The position numbers were made by a program, and so were the translations under genes. Shown in pieces: positions 1-64,000 of a stretch of DNA of 64,000 bases (positions are counted from its first letter, which is position 1; each line of letters starts with the position of its first letter). The stretch is from contig BCJC01000001.1 of the NCBI GenBank assembly GCA_001600175.1, forward strand, positions 1,444,065 to 1,508,064. Direction: 5' to 3'. The notes under the pieces are model-generated. The model did no database searches and was not told the DNA's origin. It worked only from the letters and a program-made list of their open reading frames with translations. This DNA is from Erythrobasidium yunnanense. Lineage: Eukaryota; Basidiomycota; Cystobasidiomycetes; Erythrobasidiales; Erythrobasidiaceae.

Positions 1-306
1 TGGCAGCCCACAGCAGAAGTGCATGAATTAGAATCGCGAGATTGCATGAAGGGCCAGAGTCAAGAGGATTAGATGCTGACACGAGCTGTCAAAATGACAC
101 CGTAAATCCCTAAGGCATGGAAAGACAGTTGGTCTGGATGATACGTCTTCGACTTTTGCCCTTTGAACCGTAACTCTTCGAGATAAACAGCCGAGAAACA
201 AGCCATAGATTACATCAGCTGCATCACATACTTCTGCACGTCGTCTGGATCAAGTGAACGTCGTCCAGAAATCGAAAAGAACGAAGAGAATCAACGACCG
301 CGCACC
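1..306. other. Upstream region of MND1, no gene seen
   Basis: I see no convincing coding frame here. The stretch ends at the MND1 start codon and presumably holds its promoter and leader. It may also include the far end of a neighbour outside the window. Confidence 0.4.
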
Positions 307-1337
307 ATGGTACATGACCTTGATTCCTGAATAGACACCTCTCACGAACGCCCGGCTTGACGCAACTGTTATCCTGATACTTACAGTCTAAGAAAGGCCT
401 CTCACCAGAGGAGAAAGCGCAGAAACTGTTGGTCTGGTTTCAAGAAAGCAAGTCCTTCTGCAGCGCGAAAGAAGTTGAAAAGGATGGCGCAAAGGCTTGC
501 GGTATCAGTACAATGATCATCAAGGAGTGAGCCGTGCTTCTTGAAAGCCTGGTCGACCGTTTCTGACTACCGACGCGTCTCGTACAAACAGTATCCTCAA
601 GCTACTCCTCGATGACAGTCTCGTGAATCAAGAGAAAATTGGTACCTCAAACTACTTTTGTAGGTCTACTTTGCCAGTCAGTACCGGACCGACATTCGCT
701 GAGTCTGCGTGTCTAGGGAGCTATCCCGGAGCCAGTGCAGCCAAGATACGAGCAGAACATTCGACAACCCAAACTACACTGAATGACATAACGAAGAAAC
801 ATGAAGAGGCCGTGGAGGCTTTTGCAAAACTACAAGTTGAGCGTGGATGCGGAGAAGGCGATGAGGTGAGTTCGCAGGCACGCAGCAATACTGTGACTTA
901 CGTGGGATATGCATACGTGTACAGGAAACAAGACAAACTTTGCTCAAATCGTACTACGACGAACAAGCCGCCTTAGACTCGGTCAAGGCAGAGCTCGCCA
1001 AGTTCTCATCTGGCGATCCTGCAGTCTACGAACAGAAGAAGCTTGACATTGAATTTATGAAAGAGAGTGCTCTGCGCTGGACCGGTGACTATGCTTTCAC
1101 TGCCTTTCCCTTTTCTTTTCTCGATGACCATTCTTCTGGCTTGAGCTACTGTTTTTCTGGCTAACCATGTTGAGCTACATCAATGAGATGCAAGAAGCTG
1201 ACTAGCTCATCTTTGGAACGCACCCAGACCAAATCTCTGCAGTCATTTCCCATCTTCGAAGCAATAACGGTGTAGACCCAGCCGACATCCGCACGATGCT
1301 TGATCTGCCAGAAGACTATGAGGAACTCACTTTCTAG
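307..1337 (+). CDS. MND1: Meiotic nuclear division protein 1 (Mnd1)
   Basis: Mnd1 pairs with Hop2 in the nucleus and helps Rad51/Dmc1 with strand invasion during meiotic recombination. Six exons read in phase: 307-309, 387-526, 592-659, 717-865, 925-1084 and 1228-1337, giving 209 residues, close to the usual 205-220. The first exon is only the ATG, which is followed at once by an intron. The N-terminus SKKGLSPEEKAQKLLVWF and the following winged-helix segment ending in IGTSNYFW match the family. A middle coiled coil follows (RAEHSTTQTTLNDITKKHEE onward), and the end, with RWTDQI and LPEDYEEL, matches the family's conserved tail. ORC4 begins 224 bases downstream on the same strand. The family call is strong; the exon joins are inferred but fit phase and alignment throughout. 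Confidence 0.93.
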
Positions 1338-1561
1338 ACGTCCAAAAGCAAACAAAGAAGCACTTACAGGGTACCGTGCTCGCACTATCCATCGAGCAGT
1401 CCAGCTGCATCAGTTCAGCAGTTTTAGTTCTAGAAGCTCGCAAAGTAATTTATCGCAGTTTTAAGTTAGCATTAGGCATTCTTTGTCACTGAAAGCAGCA
1501 CAGATACAATATATTTCGACGAGATTCGCTACTTTGCTCTAACCTTTCGCCCTACCAAGCC

Positions 1562-4286
1562 ATGACACCTCGTCGCAGTATACCCGAGGTGGTCATCCCA
1601 GTGTCGCGCCAGCATTCTTCTGCTGGAAGGTCTACATTGCCTTCGTCGCTGTCTTCGCCGTCGAAACCTAGCAGCAAACGAGTCGCGACAAGCAATGAGC
1701 TGGGAAGCCCGCCCGCCAAACGTCTAAGAAGCTCGGCAGAGAAGGGCAGGACCATCAGTAGCTCTTCTACGCGGTCAAACAACGAAGCTGCCAGAACAAC
1801 ACCCACCAAGATTGCGATACCTCGACCGCGAGACGCGAAGGGTCCCAGCTACGACGAGCGCGACTACAGGCAGCAGAACAATCTCAAACAATCTATGGTA
1901 GCTAGTACGAGCGCAAGATCATCAGCGCGAATCTCGTCCCTCCCCGTCAAAGAATGGGTTCCACCGACATCGCAGAAGAAGCCTGCTTTCAGTCTGCCTG
2001 GGCAAAGGCAGAGCAGCCGCAAAAAGGCTGCTATTAGCGATTTGATGAGTAGAGCGAACGCTCCAGCACAGACGGTGGTTCCGGACAGCGAAGGAGAGGA
2101 TGATGTCGATGAGCTGGCTATTCCGGTGCCGGCAGCAGGGAGCAGTAAAGCACGCGTTTCGGATAACAAGACCACATCAAGTGCTGATATGCAAGTCATC
2201 AAGAGTATAGACGGCTTCTCAGACACGTCCATCGAGTCGGACGGCGAGGGCGAGGATATGGTGCCTCTGAAATCTGTTCCTGCGGATATCATCACGATGC
2301 CCTCTCCTGCTCCTTCCTCTTTCACCTCTGTTATAGCGTCAGCGCTACCACCAGACTCGCGGCCGGATCCCCTGGGCACACCCACTAAGCAAAGGAAGGG
2401 CAGTGATGCTCTCAAGACACCTTCCAAGCCTCTTCCTCCTCTGCTTGCAGCTTCAGAGTCCGCAAAGAAGGCGAAAAGAACCCCTACAAAGGCTGTCAAG
2501 TCTGCAACGGCCGAAGCGCTGGCTTCGACTAGCCTTATTCTTCCAGAGCCGGAAGTCACTATACTTCCTTCCTATTTACCTACGCCCTCTTCGACTCCTG
2601 AACGCTCTTCTTCTCGTCAAACTTCGTATGCGAAGGAAGAAGTCCTGCAATTACTCGATACCGTTCTTGGCCGGATGTCAGGTCCCTGCGCATCCCTCTC
2701 CGTCTCCGAAGTCCCTAGAGACGACAGTGCGGATTACCGTAACTGGCTCGCAACTCGACCTTGTCTATCAAAAGATCATGAAGTAGCAGAGAAGGATGTC
2801 CGTACGACGATGGATCGGACCATCCGAGAGGGAGAAGGAAATTGCTTGTTACTGGTTGGAGAGCGTGGAATAGGGAAGACCGCAATCGTTGACAGATCAC
2901 TCAAGGTCATGAGTGAAGTCTACGGTGAAGATGGCTTCATACCGATTCGCTTGTCGGGCTTGGTGCAGAAGGACGACAAGGCAGCTCTGAAGGAAGTGGC
3001 AAGGCAACTCTGCTCATCCGCTTACATCGATGAAGCAGAGAACGGCGAAGGAGGAGCTTCTTTCGTACGTATCTTCCCTATCGTCAGTTAGTGGTTCCTG
3101 CTAAGAGCTCGATCAACAGACCTCGAATGCTACTATTCTCTCCTCCTTACTCACGATGCTTGAGCCTGGACCATCTGATACAGAAGAAGAAGCCGAGTCG
3201 AAGTCGAAGCCTCTCATTTTCGTCATTGACGAGTTTGACCTGTTCGCGCACCATTCAGTCCGGCAAAGCTTTCTTTACTGCCTGCTGGACTGTGTACAAG
3301 GTGGTTTCAGACGAGGTGGAATGGCTGTATTAGGGTTGAGTGCGAGAGCGGTACGTACATTCATTAGGTCGGCCAAGATTTCAAGCTGAATCAATCTCGC
3401 ACCATTCAGGACTGCATCGAGACACTGGAGAAGAGAGTCAAGAGTCGCTGCCAGTCACGCGTTCACCATATTTTGCCAGGAGAGGACATATTCACCGGAA
3501 CTGCCAAACTTTTGCAAGACACGATGTCATTTGCTCAGCCTAAAGACGCACTGCGAGAAATATGGAACGAAGGGCTGCAGGCGTTCTTTTCGAGCAAGAA
3601 TGTGCAAGTCCAACTTACTGCCCTGAACGAGCTCCGAGGTCTGGATGCCGACCGGAAGGTCTTTGACGTATTCGTAAGTTCTTACGATCGGCTTTGGACA
3701 TCATGAAAGATGCTGACCGTCGTCTTTCTCTTTAGACATTTCTTCTATCTAAGCTACATGCCACCCTCGGTGCCACATCAAATGCTCAAGTGCCGACTGC
3801 TAAGATATGCCTACAAGCGACGGACCTCCTTTCCCAACTTCAATATCGAGAAAGAGACATTCCCCTTAGCCTGAGCGTGGTCGAGGTGGCTATGCTCATC
3901 GCGAGTAAGCACATCGTGGAAGAAGAGCGGGCCCTTAATTTCGTCATCGCGTATGACAGGTACCTCGAGCACACAAAGAGAGCAGCAGCGAGTGGGAGCA
4001 GCAGTACAAGAGCATTTAGTCGAAGTCTATGCTTGAGAGTGAATTGTTTTCCCTGGCTTTCTTGGAATCTCGCTAATGCACTTGTGATCTCCAGGCCTTC
4101 GAGCGCCTACGAACATTGGGTATGATCAGGGATGTAGCATCAGGAGCTCGGTCAACATCGAGCAGCGCTAGCATCTTCAAGCTCTGCAGACTGGTTCCCT
4201 GGCCGAACATGATCGAAGAGGCCATCAAAGAGCGTAAAGACATCCCGCAACATCTCGTCAAATGGTGCAAAGCTTGGTCTGAGTAA
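1562..4286 (+). CDS. ORC4: Origin recognition complex subunit 4
   Basis: Orc4 is an AAA+ subunit of the complex that marks replication origins and loads MCM. Exons 1562-3064, 3120-3350, 3410-3673, 3736-4038 and 4095-4286 give 830 residues. The AAA+ part starts near residue 420, with Walker A GERGIGKT and Walker B VIDEFD, followed by the Orc4-type FDLFAHH. A sensor region (LEKRVKSR) and a C-terminal winged-helix part come next. The first 380 or so residues are Ser/Pro/Lys-rich and look disordered, so the protein is nearly twice as long as human ORC4 (436). Fission yeast Orc4 also has a long N-terminal tail, made of AT-hooks, but I see no GRP core of an AT-hook here. The start is the first ATG of the open frame. 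Confidence 0.95.
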
Positions 4287-4554
4287 GATATGCGTGTTAG
4301 GTTATAGCTTGTCGTTGTTTGTTAGCCGGTCATGCACAAGGCGGCTGTCACGGCAATCCCAATACACAACCTGCCTGATACCAACAGAGCAGTGAAAGCT
4401 TGTTTAGGAAGCTGCACACTAATTTCCATCAGCCTTGCCCATACTTATCGCTCGTCCGCCAAAATGCCTTTCTCTTTCGCTCGGATACGTTGAGAAAAAG
4501 CCGGCTGATGGTCAAGACTCGCAGCTTTCTGGCATCAAGCTGGATCAGACTGTG

Positions 4555-7409
4555 ATGTCTGAACGTTCGCGGCCCTCAAATCTTCAGAAACAGCCGCGCG
4601 ACTATTCTTCGGCAAGAAGGAAAGAGTACGCTGAGCCTTCGCTGAGCCAGCTCACTGAGCAAGCAGAGCAGGCACTGCAGTACAACGATTCAGGTATGCT
4701 GTTTGAGCGCGAAAAGCTTTGTTTTGTGGCTCATTCGATGCGATCTCAGGCGTCCAGTCGAAAGACCTGGTTCGCGTCAGCGGCGCCATTACTTCTGCTC
4801 GTGCATTCATTGGCAGCCAGCAGAACCAAGATAGTCTGGCTGGCCCGTCCAGACGTACATTCAAAGCGACCTATTCAAGTTACGACCCTGTAGCTCGAAG
4901 ACAGCGTGAATCCCGGGAACAGGGAGAAGACGTCTTCGCTGCAGTGAGGAGCATTCCAGTTGTTTCTTGTACATTGCTAATCTCTCTCCCGTCAATAGCT
5001 CGGTCAAGGCCTGGAAGAAGCATCTGGATGGCTGAGAGACCTTCTGACTGAGCCATACAAGGATACGAAGGCAGTGAATAGCAACTAGATCTGCTGAAAC
5101 AGGGGTTTCAGGAGTCTGACTCTATTCGTGTATTCCTGTCCAGTTCATCAACGACACTCAACACAAGAAAGCCGAGCAGTCCCTGGCGTTACCTGCCTAT
5201 TCAGCTCCGACATACGACCCTCTTCCAGAACATTTAGGGACCACAGAAGAACTTTGGAAGATGGCACCTCCACCACCAACAGATCGCCAAATCCCATCTG
5301 CAGAACTGCCGCGCTCAGATACAGACGAAGAAGAGCGTGATCAGCGACGTCGCCGAAGGACTGCCCATATAGAAGATCGCAATCATAGGCAATCGAGTCA
5401 TCACAACGGCAACCAAAGAAGACATCGAGCTTCGAGAGATCCGGTTCACAGGCGAAGATCTGAAGAGCTGCGAGACACAAGAAGTCCATCTCACCGAATC
5501 TCAAAAAGACGCCATCACGAGTCAAGTGATGAAGACGACGTAATATGACATGAATCAATTGTGCCGGGACATATGCTGACTTTTAAGATAGGTCGATACG
5601 CGTGCCCGTCTTACTCGTCGCCAACAGACCGAGCGAGATCACCGTAGGGAAGATCGTCAACATAAGTTACACCAACATGCTCCCCTCGACCTCGAGAGAC
5701 AGCGTAGTCCCTCAAAACATGAAGCAGGCAATCACAGAATGGATCGCTTCGATCGCTCAAGAACCTCTCAACGTGATCACTCAGCTGCTCCCCCTCTTAT
5801 ACTTATGCATCTCCATGCTCAACAGAGCCTCGGACTGTACAGTCAGCCTATAGACTATTCCGCTCCTCCAGCAAGATCTGCAACAGTACCTCCCAGCTAC
5901 TTTCCAGCCGCTCTACCCGCTGTCAATGCACATCAAATGCATGTTCATAGCTCCTACGATACAGGAACCTGGCCTGTGGGGCTGAGAGACGATTTCGATC
6001 GCTATCCTAAACCAAATCCTATCCATTATCCAGCCAGCCCGGCAAGCTACAATAGTCAGACTAGCTTCCCTGGCATTATACCAAATCAATCTGTTTACAC
6101 ACAGAAGATGCAGGCTGCGGTAGAGCAGCAACGACTCCCGCCGAGCAGAAACTATCAGAAAGCTTCTCAGGCCTTTGTGCCAGCATATGATGCGCAAGAT
6201 GCATATCCAGAGCAAAGTCCACGCAATGTCCAAAATCAGTCTACCCTCAATTACATATTGAACCATACTTCACCTGAGCTGCAAGCGCAAGTCACACCGC
6301 CTCCGCGAGCCATTGTTCAAAGCAGCTACAACGCCCCACAAAGCTCGTTCTCTGCTGACGGCTTTGACTATCGTCAAGAACCGGAAACTCAAAACATGCC
6401 GCCGTATTTCGACCTCAATGGCGGAAGGCACTACAACCAAGAATTTGCTGGTCCTGCTGATCAAAACAGACAGCATGAACAGCTCTTCAGCTTCTCAGTA
6501 CATCACAGGGCTTCTCAAAGTTATCCTATCGCGATCCATAACGAGCCTAGTCCACTACAAGACTCCGAGTGTTATGAGGCCGATCACTTCGCTGGACTCG
6601 CCGATCAGGCTCCTGCTCCAGCTCTCGCCGCTAGCCTGCAAAACGCACATACACATACTACGGCCGCGAAAGCTCCCGTGCAAATTAGTCAGCCGTCAAC
6701 ACTATCGCCGCATTTGTCAAACGAAACATCAGAACATAACAAGCCAAAGATCATCCTTCCGGACAGGTCCGAGCCGGGCTGGCATCCGCCCTTGAAACCA
6801 GCAGAGAAGAGACGGCTGGAACGAGAGGCTTCGCGTGCTTCGCAGCCGTCTCCTACCAATTATCAGAGCAGCTCGGTCAAGAGCAGCTTCGCTTCAGCTA
6901 AGTCTGTGAAAGCCTCAATGGCAAATGTGAACGTCTCTCTTCAAGCCAACACAGATACAGGACATGGTCCCGAGAATGACGAGTATACCCCATCTCACAC
7001 CACACAGCGTTGGCAGCCGATCAAGATGGCTTCAATGGCGGACCCACAGGCTGCTGTCAATTACACTGAGTCGCGCGCAGGAGATAGCGTGCACAAGGAC
7101 GATTTACCTCTGCAAAAGAACATAGCGATCGGTGAAAGCAAACCACACATTTCTAGATTAGCTCGCACAACTTCCCGACCTGATCTCCGCCCACAAGGGT
7201 CTATTACGCCTATGAAGGTCAATCCTATTAGGCCAAACACAAGATCTACTACCAATAAGATCAATATTTCGAAGCCAATCAAGGCTTCATCCAGCTCTGC
7301 CATTAATGCCAGCGACAGCATCGATGACGATGAAGGTCCAGTGACTCCGTCTAATGCCGAGGCCGTTCCCGCATTCTTTCGCAATAACAAGACGAAGGTG
7401 GACTTCTGA
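4555..7409 (+). CDS. Long disordered protein, function unknown
   Basis: I do not recognise this protein. Exons 4555-4693, 4750-4943, 4999-5073, 5144-5539 and 5592-7409 join in phase to about 873 residues. Residues 45-170 look the most ordered (SGAITSARAFIGSQQ, then ASGWLRDLLTEPYKDTKAF). An Arg/His/Glu-rich charged stretch follows (DEEERDQRRRRR), then a long Gln/Tyr/Pro/Ser-rich tail with no domain I can name. The charged part with SPSxH repeats recalls RS-like or RNA-associated proteins, which is inference only. The start is uncertain: ATG 4555 is the first in frame, while ATG 4464 has a good CCAAA context but meets a stop after nine codons unless an extra intron is used. The gene converges with the minus-strand gene ending at 7850. 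Confidence 0.75.
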
Positions 7410-7849
7410 GGAGCTCAAGCAGGAAGCTGTCGCCGGCAGAGTACCGCTTCAAGATGACAAAGACGGTCGAAAAGACGGTGGAAGCAACCAAAGAAAATCC
7501 ATGAAACGTAGACACTGTCAGTGTGAAGCTAGCAATAAGTGATGGGATTCAACACTGTCGTTGTAAAGTGAAGCGCAGATGAGGAAGCTTATATTACAGT
7601 CTGCGCATCCTGTAATAAGGTTATATGAAGCCCTTTGTGTAGCGCAGCTCTCTGAAGGCGCAAAAATTTAGAACGTAATGATTGTCCATAATGTGAATAA
7701 TGCGAAATCCTAGCTGCTACGAAGAAGAACGGGATCCAGCCAACTAAAACAAGTAAAGACTGCAAACTATGGGCAACATTATCTAAAAAACCGAAAACTA
7801 CACGCGACTGGAAGAGGATTAGGATGAGAGGATGTCTGAGATGATGTAT
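7410..7849. other. Convergent intergenic region
   Basis: This lies between the 3' ends of two converging genes. It is AT-rich compared with its neighbours and has no long frame with coding character. It probably holds the two 3' untranslated regions. Confidence 0.5.
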
Positions 7850-10800
7850 CTATGGCTTTGCCGACTTCTTCCTTCCAGAGGTACCGAACATTGACGCGAA
7901 GGAATATGAAGGTTTGCTATTACTGCTAGAAGGGCCAGTAGCGCTCGACGTCGACTGTTTCAGCGCTGAACTTCCTACAGCACTACCGTTTTTGCTCAAC
8001 TTAGAAGAAAGCTCGGGCCTGGGTGCGAAGTCTGCATAAAACTGATCGGAAGGTTCGGAATGATTCGTAGTCGTACGGCTCGTAGTCGAAGAAGAGAAGG
8101 AGAGTTGTGGGGTAGAAGATTGTGCGGGGGTCTGTTCGTCTTCGGCTGCTGGTGGATTTGTGTTGCCCTTGCCCTGGAAATTAGGCAATGCAGGTGTCTT
8201 CTTCGCAGCGTCATCTGCACCTAACGTCTTGGAACGACTCCGCTTGAAGAGGCTGAAGGGTGACTTGGACTTTCGAGGAGTCTGTAGTCCGGCGGGTCGG
8301 TTTGCAGCGGCTGCCTGCTGGGGCTGAGCGGCCGACAAAGGCGCACTCGAATGAGCAGCTCGCATCGCGTCCTGCGCAGGCACCTTTAGCGTCTCTGAGC
8401 TGAAGGAAGCGTTTGGAAGTGGTGAGCGGAAATTTGGAGAGGAAGCTCGCGGTTTCACTACGGCGAAGCAGCGTCAGTCAGGTTATACTGCCAGAATCCA
8501 AGAGCACTCACATTGTTGATGCTGAGATTGTCGAGGCGACGCGCGTGGAAGGCCTTCTTCCGTGATGTTGTCCATAACACCGAAGTCCGCGGTAAGCGGA
8601 GTAGCCCCAGGACTCGTCAAGCTGATCGATACATTGTCCCCCTGAGCAGTATGGAAGCTAGTTGAAGGACTAATGACACTCTCCCTTTCCAGGGGAGGGA
8701 TCACATACTTCTTATCCTTCGGAGGTGTTGAAGGGGCTTTTCCTTCTTCTAGACTGTAGATCCGATCAACGAGCTGCTTATTGCTCGAAGAGCGGGGAAG
8801 CTCCGCCGAAGCTGCAGCTGGAGATCCCCCTTGCATTCCATTTGCCAGAGCAGCAAGTCCAGAAGCGAAGGAAGAGGAAGCAGAGGGTGGGAGAGGGATT
8901 TGAGGGGCTCCTTGCGAAGAAGCGATGGAAGATGAATACGATACTGATGCGGGGAGGGGACCCAGTCTAGCTGCATCTGGGGTGAGAGAAAACGAAGAAG
9001 CTGGATTGACAGGAGAGTAGGGCCGAGGTTTGAGTGAATCGAGAGAGGCTGGTAAGATTGTACTGCTTGATGAAGTGATCATGGCGGAAGGAGCCAGCTC
9101 TTGCTGATGCGGAGGTCGAAGTGTCGTGTTACCCTCTTCTTCGCTTGCAGCCCCACTCTCACTCGATACAGATGGCGTAGTGGTGCCTGAATGAGGAGGA
9201 GTAGGCAGCATTTGCTGACCAGGCGGTAGCTGCACCTGTATGGAGGAAAGAGTTGACTTCTTGCTCTTCAGCCTGAGTGCCGAGCCGTCGCTGCTTGATT
9301 GAGGTATGGAGGAGGATCTTGGGGCGTGCACCGATTGCGGTAAAGGCTGAGCAGCGTGGACGTGCACTACAGTCGGCGATTTCGGAGGTTGGACGGACTT
9401 GACATCCAAGTAGCCATTGACTGACGTACTTGCTGTATTCGTGAGGGACGAAGAGGAAGACGGGGAAGAAAAGAGTTGTGCCAGAGGAGATGCCGGGCGG
9501 ACTCCTTCTCCAGAATGCAGGGAAGGAGCTGAAGAAGAGGTAGAAGAGGAGTGTGACAAAATGGGAGCTAAGGGGACTGATAATGCTGCTGGAGAGGATG
9601 AAAGACTACTTGGCGTGAGATTCGTTCCTGCACTATTGCTACTACTGTTCGTAACGTTGCCTGTACTTCTATTACTATTACTGTTGCCATAACTGGCGGA
9701 GTTGGAGAGTGGTGGAGCTGAAGAATTGGGTGTGCACCTTCCGCTAGCGTTGCTATGCGGCTTGCCCGGTGTCGGAAGTGGTGAATGCCCATTTGCTGAA
9801 GATGGTGTCGTGCTGCGTGGTGTGAGAGGAACGCCAGGAGATGCAAGAGGCGTACCGGCAGCCGAGCTTGCCGGCGACCTAGTCGCATGTAGAGGGAGCG
9901 GCGGAACAGGTGGAATGTGTTGACGAGCAGTGGAGGCATGATCGTTTATGGTCAAAGGCATCGCTGAGACTGGTCTGCTCTTGATCTGCTTGCCATTGCC
10001 TTCTACGGGATTTGCAAGTATCTCTTGCGCGCTAGTCGACGAGGTAGATCGCGATAACCATCCACTTAGCGATTTCCGCTTGCTTGCATTCCCTCCTACA
10101 GCTCTTGAGCCATTACTTGCCAAACTGACATTATCCATCGATTTCCGACTCGTCAGAGCAGGCGAGTAGACGCTGCTTCTATCTGCTTTCGGCGATGACG
10201 GGAAAGCAGCTTTCGACATCCTCTTCTCTTTCTTTGCGAGTATTTTCGGGTCGACGGGAATGGGTGGTAAATCCATGGACTGCGCAAGGCTCTTCAAACT
10301 CTGAGTATCGCCGCCGCGTACAGAGTAGGTCGACATGCGCCGATTGTTGCCTAACAGACTTGGCTGAAGAGTGCTTGCTCTCGCGTGCGGTTGGGCACTT
10401 CTTGACCGCACCATCTCAGGGCGCTGCAGGAAGACAGAAAAGTCAGTCGCCTAAGTTGGTTCAGTGTTGTAGACGGTGGATCTACTCACATCAGAGCCTA
10501 TCTCAGACCTCGGCCGCTCATGCCACGAGCGTGCTGCGGGGCTCTTCCTCCCGTCTGCGATTCCAGCCAAATCTCCATGAAAGCTGACGCTCCTCCGCTT
10601 ATCTTTGTTATTGCTGTGGTTCGCCGACGCAGGAGGTGTGATGCTTCCTCCACTACTGCTGCTGTGTATATATGCTGACGAAGCGGCCGAGCTTGCTGAA
10701 GAAGCTTCTGACCAGGTCAATCCTCCATCTATCGTCGTTGCGGTCGAGCTTCCCGAAAGAGCAGGTGATGAAGTTGAAGCTTGCTCGTTCTGCCCGAGCA

Positions 10801-11383
10801 ACCCGCTGTTATTGCTGTTATGTCCGTCCATAAAAGTCGGGTCGAAGCCCGGATGGGCAAAGTATGTTGATTGCCGAGAAGCCATTCTCGCAGGGTTCTG
10901 CGCGTACGCTATGCTTGCGTCGTATGGCGAGTCCATTGCCCATGACATTCCCCATGCGTCCGTTACATCCACCTTCCCAACGCTTGAGACTGGAACCATT
11001 GGAATCGAGCTGTCGAGGACGGATATCCTGTCGAAAGAGCGGGACATCTAGAGACGATGTGTTTGAAGTGTAGTATAAGTCCAGGGCGATGTTCGATTTT
11101 CAAGCGCCATTTAGAAGGGCGATCACGTCGCAGGAAGCGAATGCGAAGCCGAAAGTTGGTGAAGCGCGTGTAAAGTTGGGCCAGAGTGAGCGGGAAAAGA
11201 GTGAGGAGAAGGAGGGGAGAAGAAGTAGCAGTCAGAACGCAGTAATATAATGTATATGAGAGCACCGCTCACCCTGTTCTGCCTCTCGAGAGGCCGCTCA
11301 AACTCGTAAGGATCTGGGTCAGCGCCTCGTCCCTGCGCGATCTTTGTCGCTTCCAGATGAGCGAGATGCTGCAGGCTGGCCAT
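7850..11383 (-). CDS. Large Ser/Pro-rich protein, function unknown
   Basis: Read on the minus strand, exons 11383-11273, 11047-10490, 10423-8512 and 8457-7850 join in phase to 1,062 residues. The short first exon encodes a conserved-looking start (MASLQHLAHLEATKIAQGRG, then DPDPYEFERPLERQ). The rest is dominated by Ser, Pro, Thr and Ala. Islands include PPIPVDPKILAKKEKRMSK near residue 280, a basic KRKSLSGWLSR, and a C-terminal SPFSLFKRSRSKTLG. Such basic/Ser motifs are common phosphosites in fungal polarity or signalling scaffolds, but I cannot name a family. The first intron is about 225 nt, unusually long for this window. A start at the internal ATG 11047 is possible, but the 37-residue first exon reads like real protein. 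Confidence 0.75.
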
Positions 11384-12322
11384 CGTTTGGCGATGTTGTT
11401 GTTATGTATGGTCTGAAACCAGAGCTGTCGCCGTCCTTTGCGCTACTGATCCCTTGCCTCCCCAGATCTGGGAATGCGCTCGGCGCCGTTCTTGGACGTC
11501 CTTGTGTGATGATGATTGGAGCTCTGATGATTGACTGGCGTTTCTGGGAGGGATCTGCGAGCGTATCTACTTGCTCTATATCTCTTGAATGGTCGATGTC
11601 GAAGAAACCCCCCAGCGATATCAGTCCTGACCGAACCCCAGCGGTACACTTTGGACAAGGTCAAAGCCTAGACGTATGTACGATTGAGTGGAGGCAGGCA
11701 GTCGGGCAGTCAGACCATGAAGGAAGAGGTACGACAATGTTGACAAGCACCTGTCAAACACTAATACACAACGCCGAGTCCGACTGCATTCCTCGTCCAT
11801 GTTTTGGTCGTCTAATAATACTTTTATATCGACAACGAGCATGCAGAGATGCTTTCATCCATTCACACACTGCGCTGAAGCGTAGTATGGCCTTTGTACC
11901 CAGCATGAATTGCGGGCGAGCTGGTGAAGAAGAAGCAACCTTTCACGCGCATCTGTAGCCTGGCATTTGACACTTCCAGCGAAGACTTCGATGTAGAGGA
12001 AGACTTGCTACCACTTCCTTGTGCGTATGCACAGCAACTCCGCCTTGAAAAGTGACAGTCTTGCTTGGCTTGGCATCTCTCGACTAGTGTGCGAACCATG
12101 TCGCGCCCATGACGTGCACTGAATGCAGTGCAAGGCCTGAGTTACTGATATCTCCAGTCGGGACTTGATGGACAACTTCTTGCTGATGCGTTGGGAATAC
12201 GTCCAAATGCTCGTCCAGATCTCGTTCGCGTATGCTGGAATGGGCTCGTAGCGGGTAGGGAGTGTAACCAGTGTCTTATTGTGAGTTTGCGATGGGTTGT
12301 GTGAGACCTTGCCTAGTCGCAT
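11384..12322. other. Intergenic region of about 0.9 kb, weak ORFs only
   Basis: This lies between the start of the 1,062-residue gene (minus) and the stop of the CoA-pathway gene (minus). Two minus-strand frames (12008-12322 and 11863-12099) have some coding flavour, including a short Ser/Lys run, but no recognisable domain, no clear start context and no convincing splice pattern. It should contain the promoter of the gene starting at 11383. Confidence 0.35.
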
Positions 12323-13264
12323 TCACCCAGACTTTCCTTCGGAAACTGGGGTGAGCGAGTACCGCTCGGCGACAAGCTTGACGATGTCTTTCCAGTCCGT
12401 CATTGCGCCGATGCCTGTGTGCAGACATCCTCAGCCCTCAACTCCGTAAGCAGATACAGATTATAGCTTACCGACGTCACCGCACGCCAATTCCTTTCCT
12501 ACCGGACCAATGACTTCATAGCCCAGTGTATCCCTCAAGATGTCCAGCTGTGGCTTTGTAAGAGGATGGTTATACATGAATGTATTCATAGCTGGGAAGA
12601 CGCAGACTTTGGTACGTGAAGAATCCAGAGCTCGCATGAGGGATGTGACGAGATTGTCACATAGACCGTGGGAGAGCTTGGCGAGCGTGTTTGCATCAAG
12701 AGGAGCTATTAGAACGAGATCTGCCCATCTCCGTAGCTGCATGTCTAGCTTTAGCGTGGTCTGGTCCAAGAGGGAGGATGATCCTTACTTCGATGTGCAA
12801 GATTGGGTCGCCGACTTTCTTCCAGCTCTATAAGACACACCATATATCAGTACTGTTAGACACGAGCGCCAGAACGAACAGGCTAGCCCACCTTCCATTC
12901 ATCGTCATCCGTCCACACGCGTACATTGTGTTTCTTCGCCTTTGCGGCACTTGAGATAGCTTCTTTGTCATAGAAAGCCAGTGAAGATGTTGTAGCAGCT
13001 ATTTGCACTTCGACATTTGCATACTATGAGCCAGCCTGATCAGTCAGCGAGCCCGTCTTTCGTCTTCTTGATTCGCCAATATAATGAGAAGCGTACATCC
13101 AGTAAAGCATCCACTATCAGCGGCGCCTTGATGCTTGCGACACTCCCCGTTGTGATGAGCAAGACGTGCAGAGGCCGGCCGGGAAAAGCGACCTTTTCGG
13201 ACAGAGAGCCAGAAGGCAGGTCAAAGGCTGATGGGGCATAAGGTTCTTCTGCATTGGAATCCAT
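12323..13264 (-). CDS. CAB3: Phosphopantothenoylcysteine decarboxylase (PPCDC)
   Basis: This flavin-dependent enzyme turns 4'-phosphopantothenoylcysteine into 4'-phosphopantetheine, a step in coenzyme A synthesis. Minus-strand exons 13264-13097, 13023-12892, 12827-12789, 12736-12472 and 12414-12323 join in phase to 231 residues. The N-terminal flavoprotein strand is VLLITTGSVASIKAP. The LRRWADLVLIAPLDANTL segment and the PAMNTFMYNHP motif carry the family's flavin and substrate-binding residues, and a CGDVGIGAM segment holds the conserved active-site cysteine. The length fits the plain HAL3/PPCDC type (human 204) rather than the long acidic-tailed yeast Sis2/Vhs3 type, so this is probably the sole enzyme and not a phosphatase inhibitor. 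The start was chosen as the ATG at 13264; codons upstream in frame lack an ATG. Confidence 0.94.
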
Positions 13265-13860
13265 GGAAATGAAGATAGTTTGCGCGCGGCGTGCGCTCGT
13301 CAAGGTCGTCTATCGAAGAAGTCGAAAGCAACGAGACGGTGCTTGCCGGTCATGCTTTGCTAGCCTGGCCCTCACAACGCAGTTACGAGCTTTTGCAGTA
13401 CTGTGCTTCTGATACACCTAGTTCTCTTGCATTCCTTACCGCATCCACAGTCCTCGAAGTCGGTCGGACGCACTCATGCACTCTCTTATCCGCTCTCAGG
13501 CCGCCTGCGTTTAACAGCTCTCATGCACATTCACCTTTCTTTAAGCTGAACAAAGAGCTTGGGCTCGAGCTCTATAGAGCGGCTGGTGCGCCATGCAGCG
13601 TTCGGTAGGCGGGCATCGCTGCAGCTGCCGCTTTACTCGTCCGAGGAAGGGGTGCAGTCATAACTTTCTGAAAAGTGTATCTTCCAAGAAGAGTGCATTG
13701 ACGGCCGGGCACCTTGCGTCTCTTTCAAAAAGAATCGCTTCTCAGCCCACGCCTCTCTTTCTTTCCTTTCGCACTCTCGCCCTCCTGCACATTCCTATAT
13801 CATCTATATCCAGTTCTCGCATCGTATTCAGCATCTATACTACCAATCATCATCGAGATA
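13265..13860. promoter_or_regulatory. Divergent promoter region
   Basis: About 600 bases separate two divergently transcribed genes, the PPCDC gene and a predicted mitochondrial protein. The last 150 bases before the plus-strand ATG are rich in C and T, as in many fungal promoters. I see no clear TATA box and no conserved coding frame. Confidence 0.45.
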
Positions 13861-14884
13861 ATGGCAACTCTGGCAGTTCTCCGTTCCTTCACGCCCCTAC
13901 TACGACCATCTGTACTGCCTCTCCGTTCGATTCTATATACACCTGTAAGACATGCGTCAAAGACCTCTAAAGTAGCTAGCAAAGCTACTCCTACCGCAAA
14001 GTAGGCTGTCGTCCTGGTTTTCGAGGCAATTCTCGGCTGAGTCCACTTTCTACAGGCTGCCGGCAAGCACCATCGCCAGGAAGAGCGTCAGAGCCTCTCT
14101 AAAGACGATTTCCGAGTATGCCATGCCGGCTGGCACTCCAAAGTCGCCCAGGGTGAAGAAGGCGGCCAAGCCAAAGAACAGCGCTATAGCAATAGAAGAC
14201 ACTACAGCTTTCTCCGACAGTCCTGCTACAAAGCCTCTGGATTCCGTTCCTCCCACCTCAGACTCCAATCCTGCCAAAGGTCAGTATGACTCCCTTTGTC
14301 ATCCTGTAGCGCAATTGAAAGTCGCTTCTATTCTCACCATCGGCACTACTGCAGTCTCTGTACAAGAACCCACATCCAGCACAAGCAAGCGTCCGTCCTG
14401 GTACGACAAGCAAGACTGGAGCAACGCAAGTCGCGGTCCTTCCTGGACAAGCAAGAAGCCTGAAAGTCAGTTCGGATCCGCGAGCTTTTACCCCACAAAC
14501 CTGTGCTGATGCTCTTGAACCCGCGACACGATAGGTACCGCGGCATCGCTTGCAGCCAAGCGATTGACACGCAGCGTTCCTAGGCTGCACACTCCAAATT
14601 CTTCTCCGTTCGCATTGGCCAACAACAATGCCGTCGTCCACCAATACTTCTGTCGCGGGCTCGCCTGTAAAGCGAGATCCTATACTTCATCTGCATATGC
14701 AGCTACTCCAGACCCGATCGCACGTTTCAATCTGGGATCCGTTGCGATGATTGCTGCATCAGCTAGTCTAGGCGCTGGAGCAACACTGGGCGCTGTACAT
14801 TGGATGAGCTCCAAAGCCAGCCGTACGGTAGAGCAAGTCATAGTGGAGGAGCCTATCACCCACGAGCCTCAGAGACTGGTCTAG
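13861..14884 (+). CDS. Predicted mitochondrial single-pass membrane protein
   Basis: I do not recognise the family. Exons 13861-14000, 14056-14279, 14355-14465 and 14535-14884 join in phase to 274 residues. The N-terminus (MATLAVLRSFTPLLRPSVLP) is Arg/Leu/Ser-rich without acids, a typical mitochondrial import sequence. A Lys/Ala/Pro-rich linker with PRVKKAAKPKNSA follows, then a Trp-containing stretch (RPSWYDKQDWSNAS). A second Arg-rich segment comes before one hydrophobic helix (SVAMIAASASLGAGATLGAV) near residues 230-250 and a short acidic tail. The layout suggests a small inner-membrane protein with one span near the C-terminus; this is inference from composition. It converges with CDK11. 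Confidence 0.72.
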
Positions 14885-15120
14885 TTGCAAAGTTCCCAGA
14901 TAGCATATCAATTAGCAAATTCCGGATAGTATACATCAACAGCATTACGCATCATTATCTCGGCTCGTATCCTGTCTATAGCGCATCGCATGCCTTCGTC
15001 ACTCATAGTATTAACTCGTATTTGTCCGCTTGCCTCTCAGGCGCACTTGGCGAAGCATATCGTTTCCTGGCAGTAGTACATCAGCATTGACGGTTCCTTC
15101 CCGTGCGGAACAATGGAAAT

Positions 15121-16850
15121 TCACCTCTCTCCAGCTGCTATGCTAGGGAATGATTGGAACATGTCTGGGTGTTTCGGTAACGGCGACTCGCTATAGAGAA
15201 GCACTCATTAGTATATTAAGCAACTGTACTCTTCTTTCGGTCAACGCACGAGAACCAGGGGTGCTTCATAGCCTCTTCCGCTGATATACGGCTTTCGGGA
15301 TCATATGCCAGCAGCCTGCTCATCAGATCTACGCCCAGATCGGTAGTATACTTGAATTTTGCTCGAAGATTTGAATATCTGCGAGGCTATCAGCTATGCC
15401 GACGAGAAGGAATAGCGCGCTTACGGCTGGATGCTCGATAAATTCAGATTCTTGGCGTTGGGAAGTCTGCTGAAACCAGGCCAGATCTCCTCTGTCGGTC
15501 TCCCTAGCAGCTTAAATGTCTATAGGGAATCGCTTGAGCTTCAGTCTTCGAAGACGGAAGCAGTGCTCGTACTCTGTTAATCTGATCTATCTCTCCCTTT
15601 CCCGGCAGCAGCGGTTCCTTGTGCAGCAGCTCCCCGAAGATACAGCCTATCGACCATACATCTACAGCCGTCGAGTACTCCGTCTCTCCCAGTAACAGCT
15701 CGGGAGCGCTTGTTTCCGCGAAGGTGTGTAGCCGATGTACGAGATGCCGAAGCATGTAAGGATGAAAGAGTATGGAAAGGAGAACACAACAACCGAATCA
15801 GCGCTTTCAACAATCTCCGAGCCTTGATGTGCGGTCTAGCTAGTTGCGCGCGCACCGGTACCAGAGTGTCACAACTAGCTGTGTCATCTGCCCCAAAGGC
15901 TCGCCATACGTTCTTGCTAGACCAAAGTCGGCAACCTTTATCTGTCCGCGATTGTTCATGAGGAGATTCGACGTCTTCAGATCGCGATGCAGTATCCAGT
16001 TATCATGGCACATGGCGATGGCAGAAAGCAGCTGCTGCATCAAGGTCTTGACTTCGCTAGCTAAGAAGGGAGTGCGCATTGTCTGAAGAAGGGTCTTGAG
16101 GTCATGCTCGATGAAGCTGCAGGATAATCAGTAACTGTCGAGATTGGAACTGCTGGGCGAACGTACTCCATAACAATGAAGACTCTGTGATAGTTCAGAT
16201 TAGCAAGACGCAGAGTATGATAGCAATTTCACTACATACTGAGTGAGCGTATCGCCTACGACAATTTCGCGAACGCGGACTATATTTTCGTGATGCCCGA
16301 CCATCATGAGGGTTCGTATCTCGCGCAGAGAAGTGATAGGAAAGCCATTCTTCTCCTGGTCCATCTTGAGCTTCTTGAGCGCAACGATGTCTCCCGTTTC
16401 TTTGTCTCTTGCTCGCGAAACAACACCGTAGGATCCCTCTTCGATATGGTTCAGGCGTTCATAGCTGTACACCGACCTGCATCCTTGCAGGAGTGGATGA
16501 GGCATCGCGGCTTTCTGCCGTTCTTTCATCGGTTTCCTGTCTTCTTCATCTTCATCTTCTCCTGGCCCTGCTGGACGAGGCGAATTGTCGAGTGCTGATG
16601 GAGTATAGCGACCACTTCGAGCTGGCGTGCTGTTCCCACTATCAAGATACGACCTCCCTGGTGTGCTGCTGCTGCCTTGCACGGACGTCGAGAACGTTTT
16701 GACCTTCTTCTTCTTGACCGGTGGCCTTGCTGCTGGCTCGCTCAAATCATCGTCGTCCTCCTCCCACTTCGATTTTGGCTTGCGACTCTTGATGGCTAGC
16801 TGCCCTCGAAGGGAAGAAGGGCCTGCTATCGGATCCATGCGAATTGACAT
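15121..16850 (-). CDS. CDK11: CDK11 / PITSLRE cyclin-dependent kinase
   Basis: CDK11 kinases act in the nucleus in transcription and splicing. Minus-strand exons 16850-16240, 16184-16167, 16116-15856, 15708-15573, 15519-15425, 15378-15250 and 15190-15121 join in phase to 439 residues. After about 125 low-complexity residues, the kinase domain shows the glycine loop EEGSYGVV, the VALKK lysine, the cyclin-binding helix PITSLREI that defines the family, [10 protein letters not shown] with the catalytic Asp, and DFGLAR. It ends with the [19 protein letters not shown] substrate region. The tail [15 protein letters not shown] matches the CDK11 C-terminus. One exon is only 18 nt. The start was taken at the first in-frame ATG; a second ATG lies four codons on. 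Confidence 0.95.
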
Positions 16851-17106
16851 CAGTATGAAGAAGACCAATCCTGCCGCCTAAAGAAACACTACTTTTACGA
16901 AGCGCTGGTGGGTGCGTCGATATTCACATGCATACAATCTCTGCTCGTGGCGGGTACAGCGAAAGTATGACTTGAAGGTTGAGAGCAGCTGGCAAACACG
17001 GATCTAAGAGACCGGCTTCGCACTACGACATCACCAGTGCGGGCAAACGAGACTTCTAAGCCCTGTCTACACGTCGATTCGCAATGCTGGCATGCTCTAC
17101 AGTACA

Positions 17107-18240
17107 TTAAGCCATCGCGACTATGCGTCGAATCTCCCAGGCCTGACAACGAGGAGCGTATGTGTCAGTTAAGCCCTCAAAGCACACCAAAGTTTCATTT
17201 TGTGATTGCTGAGCCTGTAGTTGCGGCCATAGTCTGCGCTCGGGGGTGACAACATTCACTCCCCAAGTGAATTTGTCGACAGGCTGCTCCTCGTCATCAT
17301 ATGCCTTTCGATGAGGTTTGGGGTGACTGCTAATATCGTAGTCCTCATCCCATTCGCCCCTCATATATCCCGTCATGAAGATATTGATATTTCTGGGCGA
17401 ATCGATGACAGGTTCGATTTCTTGGGGCTTGTTCCGCAGTTTCTCCTTGTTAAGGACTATGTCACAGTTGAAGAACACGAGTATTCCTTTGTAGAGTAGG
17501 TCGTCGCTGCATGCACAGGTAGGACCTTCCAAGCCAGTACAGTTGTCCGGATGCACCGGATGACCCAATTCGTTGACTGACAGCTGAATAGGCTTTAGAT
17601 AGGGGAAACATTGAGTGTCTGGCGTCAATAGGAATTTCTTCGCTGGATACATATCGCTCTTGTATAAGCTGTAGTGTGAGGGTGCTTTACTCGAAGATAG
17701 GAGCGTTAGCTTGCCAAAAGCGAGCATTTGACCCCACGTTGCATATTCGAATAGTTTTGTATAGGGTGCGAGGTCTCTCAGATTTATCTCTTTGCCCTTA
17801 TCGAAAGCCGCGCTTGACTGGGGCTTGTTGGATATCTTCAATAGATCCTGATAGACTAGCTCATAAGCCGGTGGTGCTGGTCCTGAGATCCGGTTGACAG
17901 AGGCTCGACGTGACCGAGAGTAGGATGCGGAGTCTTGCGAAGATGCAGAAGAGAGCTGTCTAGCCAATGGCGGTCGGGCAAACGACGGGGTTCGAGCTTG
18001 TTGACGGGCTGCGTTACGATATGAACCATAGACGGCACTGTTGGTATCAGAGCGTCCCGGTGTCTGCAGCGGCGTTGCGCCTGGTCTTTCTGTTGCGGAG
18101 GCAGGGCGAGAGCTCCTCTTCTGATTGGACACTTGACGAGAGGGGGATGGACGTCCTTGACTCGAGGTACTTGTCCTACGGGCCTCGATGGGAGTGGTGC
18201 TTGGGCTGCGCGCCCCAGTGTAAGTGCTGCTTGTAGGCAT
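17107..18240 (-). CDS. Uncharacterised protein, paralog of the 45.7 kb gene
   Basis: This intronless gene encodes 377 residues of unknown function. About 125 Ser/Arg/Pro-rich residues come first, then a domain of about 200 residues. Landmarks in order are NLRDLAPYTKLFEY, FGKLTLLSSSKAP, KKFLLTPDTQCF, CSDDLLYKGILVFFNCD, LNKEKLRNKP, and SPRNINIFMTGYMRGEWDED. The end has LVCFEGLTDTYAPRCQAWEI. The same blocks in the same order appear in the plus-strand gene at 45743-46666 (NLRNLLPYTRR, CGRLILLSAKPG, KTLLLEPDTKLW, CSEELLREGLFVFFECD, LDRLRKNP, APRNTLVMMAGYS), so the two are paralogs. I cannot tie the domain to a known family. The start is the first ATG of the frame. The gene lies tandem upstream of CDK11. 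Confidence 0.85.
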   Translation of the reverse strand: MPTSSTYTGARSPSTTPIEARRTSTSSQGRPSPSRQVSNQKRSSRPASATERPGATPLQTPGRSDTNSAVYGSYRNAARQQARTPSFARPPLARQLSSASSQDSASYSRSRRASVNRISGPAPPAYELVYQDLLKISNKPQSSAAFDKGKEINLRDLAPYTKLFEYATWGQMLAFGKLTLLSSSKAPSHYSLYKSDMYPAKKFLLTPDTQCFPYLKPIQLSVNELGHPVHPDNCTGLEGPTCACSDDLLYKGILVFFNCDIVLNKEKLRNKPQEIEPVIDSPRNINIFMTGYMRGEWDEDYDISSHPKPHRKAYDDEEQPVDKFTWGVNVVTPERRLWPQLQAQQSQNETLVCFEGLTDTYAPRCQAWEIRRIVAMA

Positions 18241-18730
18241 ATCGAGGGATGCTTGGTCGATCTATGGATTGGGTGTGATCTGAAACAACCAGAGTCCTGC
18301 TCTGTTATTGCTCGATACCGTGTAGTGCTGTGAAGTCGTGGAGTCAAGGAGCGGCCTGAGACAGAAGTGATTCAGTCTCGCACGCCAAGGTATTTCACGT
18401 AGTAGGTCTTGCCTTTCAGGCCCGCTTGAAAGCCTGAGGATTACAAAGGCCTCGAATGGATGCAGTCCGCACTGTCACGCATGCGTACCGATGGGCATGA
18501 TGTGAAGCGCGCAGGTCCAGATCGATATATGGCTTCGCGCGTTCCACTGGTCTATGGCAAAAGCGATGTCAGCATCGACAAGGACACTCCTCCTGCCTTA
18601 GGCTGCAGCATGATACTGAAATCGATACAAGACTTCATCTTGCTATAAGTTGCTCCTGGTCTTGTTTAATTATTCAGCAGGTGCACAAAGTACTCGCCTG
18701 ACCAGCAGATAACCGGCATGATGTGAAGCA
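18241..18730. other. Intergenic, no gene seen
   Basis: This lies upstream of the minus-strand gene that starts at 18240 and should contain its promoter. Short frames exist on both strands, but none has coding character or a recognisable motif. Confidence 0.4.
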
Positions 18731-18943
18731 TTAGCATCGAATCTCGATTCGTAACACTTGGACGGTCTCTGCTTGCGGTAGCAATGCAGAGCTCGGTGCC
18801 AATTGCCCCGGAACAAGCGTATCAAGCGCTTGCACAAGGCAGTGAGTGTCGCTTGCTTTCAGTGAGGAGGGGCAAGCACTCTCGATACCAGGCGTCTGGA
18901 GGCGCTGAGGGAGAGTTGTAAGTCCGGCAGGCTTGGGAGGCAT
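18731..18943 (-). CDS. Possible small protein, unsupported by homology
   Basis: A minus-strand frame starting at ATG 18943 encodes 70 residues beginning MPPKPAGLTTLPQRLQTPGI and ending in TVQVLRIEIRC. The amino-acid mix looks more like real protein than the shadow frames around it. A second frame upstream (ending near 18952, with GLADPSTVACYLVSQEWMLD) also looks partly coding, so a longer two-exon gene is possible. I do not recognise either part and cannot fix the splice sites. Treat it as a weak call. Confidence 0.22.
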   Translation of the reverse strand: MPPKPAGLTTLPQRLQTPGIESACPSSLKASDTHCLVQALDTLVPGQLAPSSALLPQAETVQVLRIEIRC

Positions 18944-19498
18944 CGTGCCTTTCAATCGACTTCTTCTTGTCGCACGACCGGCGTGCTGCCTGGCTCCAAA
19001 TCGACCACATAGGCTTCCATGCTGTCGAGCATCCACTCTTGAGAGACAAGATAGCAAGCTACTGTCGAGGGGTCAGCAAGGCCCTGCTCATTTCCAAGCT
19101 GAATCCCAGGCAGTCGAGCGGAGAGAGACCTGAACTGAGCGGCCACTCTTGCAAGAAGGCTCCTACAGCAACAGACCACATTCTGGCGCCTACATGAGCA
19201 GGCTGAGATGCGACAAGGGGCTCGCTGCACTCTCCTCTGCCTACAGTTTCGATAGGACCTACCCCTGCTCCGGTTAACCTCCTCCTGCTTGGTACAGCAA
19301 CGGCTTACATCCACCGGATCAACTGCACATTCTTTGAGGGATATTGATTGACCTTTCAGACCTCCTCGAATGCAGAAAGGGGATAGGCTTGAATAAGAGC
19401 CTTGCTGGTCGACTAGAGCAGCGACATCAGCTAAACCTCTCGACATCTTCACATCAGACTCATCTACGCATACTTGGATACCAGAATCCATTTCCAAC
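18944..19498. other. Intergenic region before the 200-residue gene
   Basis: It holds the presumed promoter of the plus-strand gene starting at 19499. A minus-strand frame in its left part may belong to the doubtful small gene described next to it. Confidence 0.35.
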
Positions 19499-20101
19499 AT
19501 GTCTAGCGGGGTCGCTCAGGCTTCCTCTCGCAAACATCCCGCGTATGATCGCAATGCTAGACCCACACTCCCTAGAACACTTACAGCCTCGTCGGTTGCA
19601 TCGGCACTCAGTGCTGCTGGTCAGCAAGCTTATCAATCGATAGGAGCTATCTGGCAGGCCAGACAGATGCCTACAGCCGCGGCCTCAACAGCTATGGACA
19701 GGCAGCGACGTGGATCGCACACCGGCCTGATCTCAAAGGTGCCTCTTTCCCTTGACAGGACAAGCTACGATCCAATGACAGAGTTCAACCTTCAACAATG
19801 GAACGCTTATCGTGCATCTTTCTCGCCAGCGAACAGCTACAAGAATCGAGAGCGCTCTCAAGCTGCCTCAAAGCAGATTGCGTCGAAACCAAGGAATCTA
19901 CCTCCAGCTCCCATTGTCGTATTTCTGGACAAACACGCACGGGAGCGAATCACCATGAACGAGCTTGGTAAAGCGCAATTTTCCCGAAGTGACGGCACGA
20001 AAGTGGACATCCGAGATCTGGAGCAAGTACTGGTTGCATGCACTTACGACAAGGAGTATGCTCTACTAGAGAACGGCACGCTGTACTGCGCCCGTTCTTG
20101 A
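19499..20101 (+). CDS. Small protein of unknown function
   Basis: A single open frame encodes 200 residues. The first 80 are Ala/Ser/Arg-rich. The second half looks like a folded unit, with YDPMTEFNLQQWNAYRASFS followed by APIVVFLDKHARERITMNEL and VDIRDLEQVLVACTYDKEYA. The ATG has a favourable CCAAC context just before it. I do not recognise a family. The pattern Leu-Gln-x-Val-x-Ala-Cys-Thr-Tyr near the end loosely resembles the 'VxAAC...YA' core of the small paralog family found at 47 and 58-61 kb, including 'DGTKVDIRDLEQVLVACTYDKEYAL'-like spacing. A distant relationship is possible but unproven. Confidence 0.6.
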   Translation: MSSGVAQASSRKHPAYDRNARPTLPRTLTASSVASALSAAGQQAYQSIGAIWQARQMPTAAASTAMDRQRRGSHTGLISKVPLSLDRTSYDPMTEFNLQQWNAYRASFSPANSYKNRERSQAASKQIASKPRNLPPAPIVVFLDKHARERITMNELGKAQFSRSDGTKVDIRDLEQVLVACTYDKEYALLENGTLYCARS

Positions 20102-20394
20102 GGCAACCAAATCGCCGGGAGCCGCCGCCTAGACGAGTATTCGACATACTATGCGCTTCAGTACCGATTTGCAATATTTGCTGGAACACAGAAGCACGGG
20201 TTTCTCGGCTGTAACATCGTTCTGAAAGCGTGTATTGCATACGAGGGCGTTTGAATCGTTAACGGGCCGTCTCTGGTACGCTTGTTACTGTCGGCAATGA
20301 CCTTAGATGAGGACACGATTGATTGGGCTTGCAAATCTTATGAAAAGGCAACAACACGACACGCAATACTGCCGATGTAGCCAACTAGTCCACC

Positions 20395-22706
20395 TCATCT
20401 CCCTACCATTTCGCGGCCACTTCTGTACCTGACCTCTCTCCTCTCTGTCGATTGACCACTGCTTGTAACAAAGTCAGTGTCTCCATCTCGGTCCCCTCCC
20501 TGTTCGAGCGGCATCTTCTCCTCGCCTTCATCATTCATAATTCCAGCGACAGTAGGCGGCGTCCAATACCATCCTCTGCCATTGCCTCTCGATATGCCTT
20601 CTCCAGGAGCCTGTGTTACACCCTGATCCCCTCCATTCGGCTCTATTACATCGCCGTTTGCATCGACTTGCCTCCAGCCTCCTCCTATGTTCCTTCTAGG
20701 CAGAGCGCTTGTAAGTCGACCATTACCCTCGAGCTCATTGTACCTGCTGATCGGGCGGAACAGCGGACGTCTGATCGATGGCAAGGATTCTTCCTCTTCC
20801 TCCATCATCTCATCAGAATCCTCGTCCAGATCCTCTGAAGCGTCCGTACCCAGGAGAGCAAGTACCTCTGCGGTGATAGGCGTAGCGCTGTTGACTACTG
20901 GAATTGCAGCAAGATCTGGTGGACTCGTTGGTTCCCTCCTATTGGCCGGTACTGCATTGCGTCTTGTAGGTCGTGCAGAAGCAGCAGGAGAGCGTGTTGT
21001 AGATTCTTCATCGTCCCACTCTCGTGTGAGGTATGATAAGGCGCCGACCATTTCAGGACGTATCCTGAAGCCGGTTATGGGTCGCGTAGAATTGGTTTGT
21101 CTGACTGCTCCAACAGCGGAAGTGCTCGTCTCCCTTAGGCCGCTCGAAGGGTTGTAGTTGGACGAGGACGACTGCTCCCAAGCTGGAGTCTGCATTTGAT
21201 TTGCTCGTTCAAGAGCCCTCGCAGCTTCAATTCGCTCCCGACGACTAGAAGCGAGTGTGAGGGCTGCATAGGGGTCTGGCTCCCGATCGCTGAGACCAGG
21301 AGACAATCTTGTACTCAGTTCACTGAAGAAGCGGGATGCACTCCTGGTCGTGTTGCTGGGCGATGAGCTGGGCCTAGCTTCGACTTGATCTGTTGTCGAT
21401 GTCGATGTAGCCCTTGTAGCTCGTGAGCTGGCAAGCACCCTTCTCGCGAGCGCTACCGTCGAACTTCGAAGTTCTGCAGAAGCTTGTGATAAGGTCGAAG
21501 TGCTCGCCGCAGCACTGCTCGATGCAGATCGGAGGGAATCAAAGACAGGCTGAGAATCGCCCTGACTAGGTGCTGAGCTGTTCTGCTGTGTCGAGAGAGG
21601 TATACCAGCTGAATCTCCGCTGAGCCATCTTGTACGTGAAGGTCTCCTTGGCGCGCTGAAAGTAGTCGTGGGTGAATCTCTATGCGTCTCCGTCTCCGGG
21701 CGAGTCCGTGGTGGCAGAGGGAGACGACTGAGAGTCATCGGTCTTACAGGAGGTTCAGGCGTGGGCGGCGAAGAGCTGTCAATCGCCTCGGTTTCGTTCG
21801 ATGTGCCAGAAGAAGCTGACCTGTCACGCGCTGCTAGATTGATCACGCGATCTATCTCCCTACTAGCAGCTCTCAGATCCGCAAGTGATCTATCGAGATT
21901 GGTCTGTATGCCTGCATGCTCTCCATCGACTGTTGTCGGCGCATCTGGAAGCCGACTCGTCGCCCTTGCAGTGATATTAGATCTCGCCAGCGGTCTTATA
22001 GAACCGCTCGATACTGGCGCTATCGATAGAGGAGCATCTAATCCGGTTGGGAGGACTAGCGAGCCGTCTGGCGAGTACATCGATCGGCGTAAAACACCAG
22101 CTACACGTTCCAGTCTGGACATAATTTCTCATCAGCCACCAATATCTCCTTGCAACCATGTCGGGCCTACCTCTCCGAGTGCTGTAAAGCATTGCGAATA
22201 GCGTCTCTCGCCTGCGAGAGCGCCGACCTCGAGTTCTCAATAGCCGTATTAACTCTATCCATCGATGTACTACTACTACCTTCGCTAGCGCGGTTTCTAT
22301 TCCTTTCTGATCTTAGCATAGTCCTTGCTATTTGTTCGTCCAACTCCTCTAGCCTGGCTCGGATAGCTGTTGATACTGATCTATCGTGAAAAGACGACGA
22401 TGAAGGGAGAGGAGGGAGTGTATTGGGTAGTAGATCGATATTGGAGTCTGGTTGTGTCGCTCGTGAGGTCGGCACGGGTGTCCCGAGTCTTGGAGGGAGC
22501 ATGTTGGATGGGAATGGAGCATCGTTGATACTACTGATAGGTCGCTGTTCGGCTCTTGAAGCAGATATCGAAGTTGAGATCCGGATATCTGACGCGGGCG
22601 ATGACACAGGATTAGGCAATACGTGGGAGCGCAGTCTGTTCAGGAGTGTTGTAGTGTCGTTGTTCAATGCTTCTAGCTGGGGATTACTGATACTTTGATT
22701 CTGCAT
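20395..22706 (-). CDS. Ser/Arg-rich disordered protein, function unknown
   Basis: Two minus-strand exons, 22706-22171 and 22114-20395, join in phase to 751 residues. The composition is dominated by Ser, Arg, Pro and Thr. A possible helical stretch lies near residues 120-185 (AIRARLEELDEQIARTMLRS, then SRSALSQARDAIRNAL), and an acidic block lies near 625 (DEDSDEMMEEEEES). The C-terminus is charged (ERREVRYRSGREMVGR). I do not recognise it. The frame stays open for about 35 codons upstream of ATG 22706 without another ATG, so an upstream exon cannot be excluded. Confidence 0.7.
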
Positions 22707-23036
22707 TTCGAGTTCCGGCGTTGTTGACGACGAGGACGCAGTGGGATAGTTGATGCAGCATGGACAGGGACAGAGACCAGGTGAACATGAAGGAGCAGAA
22801 GCTGATCCATCATACAGATTGTCAGTTACAGACAGACTCGTTCAGCTTGTATCGCACCTCCTGCTATCTGACGGCCCATCTTGACGACTTTCTAGCCAAA
22901 TTGGCCTTGCTTGTTTCAAGAGAGTGTCGTGCAATTGAAGCGAAAGCAAAGGTTGCTGCTTGCGTCAAAGCGTCATGTTGGCTGGAAGATAACAGCAAGC
23001 GTGACTTTGCTAAAGACACGCAGGGATGCTAGCTTG
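22707..23036. other. Intergenic between two tandem minus-strand genes
   Basis: It holds the 3' end region of the TANGO6/Rtp1 gene and the promoter of the Ser/Arg-rich gene. No convincing gene is seen. Confidence 0.4.
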
Positions 23037-26000
23037 CTACAATTCATCAAGCAGTACTCCCGCATTATGCCTGACCAGCGCATCCGGGTCTGTATCTCTT
23101 ACATAGCCCACAACGGCTCCCAACCTCCTCGCCGTTCGTGAATGCACGACTTGTACATCACCTTTCTCTTGCATCGCCCTCACCAGCAGCGTAAGGAAGA
23201 GTATAGCACCTCTTCTCAAAGACGGATGAGTGCTTGCACATTCGAGCGGGTCGAGCGTCTCTTCTACTTTATTGCGTTCTTCAATCAGAATAGGGCGGTA
23301 GGTGTTCTTGGAAGATGATTCAATGGATAGGAGATCGAGACACGCTTCGATGAGCGTGTTGATTTCGGAGAGAAGAGCTAAGGGAGCAGACTCGGCGTAG
23401 GTCGCTAGTATAGTCAGAGCTGAGGAACGTAGAGCGACTGGAAGATCTGAAGCGCGCATGGTATGCAGTAAAGAAGGAAGGAGTATATCCACTGATCAAA
23501 ATCATCAACATACGCCCACACACCTCTTGCAGATCGGACTTACCATAGACAGCCAGCGCATCCCCGCTCTGCTGTACGACCTGATTTATCGTCTCTGCGA
23601 TCCGGAGTCTCTTATCCAGTTCTCTTTGTCCCTTCTCGCCCTCGCCTATATCTTTGCCTTGCGAAATATAGATCTCCACCAGCTTCCTAACGACACTCCT
23701 TCCATATCCACTAGCGAGGGCCGCTAGTCCCTGTACTGCATTCAAGTAGATGAACGAATCTTCATCTTGTATAGACTGGACGAAGATATCCAGTATACCA
23801 GGCAGGAGTGCGACATCAGTCGACAAGAATGCGGATTTTGACGAGATGAGCGAGCGAAGGAGGGATAGACCCTGTGCGCGGATCGGCAGAAGTGGATCTT
23901 GGAGTAGTTTCAAAGCTTCTTGGTATGTCCTGCGAGACGGAGAGTAGATATCCTCCTGCTGTTTGCCATTTATTGTTGGTGAGGATGTCGAATTTGAGGC
24001 TAGGCGCCGACTTGTCAGAACTATCTTTGCACTCCGAGCTAGCTCAGCAGCTGTCGGAGAGGCAGTCTCGACGAGTGCGTCCAGCTTGAGCGATATGCCA
24101 TGCAGAAGGGGCGTGTTATCGAAGTCCAAAGTATCGTTACCTTTGAGCGCAAAGTGTCAGCAAGTACAATCTTGCGATTCAGGCGATGACTCACCCTCCA
24201 GTATTGACAAAAGTAACGTCAGGCCCGTAATGATCAGTTCTTCTCTTTTCGCCAAGCCCAGCATCTCCGGCAGTGCATCCGGATCCTCCTCATCGTGCTC
24301 ACTCTCTGCTTCTTCCTCGCTGTCGACTTCCACAATTTTAAGATCCTTCATGCTCAATCCTCCATTTTTCTCCTTCTGCTTGCCCGACTTCTTCTCGCTC
24401 ATCCCTCTTGAATGCTCTTTCGCACTATCTTTCTCCAAAGCTTTCGCACTATCTTTCTCCAAAGCCAGATCGACACATGCCAGCATCTTCCTCGGTTCCT
24501 TCACCACCTCTTCAGGTCCAAATCTATCGATGATACCCAATATCAACTGCAATCGCAACACTATCTTTTTCTGGATCGAGAATGCGGATTCGCCAGTCAA
24601 GTAAGAGGGAGGAAGTTTCGCGCTTGCTTGGAGAAGACGCATCTCGTCTAGCCAGAGCAGGAGGAGGGTGCTTGATAGACCTGATCGGGCGAGGTCGTGC
24701 AGATACTCGATTATATGCTCGGGGTTTGGGCGGATAAGCGTTAGGTTGTCATCATCTACATCGTGCTCTTCGTCTAGAGGATGTACTTCATCATCGTCCA
24801 AAAGGAACTTCGAAGTCGAAGGATTTGGGCTCGCAATGAGCACTCCCACGTTCTCTTTCGCAGTGGAAGTAGAACGCGGCGCGATTCCCCCGCTCTCCGT
24901 TCTTTTCCACTTCCACTCCGCCGCCCGTTCCACCACCTTTCGCAGTCCATCCGCCACTTCGTCCACACTCAGGCTTCTTCCCCATGTCTTTAGTATATTC
25001 TCTATACTTTCTCGTAGTATAGGATCGCCTTTCGTGTCTTTTACGAAGAACCACGCGCTAAATAATTTAGTGATGAGAGAAGGGTGCAGGATGAAAGCGT
25101 AGTTCGTAGGACTCGGATCCATATGCGAGATAAGCGTAGTGAGAAGCTCTAGTTGGCCTTCAATATCCGTCTCTTGCTCTGGCATAGAGGAAAGGGAGAA
25201 ATGCGGAAGGACGTATTTCGTTACTGCTTGAGGTGCGGTGGAAATAAGGCGCGAGATGCAGAAACATAGTGCGCGGATATAGGATGAAGGCGCAGGTTGG
25301 CCTACTATAGGAGGCTGTATGAGGAAGACTATCCTAGGTAGGACAATGGAGAAGTAGGCCTGTCAGATAGCGTCAACATTGACTGTCTAGTCCGAAAGGA
25401 TATAGAATGCTTACATCGGCATCCATCCCGCTCGGCGGAGTAGACAACACCTTCGCAATCTGTTCCAATTGCGTGATCTGCAGCTCTTTCATACCCATCC
25501 ACACTCCATCAGCCGGTTCTCATTCTCCCATCTCTACGCCTCGATGCGACTCACCGCTCTCCGATCTTCCCAGAAGCACGTTCAACAATCCCAAAATACC
25601 TCCCTTTCTCAGTAATTGTTTTGAAAGCAGCGAAGATAGTATCGGGGCTAGCCATACTTGTGATGCTTTGGAAGAGCCTCGTTGGACAGCTAAGAGCGCG
25701 AGGAGGGTAGCTAGTGAAGTAGATGGGTTCGTGCTGTCGTGGAGACCAATTAGATGGAGTGCCACACTGTGATAGAAGGAAGGATGGACGTACAGAGTCA
25801 GTATGTTCTCGAGAGCTTCATCATATTTCGACTCGGAGCCTTCTGCCGAGAGGCTGTGCGAGAGATACAGAAGCGCCGCGAGTGTATGTAGCATAAGACC
25901 AGGAAGAACCAGAGCTCTTATTTGCTTTGCTCCTCTTGCACCTATCCCTTCATTGGCTATCTTGGCCTGCACTAGAATCCTGACAATCTCGCCAACCATC

Positions 26001-26557
26001 TCCCTTAGCACTTCTCCCTCATTCTCACCGTCTTCCTCTTCCTCAGAAGTGATTTCAGCGATCTTTTGCACTGTGTCGGCTTTGTCCTGCATGTCAGGCG
26101 GCAGTATACCGCCCGGCAACAGGATCCCAATACCCCATCGCGCAATCAGACCACATAGAATGGTAATAGTCTTGCTATCTTTCAATCCATAGAGCGGCGC
26201 TTCATGTCCTTCTTCTCCCTCAGCATTCGGAGAAGACCTCTCAAGGTCTGAAAGAAGTCCCAGAGCGCTCAACGCCAGTCTTGCGGAAGCCAGCTTGCTC
26301 CGCTCCTCATTCCCAGATCCTCTGTATGTTGAGGAGATGCGAGAAAGCCATCCATCTCGTCTTGCAATTTCATTGAAACCGGCAATTCGCTGGTTCAGAA
26401 GCTTGCATAGCGGAGTGACTGTCGCATCATTTGGAATGGGTGATGTAGATGGTGGTGGTTTGGTCTGTCCTGCTAGGATACTGCATGCGTCGAGGAGGGA
26501 ACGTAATTGATCTGGCATGCAATGTGGTGGGTAGAAAGACAAAGCCAAAAGATACAT
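23037..26557 (-). CDS. RTP1: TANGO6 / Rtp1 family, RNA polymerase II assembly factor
   Basis: Rtp1 in yeast helps assemble RNA polymerase II and bring it to the nucleus; the animal relative is TANGO6. Minus-strand exons 26557-25555, 25485-25415, 25359-24195, 24140-23544 and 23491-23037 join in phase to 1,096 residues, almost the length of human TANGO6. The HEAT-like C-terminal region carries the family's marks: PIRAQGLSLLRSLI, then DEDSFIYLNAVQGLAALA, and RIAETINQVVQQSGDALA, followed by the last conserved block with RSSALTILATYAESAP. The middle has a Lys/Glu-rich linker. An internal start at ATG 26518 (MPDQLRSLLD) is also plausible. Confidence 0.85.
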
Positions 26558-26645
26558 TTCGATGATGACAGATGCCTAACAACAACAGTATTGAAAGCAC
26601 TGCAATGCGTATATAACGATGTCGAGAGAAAGCGAGATTGTAAAA

Positions 26646-27913
26646 TCACGCCTTGTCTTGCTTGCTCTTGTCTGAGATACTATAATTCCCGTATTTCTTC
26701 TCCCTGTATCCCAAAGCACATCAGCGTCTCCTCTTCCTCCCCTATCTTTAAACAACTGATGCACTCACGGATCAAACATCTCCCACCTGGAGCTCGGAAA
26801 CACATGTTTATTCCTATTATACCACCCCCTTTCAACAATTTTCCCCGCGTGAGACTCATTCTTCTCTTTCGTAGCGTCGTGTGTTAGACGAACATCGTCG
26901 TGCGCGTCGAAGTTGAATAAAGGCCCGCTCTTTCCGCGCGCTTTGGAGACGATGAAGTCGTAGAAGGTGTAGTGCTGCAAATGCGAGCGAGTGCAGCGAG
27001 CGAGCATTAGTGAAGAAGAATGGGAGGAGAGATGAGGAGGGGATCGGCGTACATGCGGTATGATGAGGTCCTCTTTCTGCGAGCGCCATGAACAAGATTA
27101 GGAAATGAGACGAAGGAGAATGGAAGACGTGACCCACGATATACATCAGGTTATCCACACTCGTCTGTCTGAGTTCATTAAACTCTGCTCTTGCCTTCTC
27201 CAAGAACCCCGCAATCGTATCCCCCTTCTTACACGTAACTACTGTTCTATGCCCTGATCCATCCCAGTATGAACACACTATATCTATATCTTGCTTCTTG
27301 AGCTCTTCCTGATCTTTTAAATACTGTTGACGAAGCTCCTCTCGGACTAAGCGTTCCTTCTCTTCTCTCTCCCTGTCGGGTAGGAAGGAGGTGTCAACTG
27401 TTGGATTCTTGCCGAACTTTGCGCGCTTGGCTGTGAGTACAGAGGGGTAAGGAGAGTGTTAGGAGGGTGTGCGAACGTGGATTGGGAGGTTTTAGAGGGC
27501 ATACCATCAGCTATCGCGGCGGCATCATCAGTTTCAGCTTCTTCTTGTTCTTCATCCCCAAAGCTGAGAGTCTTCAATCTATCCTTTGCCAGTTTGTTCT
27601 TCTTTCTCTTCTTAGTTTGCTGTAGTGCATCTTCTTTGAGTTCGTTTGTCCTTGCTGCTTTCCTTCTATTCTCCTCCTCCAGTTCCTCCCTTAGCCGTTT
27701 AAAGTCTTCAGCGTGTACCAATCCTACAGTGCTCTTCTTGAGTCTATCCTCCATCCCTTCTGTGACCTTGACGAATCTCGCTTCAGATGTGGGATCTGCA
27801 TTGTTGTTGGCATTGCTGATGGTTGCCCTCTGTGCTGCATACTCTGCCATCATCTCACTGCGCTTACGCTCCAACGCTGCCTGTCGCTGCTTCTCAGAGG
27901 CAGAAGTCGACAT
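26646..27913 (-). CDS. FAM50 / XAP5 family nuclear protein
   Basis: XAP5 proteins are nuclear and linked to spliceosomes and gene control in other eukaryotes. Minus-strand exons 27913-27505, 27430-27138, 27076-27053, 26974-26769 and 26703-26646 join in phase to 329 residues (human FAM50A has 339). The N-terminal coiled region contains [20 protein letters not shown]. The conserved core follows, with [19 protein letters not shown], then [15 protein letters not shown] and [14 protein letters not shown]. The C-terminal XAP5 block has [20 protein letters not shown] and [20 protein letters not shown]. One exon is 24 nt. The start is the ATG before STSASEKQ. The gene is divergent from the uS13m gene, 76 bases apart. 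Confidence 0.94.
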
Positions 27914-27989
27914 GGTAGATGATTGATATTGGTGGTAACCCAAGCCGTGATTTGGGATTGCTCCTTGCTTCTTCTCCCATCAATCCACG

Positions 27990-28704
27990 ATGATTCTCCT
28001 AGGAGTCAACTTGCCAGACACAAAGCTGGTCAAGGTGAATACAACACACAGTAGATACATTCATTGATTGTTGCTGACGGATCTCTCTAGATTGCTCTCA
28101 CGAGCTTCCATGGGATAGGACATTCCACATCCAAACTCATCTGCGCAAGGCTACACTTACACGACAGAATGGCAATATCCCAACTCAGCGAACCTCAGAT
28201 AAACGCATTGACATCCCTCTTATCGGCGCCCGGGCAGTTTATGGCCAGCGCATCTTCTACATCTTCCACCTCAACTTCCTCCTCTTCTTCTTCATCAAGT
28301 ATAGCGAGTATAGCCACTATATCACCCACACAAGCAGCAAGAGAGCATGCACGGTTATCAAACTTGCTCATAGAGACAGATCTGAGGAAAAAAGTCAGGG
28401 AAAATATAGCACACCACAGAACAGTGGGGACGTATAAAGGGAGAAGACATGCAATGGGCTTGACTGTAAGAGGGCAGAGAACAGTACGTCGGCAATATCT
28501 CTCTTCCTTTCACACGGCGGCAATGCAGTGCTGATGTTACGATCTCTCTCTTGAACTGACTAACAGAAAACGAATGCGAAGATGGCTAGGAGGTTGAATA
28601 GGGTAGAGAGAAAGGCGTATAGCACGTTGGTAGATAGACAAGGGCGCGAAGGAAGAGAAGGGAGAGAAGGGAGAGAAGGGAGAGAAGGGCAAGGGCGGAG
28701 GTGA
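27990..28704 (+). CDS. SWS2: Mitochondrial small ribosomal subunit protein uS13m
   Basis: uS13m sits in the head of the mitochondrial small ribosomal subunit and contacts the tRNA region. Exons 27990-28034, 28091-28483 and 28567-28704 join in phase to 191 residues. The family's helix-two-turn part appears as VNLPDTKLVKIALTSFHGIG, followed by SKLICARLHLHD. The RNA-binding C-terminal part is RENIAHHRTVGTYKGRRHAM then GLTVRGQRT. A Ser/Thr run of about 30 residues (near residues 50-85) is inserted between the two halves. The C-terminus ends in repeated Gly-Arg-Glu units encoded by a 9-bp tandem repeat. The family identity is clear; the insert and the tail are unusual. Confidence 0.92.
28648..28687 (+). 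repeat. 9-bp tandem repeat coding Gly-Arg-Glu
   Basis: The unit ggagagaag occurs three times perfectly at 28661-28687, with degenerate copies just before. It lies inside the last exon of the uS13m gene and keeps its frame, so changes in copy number alter only the length of the basic/acidic tail. Confidence 0.85.
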
Positions 28705-29114
28705 GAGCAACACGCCGCGTATAATTGCACGTGGACTATGCTAATGCAATTAAACCGATAGTATGACACCCTCAGATACCTTCTACACCCTCCGCCATCG
28801 ATTCCGCTCACCGGGATGCTCGCTGTTGTCACAATAATCAGAACTCGCATTGCACTTCTGCAGCTTCCAGCCGCAGTCAGTCCATCGGCTATTCCATCGC
28901 GTTCTGCCGCTCTTCCAGACCTCCACTTCCGCGGAGGTGTACTTGGCGAACCCTGGAAGATACCTGACTGACGTCTGACTGACTTTCCGGCGCAGGGTAT
29001 AAAAGCACTAGAAGTGCTCAAGCTCGCTCTTCTCTTTCGTTCTTCCCAACCTATATCACAGCTCAAACCTCACGCACTAGATCAATCCCTAAAACGCTTA
29101 CTTCATATCATATC
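28705..29114. promoter_or_regulatory. Promoter region of the CCCH gene
   Basis: The stretch contains a consensus TATA box (TATAAAAG at 28998-29005) about 110 bases before the ATG at 29115, followed by a C/T-rich tract (29028-29056) typical of fungal transcription starts. A long minus-strand frame across it looks like a shadow. Confidence 0.5.
28998..29005 (+). promoter_or_regulatory. TATA box of the CCCH zinc-finger gene
   Basis: TATAAAAG fits the consensus exactly and sits at a normal fungal distance from the start codon, with a pyrimidine-rich stretch after it. It is the clearest core-promoter element I found in the window, which suggests this gene is regulated rather than constitutive. 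Confidence 0.6.
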
Positions 29115-30236
29115 ATGTCGTCAACATCCCTCCACTCCTCTCCCCATTCTTCCAACGACAACTATTCAGATGCTTCTTCAGTCTCCAGTACTCGATCTGC
29201 CATCAAGCCCACTACGCCTATCAGTGTTTCATCTCCCAGCCGTGCTGTCGCTTTTGCAGAGCATGAGCAAAGAGAAAGTGGTCAGCATGTAGGCTGGAAG
29301 ATTACATCTTCTGGCATCATGTCGGACAACGATCAAGATGTACATGCACCTATGCGCTACCCTCCTAGAGTCACCGCTGGTATCGAGCCGGCCAACGCTT
29401 TCACTCATAGTAAGTCAGCTACCGTATACCTGCTCAAGTAGTCACGGACGATTTGATACGTCCGCTTCTAGTTGTCGCAGGCATCTCTGAGAAGTCAGGC
29501 GCTGCAGAAGCTGTAGTGCTTGGCTGTACCCAATTCATCAAGACTGGAGAATGCGCATACGGCGACGCATGCAAATACAGCCACGCCCTGCTCTCCTCTC
29601 CCTCCTGCTCTCCCACATCCACTCAAGGACCTGAGCACAAGCACAATCAGCGAGACCTTATCGCCCAAGCCCTCGAACACTCTGATGGAGTTGACTATCC
29701 CACTATTCCACAAGAAGCCAAACGCGCCATCGACCACCAGCTCAGGAAGACAAAGATGTGTCATGCTTTCAATAAAGGGAAATGCGACTATGGCTATGCC
29801 TGTCGGTTCGCGCACATTGCTGGACATGATGCTTATCAGATCCTGAGTAAGTCTACATCTTCTCGTCATACCTATAGTACTTACTGCGAGCAAGGATGAA
29901 GAGCTGATGGGTATTGATTGTATAGGTAAAGCCAATTCAGCCAAGAATTGCCCTTTCCAACTCGTCCTCGGGACATGCTCTACGAAAGGCAAAGGCTGCT
30001 ATTTCAAGCATACTCCCGTCAAGCGCAACAAGATTGTCAAGGGCAAGATCAACAAGAACACTGCTCCTAAAGCTTATCAGGCTCATATCGGTAAGCGTGT
30101 CGAAGAAGGACAGATTGCCCCCGGTGGATCGAGATCTGGAGCAAGCGAGCAGGAAGATGGGGAGTTTGAGAGGGAGATCAATGATCTGATTGATCTCGGG
30201 GAGGGATTGAGAGATGTTTACGTCAGTCGTGAGTAG
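29115..30236 (+). CDS. Triple CCCH zinc-finger protein
   Basis: Exons 29115-29409, 29472-29846 and 29926-30236 join in phase to 326 residues. Three CCCH fingers are visible: CTQFIKTGECAYGDACKYSH (C-x8-C-x5-C-x3-H), CHAFNKGKCDYGYACRFAH (C-x7-C-x5-C-x3-H), and CPFQLVLGTCSTKGKGCYFKH without its last residue spelled here (C-x8-C-x6-C-x3-H). Such fingers usually bind single-stranded RNA, so a role in mRNA processing or decay is likely. The first 95 residues are Ser-rich and the last 100 are Lys-rich then acidic. The gene has a TATA box upstream. I cannot assign it to a named subfamily. Confidence 0.85.
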
Positions 30237-30412
30237 GAGAATTTGGCGAAGTGAAGCCGAATGCAGTCTACAAACATATCGAGTCCAGCTAGCTCCTCTC
30301 TCTTTGTAATATCTCATGTATCTCACTACTACTGAAGCTCTGATATCGCTGTCTTCTTGCTAGACATATCGTGGTCTTGTTTCTTTCATCTTACTCTTCT
30401 CGTCACCTCGTC

Positions 30413-31752
30413 ATGGCATCTTCTTCCCAAGCTGTTTCTTCGCCCTCCAAGAAGGTCAAGAAGCACAAGAAGCTGCACCACAAAGCCGATAAAGGGAAAG
30501 AGAAACACCGTCAGACCGACGAAGACTTCGAAGAAAATGCAGAATTTGGCGCAACGATGACCGAGAACTTGGGAGGACATGGCAGCAGCAGCAGCAGTGA
30601 TTTTGTGATTGTTCAATCTGTCATGCGCCTCCCCCTCGCGCCCGTCTTTGCGGAAGATCCATTCGAAGGTGTCCGTCAAGCTCTGGAAAGCTGGATAATG
30701 CGGTGGGCCGGGCAACTATTCACGACATCTTCAAACTGTAGTTCTGATTGTGATTTCTATCAAGATACCTTACTTCCATCGACGCTGTGTTGTTGACGAT
30801 ATCATGGCCTCCGACACTCTTGGAAGAAAATGCACCTTTGACACCTAGTAGCGCGTTTGCAATGGCGCGAGTGCGCTGGCAAGGCGTAGCATTCCGTCCT
30901 CAAATAGCCAGTACATCCAGTGCGCCCGCTTTCCCTCTCACTCTCCTCACGAGCCAAGATAAACTGATCAATTGCATATGTAGGCGGCAAGCTCTCATTA
31001 GCTACCCCATCAGTCGTCTCTCTACTACTGCATAATCTATTCAACGCCTCGATAGCTGCAGAACATATTCCTCCGGAATACGAATGGGATCCCGAAGCTA
31101 TTCTTCCATACTCATTAGCACCTCCACCTATAGCGGGCAGTAAAGCAGCGACTGCAAAGGAGTCTATACAAGCTAGAGATGAGCGGCAACAGCATGTGCA
31201 AGAAGAGGAGGAAGAAGAGAAACACCGGGACCAAAATGAGGAGAAGGAGGCTGCTGAGAATGCTGAAAAGACAATCAAGGATGGAGAGGAGGAAGAAGAG
31301 GAGCAGCATGAACCGATCGAATACGAGGATGCAGTGGAAGAACAAATAGAGGCGGAAGAACAAGAAGAAGAGCAGTATCGGACGGAAAGAGGGTGTTGGG
31401 TGAACAAAGCGACTCGAGAACCGCTAGGAGGAAACGATGGAATCATATCTTTCACGGTCATTGGGTGAGCATCTCTTTCCGCGTCATACCCGCCTTTTTC
31501 AGACCATGCTCATTAACCATCTGTCTCGTCAGCTTAACGATAGCGAACTCGATGATCTCGGTGCATGGCTCGCTACTTCCTGACCCAACAGTCGTCTTCG
31601 CACGCAAAGAGCAGGAGAAGAATGAGCGGATAGCAGAGAAAGCAGCTGGACAGACAAGAAGTACCACTGCTGCGGGAGACGACGATAGCGCAAATATGGC
31701 AGCCGCGAACAATACTACCGCTTCGGCCAAGAAACGCAAGAGGAATCAATGA
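30413..31752 (+). CDS. RPA43: RNA polymerase I subunit A43 (Rpa43)
   Basis: Rpa43 is part of the stalk of RNA polymerase I in the nucleolus and docks Rrn3. Exons 30413-30702, 30765-30910, 30984-31464 and 31533-31752 join in phase to 378 residues. The N-terminal Lys-rich stretch is followed by the Rpb7-like part: MRLPLAPVFAEDPFEGVRQA, then YLTSIDAVLLTISWP. The OB-fold part has VRWQGVAFRPQI, joined by splicing to GKLSLATPSVVSLLLHNLFN. A Glu-rich block of about 80 residues (near 200-290) interrupts the OB fold before WVNKATREPLGG and the strand LTIANSMISVHGSLLPDP. The C-terminus is basic (AKKRKRNQ). Confidence 0.88.
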
Positions 31753-31908
31753 AAGGCATTCGAATGCTCCGTTATGCTGTGCAGAGGGGACGAATCTGAT
31801 AATCTTATTGTTAAGCATGCTATGGGTGTCTAATGACGATGTAGTAGTACGACAACTCGTTATAGAAACATGCTAGATCATTAGAATGTTACGATGGCAA
31901 TGGGATTG

Positions 31909-34900
31909 CTAGATAGCCCCATCCCGCATGGTTGGCTTTCTGCCCAAGTAGCTAGCAGAAACGCTTCGCGGACCCATCCAACCATCACCATTCTCGTTCC
32001 GCTCCTGATAGCTAGAAGACTGAAGACCGCCTCTGCTTGCCCACGCTCCTAGATTTGCTAAGAGACCTCCAGAACCACTTGCAGTGTTCGCTGGACCAGG
32101 ACTTCTGGAAAGAGGTGAGGTGCCGAGGGCTGACGGATCAGGTAGTAGATGACGTTGTGGAGAAGAAGAGGAGGTTCCGCCTATAGTCACAGGGGCACTC
32201 GATTTGCGAGGTGATCTAGCGGGCCGTCTAGGTGATATTGACGGAGGCGGCTCTTCCACAGTAGGCGATGGCGATGGTGATGCTCCATCAAGAGTCGAGA
32301 CTGTCTTTACGATGTTTTCTGACAGTTTGCGCACGCCCAATATAGATGGTCGGGTATTGGTCGCTAGAGTAGCGCGTATCGTGCCATCCGCTTGATAAGC
32401 TGGTGAAGCAGCTTGGTCCGCCTTCGAGCCAGACGTAGAAGAAAGTGCAAGACCAGCAGGCGTAAGTAGTCGACTTGCAGGATTGGCGTGCGACATGAAG
32501 GTCGAATGAATACTTGAATCCGAAAGACCTCGAGGGCGTAATGTCCGCTCTAGGAGATTCGGGCGGAAGTCATCTTCGTCTAGATTGGCGGCGGTGTTGT
32601 CTATGACCGCATCGACGTTTTGTGTGAGGACTTGCTGGCGGTAGGAGGATGCTCTGGTCTGGCGGGAAGGTGGAGCGCCTTTCCTTCCTCCAGGTAGGCC
32701 GCCCCATGAATTTTCAGATGGTGAGACAGCACCACTTCCACCTGCAAAGATGCTGCTCAACTGATTGCGAGAGTCTCCGCTGCGCGCGTTAGAGACATTG
32801 CCGCTAGCGGATCTTCCGATACTGTTCTGATATGCTCCTGCAAGACCTCTATCTCCTCCTTGAGGCATGACAGACACTTGACGACGTATCCCGCCTTGTC
32901 CTCCAAACTCGACATTCACAGTCGCAGCAGCCAGTGCGCTCGATGCGCCCAGTTTGGGCACCGGTCTTGAGGAGGATCTAGAAGGTCCAACCTGAGGTCG
33001 CGCTTTCGGCTGAGACTGCTTGCTCTGAGCAGCAGAAGCGTCTGTTTGACCGTAGAAGAGCCGTGAGAGGGGTGCAAGAAGGGCTGCAGCGCCAGTACTT
33101 CGCTCAGCCTGCCACGTAGGTGTAGTACCTAGGAGATCGCTTGTCGACGGCATGCTCTCGAGCTCTCGGAGTTTATTGGCGAGCTGTGGTTCTAGCTCAA
33201 CGCGATTGACAATAGCGCGCAACCGGCCAAGCTCGTGCAAGATGTCCCTGAAGAGCTTCACCAATGTGACGAAGTCACGTCGCGCTAGCAAGCTTTCGGA
33301 TGATAGATCTGCTTGAGATAGGCCAGACTCGCTTTGCAAAGCAGCGGTCTCCTGCTCTAGCACTTGGCGGAAATGGTTTCGAAGGCCCTCAATCTCGCCG
33401 AGCTGGAGAGAGGGCGACTCGTTAGCTTCAAATACGAGGTCGTCTGTGTCATACACCTACTATGTCTCGCATAGTCGACTTGGCCAGATGGCTAACATCG
33501 CCTGGCAGGTTCTGCTTCTTGAGTCGTTGTTCGAACGAGTTGATGTCTGCTCCCTTGATCTTGGTCAAGAGTCGCATGACATATTCGATGAGGGCGCCTA
33601 AAGCTATGGTCCTATTTCCTCTGACTATATCGCTTGGCAGCATACTGTGACTATGCAAAGCACCGAAGCTTTCCAAAGTTTCGTGATCAGAAGCAGCATC
33701 CGATGACAGAATGGAAGAAGTGTAGTGTTGTGGAAGTCGCGGTCTTGGTGGGCCCGAAGCCGATGGCTGCGAGAAGCTAGGCGATGGCTGTGGAAGGTCG
33801 TGGTTTTCTGTCTGTGTAGCCATTTCGCGTGTTTCTGCGGCAAGAGGAAGGATGCCTCTCCGATAGCGAGTTGGCGAAGAAGCTGATAGGCCTCCCTCGC
33901 CTTGGTGAGGTGGTTTAGCTGGGCTCGGTGCGATTTCCAGAATGGTAGGCCCTTCCACTATCGACTCATCGATCTCTCGGATATCTTCGTGGGCTGTAGG
34001 TAGTGATGGCGACATAACACCCGCTCCAAGAGAGGACGATAGGCTTCCGACAGACGTTCCCAGAGCCAGAGGACGTAGACTTGGTGAAGGTGCTCGCCCG
34101 CTGCCAAGTACTGGCGACACCGGTCGAGTACTATAATCGAATTCCAAATCCTGTCGTACGTATGAGCTGCTGACCATTGAGCTATAGAAGTGGAGGCTTA
34201 CCTCCAAACGCCTCTGCATCATATTCGACAGATCTACACTCATTGCACGACCTCCCAGCCTTCGCAACGCGGCCGAACCGGAAGCTGTTCTAGGCTGACT
34301 TCTTCTCCGCTGGCTGAGCTTGCTCGGACCAGGTTGGGACAATTGACCAAAGCTATTATGCGGAAGTGGGCGAATAGTGCCTGCTTCTTGCGAGAACCAG
34401 TCTGGCTGCCCAACAACGCTGGTCGGCGCTGTCGACGTGGAGTGCACAGTCTCCAAATCTGGACTGCGCATATTGTCGCTGAACGTCTCGCTGCCGGTCG
34501 TGCGACTTGCTTCATGATCCTCATCCAAACTTGCGAAAGGTGCTCGATCTGCTTGTTCCGTCTGTAGGGAATGGAGTTGGTCCCGAGACGAGTCTAGAAG
34601 ATCGTTCATCTGCTGCATGTCCCCTCGCATCGCCTCGTTCTCGCTTCGAAGATCCTCGATCAGCTTGACGAGTTCTTCGACATCGGGCTGTGTCTCGAAG
34701 CTTGTATTTGAGTCCAGCTATATATGTATATGTCAAATGCGAACTTGATGCTCAAATTAATCTGCTCACTGAATCCGACTGATGGCGAGCACTCATCGGC
34801 GAGGCTGCTATGGAGGTTTTGCCTCTGCGCGCATGCTGAGCCTTCTCTAGCTGTTGCGATATGCTTGTAAGGCGAGTTTCGTTGTCCGCTGTCAGTCAAA

Positions 34901-35560
34901 CGCGAGTAAGTAGCGTCCTTGCCAACGGGCCGGAACTACTCACACAATTTCGAGGAAGCTCGTTTGGCCCTCGTCTCTGCAGCTCGGGCTCTTCTTCGTT
35001 CACTCTCTAGCTCCTGCCGCAGTTGTTCCAGCTCTTCCTGTACATCGCGCTGATGGCCAGGCTTGACAGTTTCTGCACGACTAGCCAAGCGACGAATCGT
35101 CTTGCGATCATCTTCCAATGTGATGAGAAGCTGTCTATTTGAAGCCTCTGAAGCATCTAGATTTGCTTGTGCGCGTTCTGCTCGCTACAGGATGATTGCG
35201 ACGCGAATTGGCCCATTTCAGCGGCCATTCCGTATGCCGGTTCTGTCGACTTACCTTGATAAGTTGGGCATTCTCCTTGTACGACGACGCGAGCCTATCT
35301 AGTAGCTGACTAAGGCTTGTTTCGAGTTCATTGTTCTTGAGCTGCAACCGCTGCGTTTCGTCCACGAGGCTCTGCTGTTTCGAGAGCAACGCCAATCCGA
35401 GCTTCGCGCTTAGGAGCAGTCTGCTTTCCAAAGACGGCCCATCTTGCGTATCGCTGTTCGCGTGCTGGCTGAATCCAGCAAAGATCTCTTGCAATTGGTT
35501 CGGGGAGTCTAGCGCAGCCAGCAGCGATTTGGAGGACGCTGAAGCGGGCAGCGATGGCAT
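31909..35560 (-). CDS. Coiled-coil protein, function unknown
   Basis: Minus-strand exons 35560-35255, 35184-34944, 34888-34770, 34717-34202, 34150-33461 and 33402-31909 join in phase to 1,121 residues. Residues about 45-290 form a long coiled coil (LVDETQRLQLKNNELETSLS onward, with RAEQAQANLDASEA-like heptads). Ser/Pro-rich linkers follow. An ordered segment near 580-670 has ALGALIEYVMRLLTKIKGAD then LVKLFRDILHELGRLRAIVN. The C-terminal 400 residues are disordered. The layout suggests a cytoskeletal, polarity or spindle-pole scaffold, but I cannot name a family. The start is the ATG before PSLPASAS; an upstream exon is possible. Confidence 0.78.
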
Positions 35561-35814
35561 AGCATGGGTATCGCACAGTCTGGCAGGTCGATCTGCGTGT
35601 GAGAAGCGCGTGTGATAGCGAAAGATCTTATTGCACCATTTGGTTGGCAGCCAGGCCGAGAACGTCAAGACGGAACGACTTTACACGAAGTATGCTTGTC
35701 ATCATTGAGTCTATGCCTGCATTGTCACTACAACACCCTCTTACAGCGTACACTGCTTCTCGGCCGGGTGTATAATGAATGGTAAAGTACGTCTATGATG
35801 CTTAAAGAGGGTCT

Positions 35815-38800
35815 CTACAGATCATGATATGCTCGCACCAGTCCTGCACAGCAGGACAAGCGGTAAGAAATCGTTTGGGCGTCGTCATTGGGTCGTCTAG
35901 ATGTACAGTCGAGAAGGTCCAGGAAGCCCAGCGCTCCGAGATAGGAGGTGATGTCCGGAAGGTTAGGATCGGATGGTGTTGATAGTAGAGTAGTTAATAG
36001 AGAACTCGCTACGTCCATAAGACGCGCATTTGAGGTTTTGATCCATATTGAGAGGTTGGACAGCAAACGATTTTGCCTATACGTGGGCACGTTAGCTCAA
36101 CACGCCTCGTGCGTTATTAGTCTCTGCTTACAGTAGCATGAGAACCGAAGGTGAGAGGTCGGCAACTTCCTGCAGGAAAGATAGTAGGAGAACGCGTTCT
36201 TCGTCGCTATCGGCCGCTAGCAACAGACTTGTAGCCAATGCGCTTGCGAGTACGAGCGGTTCCTTAGGCCATTATATCATGTTAGCTAATGTCCAAAAAG
36301 GACTTAATCACGCGTCTTACATTTGTCGAGATTTCCACATTGGCAAGAAGCGGGAGATAAGGCTCGTGCATATCGCTTTGCTTGACTTCTAGCCCTGCCG
36401 CATGCAGCAAGTCGGTCACTCGGAGACCTTCTTGGCGTTTCGAAGCGGTCGGCAGCAGAGTCACAAGGTATCCTAGGATCGATAGTACGGGCTGACTCTC
36501 GGCAGAACTGCCGGACGTCTCGCTGCCCATGATAGTGAGATGTTTTAGAATAGCTAGATTGCAGGTCAGCCATAGCCAGTGACCGTATGTAGCAAGACTC
36601 ACTGGAGATCGAATCATGCAGTTGAGGATGTTTGGTATGTCCGGCTAGCACCGAAGAAAGAGCGAAGGCGAATGTGTCTTGAGTGAACTCAACTTGGAGT
36701 GCTATATCCAATTGCTTCGCAGCTGCATATACAGCCTCGTTTCTGCGACGAGCACGAAGCAGAACATCTTGCAGATTGTCTTGATCGCTTAGAGCATGCG
36801 TGCTTATGCAAGTGATGCATGATTGTAACAGCTGCACACATGGTGTAAGGAAGGTTGAGTGCGCGTTGACAAGAAACAGCGCTACCCAGAAGAGTTGGCC
36901 AGCCAATTGCTGGTCGCCGGATAATCTAAGTGCCCTGCCGAAGTATGTCAAGAAGGCTTGCAAGACTGTGATGTTTGTTGAGCCTTCAAGTTCAGCGAGG
37001 AAGGCACGGAGCACCGCAGCTACTATCCGCCTGTCCGAAGGAGTGATATGCGATAGGAGTATGACAGCCTGAAGCTGGAAAGGGTGACCCGCTTGCAGAA
37101 TGATCGGAAGAATCAAGCTTGTAAGGCGTGCTGTCCACATGTTGCGGGTGTCTGAACATAAGTCAGTCAGCGAGGGGCTTGTAATTGAACGTTTGCCTGC
37201 CTTACCCTCGGTCACTTCAGCTCCAGCTATAGTCTTGAGCAGCGCGCGCATATAGTCGTCCAAGGGGCCTATGCTGACGATTTTATGCGTTTCTTCCGTA
37301 GTATCGTATTGCGCCGTTGAGCCATTGACATGTATTTCGTGAGCAGCAAGGCTTGCTTGTAATGTAGCCACAAGCTGCTGATGAAGACCTGCCACCGCAC
37401 TGTGTTGCTCTTGGGTACCGACGCCGCTGTACATAGCCACTAAGAAGGCAACTTCTGGCACCAAGGCGAGCGTGGAGCTCGGCTCTACTTCTGCTAGAGC
37501 GGCATCGATACGTAAACAGCACGATATTTCGAGCCAAGCTTGCGGGCTTGGACTTCGTTCTTCTTGATTCTGCAGCGTCTTCGCAAGGGACGCATCTCAC
37601 TGAGCCCTTTTCCCGTCATAATTGAAATTTTCCACTTACCAGATACGCCCCTTGCAGGAGTCGACCGCGCAGCCCATACACGCTTGGGATAGCTCGCAGA
37701 ATATTCAGTATCGCTTGCTGTTCCCGACTCGACAGGTCTAGGCGTTGTAATTGTACTTGCAGATGTCTCACGACGACCAAAGTGCTTGCTTCATGCTTTA
37801 GCAGGATGGGCCAAATCTTCTGTTGTAGCAATGCATAGGAGATGTCTCCTGCCAACGAAAGGTTTGACAGACTTGAGATGACCTCGTAGGCCTTGGACGC
37901 AAGTATAGCTCGGAATTGCAGACCAGTGGCCAATCTCGAGACGAAGACGCGCAGTATAGGGAGCATTTTGATCCATCGAGAAGCTGACAGATCAGAGAAG
38001 GTACCGAGGATTGCTAGAGTAATCTCAGGCACGATGTCGAGGCGTTTCTCGGCTACCTGCTCGCACTGATCCAGTAGTTGTTGCGATTCCAAGGCTGTCG
38101 ATACTCCGAAGGCTGGCGTTTGGTTGTCTTGTGACAAATACTTCCCGATGATGCAATGAACTAGGCCGCTGCCAGCATTTGTAGTAATGTCCTGGGTCAT
38201 GCTCGCAAGGCCTGCAGCGAATAGTGTATCGAGACCTGCAGATCTGTAATCTCGAAGATTATGAGTCTTGAGAGTAGCCTTTAAGGTCACGAATGTCTGG
38301 AGTGATGATTGTCGTAAGCGCAGAACAGCGTGCAGCGGTATCATGTGGGAACATACCTGCAGGAAACCCTTGCGGTCTGCTAAGTCCACTAGTACAAACA
38401 CTTTCCCACTCTTCTGGCTAATCTCGACGGCGTTCAGCGACTTGTCAAATGCAGGTGCAATCCCGGTGATATCTTCTAGGCGTATATTGTCCACAGGAGC
38501 GGCTCGAAGTTCGGATGTCATGACTTTCCGCTTGATCTGTAGCACGTATCAGCAGGGTCATCGATATCGGGGAGGAGCTTTCTACTACTTACGCATCGGA
38601 CGGACAAATTGGTCAAATTCAGAGATAGTGTGACTAGCGCCGGTTCGCGGTATGCGCTGGTAAAAACAGCGGTTGTCGAGAATATGGACTCTTCGCTAGC
38701 CAACGCGAGAGAATCTGCATCCAGGACTGCCATTACCGATGGAAAGGCATCTTCCAACTCTTGCAAATCTGCAAGCACATGTAGCTTTCGCTCGATGATA

Positions 38801-41800
38801 TCGACTATGTTTGGAACGGATGGAGCTGTCTTAGCTTTGACAGTATGGCTAGTCAAGTAGCTTACCCGGTAGCGTCCCAGCCACTTGGCGAAAGTATGTC
38901 ACAAAGGCAGTATTCGGTGCATACAGGTAGACTGCGTGAAGTCGGTCTAGATATGGCTGGTGATGCAGGAGGGCTCCGAGCGAAATGAGTATTTCATACG
39001 GCGCTTCGTTGACGGGTGCAAATCCCGAACAGTCCAGCAGTATATCGAAAGGCTCGGGTGGAGAAGATGTGACCATGAGGATGTAGCGAAGAAGGCCTTC
39101 ATAATCGGAGCGATGTTTATGGAGCTTTCGCAACGCGAGACTTATTGCGGGATGGCCAAGCTGGAGAACATTTGAAGTCAGCTGAAAGAACTGTGCTCGC
39201 GGTAATCTACGCGCACCCGTGATCGAAGATCGGTGCGCAGGGATTCAGCCCATATTGAGGGCATATCAAGTCGATGCAATTCTGGCCTATAAAGGTCACC
39301 TGATCTCGTAGGAGCGGCCAGATGGCTTGCCAAGGGCATTGTGTGTTCAGCAGTTTGCTTGATCTGCCATAATATCTCTGTAAGACGAGACCATTGTCGT
39401 TGTGCGTTTGGCACTTGTTCCGATGAGCTTGTCATTGCCGCCTCGCTAGTGAGAACTGAAGTAGTACGTCAGCTCGATGCTACAGCCTCGATGAGGCTCG
39501 CTGACGTTTGCTTCCGATTTGCTCCATGTTGCTCCACAAGAATGTATAGAGCATCATGCTATCCATAGTGTTGCAGATATTGCTTGAGGTCGAAGATCGC
39601 ACTTCGCTGCTTCGATCAGGCGCGGGAGAAGACTGAGAGCAAATCAGTATGTTGAGTACCACGACTCGAAGAGACCTACTGAAATCTGCGTGAGAAAAGA
39701 GGTCATTTCTAGTATGTGCTGCAAAGCCGGCTTAGCAGGTCTCAGGATTATGATTATGTAGAATCAGACTCACGTCCGAGACGAAGGAGTTCAGAGTCTG
39801 CATCCCAGGCTCCTTGAAGCGAATATTGTTGCTTAATGCTTGCATGAGCTGTTAACCAGTGTGAATTAGCTTAAAACTAGTGTGAAGGCCAACGAAAGCT
39901 ACCTTGCTTATGAGTACCAGAGCCCGACGACCTTCGCGCGATTCTTCGGGCAATTCTAGATCCGCGATATCAGGAGATATGATTGCAGGATTGATGAAGC
40001 GCAGGAAGATCCAGCCTCCGATCGACTGCGCAGATGCTCAATATGCGAAACGTTGAGTGTGATTTGCTAGCACCTACGGTATACTCAGAGTCGGGGAAAC
40101 GGTCCTTGACCATGCTCTTGATGTGATAGCACAGGTTCCGCATTGAGCTGTTATGCAGATAAGCAGGGATTCACGATGGTGCAGCTTGACGTACGCTGGA
40201 AGTTCAGACCAAGTAGTGCATATGCGGGACAGGAAGGCCTCGGCAACAAGCTTACGGTGGGTCAGCATAGCACAGTCAGACTACATAAAAGCTATGACAA
40301 AGGCATACCTGCAGTTTAGCGAAGTGGGCATCATCGGGCGAGCTCATTTGATGAACGTCAAGATCCAGAGACCCGAACGATTCCTCCGAAAGCCTGTCCA
40401 GCAAGTCGCCCACTAAGGCGCGGAGGTAGAAGTAGCCTTCTCGACGAGCAAAGATAGTAAGGAGTCTGGATGCAGCCGAGTTGCCCCTGAAAAGTGTGGA
40501 CTCGTGTGCTAGGTAGGGCAGATACTTCAACTGATGCCGCTGGGCGCAGCGACCGCAGGACTCACCAATCTCGCGGACCTCTTTCGCTATGACAGCTTGT
40601 AGTAGTGAATCTAGTATATTATGACGCTCGAAGAGCTCGTAGACGAGATCAAGCAGCACATCGTGTTCGGAGGAGGGAGCAAGCTCGAGCATTGCTAGAA
40701 CCAGCTTCATGTCTGGTGCGCACACGATCTAGAAAGAGCAGCTCGTCAGGGACGTATCTGTCATGCTTAGACCGAGGACCTCTTACTCTCACCAGGGTCT
40801 GTAAGGCCTCTGCGTAATACCAAATGAGATAAGAACGCTTGATAAGGGTTATTTGCTTACCTGACGCTTGAGGCGCAGTAGTTTGGTCCTTTGTGTCGAA
40901 GTACCATCTTTTGAGGCATACAGCAGCCATCTCGAGTTTGGCCAGCTGCAGGCCCGGGTGGTCCGTAAATCGCAAATCGAATGCTGAAATATCTAGAGCT
41001 GGAAGGTTGGCTACAACCAGATTGACGATCGCTGTTTTTACTGCTTCTCCGTGATTTGTACTAGGAGAGGCACCTTGGCCAGTCTGTGAACATCACAGGA
41101 CCATCTTCAGCATTGAATCACAGGATTCAGCGTGTGCATCGCCTACACTGCTCGGGGTCCTGGTTGACAGTATAGGACGGGTCTCACCGACGTTGCTTCT
41201 GGGCTGTGCGGCAGATCAGCAGATGCACGGTGTCGTTTCTTCATGCTTACCTCCGGAGGAGAAGTCAGAAGGTCGCGACATGCAGACAAAAGTAGAGAGA
41301 CGCAGCTTCTTGCAAGTCTGGGGTCGGCAGATCTAGTAGAGCCTGGACTGGTATCTTCTCTCAATGTAGGACGGAAGACGACTAGATCATGCGTGATGAC
41401 AGCTAAGGCTCGAAGGGCTGCTCCCTGAAGGTCCGAGACACTCGTTTTGCCAGAAGGCTAGATACAGTAGTCAGCGTTACTACCCATGCTCGTTGAGAGG
41501 TTTGCATACCTTGTTGACGCTCTCCTTCTCAACATATGTCAGCAGGTGAGCTAATACACTGCACCTAAAAGCTGCATTGGCCGTGCCTTTGTCTTCCGAG
41601 CTGTAGGACTTGAGCAGTTCAATCATTCGGCAGACTTTAGTCTTCAGGCGAGCGCAAGTTGCGCTTGGATCTAGATCCTTGAAGTGGAAAAGGGCTGATA
41701 GCACGATGCCTTCCAAGCGATATTGACGTTCTCGTTCTAGGCTTGGGGATGTCTGCTTGCGCGCAAGCATGCCTAGGAGTACCGACAACGTCTGATCAAA

Positions 41801-44800
41801 ATGCAGGACCAGCTCCTCCGGGAGGTTCTCCCCGACATCGGCATCGAAGAGCGACTCCGTCACCGAGAATGCGCAGTCGATGAATGTAGATAGATAGTGA
41901 CAGTCAAGATCCTGACTTAATAGCTCTCGAGCAGCATCACTTAGGCGAGGGTGCTCAGAGTACAGAAATCCCGCTAGAGCCGTCACAAAGCTAGGGCCTC
42001 GATCGTGTTGTATCCGCTTCAGGCTGTACTGCAGAGGAAGAGCTTCGAGAGGGATCTGTGATGCTGCATCAAGCGAGGTAGCGGAATATAGACTGGCAGT
42101 CAGGAACGCTGATAGAGATGTCCATTGTACGATATCGTGCTCGAGAAGCAGAGATGCTTCCGGATTATCACCTCTGGCTGCTTTCCCATCTTGTAGCTTT
42201 TGCGATAGTAGCTTCCAGCGATCGCTAGCCTCCGACCATGCCATCTGTAGACTTGCAAGCGGCATAGCGACGCCCGAATAGACTTTGACGAGTCTGCGCA
42301 TCTGAGCGAGCCGGCCGCCGACAATTACGGAACTCTCCTCCCGTATAGCTTTAGCTACTGCTGCGGCGTTTGATGGACAGTCGGCGATCGAGGCGATGAT
42401 TGCCACGATCTCCATCAAGTCAAAGGCCAACAACCGGTGGCTCTCTGTCTGCGATGCCAGAGCCAGAAGACCGACGGTCTCGCAGCCTTCGACCAAGCTG
42501 GATAATTTTGGATAGTTCTGCAGCTGACGTAGAACCTGCTGTGTCATGCCAAGCCATTCTACAAGGTTCTGCAAGGCAGTGTGTTCCAAGCTACTATCGA
42601 CGTGCAGCTGCAGATTCTGGCGGACTAAAGCCAGTCCGATTGTCTCGACAGTCTCGTTGAAGACGAGAGACGCGTCAACGTATTGCGGATGATGAAGGTC
42701 GATCTCTTCGACAGCGCATTGTTGTAATCGTAGGAACAGATCGATAGCCGCTTGCCTGACCTTCGCATGATAATATTCGTCGACGAGACAAGCCAGTAGA
42801 AGGAAGCTCTGAGAAGCACTGTGTGGGTTGAAGACCAGCAACTCGCCTGCTGATGACGGTGCCTGAAGATTCCGTGTAGAGAGGACGGAATCTTTCGTCT
42901 CTGGTTTGAGGTGCAGCAGATTAGGTTCCGCAGCTACGAGCCGCAATATGGCCATAAGTAGGATGTTGCGCTCAGAGCCAAGATCTGCCATGGATGCTCT
43001 CGCTTGCGGTAAGGGTCGTACGCTTGGTTGCCCACCTTCGTCGACTCCGAAAGCAGACGTTATAAGGCTATGCAGAATTCTGCGCACAGGCGCTATGATG
43101 GTAAGTCCAATGTCGAGGCCATTGGGATGCCATGGAAGAGAATCGCTCTCTTCGAGAATGGAAGAACAAGCACACAGGCTCGCCGCGATCGTGGAATCGG
43201 AGAGTGCGCGGTTCAGGAGTCGAGGGAGCACGTCGCGGGACACGAGCGAAGGGCTGAGCTTGTACATGACAAGGAACGCATCGGTTGTCAAAGCTACGTC
43301 CAGGGAGCTGTCTGCTTGTACGAAGGGTCGACCCGGATCCAGGAGCCTCGTCTGACAACCACAGGAAGGTAAGTATCTCATATGCGTAATTGAGCAGCCA
43401 TGTGGCTGAGCTTACTAGCAAATCCTTGTGCATGTCCTTGGTAAATCCTCGGAGAACGGAGTGGGGTCCATCCGTATAGGTTGCAGCATGACACATATCC
43501 ACATAGCATGCCAAAGCCAAATTCACATCTGCAGCCTTTCCGCCTTCCCTGACTAGTTTCCTCAGATCTCTGAGAAACTGTGCTTTCTTATTCAGACTTG
43601 GCGGTCTAGTGTCTTCGCCATTGACCATCTTCGTGACTCCGTCCACACATAGAGAAACGACCGTCGCCATGAGTGGCCACGCCAGAGCCTTCCGCTTGCC
43701 GCCATCAGACAGATTGTATGCCAGCAGAAATAGGTTCTCCGGCTGGCCTACGAACACAGGCTTATACTGGCCACTATATAGTCTCGTCAAGGTGTATGGA
43801 TCGCTTGCATAGTAGTGCCGGATGGCCTTGCGTATGGCCAAGCAAAAGGCAGGCAAGGCCGCCTTTTTGATTTGTGATAGCACCCCACATTCAGCGAGGA
43901 GGATTGCCAACCTCTCCTCAGGCCAGGAACAATGCTCTATCAGGCGCATTTCAGATAGATCCAACGCCTCTTCCGGTGCGCTGGTGTAATGTTTAACGCA
44001 GTTTCGCAATTTGGCTAGCATCAGATCCCATCTTGAAGCAGAGATGTAGGCTATGATGCTCGCAACGGCGACTGTCGAGCTATCGAGGACCTCTAAATAC
44101 GGATGGGTGACGAGACTGGAATGGCCGGCCTTCGCGATAGCAAGATAGCTATCGGCTATAGGTGGAGAAGGACTAGAGCTCTGTCGAGAACGAGATGAGA
44201 GCATGGGAGAGGAGCTCTCTGTAGAGGGCCTGAAAGAGCCCATGGAGGGCGATGATGACATGTGCGCGCTTCTCAGCGTCGTTGACGCCTGACTAACTAA
44301 ATAGTGTTGTTTGTTGAAGAAGGAGATGGTACCGAGAAGCTGTCGTGCTGTCCTATCATCGAGCGGAGGCGGATCTTGTCTCGGTTTAGCATCTGGGCTG
44401 TGGTCCCTCTGATCATCCGGCGATGGCTGACATACTTCCCAGTGCCATGTCAGACAGTCTGCGATGGCCTGTATCAGCAGCAATTGCGACTTGAGATTGT
44501 CCAGAGTCGCTGCGTTGATCTCCTTCGATTGTGCAAGAGGGTCAGCTGAGGGCAGCTTGATAACCAACTCAAGCTCTTGATGAAGCAGCTTTAGTATGTA
44601 TTCCAGACGATAGCGACATAGTTCTTTGAGGGCTTTGAGCGTCTTGGCGGTACTGTCCAGAGATACTGCTTGTGCTTCTTGCGCACGGTGTGGAAGCTAC
44701 CACAAGAGAGCTATTAGCCGTATAATGCTGCTGAGTAACTAGACTGCCTTGCCTTTGATATGTATTTCTGGACGAGCGTTTCTACCAAGGTCGACGCGAT

Positions 44801-45112
44801 CTGCAGGAAAGCACTCTCAGCGCCCGTCCGAACAAGACGCTTCAGTTCAACAAGACGCACGGGAAGCACATCAGCTTCGTTTGACTGCGCAGGCGCGCCA
44901 GCAAGAATCTCGACGTCGTATGCTTCTCCAGTTCCCGGCGAAGCAGCATTCGTGGAGCCTTGAAAAGCGAGGGACCCAGACAGCGAGTTGGCTGGCGAAG
45001 ATATCGATTCTACTGTGCTTGCGCTCGATGCCTGGCGTCCTGTTCTTCTGTTCCCGCCTAGGACACCGGGCCAGCGAGACCTCTTCTGCTCGCCTGAATG
45101 CGTGCTCGACAC
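35815..45112 (-). CDS. IRA1: Neurofibromin-type Ras GTPase-activating protein (Ira/NF1)
   Basis: This protein speeds GTP hydrolysis by Ras and so damps Ras-cAMP signalling. The gene spans about 9.3 kb with many short introns and should encode roughly 2,700 residues. The N-terminal HEAT-rich part covers about 41.5-45.1 kb (KKAQFLRDLRKLVREGG recalls the NF1 N-terminal region). The GAP domain lies near 39.7-40.7 kb, with the arginine finger in LFRGNS (about 40478-40495), RNLCYHIKSMVKDRFPDSEY, and GGWIFLRFINPAIISPDIAD (FLRFIN at 39990-40007). A Sec14-like part (VYLYAPNTAFVTYFRQVAG) lies at about 38.85-39.13 kb and a PH-like part at about 38.2-38.8 kb. C-terminal repeats run to the stop at 35815. 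The initiator is unresolved: the first clear codons are at 45112, and no in-frame ATG is present in that exon. Confidence 0.88.
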
Positions 45113-45742
45113 TGCAGAAAGCTCTGCCCGTCAAAACTACTATCTTCCACGACGCTCAGCTTGGTCACATACTGCTGGGCGTCACCGGCGCTCTAGTTTA
45201 TGCATGGTTGTCGGTGCTTGGGAAAAGAGGCTCCATGACCGACACCTAAGATACTCGGCAGATATGGAGATATACAACAGCCTACTATACTGAGCGATAG
45301 GCGCATCATTGCCTGCGCCTCTGTCCGTACCTCAATTTAGTCGAGCATCGGCTTCAACTTTTAGTGTCCCGAGGACTTTACGCTGGCTAAGATCTTTCAG
45401 TCTCTGCCGTCAGAGGTCCTCATATCAGTATCCTGGAGAGATGAATCGTGCTTTCAAGTACAGCTTGCACGGGCAGCTTGATAACAGGTCGATGCTATTT
45501 CTGAAATCGCCAGAAACGCCTAGAGTGCGAAGCGTAGAGGCGATCATCGCGAATCCTGCTTGCGAACGAAGCGTTGAAGATCACCTCTGCGGAACCATCC
45601 TTTTTTATTTCGAAAAGGCTTTCGTCCGGATAGATAAAGGTGCGCAATGTCCAAGTCGTGTAGGTGTCCGGGATCACTGTGGACCTCGAGCATAACGTTA
45701 ACCTTACTAGAGCTGGTCTCTGACTATCGTATTTAGCAAAGT
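45113..45742. other. Divergent region between neurofibromin and the 45.7 kb gene
   Basis: It should hold two promoters and the missing first exon of neurofibromin. A minus-strand frame (45495-45935, overlapping the next gene) has a stretch with KKDGSAEVIFNAS that loosely resembles the small paralog family, but it lacks the family's AAC core. Confidence 0.35.
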
Positions 45743-46666
45743 ATGTCTTCGCGAAACAGCTACGCCGCGGGGACGCCTCGAACTCGGCGACCGTCTCAAC
45801 CTCAAACGACAAGACAGCCATCAGTGCCGCGACCCCAGCAAAGCTTATCTCGAAGACAATTCCAAGCGTGGCTCGCCCCTGCAGAGTCTCCCGCGCACTC
45901 GCATTACGAAACCGTTCATAAGGATATACAGACAATGCTCTATAAGCCTGAGTCCAAAGATGTAGACGCTGAAACGGGAATTCTACGTGTCAACCTGCGA
46001 AACCTTCTACCATATACGCGACGGATGAATCCTTTCCCATCGCAGCAGCTGCTGGCCTGCGGCAGGCTGATTCTGCTTTCAGCAAAGCCGGGTGCCCCTT
46101 CCATGCCGAAGACGCTGCTCTTGGAGCCAGATACAAAGCTTTGGTCCTTCCTGACGCCTCTCAGAATATCTGTCGACAACTCGGGCTTGCCAACGGACAA
46201 GACTATAACTTGCGCCGGTCTTGGCGCCATTCTGACCGCGTGCAGCGAAGAACTCTTACGGGAGGGACTATTCGTCTTCTTCGAATGCGACAAAGTGCTT
46301 GATCTGGACAGGCTACGTAAGAACCCGTCCGATGTCACTTACCTCCGACAAGCACCAAGGAATACTCTCGTCATGATGGCTGGATACAGTCATGATAGGA
46401 GCACGAATATAAGGAGCCATCCTGATTCATTGCGTCAAGAACTCGAATACGATGGAAGTTTACCCTATGGCAGAAAGCTCAAATGGGGCAGAACAGAAGT
46501 CCGGAGCGAGTCTCCTGCAGCGAGGAGCGATGCAGACACTTTCATCGACGGGAAAAAAGTGCTTGTCTGCTTTCGAGGCGAGAAAGACCCCTATGGCACG
46601 AACGTAAAGGCTCAGCATGTGCGAGCCATAACCGCCAAGGAGATCAAGACCGGGTCGAAGGCGTAG
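45743..46666 (+). CDS. Uncharacterised protein, paralog of the 17.1 kb gene
   Basis: This intronless gene encodes 307 residues. After about 50 Arg/Gln/Pro/Ser-rich residues comes the same domain as in the minus-strand gene at 17107-18240, with shared blocks NLR-LPYT, G-L-LLS-K, K-LL-PDT, CS-(E/D)-LL--G--VFF-CD, L---LR--P, and PRN----M-GY. The N-terminal linker is much shorter than in its paralog. HYETVHKDIQTMLYKPES before the domain matches the position of AYELVYQDLLKISNKPQS in the paralog. The function is unknown. The start is the first ATG. The gene converges with the small minus-strand gene ending at 46787. Confidence 0.82.
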   Translation: MSSRNSYAAGTPRTRRPSQPQTTRQPSVPRPQQSLSRRQFQAWLAPAESPAHSHYETVHKDIQTMLYKPESKDVDAETGILRVNLRNLLPYTRRMNPFPSQQLLACGRLILLSAKPGAPSMPKTLLLEPDTKLWSFLTPLRISVDNSGLPTDKTITCAGLGAILTACSEELLREGLFVFFECDKVLDLDRLRKNPSDVTYLRQAPRNTLVMMAGYSHDRSTNIRSHPDSLRQELEYDGSLPYGRKLKWGRTEVRSESPAARSDADTFIDGKKVLVCFRGEKDPYGTNVKAQHVRAITAKEIKTGSKA

Positions 46667-46786
46667 AGCTCCGTCTTAGTATGTGCATGCCACCTTACAC
46701 GCCGTGGACTGCTCAAGCGTTTGCGACTCTCGCCAGAGCACGGACCAGGCTACATAGGCGGACTCGCTATCACAGTTGCTTTGGCC

Positions 46787-47490
46787 TCACCACCTAATCA
46801 TCGTCGTACCATACATCTGACTCCGTTGCTCTTTGTGCCCGGGAGGATGTCGCTTCAGTAGTCCGAAACTCGTTATTGCGTATGTCCAGTCTGCCTTGCA
46901 GGCCGCACGCCACACGTCAGGGCTTGCGTTGGTGATTTGCATGATCGTCCCATCGGTCTTCAAGTACTGAAGCTGGCCATTCTGGTTCAGCTTGAGTGAC
47001 TTGTATGTATACTTATTCGCATTGAAAGCGAGTATTTCTATACCCCGCCAGGACTATACGTTGGGAGACTCTCTAAAGCGCTTCGTGTAGATGACGGCAC
47101 GGACGAGGTTATTGCTGTTGTTAAAGGACACCTAGGCTTCGATTCATCAATGCACCAAGAGCAGTCTTTGTATAGAGGGGCACGCCTATGCTGTCCGGCG
47201 GCAACAGGCGAACTTGTCGTGGAGGGAGTCGGCACTTGTTTGACTTCGTTTACAGCAGAGGCGGACGTACTAACGACACTGCATGGTGGTGCCGGGCGGA
47301 CGGAGGTGCTTCCTGAGGTCGCGATAGGTGGCATTGCTGGTAGCGCGAACTGCGAGGGTCGGTTCGATGATGCTCTCACACTCGTTGATGTTGCGCATGA
47401 AGGCCAGCCCAAAGCTGTGGTGCTGGGCCGGGCGATTGTTGGCTTTGCGGAAGCGGCAAGCTTAAGCATGGGAAGTAGTCGTCTGGACAT
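46787..47490 (-). CDS. Small paralog-family protein, member 1
   Basis: The 3' exon (47053-46787, 88 residues) has no ATG near its start. It follows an acceptor at 47054 and reads NKYTYKSLKLNQNGQLQYLK, then TDGTIMQITNASPDVWRAAC and KADWTYAITSFGLLKRHPPG. Its core aligns with the genes at 58-61 kb (NKYALAKITPARDG, AACKLPGEWKYAM; AACNIKDTYAIV). The upstream frame from ATG 47490 is Ser/Pro/Thr-rich with a start like a mitochondrial import sequence (MSRRLLPMLKLAASAKPTIA); the family's other members also have Ser/Pro-rich leaders. I could not find a donor that joins the two parts in phase, so the 5' structure is tentative. Confidence 0.45.
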
Positions 47491-47795
47491 ATTGTTTTCT
47501 TTATGTTGTTTATCAAGTATTTGATGTATTGGATCGCTTGATGTGAGGAGAGGCAAGCCAGTATATCTGAATGCACCCGCTGCGAGTTTTGGGCCTCCCT
47601 TCATCATGACTGTCCTATGTCATCGGTCCAAAGGTAGTAGCTTACCCTTGCAGGATTTTTGGATGTCAGGCGGGCCTGTCGAGGGACTCCGGTTACTCGG
47701 CGTGGTCTTTGACTCACACGCCGGTGGCCCCGTATGGAGGATAACGACGGAGATGAAAGCATTACTGATAACATCCTGTGATGTCCATAGCAGAT
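47491..47795. other. Short intergenic stretch
   Basis: It lies between the stop of the F-box gene and the 5' end of the small paralog gene, both on the minus strand. Nothing recognisable is seen. Confidence 0.35.
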
Positions 47796-49184
47796 TTACA
47801 TATAATGCCAAAATAACTGGCATCCTTCGTTGACGAAGCCCGCTTCTATCTGAGAGCCATCTGCCTCGCAGGTTGGCCTGACGTGGACCCGCGAATGTTC
47901 TTGCTCAAGCGGACAGAACGCTATCTCCTGAAGGGAGGAGCACTTCTTCGCAACTTCTTCCGCAAAACCCAATCGCAGCTGGGCGCCCTTCTCCGAACAG
48001 TCATACGTGAACTTGCCAGTCGAGCCTTCATCAACTTCGTAGCTCTCGATGTCCTCATTGTGATTTATAGCAAGTTGTTGGAGGGAGGGAAAGGTTGAGA
48101 ATGCGTGTCCGTACGATGAAGCTGAGTCGGGCCATTGCCAGCTTCCACAAGGCATATAGGCGCATAGAGTGAGTTGTGTGATCTTATGCGAGCTGAAGAT
48201 CGAGGAGAGACGATGGATATAGGCTGTAGTTGGTGTTTCCCAGGTGGTCAGAGCCAGCCGACGGATGTTTGGGCAGTGAGAGGCGAGAAGGCTCAGGAGA
48301 TGCAGCTGAGCGGATTCAGGTATATTCCAGAAGATGGCCAGATCTTCCAGAGGAGGTGAAGTTTGATCTCCCTGTACAATCTTGTCAGCAGGAGTGCGAA
48401 GCTCTACGGATAGAGGTCGCCTTACCTTCAGGCTCTGCTCGAAATCCTGCATGAGCACATCAATGGGTACCCAAGGGAAGATATCCAGCTTGAGCGTTCG
48501 CAGATTCTTCCACAGTGAAGGAGGCATCCTCAAGATTGTCTGACCACCTGTTCTGACATAATCGTCTTCGCGCTCTGAATCCGCATCATGCACTTCCAGG
48601 CTGAGAGCAAGCGATCGTAAGTTCGGAAAGCATGACAGATCTAGCTTGAGCTGCGAGCCAGAGTATCCAATGGATAGATCTTGTAGAAACGGCATATTTG
48701 TGGTCAAAGGCAGTTCGTACGCATAGACGTTCCGGATGTTGAGCGACTTGAACGTATTAAAGCATCGCAGGATAGCTTGTGTAGTCTTTGGCAGAGCGTA
48801 AAGGGACATGCATAGGTCGACATCCAGGTCTTGCAGCATAAGTACCCTCGCCAGTAGGCGTGAGAGCATCTCATCCATTTCGGCCGCACGTTCGGCTGCG
48901 CCGTCTTGGTCGTACTTGAGACAAGCTGTACTGATTCCCATCAATCGAACATGCTGAAGTCGAGCTCCGAGTTGTTGACTACAAAGGCTATTGCAGCGAT
49001 CCAGACTCTTTCGGCACATGAGTTTGGGGAAGTGTAGATTGAGTTTTCGCCAGATGAGAGGAGTGATGACGCTTGCTAGGGATTTGTTGACCAGACATAG
49101 ACTTTGGAGGGCCGCTTTATCATCGCCTAGCTGATCGAGGATGGCCAGGAGCGTCTCCGCTGGCAGGCTGGAGAAGGTGGGCAT
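47796..49184 (-). CDS. F-box / leucine-rich repeat protein
   Basis: F-box proteins bind Skp1 and choose targets for SCF ubiquitin ligases. The N-terminus is a clear F-box (LPAETLLAILDQLGDDKAAL, then LCLVNKSLASVITPLIWRKL). Leucine-rich segments follow, such as MLQDLDVDLCMSLYALP, NLRSLALSLEVHD and NIRRLALTTWETP. The whole region is one open frame of 462 residues. However, 48372-48425 starts with GTAAGG, ends in ACAG, has a branch-like CTGAC and is 54 nt, so it is probably an in-frame intron; spliced, the protein has 444 residues. The target is unknown. Confidence 0.85.
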   Translation of the reverse strand: MPTFSSLPAETLLAILDQLGDDKAALQSLCLVNKSLASVITPLIWRKLNLHFPKLMCRKSLDRCNSLCSQQLGARLQHVRLMGISTACLKYDQDGAAERAAEMDEMLSRLLARVLMLQDLDVDLCMSLYALPKTTQAILRCFNTFKSLNIRNVYAYELPLTTNMPFLQDLSIGYSGSQLKLDLSCFPNLRSLALSLEVHDADSEREDDYVRTGGQTILRMPPSLWKNLRTLKLDIFPWVPIDVLMQDFEQSLKVRRPLSVELRTPADKIVQGDQTSPPLEDLAIFWNIPESAQLHLLSLLASHCPNIRRLALTTWETPTTAYIHRLSSIFSSHKITQLTLCAYMPCGSWQWPDSASSYGHAFSTFPSLQQLAINHNEDIESYEVDEGSTGKFTYDCSEKGAQLRLGFAEEVAKKCSSLQEIAFCPLEQEHSRVHVRPTCEADGSQIEAGFVNEGCQLFWHYM

Positions 49185-49447
49185 GGTGCAGATAGTGTTA
49201 TGGTTGCTATATGCTCTGTCTTCGCTTGAGTTAGCTGAGCATCAGCTTGTACAGGCTCGTAGGAGCACGATATTGAGCATGAAAGGTAGTCCGCAAGCCT
49301 TTCTCGCAGCATCATCTAGTCGTCGGCATTCATCAGAGTACAGTATGCAACGTCTTTTTGTGTTGGTAGTCCGCTCTTGCGACAGATTTCTTGCTTTCTC
49401 TACTCCAGCTTTTCTTATCGTTGCTTCAACCATTTCCACTTCCAACG

Positions 49448-52400
49448 ATGTCTTTCAATGCTGATGGCTCGCAGCGTACGCGCAAACGGCGTCTTGCAGT
49501 GCTCACATCTGGCGGTGATTCAGCAGGAAGTCAGTGCAATCATCTCAAGATTACGGTCGAGTTGAGCTGAGAAAGGCCAACAGTGAATGCTGCAGTTAGC
49601 AGAGTCGTTCGTATGGGCATAACAAGGTCAATACCACATCCATACTATCCTATTCCTGCTCTACTCTCACTTCAACCTTTCCTGACCCAAAACGTGACCT
49701 TTGTTCTGATACAGGGGATGCGATGTCTTTGTCGTTCGCGAGGGCTGGCAAGGCCTGGTGAATGGCAACGAAGAGCAAGAAGTCGTAGAAGACGGCGAAG
49801 CTGCCCAAGTTCAGCAGTCCGACAAACAGCAACCTCTCGGTAACAACACGCCCTTAGCAGGCACCTCAACAAACGGTAGAAAGAGGAAGGACTCGACTGG
49901 TCAAGGCTTCGTAGCTACATATGGTGATGGAGAACTACTGAGAGAAGGGGAGAGCGAAGCAGAGTTCAAGGGGAGATATATCATCAGAGTAGGATGGGAT
50001 GATGTGAGGGGTTTCGTCAGTGAGGGAGGAACTCTGATTGGAACAGCGAGATGTGCTGCTTTCAGAGAGATCGAAGGAAGGAGGAAAGCCGTGCACAACC
50101 TCATCAAACATGGAATAGACGCTCTAGTCGTCTGCGGTGGAGACGGAAGTCTGACCGGTGCAGACAGGCTCAGATCAGAATGGCCTGAACATCTGGACGC
50201 CTTACTTAAGGAGGGTCAGTCATACGCATCCCTTCTCCAGCAATGTCCATGCCTAACCATTCTTATCGCACGCAGGCAAAATCTCCCAAGAATTGGCAGA
50301 CAGACACAAGCATCTCAACATCGTCGGTCTTGTAGGAAGCATCGACAACGATCTAGCAGGAACAGATCTCACTATCGGAGCTGCAACTGCTCTGCATCGA
50401 ATTTGCGAAGCCGTCGATAGCATTTCCTCAACTGCTTCTTCGCATTCGAGAGCATTCGTTATCGAGGTCATGGGTAGGCATTGTGGTTGGCTTGCCGTTA
50501 TGGCTGCTATCGCGTAAGCTTCGCCATTGTTGGCGCAGAAAGCTGTCTGATCTGCTTGTCTCATTAGTACTGGCGCCGACCACATCTTCATCCCCGAACG
50601 CCCGCCCAAAGTGGATGACTGGAAGACGCAGATGTGCGACATTCTGAAAGAGCACCGCACAATGGGCAAGCGCAAGAGTATCGTCATTGTAGCTGAAGGC
50701 GCTCTCGACAAGGAGCTTCGACCCATCACCGCGGATGGAATCAAGGATGTCCTGACTGAACGCCTAGGACTAGACACGCGAGTGACAACCTTAGGTCACA
50801 CACAACGAGGTGGAAAGCCATGTGCCTACGACCGGATCCTAGCTTCCTTACAAGGCTGCGAAGCCGTCGAGACACTTTTATCCGCAACTCCCGAAACGCC
50901 CTCCTATATCATCGGTCTATCAGAAAATGCCATAACGAGAATAAACATGATGGAAGCTGTTGCGCGAACAAAAGAAGTCGCTGCAAGGATCGAGAGACAG
51001 GACTTCGAAGGCGCTGTCAAGCTGAGAGATCCGGAGTTCGATGAATGCCTCTCAGCGTTCTATGCTACGACAAGAGTCGATGATAGATATAAGCTGCCAA
51101 AGGAGAAGTGGCTCAGAGTCGGTATCGTGCAGTGGGTCTAGCCTGGCCTTGGAAAGTAGCTGGAACCATCGCTGACAATCATTTCCTTTATTTTTATAGT
51201 GTCGGCGCACCTGCTGGAGGAATGAACACTGCTACACGCACCGCTGCGCGCTACTGTCTTTCTCGCGGACACACACCTCTAGCAATCTATAACGGCTGGC
51301 CCGGTCTTCTCGAAGATAACGTCAGCGAGTTGAGCTGGCTTCGCGTTGATCAATGGACTACACGCGGCGGTTCTGAACTCGGGACAAATCGCAAACAACC
51401 CGAGATCGATCTAGAAGGCATCGCATGGAAGCTTGAAGAACATCGTATTGATGCATTGATGATCATTGGTGGATACGAAGCGTTCACATCTCTCATAACA
51501 TTGGAGAAAGGAAGAGAAAGCTATCGCAAATTGAGGATTCCCATGATCCATCTGCCGGCTACCATCTCGAACAATGTGCCTGTCACAGACTGGAGTCTAG
51601 GAAGCGACACGAGTATCAACGTACTTGTCGAAGCCTGTGATGCTATCAAACAAAGTGCATCAGCTAGTCGGAACCGTGTCTTCTTGATCGAGACGCAGGG
51701 TGGAGAATGTGGGTATATAGCGGTAGTAGGCGCTTTAGCTACAGGTGCGGTCATCGTTTATTCTCCAGAGACGGGAATCAACCTTTCGATGCTGGAAAGC
51801 GATGTCGACTGGCTCAAGAAACGCTACCAGGCAGATGTTAGAGGGAAATCCGAAGGACGACTGATCATCCGAAGTGAGAAAGCCTCGACATGCTACACTA
51901 CGGAAGTAGTCACGAAGATCTTGTCGGAGGAAGGAAACAAGACTTTCGATGCACGCTCTGTGCAGCTAGGCCACACATTACAAGGCGGCACTCCGTCTCC
52001 TCGGGACAGAACACGTGCAGCGAGATTGGCTGTACGATGTATCTCTTTCCTGGAAGAACATGCAGTTCCTGGAAAAGTACCCGCGAAAAGGCTAGATGGA
52101 GAAAGTGGACCAGAAACTATTGGACATATCGTACTAACTGGTGCGAGCGTCAAGATTGTAGGATTGAAAGACATGATAGCTGGCGCAGACCTTAAGAAGA
52201 GAAGACCCAAAAACCCTTGGTGGCTGCCCCTGAAGGGTGAGCTGCAATGCCTTCTTCCTGCTTGAAGCAACTTATTGACGATGCTGTAATAATTTCCCGC
52301 AGGCATGGTCGAGCTGATGAGCGGCAAACGGGCATTCACTCATGTAAGTTTCCTTTGGTCCGAGGCGTGGCAGCAGGAGCAGCACAGGCAGTATCAGCAG

Positions 52401-52589
52401 CATCAGCAGCGGGCGAAGCTCTGAATCTGAGCTTTTCTTTCGGTCTTCTGTGCTGTGCATGCTCTTGTCCGCCTTAACCCGACTAAGCTGACATTTTCTT
52501 TCCGTTCTGTCTTTGTTCAGGTACCGCCTCAGAAGTCTGGAATCATACCACAAATGAAGCCAGAGGCTGTGAATGACCTCTCGGACTAG
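49448..52589 (+). CDS. PFK1: ATP-dependent 6-phosphofructokinase
   Basis: The enzyme phosphorylates fructose 6-phosphate, the committed step of glycolysis, in the cytosol. Exons 49448-49529, 49584-49626, 49715-50214, 50276-50513, 50568-51131, 51200-52236, 52303-52343 and 52521-52589 join in phase to 857 residues. The two halves are the usual eukaryotic duplication. The N-half has [41 protein letters not shown] with the catalytic Asp, and MGRHCGWLA. The C-half has [29 protein letters not shown] and [16 protein letters not shown], and serves as the regulatory half. There is an insert of about 60 low-complexity residues between GWQGLVNG and [10 protein letters not shown]. The long N-terminal extension of yeast Pfk1/2 is absent. 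Confidence 0.96.
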
Positions 52590-53359
52590 GAAGAAGAAGT
52601 AAAAGCTGCTGTGCTCGGCTCCCATTTCAACAGGGCTTGTCAGAGACCGGAGATAGCGGATCGATCGAGAAATATGGGAAGGGACAAGGGATGGACTGGA
52701 TCAGTGCTAATAGAGTGTACAACTAGACAGTCATCAGTAAGCACAAATATAATCGTTCTTTATGCGGCGATAAGACGGGATTTTCAGCTCGATTTGCCTG
52801 GGATGGCAGTGCTGGACAGCGCTGGGCTGTCTGGAGTAGTTCAAGCTTGCGTAGACGGTATTCCGAGCCAGTGAGTACGCTTTCTGAGAAATACAACGCG
52901 CTTTTTCTTGGTTTCTTCTCTCTGAGACATCAGGCTGTGCCGGAGTTCCTGTTCCTGTCCTGAGAGAAGCAGCCGAAAGCACAGCAGGATGGCGACAGAG
53001 AGCACTGAAGCGATGCGATAGGGAAGCAAAGCAAAGCAAAGCAGAGCATAGCACGTTCAGTCAGTCCAATTGTTGCTTGACGTGGCGCGGCGCGGTGATC
53101 GGGACCTCAAGCATTCCTCAGCGCCAAACTGAAATGCCGCTCCGTTGTTATCCCAACCGCCTCATCAGCCTCTCTTCTTCTTCCTTCTTCCTCACGACCA
53201 AACAATCTGACAGCTCGCACTTAGGCAGCACTCAGTCAAGCCAGGAACGCACCCACAGCTTCACAGCAGCGCATACATCTGTCGTCGTTCAGTCAGTCTG
53301 GATCAACAATGAACAGCCATCGAAGTCAGATCTGACAAGTTATCGACATTTCTGCAGCC
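52590..53359. promoter_or_regulatory. Long upstream region of the GPI-protein gene
   Basis: About 770 bases lie between phosphofructokinase and a cell-surface protein gene. A gcaaa repeat occurs at 53026-53040, followed by GC-rich and then strongly C/T-rich sequence before the ATG. The large size fits a well-regulated promoter. I see no coding frame I trust. Confidence 0.45.
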
Positions 53360-54226
53360 ATGAAGACCTTCTCAGTCTCTGCCGCACTTCTCTCTGCCAT
53401 CTCTGCAGCTTACGCTCAGTCGCAGCTCGTGAGTGGCCGCAGCCTATTCCTTTTGAGCGAACGACGCGTCGCCGAAGCTTATTCAAACCTGACTGACGCG
53501 TGTTTTCTTCTGTGTGCAGACCATCATGTAGGCAGCATCGAAGAACACCACAAGAAGCACTTGTTCAACCAACTGATGCGCGTTCACGCAGCTCCCCACC
53601 CGCCGTAGTCCAGTGCCAGCCGGTTCTGTTGAGCTGGAACGGTGGTCAAGCTCCTTACTACATCAGCGTCATCCCAGTGAGCAGAACACCATACATGATA
53701 TCTCGTTGCACTTACTTACGCGTCTGATCAGGGCGGCCAAGCTTCCGCAGCAGCTCTGCAGAGCTTCCCTACCCAGTCTGGAAACTCGCTCACTTGGGTC
53801 GCAAACCTCGCTTCTGGCCAGGACATCACGTTCAAGATTGTAGACAGCACCGGAGACACCAACTACTCTTCGCAGATCCCCATCCAGGCTGGAAGCTCTA
53901 CTAGCTGCGCGTCTAGCGTCTCTGGCGGTTCATCCGCTGCTGCTGCACCTGCTTCTTCCTCTTCGTCCGCTGCTGGATCAGCTTCCTCATCTAGAGCTCC
54001 TCTCTCAAGTAGCAGCACGATGGCCACCACCACCAGAGCCAGCTCCTCGTCAGCTGCCTCTTCTTCCTCCCCATCTTCAGCTCCTGCATCATCGACCACT
54101 GCTATTCAGGCCGCTGGCAACGCTGCTTCTTCCTCTGCCCCAGCACCCACCGGTGCCGCCTCAAAGGTCGGTGCTAGCCTTGCCGGTGTAGCTGGTCTTG
54201 CAGGTCTTGTCGCTTTCCTCGCTTAA
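53360..54226 (+). CDS. Ser/Thr-rich GPI-anchored cell-surface protein
   Basis: This belongs to the fungal Ser-Thr-rich GPI-anchored (Kre9/Knh1 N-domain-like) secreted proteins. It has a signal peptide (MKTFSVSAALLSAISAAYAQ) and a compact domain with VVQCQPVLLSWNGGQAPYYI, then SGNSLTWVANLASGQDITFK and STGDTNYSSQIPI. A Ser/Ala-rich stalk follows, then a hydrophobic GPI signal (GASLAGVAGLAGLVAFLA). Exons are 53360-53428, an 8-nt microexon 53520-53527, 53592-53676 and 53732-54226, giving 218 residues. The microexon is needed to keep the frame and supplies TI(I) of the family's TI-x-SP-x-VVQC start. It probably sits in the cell wall or on the membrane. Confidence 0.88.
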
Positions 54227-54636
54227 GCGGATTCTGGACACTACCCCCTCATTCTCGGTCTCATACATATAACACATACTCATTAATCACACTCTCTCAT
54301 AGTTCAGTCTCCCCATAGATCACCTTCTCTTGATGTTTCTTCTACTACGACTTCTTTTGTTTTCGACGGGCTCGGGGGTGAAAGGACAAGGACTCAAGGA
54401 ACAGCTCAGAAGGACGAGGCTCTTTCTCCTTACTACATACATACTACACACATTTAGCTATCTAGCTGCCCTACTCTATCATGCTTTACCTATGCTCGCG
54501 GTTATGACTGTCTACGAACTGTCCTTACTATCACGATTAGCTATGATTCAGTCTGTCAATCTATGATCTTCTACTTCTAAACTTCTGTCCCGCTCTGTTG
54601 GTTGCCCTTTGACCTTAACAGGCTGTTTGCTGCCTG
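54227..54636. other. Intergenic region, same-strand genes
   Basis: It is pyrimidine-rich and holds the 3' end of the GPI-protein gene and the promoter of the next gene. A short hydrophobic frame at 54330-54566 looks like chance. Confidence 0.4.
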
Positions 54637-56705
54637 ATGACGCCTGGTACATATGGCGCTGTCGACATCAGTTCTTCGAGCAGCAGCAATGGTGCAGCGA
54701 CAGCATCGACATCGCAGAATCATAACAATCATTTAGGCAGTACAACGAACGCAGCTGCTGCGCGACTCCGACGAGCCTCACGAGCCTCAAGCATTCGAAC
54801 AGCAGGGACAGGGATCATCCTCGTCAGCCATTCGCAGCCAGACGAGCTCACTCGCTTGTTGAACGACTCGTACTTCTATATCCCCACTTCTTCCGCTTTG
54901 CAAATTACAGACTTGTCAGTCCAGCCTGTCCTCCTCGACACGCCTTCGCACAAAGAACCTCTAGACAGCTTCAGGAGATGTGTGCTGTTGAGTTTGGATA
55001 ATCTGAGAGGTCTGCTACTGGCGCTACATGCGGATGAGAACATACAGCTCTTTTTGAGAGCGGATAGGGAGAATGACGAGAATTGGTACTCGAAACAAAC
55101 AAGATGGACAGAGTCGCCGCTGTATGCGCTTAGATTACTGGCAGTAAGTCTTTCATCCAGACTTACTTACCTCCCATTATCTGACATGACCATTTAGAAT
55201 CCGGCAGCTCCAGGTAGCCTTCTGTCCATCGTTACATGCACTGGCCTGTGCTAACCTAACCTCTATGTCAACAGGTCTTATGTTACTTGGCGGGATAGGA
55301 GTGGTGCTCTTTCAGCAGTCCCGTCTTCAACTAGGCTGGAGTCGCTGGAAACTGCTCTGGCACTTCGCAACGCGAGCAGGGACGCTTATGGTACATCACA
55401 AGCCGCTTCTCTGTATACTCAAGCTAATCTCAAGTACCCCGCAGATCGTGAATCTCCTCCTGACTATCGATTTTACGCTCCGCGAAGATGGCCCTACTGT
55501 GGTCGAGAATCTCCTGCTCTTTTCATTCGGAGTCAATCTCTTCCTTCTAGGAAGTATATCAATAGGTCTACATACTTTCGAGCGGTATATCACCTCAATA
55601 TATCTAGCCAAACACGAGAACGACTCCGTGATAGGCTCCGACATCGATGATCCCGAAGGAACACTTCTCGAAACATCACCCACATTGAAGGCGGAATCAA
55701 TAGCGCATCATATAGGCAACGCAGCTGTCCTGCTACTGTCGGGGCTGCTGCTGATGGTCAATATGCTGGTCGTTCCGAATTACGGGACGACCTATAGCGA
55801 TAAAAGCGATTGGTTCTGGTTCTGGATCATGCCGAACCCAGCGACGAGTCCTGGAGGGATCCAAGAAGGAGATGTCGTCTATCATAGATTGTTATCGCAG
55901 TATCCGCCGCTCAAGTAGGTTGACCTTGTCTCAACGTGAGTGCAAATGCTAATGTACTCGCGCTCAGCTGGCTACCTTTCGGCCTGCTGTAAGCATCTTG
56001 CTATACTTATGCGAACCTGCTGACACCAGTCCGTAGGGGCATTCTATATGCACGCTTCCTGACGCGGCGGCATCGCGGCCGCTTCGCACTACATAGCATC
56101 AACCTCGCTCTCTTCCTCCTCTTCACAACCTTCTTTATCCTAACTCGCGTCCTGCAAATCGGGAATCTGTCATCTGCCCTCCTTCCAGCTCATCCTAGGC
56201 ACCCTAATAACCCATATTTCGAATCTTGGCAGGCTTTCCTGTACACGATCAAGTTTCCGCCAGACCTTGCGTACACAAGTCTGTCGCTGGGCGCTATTGC
56301 AATACTATTCGTACTTCTTACGAGCTTGAAGACAAGCTGGAGGGAAGCACTTCCCGTGCTGCAATTTGGAAGAGCTCCGATCTTCTTCTACGCTGCAAAT
56401 GTGAGCTACACTCCTCTGCTGCCTTGTGCCCTACAAGCTGACTTTAAACTCCCAGCTCCTTGTCTTCCGCTTCGTCGCCAATGTCGTTCTCACCTTCTTT
56501 GGCCTGCCTTCAAGACTAGAGTTCGGACCCGCGCTATGCTGCTACTTCGGAACACTCGTCATCACGTGGTTCTTATGCCGCGCGTTCTTGACGTTCAAGG
56601 ATGCTAGAAGCTCGCCAGACTCAGTGAGTACCCTATCATATATGCAGGGATAATGATGGCAAGCTGAATGTGTGATTTCTATGATAGTTCTGGAGATTCT
56701 TCTGA
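54637..56705 (+). CDS. DUF1624-like multi-pass membrane protein
   Basis: Exons 54637-55143, 55198-55213, 55275-55914, 55968-55988, 56037-56400, 56456-56623 and 56688-56705 join in phase to 577 residues. Two exons are only 16 and 21 nt. After about 100 polar residues come many hydrophobic segments. The C-terminal part resembles the DUF1624 / heparan-acetyltransferase-like fold: KFPPDLAYTSLSLGAIAILF, then VLQFGRAPIFFYAANLLVFR. Members are membrane acyltransferase-like proteins, so acyl transfer is possible but not shown here. The last exon encodes only six residues. The family call is moderate; the membrane topology is clear. Confidence 0.72.
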
Positions 56706-57019
56706 AGATACTCTGGGAGACGAACCCTGGCATAAGTCTTGGTTCCGGCAAGATGGCGATAATGTTGTTGTCACCAGGATACAGAGAGTGTCTGCAAACG
56801 AGGCTACCGCGTTGCCCTCTCCAAGCTATCGAACAAAGGCTAAAGGACAGACAGAGGGAATAACATATCCCTTTCATGCTAACCTCCCTTGATACCATCG
56901 GACACGCAGTCCCATGCACACATCCCAGCTCTCCCTGAGCTTTGTTCCAGACAACTCAGCAAGTCTCAAGTGACAAAAGTCTACACGCACGATATACAGT
57001 CCATTTCAGTGCAAGCGGA
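56706..57019. other. Intergenic stretch
   Basis: It lies between the membrane-protein gene and the first small gene of the 57-61 kb cluster. No convincing gene or motif is seen. Confidence 0.35.
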
Positions 57020-57493
57020 ATGTCGAAGCGATCGCCGTCGTCTCCCGAGTCCTCCAGCAGAGGCAGACTCCGCTCTCCAAGCGTACCGACAGCTGCAACT
57101 CCTCCTGTCCGAAGTAGGCTCCAGATCCAGCAGGATCTCAAGTCTGTACCGCAATGGCTGGCTCCGTTCAAGTGCATATTAGCAAGGTTCGCTGTCTGTG
57201 GCACGCAGGTCATTATCTTGCTCAATGATGCAGAGTGTACGGAGCTCAGGATCCCTGAATTCGATCACTATGCTTGTTTTGAAGCATGTCGCCTCGCATT
57301 AAAACAGCGAGTACTCCAAGATCAAAAGTCTTACAAAGCAAGTCTGAAGCTTTTGGACAAACTCCCCCAAATGCGCAGCGGCGAGGAAGTCGTAGGCTGG
57401 CTTAGTAGCGAGGACTGCGTCTTACCTCATGCCGACGGTACTCTTTGGCAGCCTTTCGACAGATCGTGCCCACCGATCTTGATTAAGAAGTGA
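57020..57493 (+). CDS. Small protein of unknown function, cluster gene A
   Basis: One open frame encodes 157 residues from ATG 57020. A Ser/Arg/Pro-rich leader of about 30 residues is followed by a region that looks folded: LKSVPQWLAPFKCILARFAV, then QVIILLNDAECTELRIPEFD and ACFEACRLALKQRVLQDQKS, ending GWLSSEDCVLPHADGTLW. I do not recognise it, and it does not clearly share the 'AAC..YA' core of the next three genes. A further coding-like frame lies at 57516-57821 but cannot be spliced on in phase. Confidence 0.45.
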   Translation: MSKRSPSSPESSSRGRLRSPSVPTAATPPVRSRLQIQQDLKSVPQWLAPFKCILARFAVCGTQVIILLNDAECTELRIPEFDHYACFEACRLALKQRVLQDQKSYKASLKLLDKLPQMRSGEEVVGWLSSEDCVLPHADGTLWQPFDRSCPPILIKK

Positions 57494-57842
57494 AGTACGA
57501 TGCGGTTCTTAGGGGGTGTACCAGGAGTGGCACTTACGCCGTTTTAAAGAGCGGCAAGCTGGCCACCACGAGCAAGCAAGGCTAGCAGACCTTGGCGATG
57601 TTGAACAGACTACCAGTAGCATAGCACAACTCAAGGAGCATGTCCGGACCCTTTTGCCTGTCGGTCATGACAGTGAGGCAATGATCCGATTCGTCCAAGA
57701 GCCGGTGCCGAAAGAGCATGAAAGGATTCCAAAATACTTAAAAGCGCTCTCGGTTCGCTTCTGTCGCTTTCCTCCTTGTTTTACAACACAGTCAGACAAC
57801 TCGAAGACTACAGCAAAGTAACAGGTTTACATCGGCACAAAC
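57494..57842. other. Region with an orphan reading frame and a duplicated leader
   Basis: A frame without ATG (57516-57821) has coding flavour (LADLGDVEQTTSSIAQLKEH). Its end, about 57744-57840, resembles the sequence at about 59464-59562, just before the next paralog, with a shared core ctacagcaaagtaac. It therefore seems to be a duplicated 5' flank. Confidence 0.4.
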
Positions 57843-58552
57843 ATGTCTCAAAGCAACATAAACCCCCGAAACGTAAGACCTCCAATGCAGCGACGTAGCA
57901 TCACCGGCGATAGCAGCGTCTAGGAAGGCAATACCAGACGACTCCCCCTGTCAAAGTCCAGCGTCACTGGTATAGGAGCGTGCGTAGTAGACCCTCAACA
58001 AGCACCTTCCCCCTCGATCGATCGGCACGAACGCAACGGCTCCATTACCGCTGCTCGACCAGGTCCGCCTTCCAAGCAGCCCTCCTTCTCTGGTTCAGCA
58101 ACGGCTCGACCAGATCTCGACGCCCTTCCCTGAGGACAAGAACCTCGTCGTACTCACAAACAGTGGAAACTGCTCTAGCAGGCCTCGCATATTTACAGTC
58201 TGACCAAGAGTACATGTGGACCCCTGCGCACGGCCAGGCTTTGACAATGATAAGCCCAGCGGACGACGGCATGACTCTCCTCGCTCGCTGGGATAGAGAC
58301 CCTCTTTACCTCAACGTGCCCTACGAGACGGTCAAAGCAGCCTGCAACATTGGTACTGCTGGCGAATGGAAGTGTGCCATCACTGTGCCAAGGCAAGGAG
58401 ACTTGCCAGCCTCCGTGCCAGAGCGATGCTCCTTGAAGAGATTGCCGTCCGGTTACCAGGCAAACTTCCAGGCCGATATTCCAGGGATGGTGGATCGAAG
58501 CTCTCGACTAGTGAATCGGTCAAGTCGTCCGAAGCTATGGAGGTTCTTCTAG
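57843..58552 (+). CDS. Small paralog-family protein, member 2
   Basis: The C-terminal part (58214-58552) reads HGQALTMISPADDGMTLLAR, then YLNVPYETVKAACNI, AGEWKCAITVP and LKRLPSGYQANFQA. It matches member 3 block by block (ITPARDGKTLL, INVDYDTIVAACKL, PGEWKYAM, LRKLPSGWQVAFKA). A 5' part from ATG 57843 uses a 51-nt intron (57873-57923) and reads through PPSKQPSFSG, like PPSQQPSISG of member 3. The two parts are in different frames and a stop lies at 58131. Either an intron near 58090-58190 is missed or this copy is damaged. If damaged, the ATG at 58214 would still give 112 residues. Confidence 0.5.
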
Positions 58553-59659
58553 ATATCATCAGATGAGACAGCTCGCGGGACGTCCCACTAGACACAAAGA
58601 TCACGTATCGCCGCGTGCGCTCCTATCAGATGATATCAAATGTCAATCAGTGTTCTGATTCAACGCCAGGTCTTACTGGTGCAAGACTCTCTTGCATCCA
58701 GGTCCTACAATACCTCATTATTTTCACGAGCCTTCCTGTTTGAACGAGCTTCGCAGCTACTGACAGCGTTTTCAGCAACATCCCCTCGGGAGCCTGGCTC
58801 ATGGCCCGGCCAGGACCTGTCAGTAAATACTCGCTCGACTGCCTCTCGATATGTATACATCGAGCTGGCAGTCATGCGAAGAAGTCAACTGCCATCGGTT
58901 AAGCGTACGGAGTAAGGATCGACTGGGACATGATGGCTGGCCTGGCTGGGTGAATTGCTACAAACGTGTGAGGAGCGAGATACTGAACAGACGAGGTACT
59001 GCTTGCATTCTGCACTTCACGGAATAGATTATTAGAATAGACAAGAGGGATGCGATTGAATCCTTGCCTTGAGCTTACAACGACACTTGGACTTTGTTCT
59101 GGTCGTGCAGCACTGAGCAGCTGCTTACATATCAAGCCAGACATCTACATTCCAGCTGCGGCAAAGGCAATTGACCATGAAGGGCGCGCCAGTCAGGCTA
59201 CAGTGCGGCCCATGAGGCACTTCTAGTCAAACTGGCACGCCATTGGCATTTCTGATTCACCGCTCACATCTCTGCTTCCATTCCTAGTGACGAGTCGTGC
59301 GAGAGACGACTGACAGGTTGGGCCGATGGGCCAGCTCCAGGCATTCAGCGAATATTCAAGGGGATCGCTCAAGCTCCAGCAGATCACAAAGGAGCTAGGT
59401 CACATGCCGCTGCCAACTACCGAGGTTGACGCCCGTTGTCGCTCGCACGCCTTCAAAGCCAGCTGGAAGTCGAGTCTCTGCTTGCTTTCTCCCGTAGTGC
59501 CCACGAAAGCAGACTCAGATAACAAACACTACAGCAAAGTAACTGGTCTACATCTGCACCATCGTGCCCCGTTGTCTCTCTCAATCCAATCAGTCCGTCC
59601 AGCAAGGTGCTCCGGCAGTACCCTCTCCAGCCACAGATCCCTCATTGCAAAACCCCTCA
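58553..59659. other. Spacer between paralogs 2 and 3
   Basis: About 1.1 kb without a supported gene. A frame from ATG 59326 runs across the duplicated leader (59464-59562) and shares YSKVTGLH with the matching reading of the first leader, so it may be an old 5' exon. The remainder shows nothing recognisable. Confidence 0.35.
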
Positions 59660-60292
59660 ATGCCAGAACGTACTTCCTCTGGCAGCGGAAACGGCAGCGG
59701 TCACGATCAACGGCCGTCCTTGTCTGAGTCGCCTAGCCAAGTGGACCTGCATGGAAAACGCACTTGTATTGATCAGGGAATGCGCAAAACCTCCGTCACT
59801 CAAGCAATTACACCACAACCCTCCAGACCTAAGCCACCTTCACAGCAACCCTCTATCTCTGGGTTGAATGACGGACCCGGGCCTCGACGCCGCTCCGCAA
59901 CATCAAGAACCTCTTCAGCTTCAGATGCAGCGCAATCTGCTCTAGAAGATCTCCCAGAGCTCGACCCAGATATAGACGCAATACAGTTTCCAGTCAACAA
60001 GTATGCCCTGGCAAAGATAACTCCAGCTCGTGATGGCAAGACTCTGCTGTATCGCATTCAACGATGTCCGCTCCACATCAATGTAGACTATGATACAATC
60101 GTGGCAGCTTGCAAACTTCCTGGCGAATGGAAGTACGCCATGGTAGAGTCATGCGAGGAGCTCGATACCGCGCTGCCATACGGCGTGCAACTGGGCGGCT
60201 ACTTGAGGAAATTGCCGTCCGGCTGGCAGGTAGCGTTCAAAGCTCGCAACAAATCCCAGGTTAATGGAAGAAGTTCTCTCAGAGGAGTTTAA
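59660..60292 (+). CDS. Small paralog-family protein, member 3
   Basis: The open frame encodes 210 residues from ATG 59660 and extends about 32 codons upstream without an ATG, so the true start could be earlier. A Ser/Pro/Gln-rich leader of about 110 residues precedes LEDLPELDPDIDAIQFPVNK. The conserved module follows: YALAKITPARDGKTLLYRIQ, PLHINVDYDTIVAACKL, PGEWKYAM, and GYLRKLPSGWQVAFKARN. This is the most complete family member and the best query for searches. There is no signal peptide or membrane segment, and no known domain that I recognise. Confidence 0.62.
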   Translation: MPERTSSGSGNGSGHDQRPSLSESPSQVDLHGKRTCIDQGMRKTSVTQAITPQPSRPKPPSQQPSISGLNDGPGPRRRSATSRTSSASDAAQSALEDLPELDPDIDAIQFPVNKYALAKITPARDGKTLLYRIQRCPLHINVDYDTIVAACKLPGEWKYAMVESCEELDTALPYGVQLGGYLRKLPSGWQVAFKARNKSQVNGRSSLRGV

Positions 60293-60795
60293 ACTTGTTG
60301 CGACATGTCGCAAATCTGGCTCAGCTCGCGAGATCTGATTAGACGTAGACATTCCGCACTGCCATCTTTGCAGTCAATCGGAAAATATATAAGGCCAAGC
60401 TGAATCTTGTCCCATCCGTTTAACCATGACCGTACGTTGCTAAAAAAAAAGTGCTCAGCAAATCACTCTCGCGAAATGATAAGCTATCCGCCTTCCGGCC
60501 GAATTCAGCAGGCTTATACAGTCGAAGTGGAGGTCCCAGATGTGTCGTGTCAAAATATGGACGGGGACAGGCGCCTCATGAAGTCTTCAAGGCATGCCGC
60601 CTGGTTTCCACCCGCTCATCACCCGCCAGATCGACATGAAAGGCCAGTCCGCATCAGCTGCGAAACAAAGGTCTGCTCCTCTGGCTTTCACTTCACGCTA
60701 ATACGCATCATGGCTTTCTCTTGACTACACAACTATCAGAACCCTGCCTCGCGTCGCATAAACACAAATACTTACCAAACCCCTGCGATAGCAAC
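60293..60795. promoter_or_regulatory. Region upstream of member 4 with a TATA-like box
   Basis: TATATAAG occurs at 60386-60393. About 40 bases on, ATG ACC at 60426 is followed by GTACGT, a perfect donor, and later open sequence (60511-60669) reads as protein. Member 4 may therefore have 5' exons here, but the frames do not join cleanly to the ATG at 60796. Confidence 0.4.
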
Positions 60796-61215
60796 ATGTT
60801 CAAACGCGCCAAAGATCTACCAAGACAGTATCGTGCTATCTACGCTCTCAGCAGAGTCCCTGTCCGTCAGGCAGGCGATACAATACTCTCAAATATCGAC
60901 GAAGCCTTCGCGGATCGCGTGATGCCTACAAGTGGGGCGGCCCAGGTGGTCATCAATGCCAATACGCTCCAACTCCAGGTGAAGCGGGAGGTAGTCCTAG
61001 CTGCCTGCAACATCAAAGACACATACGCCATCGTCACCGACAAAGTAACGAAGCGACCGACCTTGAAGCAGCTGGAGCCTGGGCACATGCGAGTGCGTCA
61101 GTCCTTCCACAAGCAGTACGATGCACCCGGTCAAGCCCATCCTCCCCGCCAGCGTAAGCATCATTTCTTTCACCGAGCGCAGCCTTCGACTAGGACGGGA
61201 GTACGGAGCGTCTGA
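60796..61215 (+). CDS. Small paralog-family protein, member 4
   Basis: A single frame from ATG 60796 encodes 139 residues. The conserved module reads VVINANTLQLQVKREVVLAA followed by CNIKDTYAIVTDKVTKRPTL, which lines up with LHINVDYDTIVAACKL...WKYAM of member 3 and with AACKADWTYAI of member 1. The C-terminus is basic (HPPRQRKHHFFHRAQ). The Ser/Pro-rich leader of the other members is missing unless upstream exons exist. The function is unknown. Confidence 0.55.
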   Translation: MFKRAKDLPRQYRAIYALSRVPVRQAGDTILSNIDEAFADRVMPTSGAAQVVINANTLQLQVKREVVLAACNIKDTYAIVTDKVTKRPTLKQLEPGHMRVRQSFHKQYDAPGQAHPPRQRKHHFFHRAQPSTRTGVRSV

Positions 61216-61520
61216 TACGGGAGTGTAGCACATACTTGGCCAACACACCCAACGCTGGTCGTTGTAGGTGGTGCGCTAGATTCTATATGATGGCTCCCCG
61301 TCTGGTCTGCTCAATCCTGTACTGTCACGGTTAGTATGGCACGGCATGTAGAGCTTTTCATCAGCAGCTCGATTAGGCACTTCTCTGCATTGGATGGGTC
61401 CACGTGTATCGCCTGCCAATACGACTATTTACTACTGACTAACCTGCCTTACTGGATTTTGCCGCTCGTGTTTATCGTCTGGTCAGACAATCCGTTCGTG
61501 AAACAGGTTTTGAACACTCC
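61216..61520. other. Convergent intergenic region
   Basis: It lies between the 3' ends of member 4 (plus) and the channel gene (minus). No gene is seen. Confidence 0.4.
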
Positions 61521-64000
61521 TCAATCTTCTTCCTTCTTGATACTACCCTGTGCCACCTGCTTCTTGACCTCTTCTAACTCTTTCTTGAGCTTCTTCACCT
61601 CGTTAAGAATCTGCGCAGTCGTAGAAGTCTGGATCTACAGCAGGCAAAGACGGTCAATCGGCGTAATCGGCGTAATCGAGCGCAGAGGAACGCCGAGCTT
61701 ACATCGGGAAACTCTTTGACTAGGTCAGCGAAGGGAATCTTGCTGATGACTCCCTCAGAATCATCGTCGACTGATGGATCCTCATCAAAATCCTCGTCCT
61801 GCTCAGCATGCAAGGGTCAGAATTTTCATATAGCAGCGGAGTAATACTGTGCAGCGCACATAGTCTTCCTGCTCGAGCGAAGCATGTATCTTATGTCTGT
61901 TCCTGTGCTCGGCAAATCTGCTCTCGAAGATCGAAATCGCCAGGCTGGAAGGATGAAGGAGGGACACAAAGCTTGTCAGCAAGCGAGCGCAGTCTTGAAG
62001 CAGGATGAAGATAATTACAGGACAGGGAAGAAGAGGATCGTTAGGAGCCATCTATTGATGCGGGCGTATACATCCTTGGATAGACAAAGCTCGAGTGCTG
62101 TCGTGCGTCCAGGTAATTCAGCTTGGCATTTGCCTCTACTGCTTCGACCGACAACTTACGTAGGAGCGGCAGCTCAATGAGGTTGAATGGAGCCACGTAG
62201 ACGAACTGATCTGGTGCTCGGACTGCAGAGATGGTTTCTAGAGATACGAGAGATGGTTAGAGTCCCTTGTGAATAACTAGTGTTAGCATGTATAGCTAGA
62301 GAAGCTCACTCTGCGCGAAGAACGCCATATATTGCGCGATTGCATCATCTGCGACATTGCTATAACTCGTTCCGAAGAGGGCGATGAGGATGTTGAGCAG
62401 GATGACAATAGTCAAGATAGTCCAGGCCTATCAAGGAGGAGCAGGTCAGCGCTCAAGGCATGCTCAATGGGCATCGGAGACAGACGCACGTAGTATAAGA
62501 TCATGCCATATGGATAGCTCAGCCCTTCATCTGCGTAGGTCTCGAAGTCTGGAGAGCCGAGAAGACCTTGTAGAAGCGAGTGTATAATAGTGCTAGTCGC
62601 GTCGCGTGATTCGTCGGCAAAGTCGAGACCTGTAAGAGCTTGAAGGAAACCCATTGATAGAATGGCCAGCAGAGCGAAAAAACTAGATTCCAGGTGGTGG
62701 TTTTCAGCTTGGCAGATAAGCATACAATGAGACCACGTACATGGCGCTCTCCTTCATCATACGGCCAACGACAATCTGCATGCTTCCGAAGAAAGTGAAG
62801 AGATCGAAGACGGCTGGAATGTCGTAAGAGGCCATTTAGATTTTGATTCGCAAGGAGTTGAAGGGACATCGACCTACTTGTGAGCTTGGCCCATACTAGA
62901 GGGGCTGCGCAGGAGAGAACTTTGAACGCTTCGCGTCTGTACATTACTGCCTTGTCTTCGTCGTGCGTTGCGAGATCCGCGATACGTAACCTACGATTCA
63001 TATCACAAGATCAGTAAGAAACATGCGTGGCTTCGCAGAAGGTCACCTACCCGAGTGCGACAAACGCCAGCGTATAGATTGACAAGCTGACAATCGTCCA
63101 GAAGTTGATAGCTGCAAGCGATCTGATCTTTGAGAATCTGACTATCTCTTCTAGTGTATAGCCGGCCACTTGGATGTAGAAGATATAGTCTTCTAGACCG
63201 AATTCTCGGTCCGGAGTCTGGATTGCTAGTGTATAGCACACGAGGAAGAGGATCCATAGCAGGATGCGGAGGACGTTTTGATAGCGCGGGACAGCGAGTC
63301 TGGATGGGTCTGCGAGGACTTTGCATGTAAGCTTAATGCGAGCGGTAAAATGTGGAAAAAGCCGGCTGACCGAGTCCACCCATCTTCTGCCAGATTTTGT
63401 ACACCACATGGCCCTTCTCATCTCGTTCTTGTACGAGCTATTGCTCATAGTCAGTCAATCTTCTTCGTTCATCAGGGTAGAATCTCCCTCACGTGACCTT
63501 TCCAGAGCGCGAAGATAGTCTTCTGCGACTCTGCGCTCGACAAGAAGATTGGCAGATGCAGATCACTTGCAAGCTCGATAGCCGACAGCGGGAGTGAGAC
63601 GTCTCCATCTGATTCGATTCTGCTAAACCGCGTGCTGAGGATTTGATACTGTTCTTCTGCGGGAAACTTGGCGACTACGCGTCTGGCTGCTACTTCACAG
63701 GCTAGCTTGTGGTTCATGTGCTCATCGTAGTCGGATGGATTTCCTGAAACGCGCGGAAAAAGGTGATGTCAGTCTGACCGCGTGTGAAAAAACTGCAGAT
63801 CTTCTGCTGTGAAGCAGTGTCCGGAGTTGCACTCACTATATGCATCCTTTGCAAACAGAGAACTTGCGACGAGCAAGCAGTACGGGACAGCCTGCTTGAA
63901 GTCTCCCCCTGCCAAGTAGAACGCTTTTATGGCTTCTGGAGTAAGGATGCTTCCGTTCGCAGCTGTGATATCTTCATCTTCTACCTGAAGTGGGAGGAGC
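61521..64000 (-). CDS. YVC1: Yvc1/TRP-like cation channel, 5' end outside the window
   Basis: Yvc1-type channels release calcium from the fungal vacuole. The minus-strand gene runs off the right edge. The most N-terminal part visible is LLPLQVEDEDITAANGSILT, then LAGGDFKQAVPYCLL, followed by LPLSAIELASDLHLPIFLSS and FALWKGHV. Membrane segments include RILLWILFLVCYTLAI, INFWTIVSLSIYTLAFVALG and FFALLAILSMGFLQAL. The pore-region segment is LLQGLLGSPDFETYADEG, followed by TILTIVILLNILIALFGTSY. The C-terminal tail ends in a coiled coil (QILNEVKKLKKELEEVKKQV) and the stop is at 61521-61523. At least six introns are present. The number of residues missing upstream cannot be told. Confidence 0.88.

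Follow-up and report, generated by a model that had tools for sequence, protein, structure and literature searches.

Lineage-restricted, fast-evolving fungal gene families are characterized by adjacent and dispersed copies, divergence, loss of reading frame, and lack of a known domain. The same features were found for a group of short open frames in the window, i.e., the whole 64,000-nucleotide stretch of Erythrobasidium yunnanense contig C1 analyzed here; unlike in such families, the copies here have a module in common with longer, constrained three-module proteins encoded elsewhere in the genome, on contig C7. OB-fold proteins have the strand-strand-strand-helix-strand-strand order that is predicted for this module, and the basic charge found here would fit nucleic acid binding; however, the module is short, its topology comes from models, and a significant structural or sequence match was not found. 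The motif "...AC...YAL..dG.L" is superficially like the propeller-blade motif of RCC1-type repeats, but both models place a short helix before the motif, and one to three modules were found per protein, whereas RCC1-type repeats number about 7. RCC1 was absent among the Pfam matches listed for M0 to M5 and the C7 pieces.

It seems on balance probable that these sequences represent an unnamed fungal family, the modular proteins of which are for the most part basic and presumably intracellular, with birth-and-death turnover of the C1 copies. Members would consist of a Ser/Pro-rich leader (M3 excepted) followed by one to three modules of ~50 to 75 residues, each built of three strands that include a DG-type turn, then a short helix that terminates in A-C, and closing with a W-x-Y-(A/V)-(I/L)...G-x-L-(R/K) hairpin. 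The C7 loci may have retained an older multi-module function, and the C1 copies would be derivatives with one module or with damage, subject to duplication, divergence, and decay. Seemingly unrelated small orphan genes can represent divergent parts of a single module family with longer members under clear purifying selection. Such a family is a likely origin for the orphan genes, and C7-A offers a protein for structural and functional work.

Table 1. Window features discussed in the text, in order of position
Feature	Coordinates	Strand	Description	Leave-one-out profile E
M5	19499..20101	+	200-aa open frame; Ser-rich leader and one module (19934-20098)	8.3e-5
M4	46790..47053	-	Open frame with complete module	8.4e-8
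M0	57020..57493	+	157-aa open frame; Ser/Pro-rich leader and N-terminal region in common with C7 proteins	
M0b	57490..57576	+	Module piece in another reading frame, overlapping the M0 end	
42-base element upstream of M1	57804..57845	+	Ends at M1 ATG; 83% identical to 59525-59566	
M1	58148..58549	+	Module in open frame; stop at 58550-58552	1.5e-5
42-base element upstream of M2	59525..59566	+	Same element, with GTG instead of ATG	
M2	59660..60292	+	210-aa open frame from ATG; Ser/Pro-rich leader and C-terminal module	1.7e-9
M3	60796..61215	+	139-aa open frame; diverged module (60907-61083); pI 10.8	0.002

By sequence comparison, M1 and M2 are clear paralogs, with 39% identity over 122 to 124 columns (tblastn within the window, E 8e-18 and 3e-18; whole-genome search, E 1.6e-15 and 2.5e-15) and a Smith-Waterman score of 173, compared to a maximum of 58 among 2000 shuffles. 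The profile-matched part of the M2 module spans 60002-60223. The preliminary description had reported three plus-strand genes that share one module, are strongly diverged, and have Ser/Pro-rich leaders, with an LPSG(Y/W)Q box in its members 2 and 3. Strong divergence was borne out. M3 was weak in pairwise comparison, scoring 45 against M1 and 37 against M2 (reached by 2 and 24 of 2000 shuffles, respectively). The box was present in both M1 and M2, within a module that the two share in full; M3 has neither the box (LEPG is in its place) nor the DG turn, and its inclusion comes from the leave-one-out profile, in which it ranked first. Leaders of the reported kind were found in M2 and M0 and not in M3, the first 40 residues of which contain 12% S+P+T.

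A clean open frame through the M1 leader was absent: a stop (57921-57923) lies downstream of the ATG at 57843, and the leader contains net frame shifts relative to M2. Indels between M1 and M2 include lengths of 1, 2, and 2 bases in the leader; inside the module, two were found, of 6 and 9 bases, both multiples of three. The 42-base elements upstream of the two genes are identical at 35 positions, and the 32-base core occurred at only two sites in the genome, both of them these upstream copies (≤3 mismatches allowed). The element was considered as coding sequence and rejected, as the differences, judged by eye, had no codon pattern.

Leave-one-out profiles were ranked among ORFs outside the profile with the C7 family loci set aside, from an alignment built with the left-out rows present. 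All five window modules (M1 to M5) ranked first (E 1.7e-9 to 0.002; best decoy, 1.8). A presumed chance match appeared at E 0.03 to 0.08 in most of these runs, and M3 and M0b are therefore only moderately secure. In profile-profile comparisons (hhalign), the window group matched the C7 group with a probability of 93% and a score of 36, which none of 100 permutations reached (maximum, 17.6). M4 plus M5 scored 28.6 against C7 (permutation maximum, 19.5) and 21.4 against M1 plus M2 (maximum, 15.9), and M1 plus M2 scored 28.6 against M3, M4, and M5 together (maximum, 16.0); M1 plus M2 against C7 module 4 alone was not significant (8 of 100 permutations as good). On these alignments, the window modules M1 to M5 and the C7 modules are judged to be homologous and to form one family.

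Profiles from which several members were omitted were less sensitive. With M1 and M2 omitted, M2 ranked 2 (E 0.0045) and M1 ranked 6; with M3 also omitted, M2, M3, and M1 ranked 4, 9, and 143. When all of M1 to M5 were omitted, two presumed chance matches took the first two ranks, followed by M4 (E 0.28), M0b (0.75), and M5 (2.5); M2 ranked 73, and M1 and M3 were not listed. A profile of C7 modules 3 only gave a full-sequence E of 0.0014 and a domain E of 0.024 for M4; under the same profile, a C7 frame that looked unrelated reached the same domain E (0.024; full-sequence E, 0.017). C7 modules 3 and 4 together gave 0.22 for M4 and 0.5 for M0b (best decoy, 0.47), and window members were not listed with C7 modules 4 only.

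M4 and M5 were first spotted as weak tblastn matches of M3 (E 0.12 and 9.7). This origin, together with the marginal pairwise scores of M3, the shuffle-level scores of M0, and the failure of C7-only profiles to detect M1 and M3, would fit a gene pair consisting of M1 and M2 only, with M3, M4, M5, and M0b as chance look-alikes produced by motif hunting. We regard this as very unlikely, because each of the five modules ranks first by leave-one-out profile, four of the five profile-profile comparisons beat all 100 permutations, and the M5 module runs right up to the stop codon, an arrangement that both C7 proteins also have.

Four further profile matches were set aside. AHWMYWLFEDGMLRLA (30848-30937, minus strand; E 0.05 to 0.6 in several profiles) was taken as chance because it lies in an alternative frame within a longer open one and matches over only 14 to 17 residues. 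FMLTSGGEVRRSR (41168-41425) was rejected as too short and weak. The match at C1:1514407 (E 0.03 to 0.15 in leave-one-out runs) was attributed to chance, lying inside what we take to be a WD-repeat coatomer-like gene, as was C7:1048400 (E 0.017 with one profile).

A genome search with M0 revealed two adjacent loci on C7 (C7-A and C7-B), each with three modules, numbered 2, 3, and 4, behind an N-terminal region in common with M0. A fourth module, initially assigned to these proteins, was dropped; the N-terminal region had no profile-profile match to a module. In all three pairings of the C7 modules with each other, 0 of 60 permutations were as good, and module 2 matched modules 3 and 4 together with a probability of 89%. 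A profile omitting module 3 recovered it at 4e-4 and 0.004; module 4 was not convincingly recovered by a profile omitting it (best, 3.5). With C7-B as the query, its Ser-rich leader gave two further matches, at C4:498049 (E 0.05) and C1:2963467 (E 0.26).

M0, at 57.0 kb, was taken to be the fourth member of the preliminary description, and as a copy of the module it did not hold up. It gave no pairwise signal: of 2000 shuffles, 1856 did as well against M1, 993 against M2, and 510 against M3. When the first domain of M0 was combined with the N termini of the C7 proteins, it had no profile-profile match to M1 to M5 (43 of 60 permutations as good) or to the C7 modules (4 of 60), and the initial assignment of this domain as a module copy was dropped after these permutations. 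M0 is nevertheless placed in the family because its N terminus matches the C7 proteins (E 9e-5 by search and 8e-7 by profile) and because the module piece M0b lies downstream. M0b is the counterpart of the stretch that directly follows the M0-matched region in the C7 proteins and was detected at E 0.0014 to 0.009 in five single leave-one-out runs with profiles lacking M0b.

M4, M5, M0b, and the C7 loci are members beyond those initially listed. The single compact cluster proposed earlier gave way to members distributed across 41 kb of the window plus the second locus on C7. The module was not found in ~196 kb of C1 flanking the window, and single-protein searches of the genome with M3, M4, and M5 returned only self matches.

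Purifying selection acts on the C7 pair, for which dN/dS has an upper bound of 0.28 across 279 codons; the N-terminal half by itself gives an upper bound of 0.50. Constraint on M1/M2 is looser (dN/dS, 0.71; bootstrap, 0.45 to 1.07); relative to the C7 pair, this value is raised in the direction anticipated in the preliminary description, with an interval that includes 1. The M1/M2 dS was 0.84, and the C7 pair is at or close to saturation at synonymous sites; the family is therefore older than its youngest duplication, and "young," as it had been called, applies only in part.

Reading frames are disrupted in M0, M1, and C7-B. All C1 copies could be functionless pseudogenes formed from fragments of a C7-type multi-module gene that are now decaying, as the frame damage in M0 and M1, the inclusion of 1 in the M1/M2 interval, and the replacement by GTG in M2 of the ATG that ends the M1 upstream element would suggest. 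This seems rather unlikely given that open frames starting at an ATG are present in M2, M3, and M5, that the in-module M1/M2 indels preserve frame, and that in neutral simulations over half the M1/M2 distance the frame stayed open in 205 of 5000 runs. Over a quarter and a tenth of that distance, it stayed open in 664 and 2006 runs; these counts are thus compatible with recent decay of M1.

Alternatively, the disrupted frames of M0, M1, and C7-B could result from assembly errors or unrecognized introns in intact copies, which we consider similarly improbable. Long-read errors are commonly small indels, constraint seems to act on the C-terminal half of C7-B, and a short intron could connect the M4 module to its putative leader, a Ser-rich frame running from 47490 down to 47038 (minus strand) that overlaps M4 in another frame. 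However, the M1 leader combines a stop with several changes of frame compared to M2, and there is little room for an intron in C7-B because its two frames overlap and span C7-A without a gap evident by eye.

Turnover of the C1 copies remains our preferred reading, and the family may, tentatively, represent an undescribed module of ~50 to 75 residues in one to three copies, with one locus conserved and another in rapid birth-and-death turnover, the pattern expected of a nuclear protein that is in genetic conflict or whose partner changes rapidly. A literature search returned nothing on this family; absence from print is not claimed. The earlier statement that no known domain is recognizable was upheld. 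Nothing exceeded the curated Pfam cutoffs for M0 to M3 and M5 (E up to 1) or for M2 to M4 and the C7 pieces (E up to 10), the best matches being ELM2 in the M1 frame (E 0.024) and Sbi-IV in C7-A (E 0.037). NCBIfam gave one match far under its cutoff (M5; E 0.01, 15 of 395 bits), PHROGs gave two nonsignificant matches (M3, E 0.055; M4, E 0.088), and the PDB gave no significant match by sequence with C7-A (best, 0.11) or in a profile search (best, 0.37). Close relatives of C7-A were not found in bacterial and archaeal genomes or viral contigs, searched at low sensitivity with six short peptide patterns.

Two models, both of sequences outside the C7 proteins, had the strand-strand-strand-helix-strand-strand order at low to moderate confidence (pLDDT, 56 and 72). 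The module could have diverged within a known superfamily of small barrels, for example the OB fold, so far that it escapes recognition by sequence libraries. The predicted element order is that of the OB fold, and some weak Foldseek matches are to OB-type proteins (proteasomal ATPase N-domains, IF-1, eIF-1A, and HypC), but neither model had a PDB match at E ≤0.001, the listed probabilities were <0.5, many matches had other folds, and the OB fold is usually longer than ~55 residues, the approximate length of these modules; we therefore consider such membership unlikely. It is possible, if doubtful, that each module of the proposed family is a small, barrel-like unit that binds nucleic acid or a protein partner, and that the basic leaders add charge and perhaps nuclear targeting. 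An N-terminal hydrophobic signal was not found by crude hydropathy (≤1.25 over 11 residues within the first 40) in the six ATG-started sequences (M0, M2, M3, M5, C7-A, and C7-B; M1 and M4 are module frames without a true start). A pI of 9.1 to 10.8 was calculated for seven of the eight sequences examined, and seven of the eight lacked a transmembrane-like stretch. The M2 model carried an extra, low-confidence C-terminal helix.

Comparison of two small plus-strand genes, M1 (58.2 kb) and M2 (60.0 kb), in searches within the window gave 39% identity over ~120 residues (E = 3e-18 to 8e-18) and a Smith-Waterman score of 173, compared to 58 for the best of 2,000 shuffles. Judged by sequence, M1 and M2 are paralogs, as the preliminary description had claimed, and the strong divergence it reported was confirmed. 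M3 (60.9 kb) was marginal pairwise (2/2,000 and 24/2,000 shuffles as good). No pairwise signal between M0 (57.0 kb) and M1 to M3 was detected by shuffling. The DNA alignment of M1 and M2 runs from a 42-base upstream element through to the module, the ~50- to 75-residue unit common to the family. The element is 83% identical between copies (module, 52 to 64% by codon position), and its 32-base core matched the genome (20.9 Mb, 10 contigs; window on contig C1, 1,444,065 to 1,508,064) only before M1 and M2, with ≤3 mismatches allowed. It may represent a promoter or 5' untranslated element common to both genes.

Weak matches to M3 led to two additional loci, M4 and M5. A genome search with M0 produced two adjacent loci on a second contig, C7 (E = 9e-5 and 0.2). 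The first, C7-A, is a 354-amino-acid open frame with a Ser/Thr-rich leader, an M0-like N-terminal region, and three modules (numbered 2 to 4); C7-B has the same content split over two overlapping frames, and the two are 37 to 43% identical. A stop codon directly closes the last module in C7-A, C7-B, and M5. The C7-A/C7-B N-terminal profile matched M0 at E = 8e-7 (next C1 match, 1.1). The preliminary description understated the extent of the family, to which M4, M5, and the C7 loci also belong.

Features and their coordinates (window positions unless a contig is named).
Feature	Position	Strand	Remark
M4	46.8-47.1 kb	minus	
M5	19.9-20.1 kb	plus	
Upstream 42-base element (M1 and M2)	57804-57845 and 59525-59566		16-base identical run
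Stop in M1 leader	57921-57923		
Imperfect inverted repeat	58552-58578 and 58611-58637		27 bases, 78%; directly 3' of M1 stop codon
C7-B frame switch, modules 2 to 3	about C7:1056193-1056247		both halves resemble C7-A
Low-complexity open frame upstream of C7-A	C7 stretch L037, 7817-9193		458 aa; nothing in Pfam at E ≤ 0.1
Weak matches to Ser-rich C7-B leader	C4:498049-498195; C1:2963467-2963619		E 0.05; E 0.26
TRPY1-like cation channel gene	about 61.6-63.9 kb	minus	extent by eye
Open frame, LHD_TRPY1 match	63472-63765		E 1.7e-22; TRPY1 channel N-terminal domain, consistent with a fungal source
Open frame, F-box-like domain	47799-49241	minus	E 1.1e-5

Profiles built from C7 only were run against six-frame open frames from 260 kb of C1 and 20 kb of C7, with reversed decoys. 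With the module 3 profile, M4 had a full-sequence E value of 0.0014 and a domain E value of 0.024, and the best decoy had 0.46; an otherwise unsupported C7 frame (E = 0.017) reached the same domain E value. With the six-module profile, M0b (a module piece overlapping the M0 end in another frame) was the first C1 match (0.02), M4 the third (0.22), and M2 the fourth (0.32; best decoy, 0.78); the pooled module 3 and 4 profile gave M4 at 0.22 and M0b at 0.5 (best decoy, 0.47), and module 4 alone listed no window member in these open frames. In leave-one-out searches, which were not fully independent because the 9-row alignment was built with the left-out rows present, E values were 1.5e-5 (M1), 1.7e-9 (M2), 0.002 (M3), 8.4e-8 (M4), and 8.3e-5 (M5), each ranking first among nonprofile ORFs with the C7 family loci set aside. 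M0b, absent from these profiles, scored 0.0014 to 0.009 (best decoy of five runs, 1.8). The proposed common module of M1 to M3 held pairwise for M1 and M2 and, with moderate security, by profile for M3. With M1 and M2 left out, M2 was second (0.0045) and M1 sixth; with M1 to M3 left out, M2, M3, and M1 were 4th, 9th, and 143rd. With M1 to M5 left out, two presumed chance matches led, followed by M4 (0.28), M0b (0.75), and M5 (2.5); M2 was 73rd, and M1 and M3 were not listed.

A profile lacking C7 module 3 recovered that module at 4e-4 (A) and 0.004 (B), and window modules alone recovered it at 0.04 and 0.07; module 4 was not convincingly found in this reverse direction (best E = 3.5). Profile-profile scores exceeded the maxima of 100 column permutations for the window versus C7 groups (36 versus 17.6), M1+M2 versus M3+M4+M5 (28.6 versus 16.0), M4+M5 versus C7 (28.6 versus 19.5), and M4+M5 versus M1+M2 (21.4 versus 15.9); M1+M2 versus C7 module 4 alone was not significant (8/100 permutations as good). 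M4 and M5 form the bridge linking M1 to M3 with C7, and the family as a group is well supported by these tests taken together. A 12-module profile found only M5, M4, M0b, M1, M2, and M3 in the 260 kb of C1, all at 19.9 to 61.2 kb of the window, and no further locus in the ~196 kb of flanks at a domain E-value limit of 5. Because the rest of the genome was covered by single-protein searches only, additional diverged copies may exist there.

Within C7, two-row (A and B) profiles of modules 2, 3, and 4 scored 22.3, 21.6, and 18.4 in their pairings, exceeding all 60 permutations of each (maxima, 16.4, 18.6, and 12.7). Corresponding hhalign probabilities were only 10 to 36%, and that of module 2 versus modules 3 and 4 pooled was 89%. 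The N-terminal region that C7-A and C7-B share with M0 matched neither the C7 modules (4/60 permutations as good) nor M1 to M5 (43/60); its candidacy as a fourth module was dropped, and the suggestion that the first domain of M0 is the same module was not borne out as far as testable.

Across 279 codons, C7-A and C7-B differed at dN = 0.57 with saturated dS, and bootstrapping placed the upper limit of dN/dS at 0.28, saturated resamples being counted as 0; their N-terminal half (137 codons) gave 0.64/2.88 (upper bound, 0.50). For M1 and M2, dN was 0.59 and dS was 0.84 over 120 codons (ratio, 0.71 [0.45 to 1.07]; <1 in 93% of 300 resamples), with a ratio of 0.54 in the 71-codon core. The two module indels were 6 and 9 bases, and those in the leader included 1, 2, and 2 bases. 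Under neutral simulation from M2 as ancestor, the module was still open in 205 of 5,000 runs at half the distance, 664 at a quarter, and 2,006 at a tenth. M2, M3, M5, and C7-A are open from ATG; M0 and C7-B contain a frame change, the M1 leader is disrupted, and the leader of M4 is out of frame with its module; a short intron could connect the two. The C7 loci represent an older, constrained branch with three modules, and the window copies are looser and partly broken. The youth of the family was overstated in the preliminary view, given the older C7 branch.

No curated family was matched above the cutoff, and PHROGs and PDB sequence searches gave chance-level matches, in agreement with the reported absence of a known domain; the outcome is a sound description of a new protein family. 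Seven of eight sequences were basic (pI 9.1 to 10.8; M1 module, 7.7). Hydropathy revealed no strongly hydrophobic N terminus in the six ATG-starting sequences, and M0 had one moderately hydrophobic 19-residue stretch (1.82). AlphaFold2 models from window sequences alone (M2, 4 rows; M5, 5 rows) had pLDDT values of 56 and 72 and a predicted strand-strand-strand-helix-strand-strand order, with a low-confidence C-terminal helix in M2. Foldseek returned nothing at E ≤ 0.001 for either model. Its weak matches included some OB-type proteins, and from these and the basic charge, our best, tentative guess is that the module might be a small barrel for nucleic acid or protein binding.
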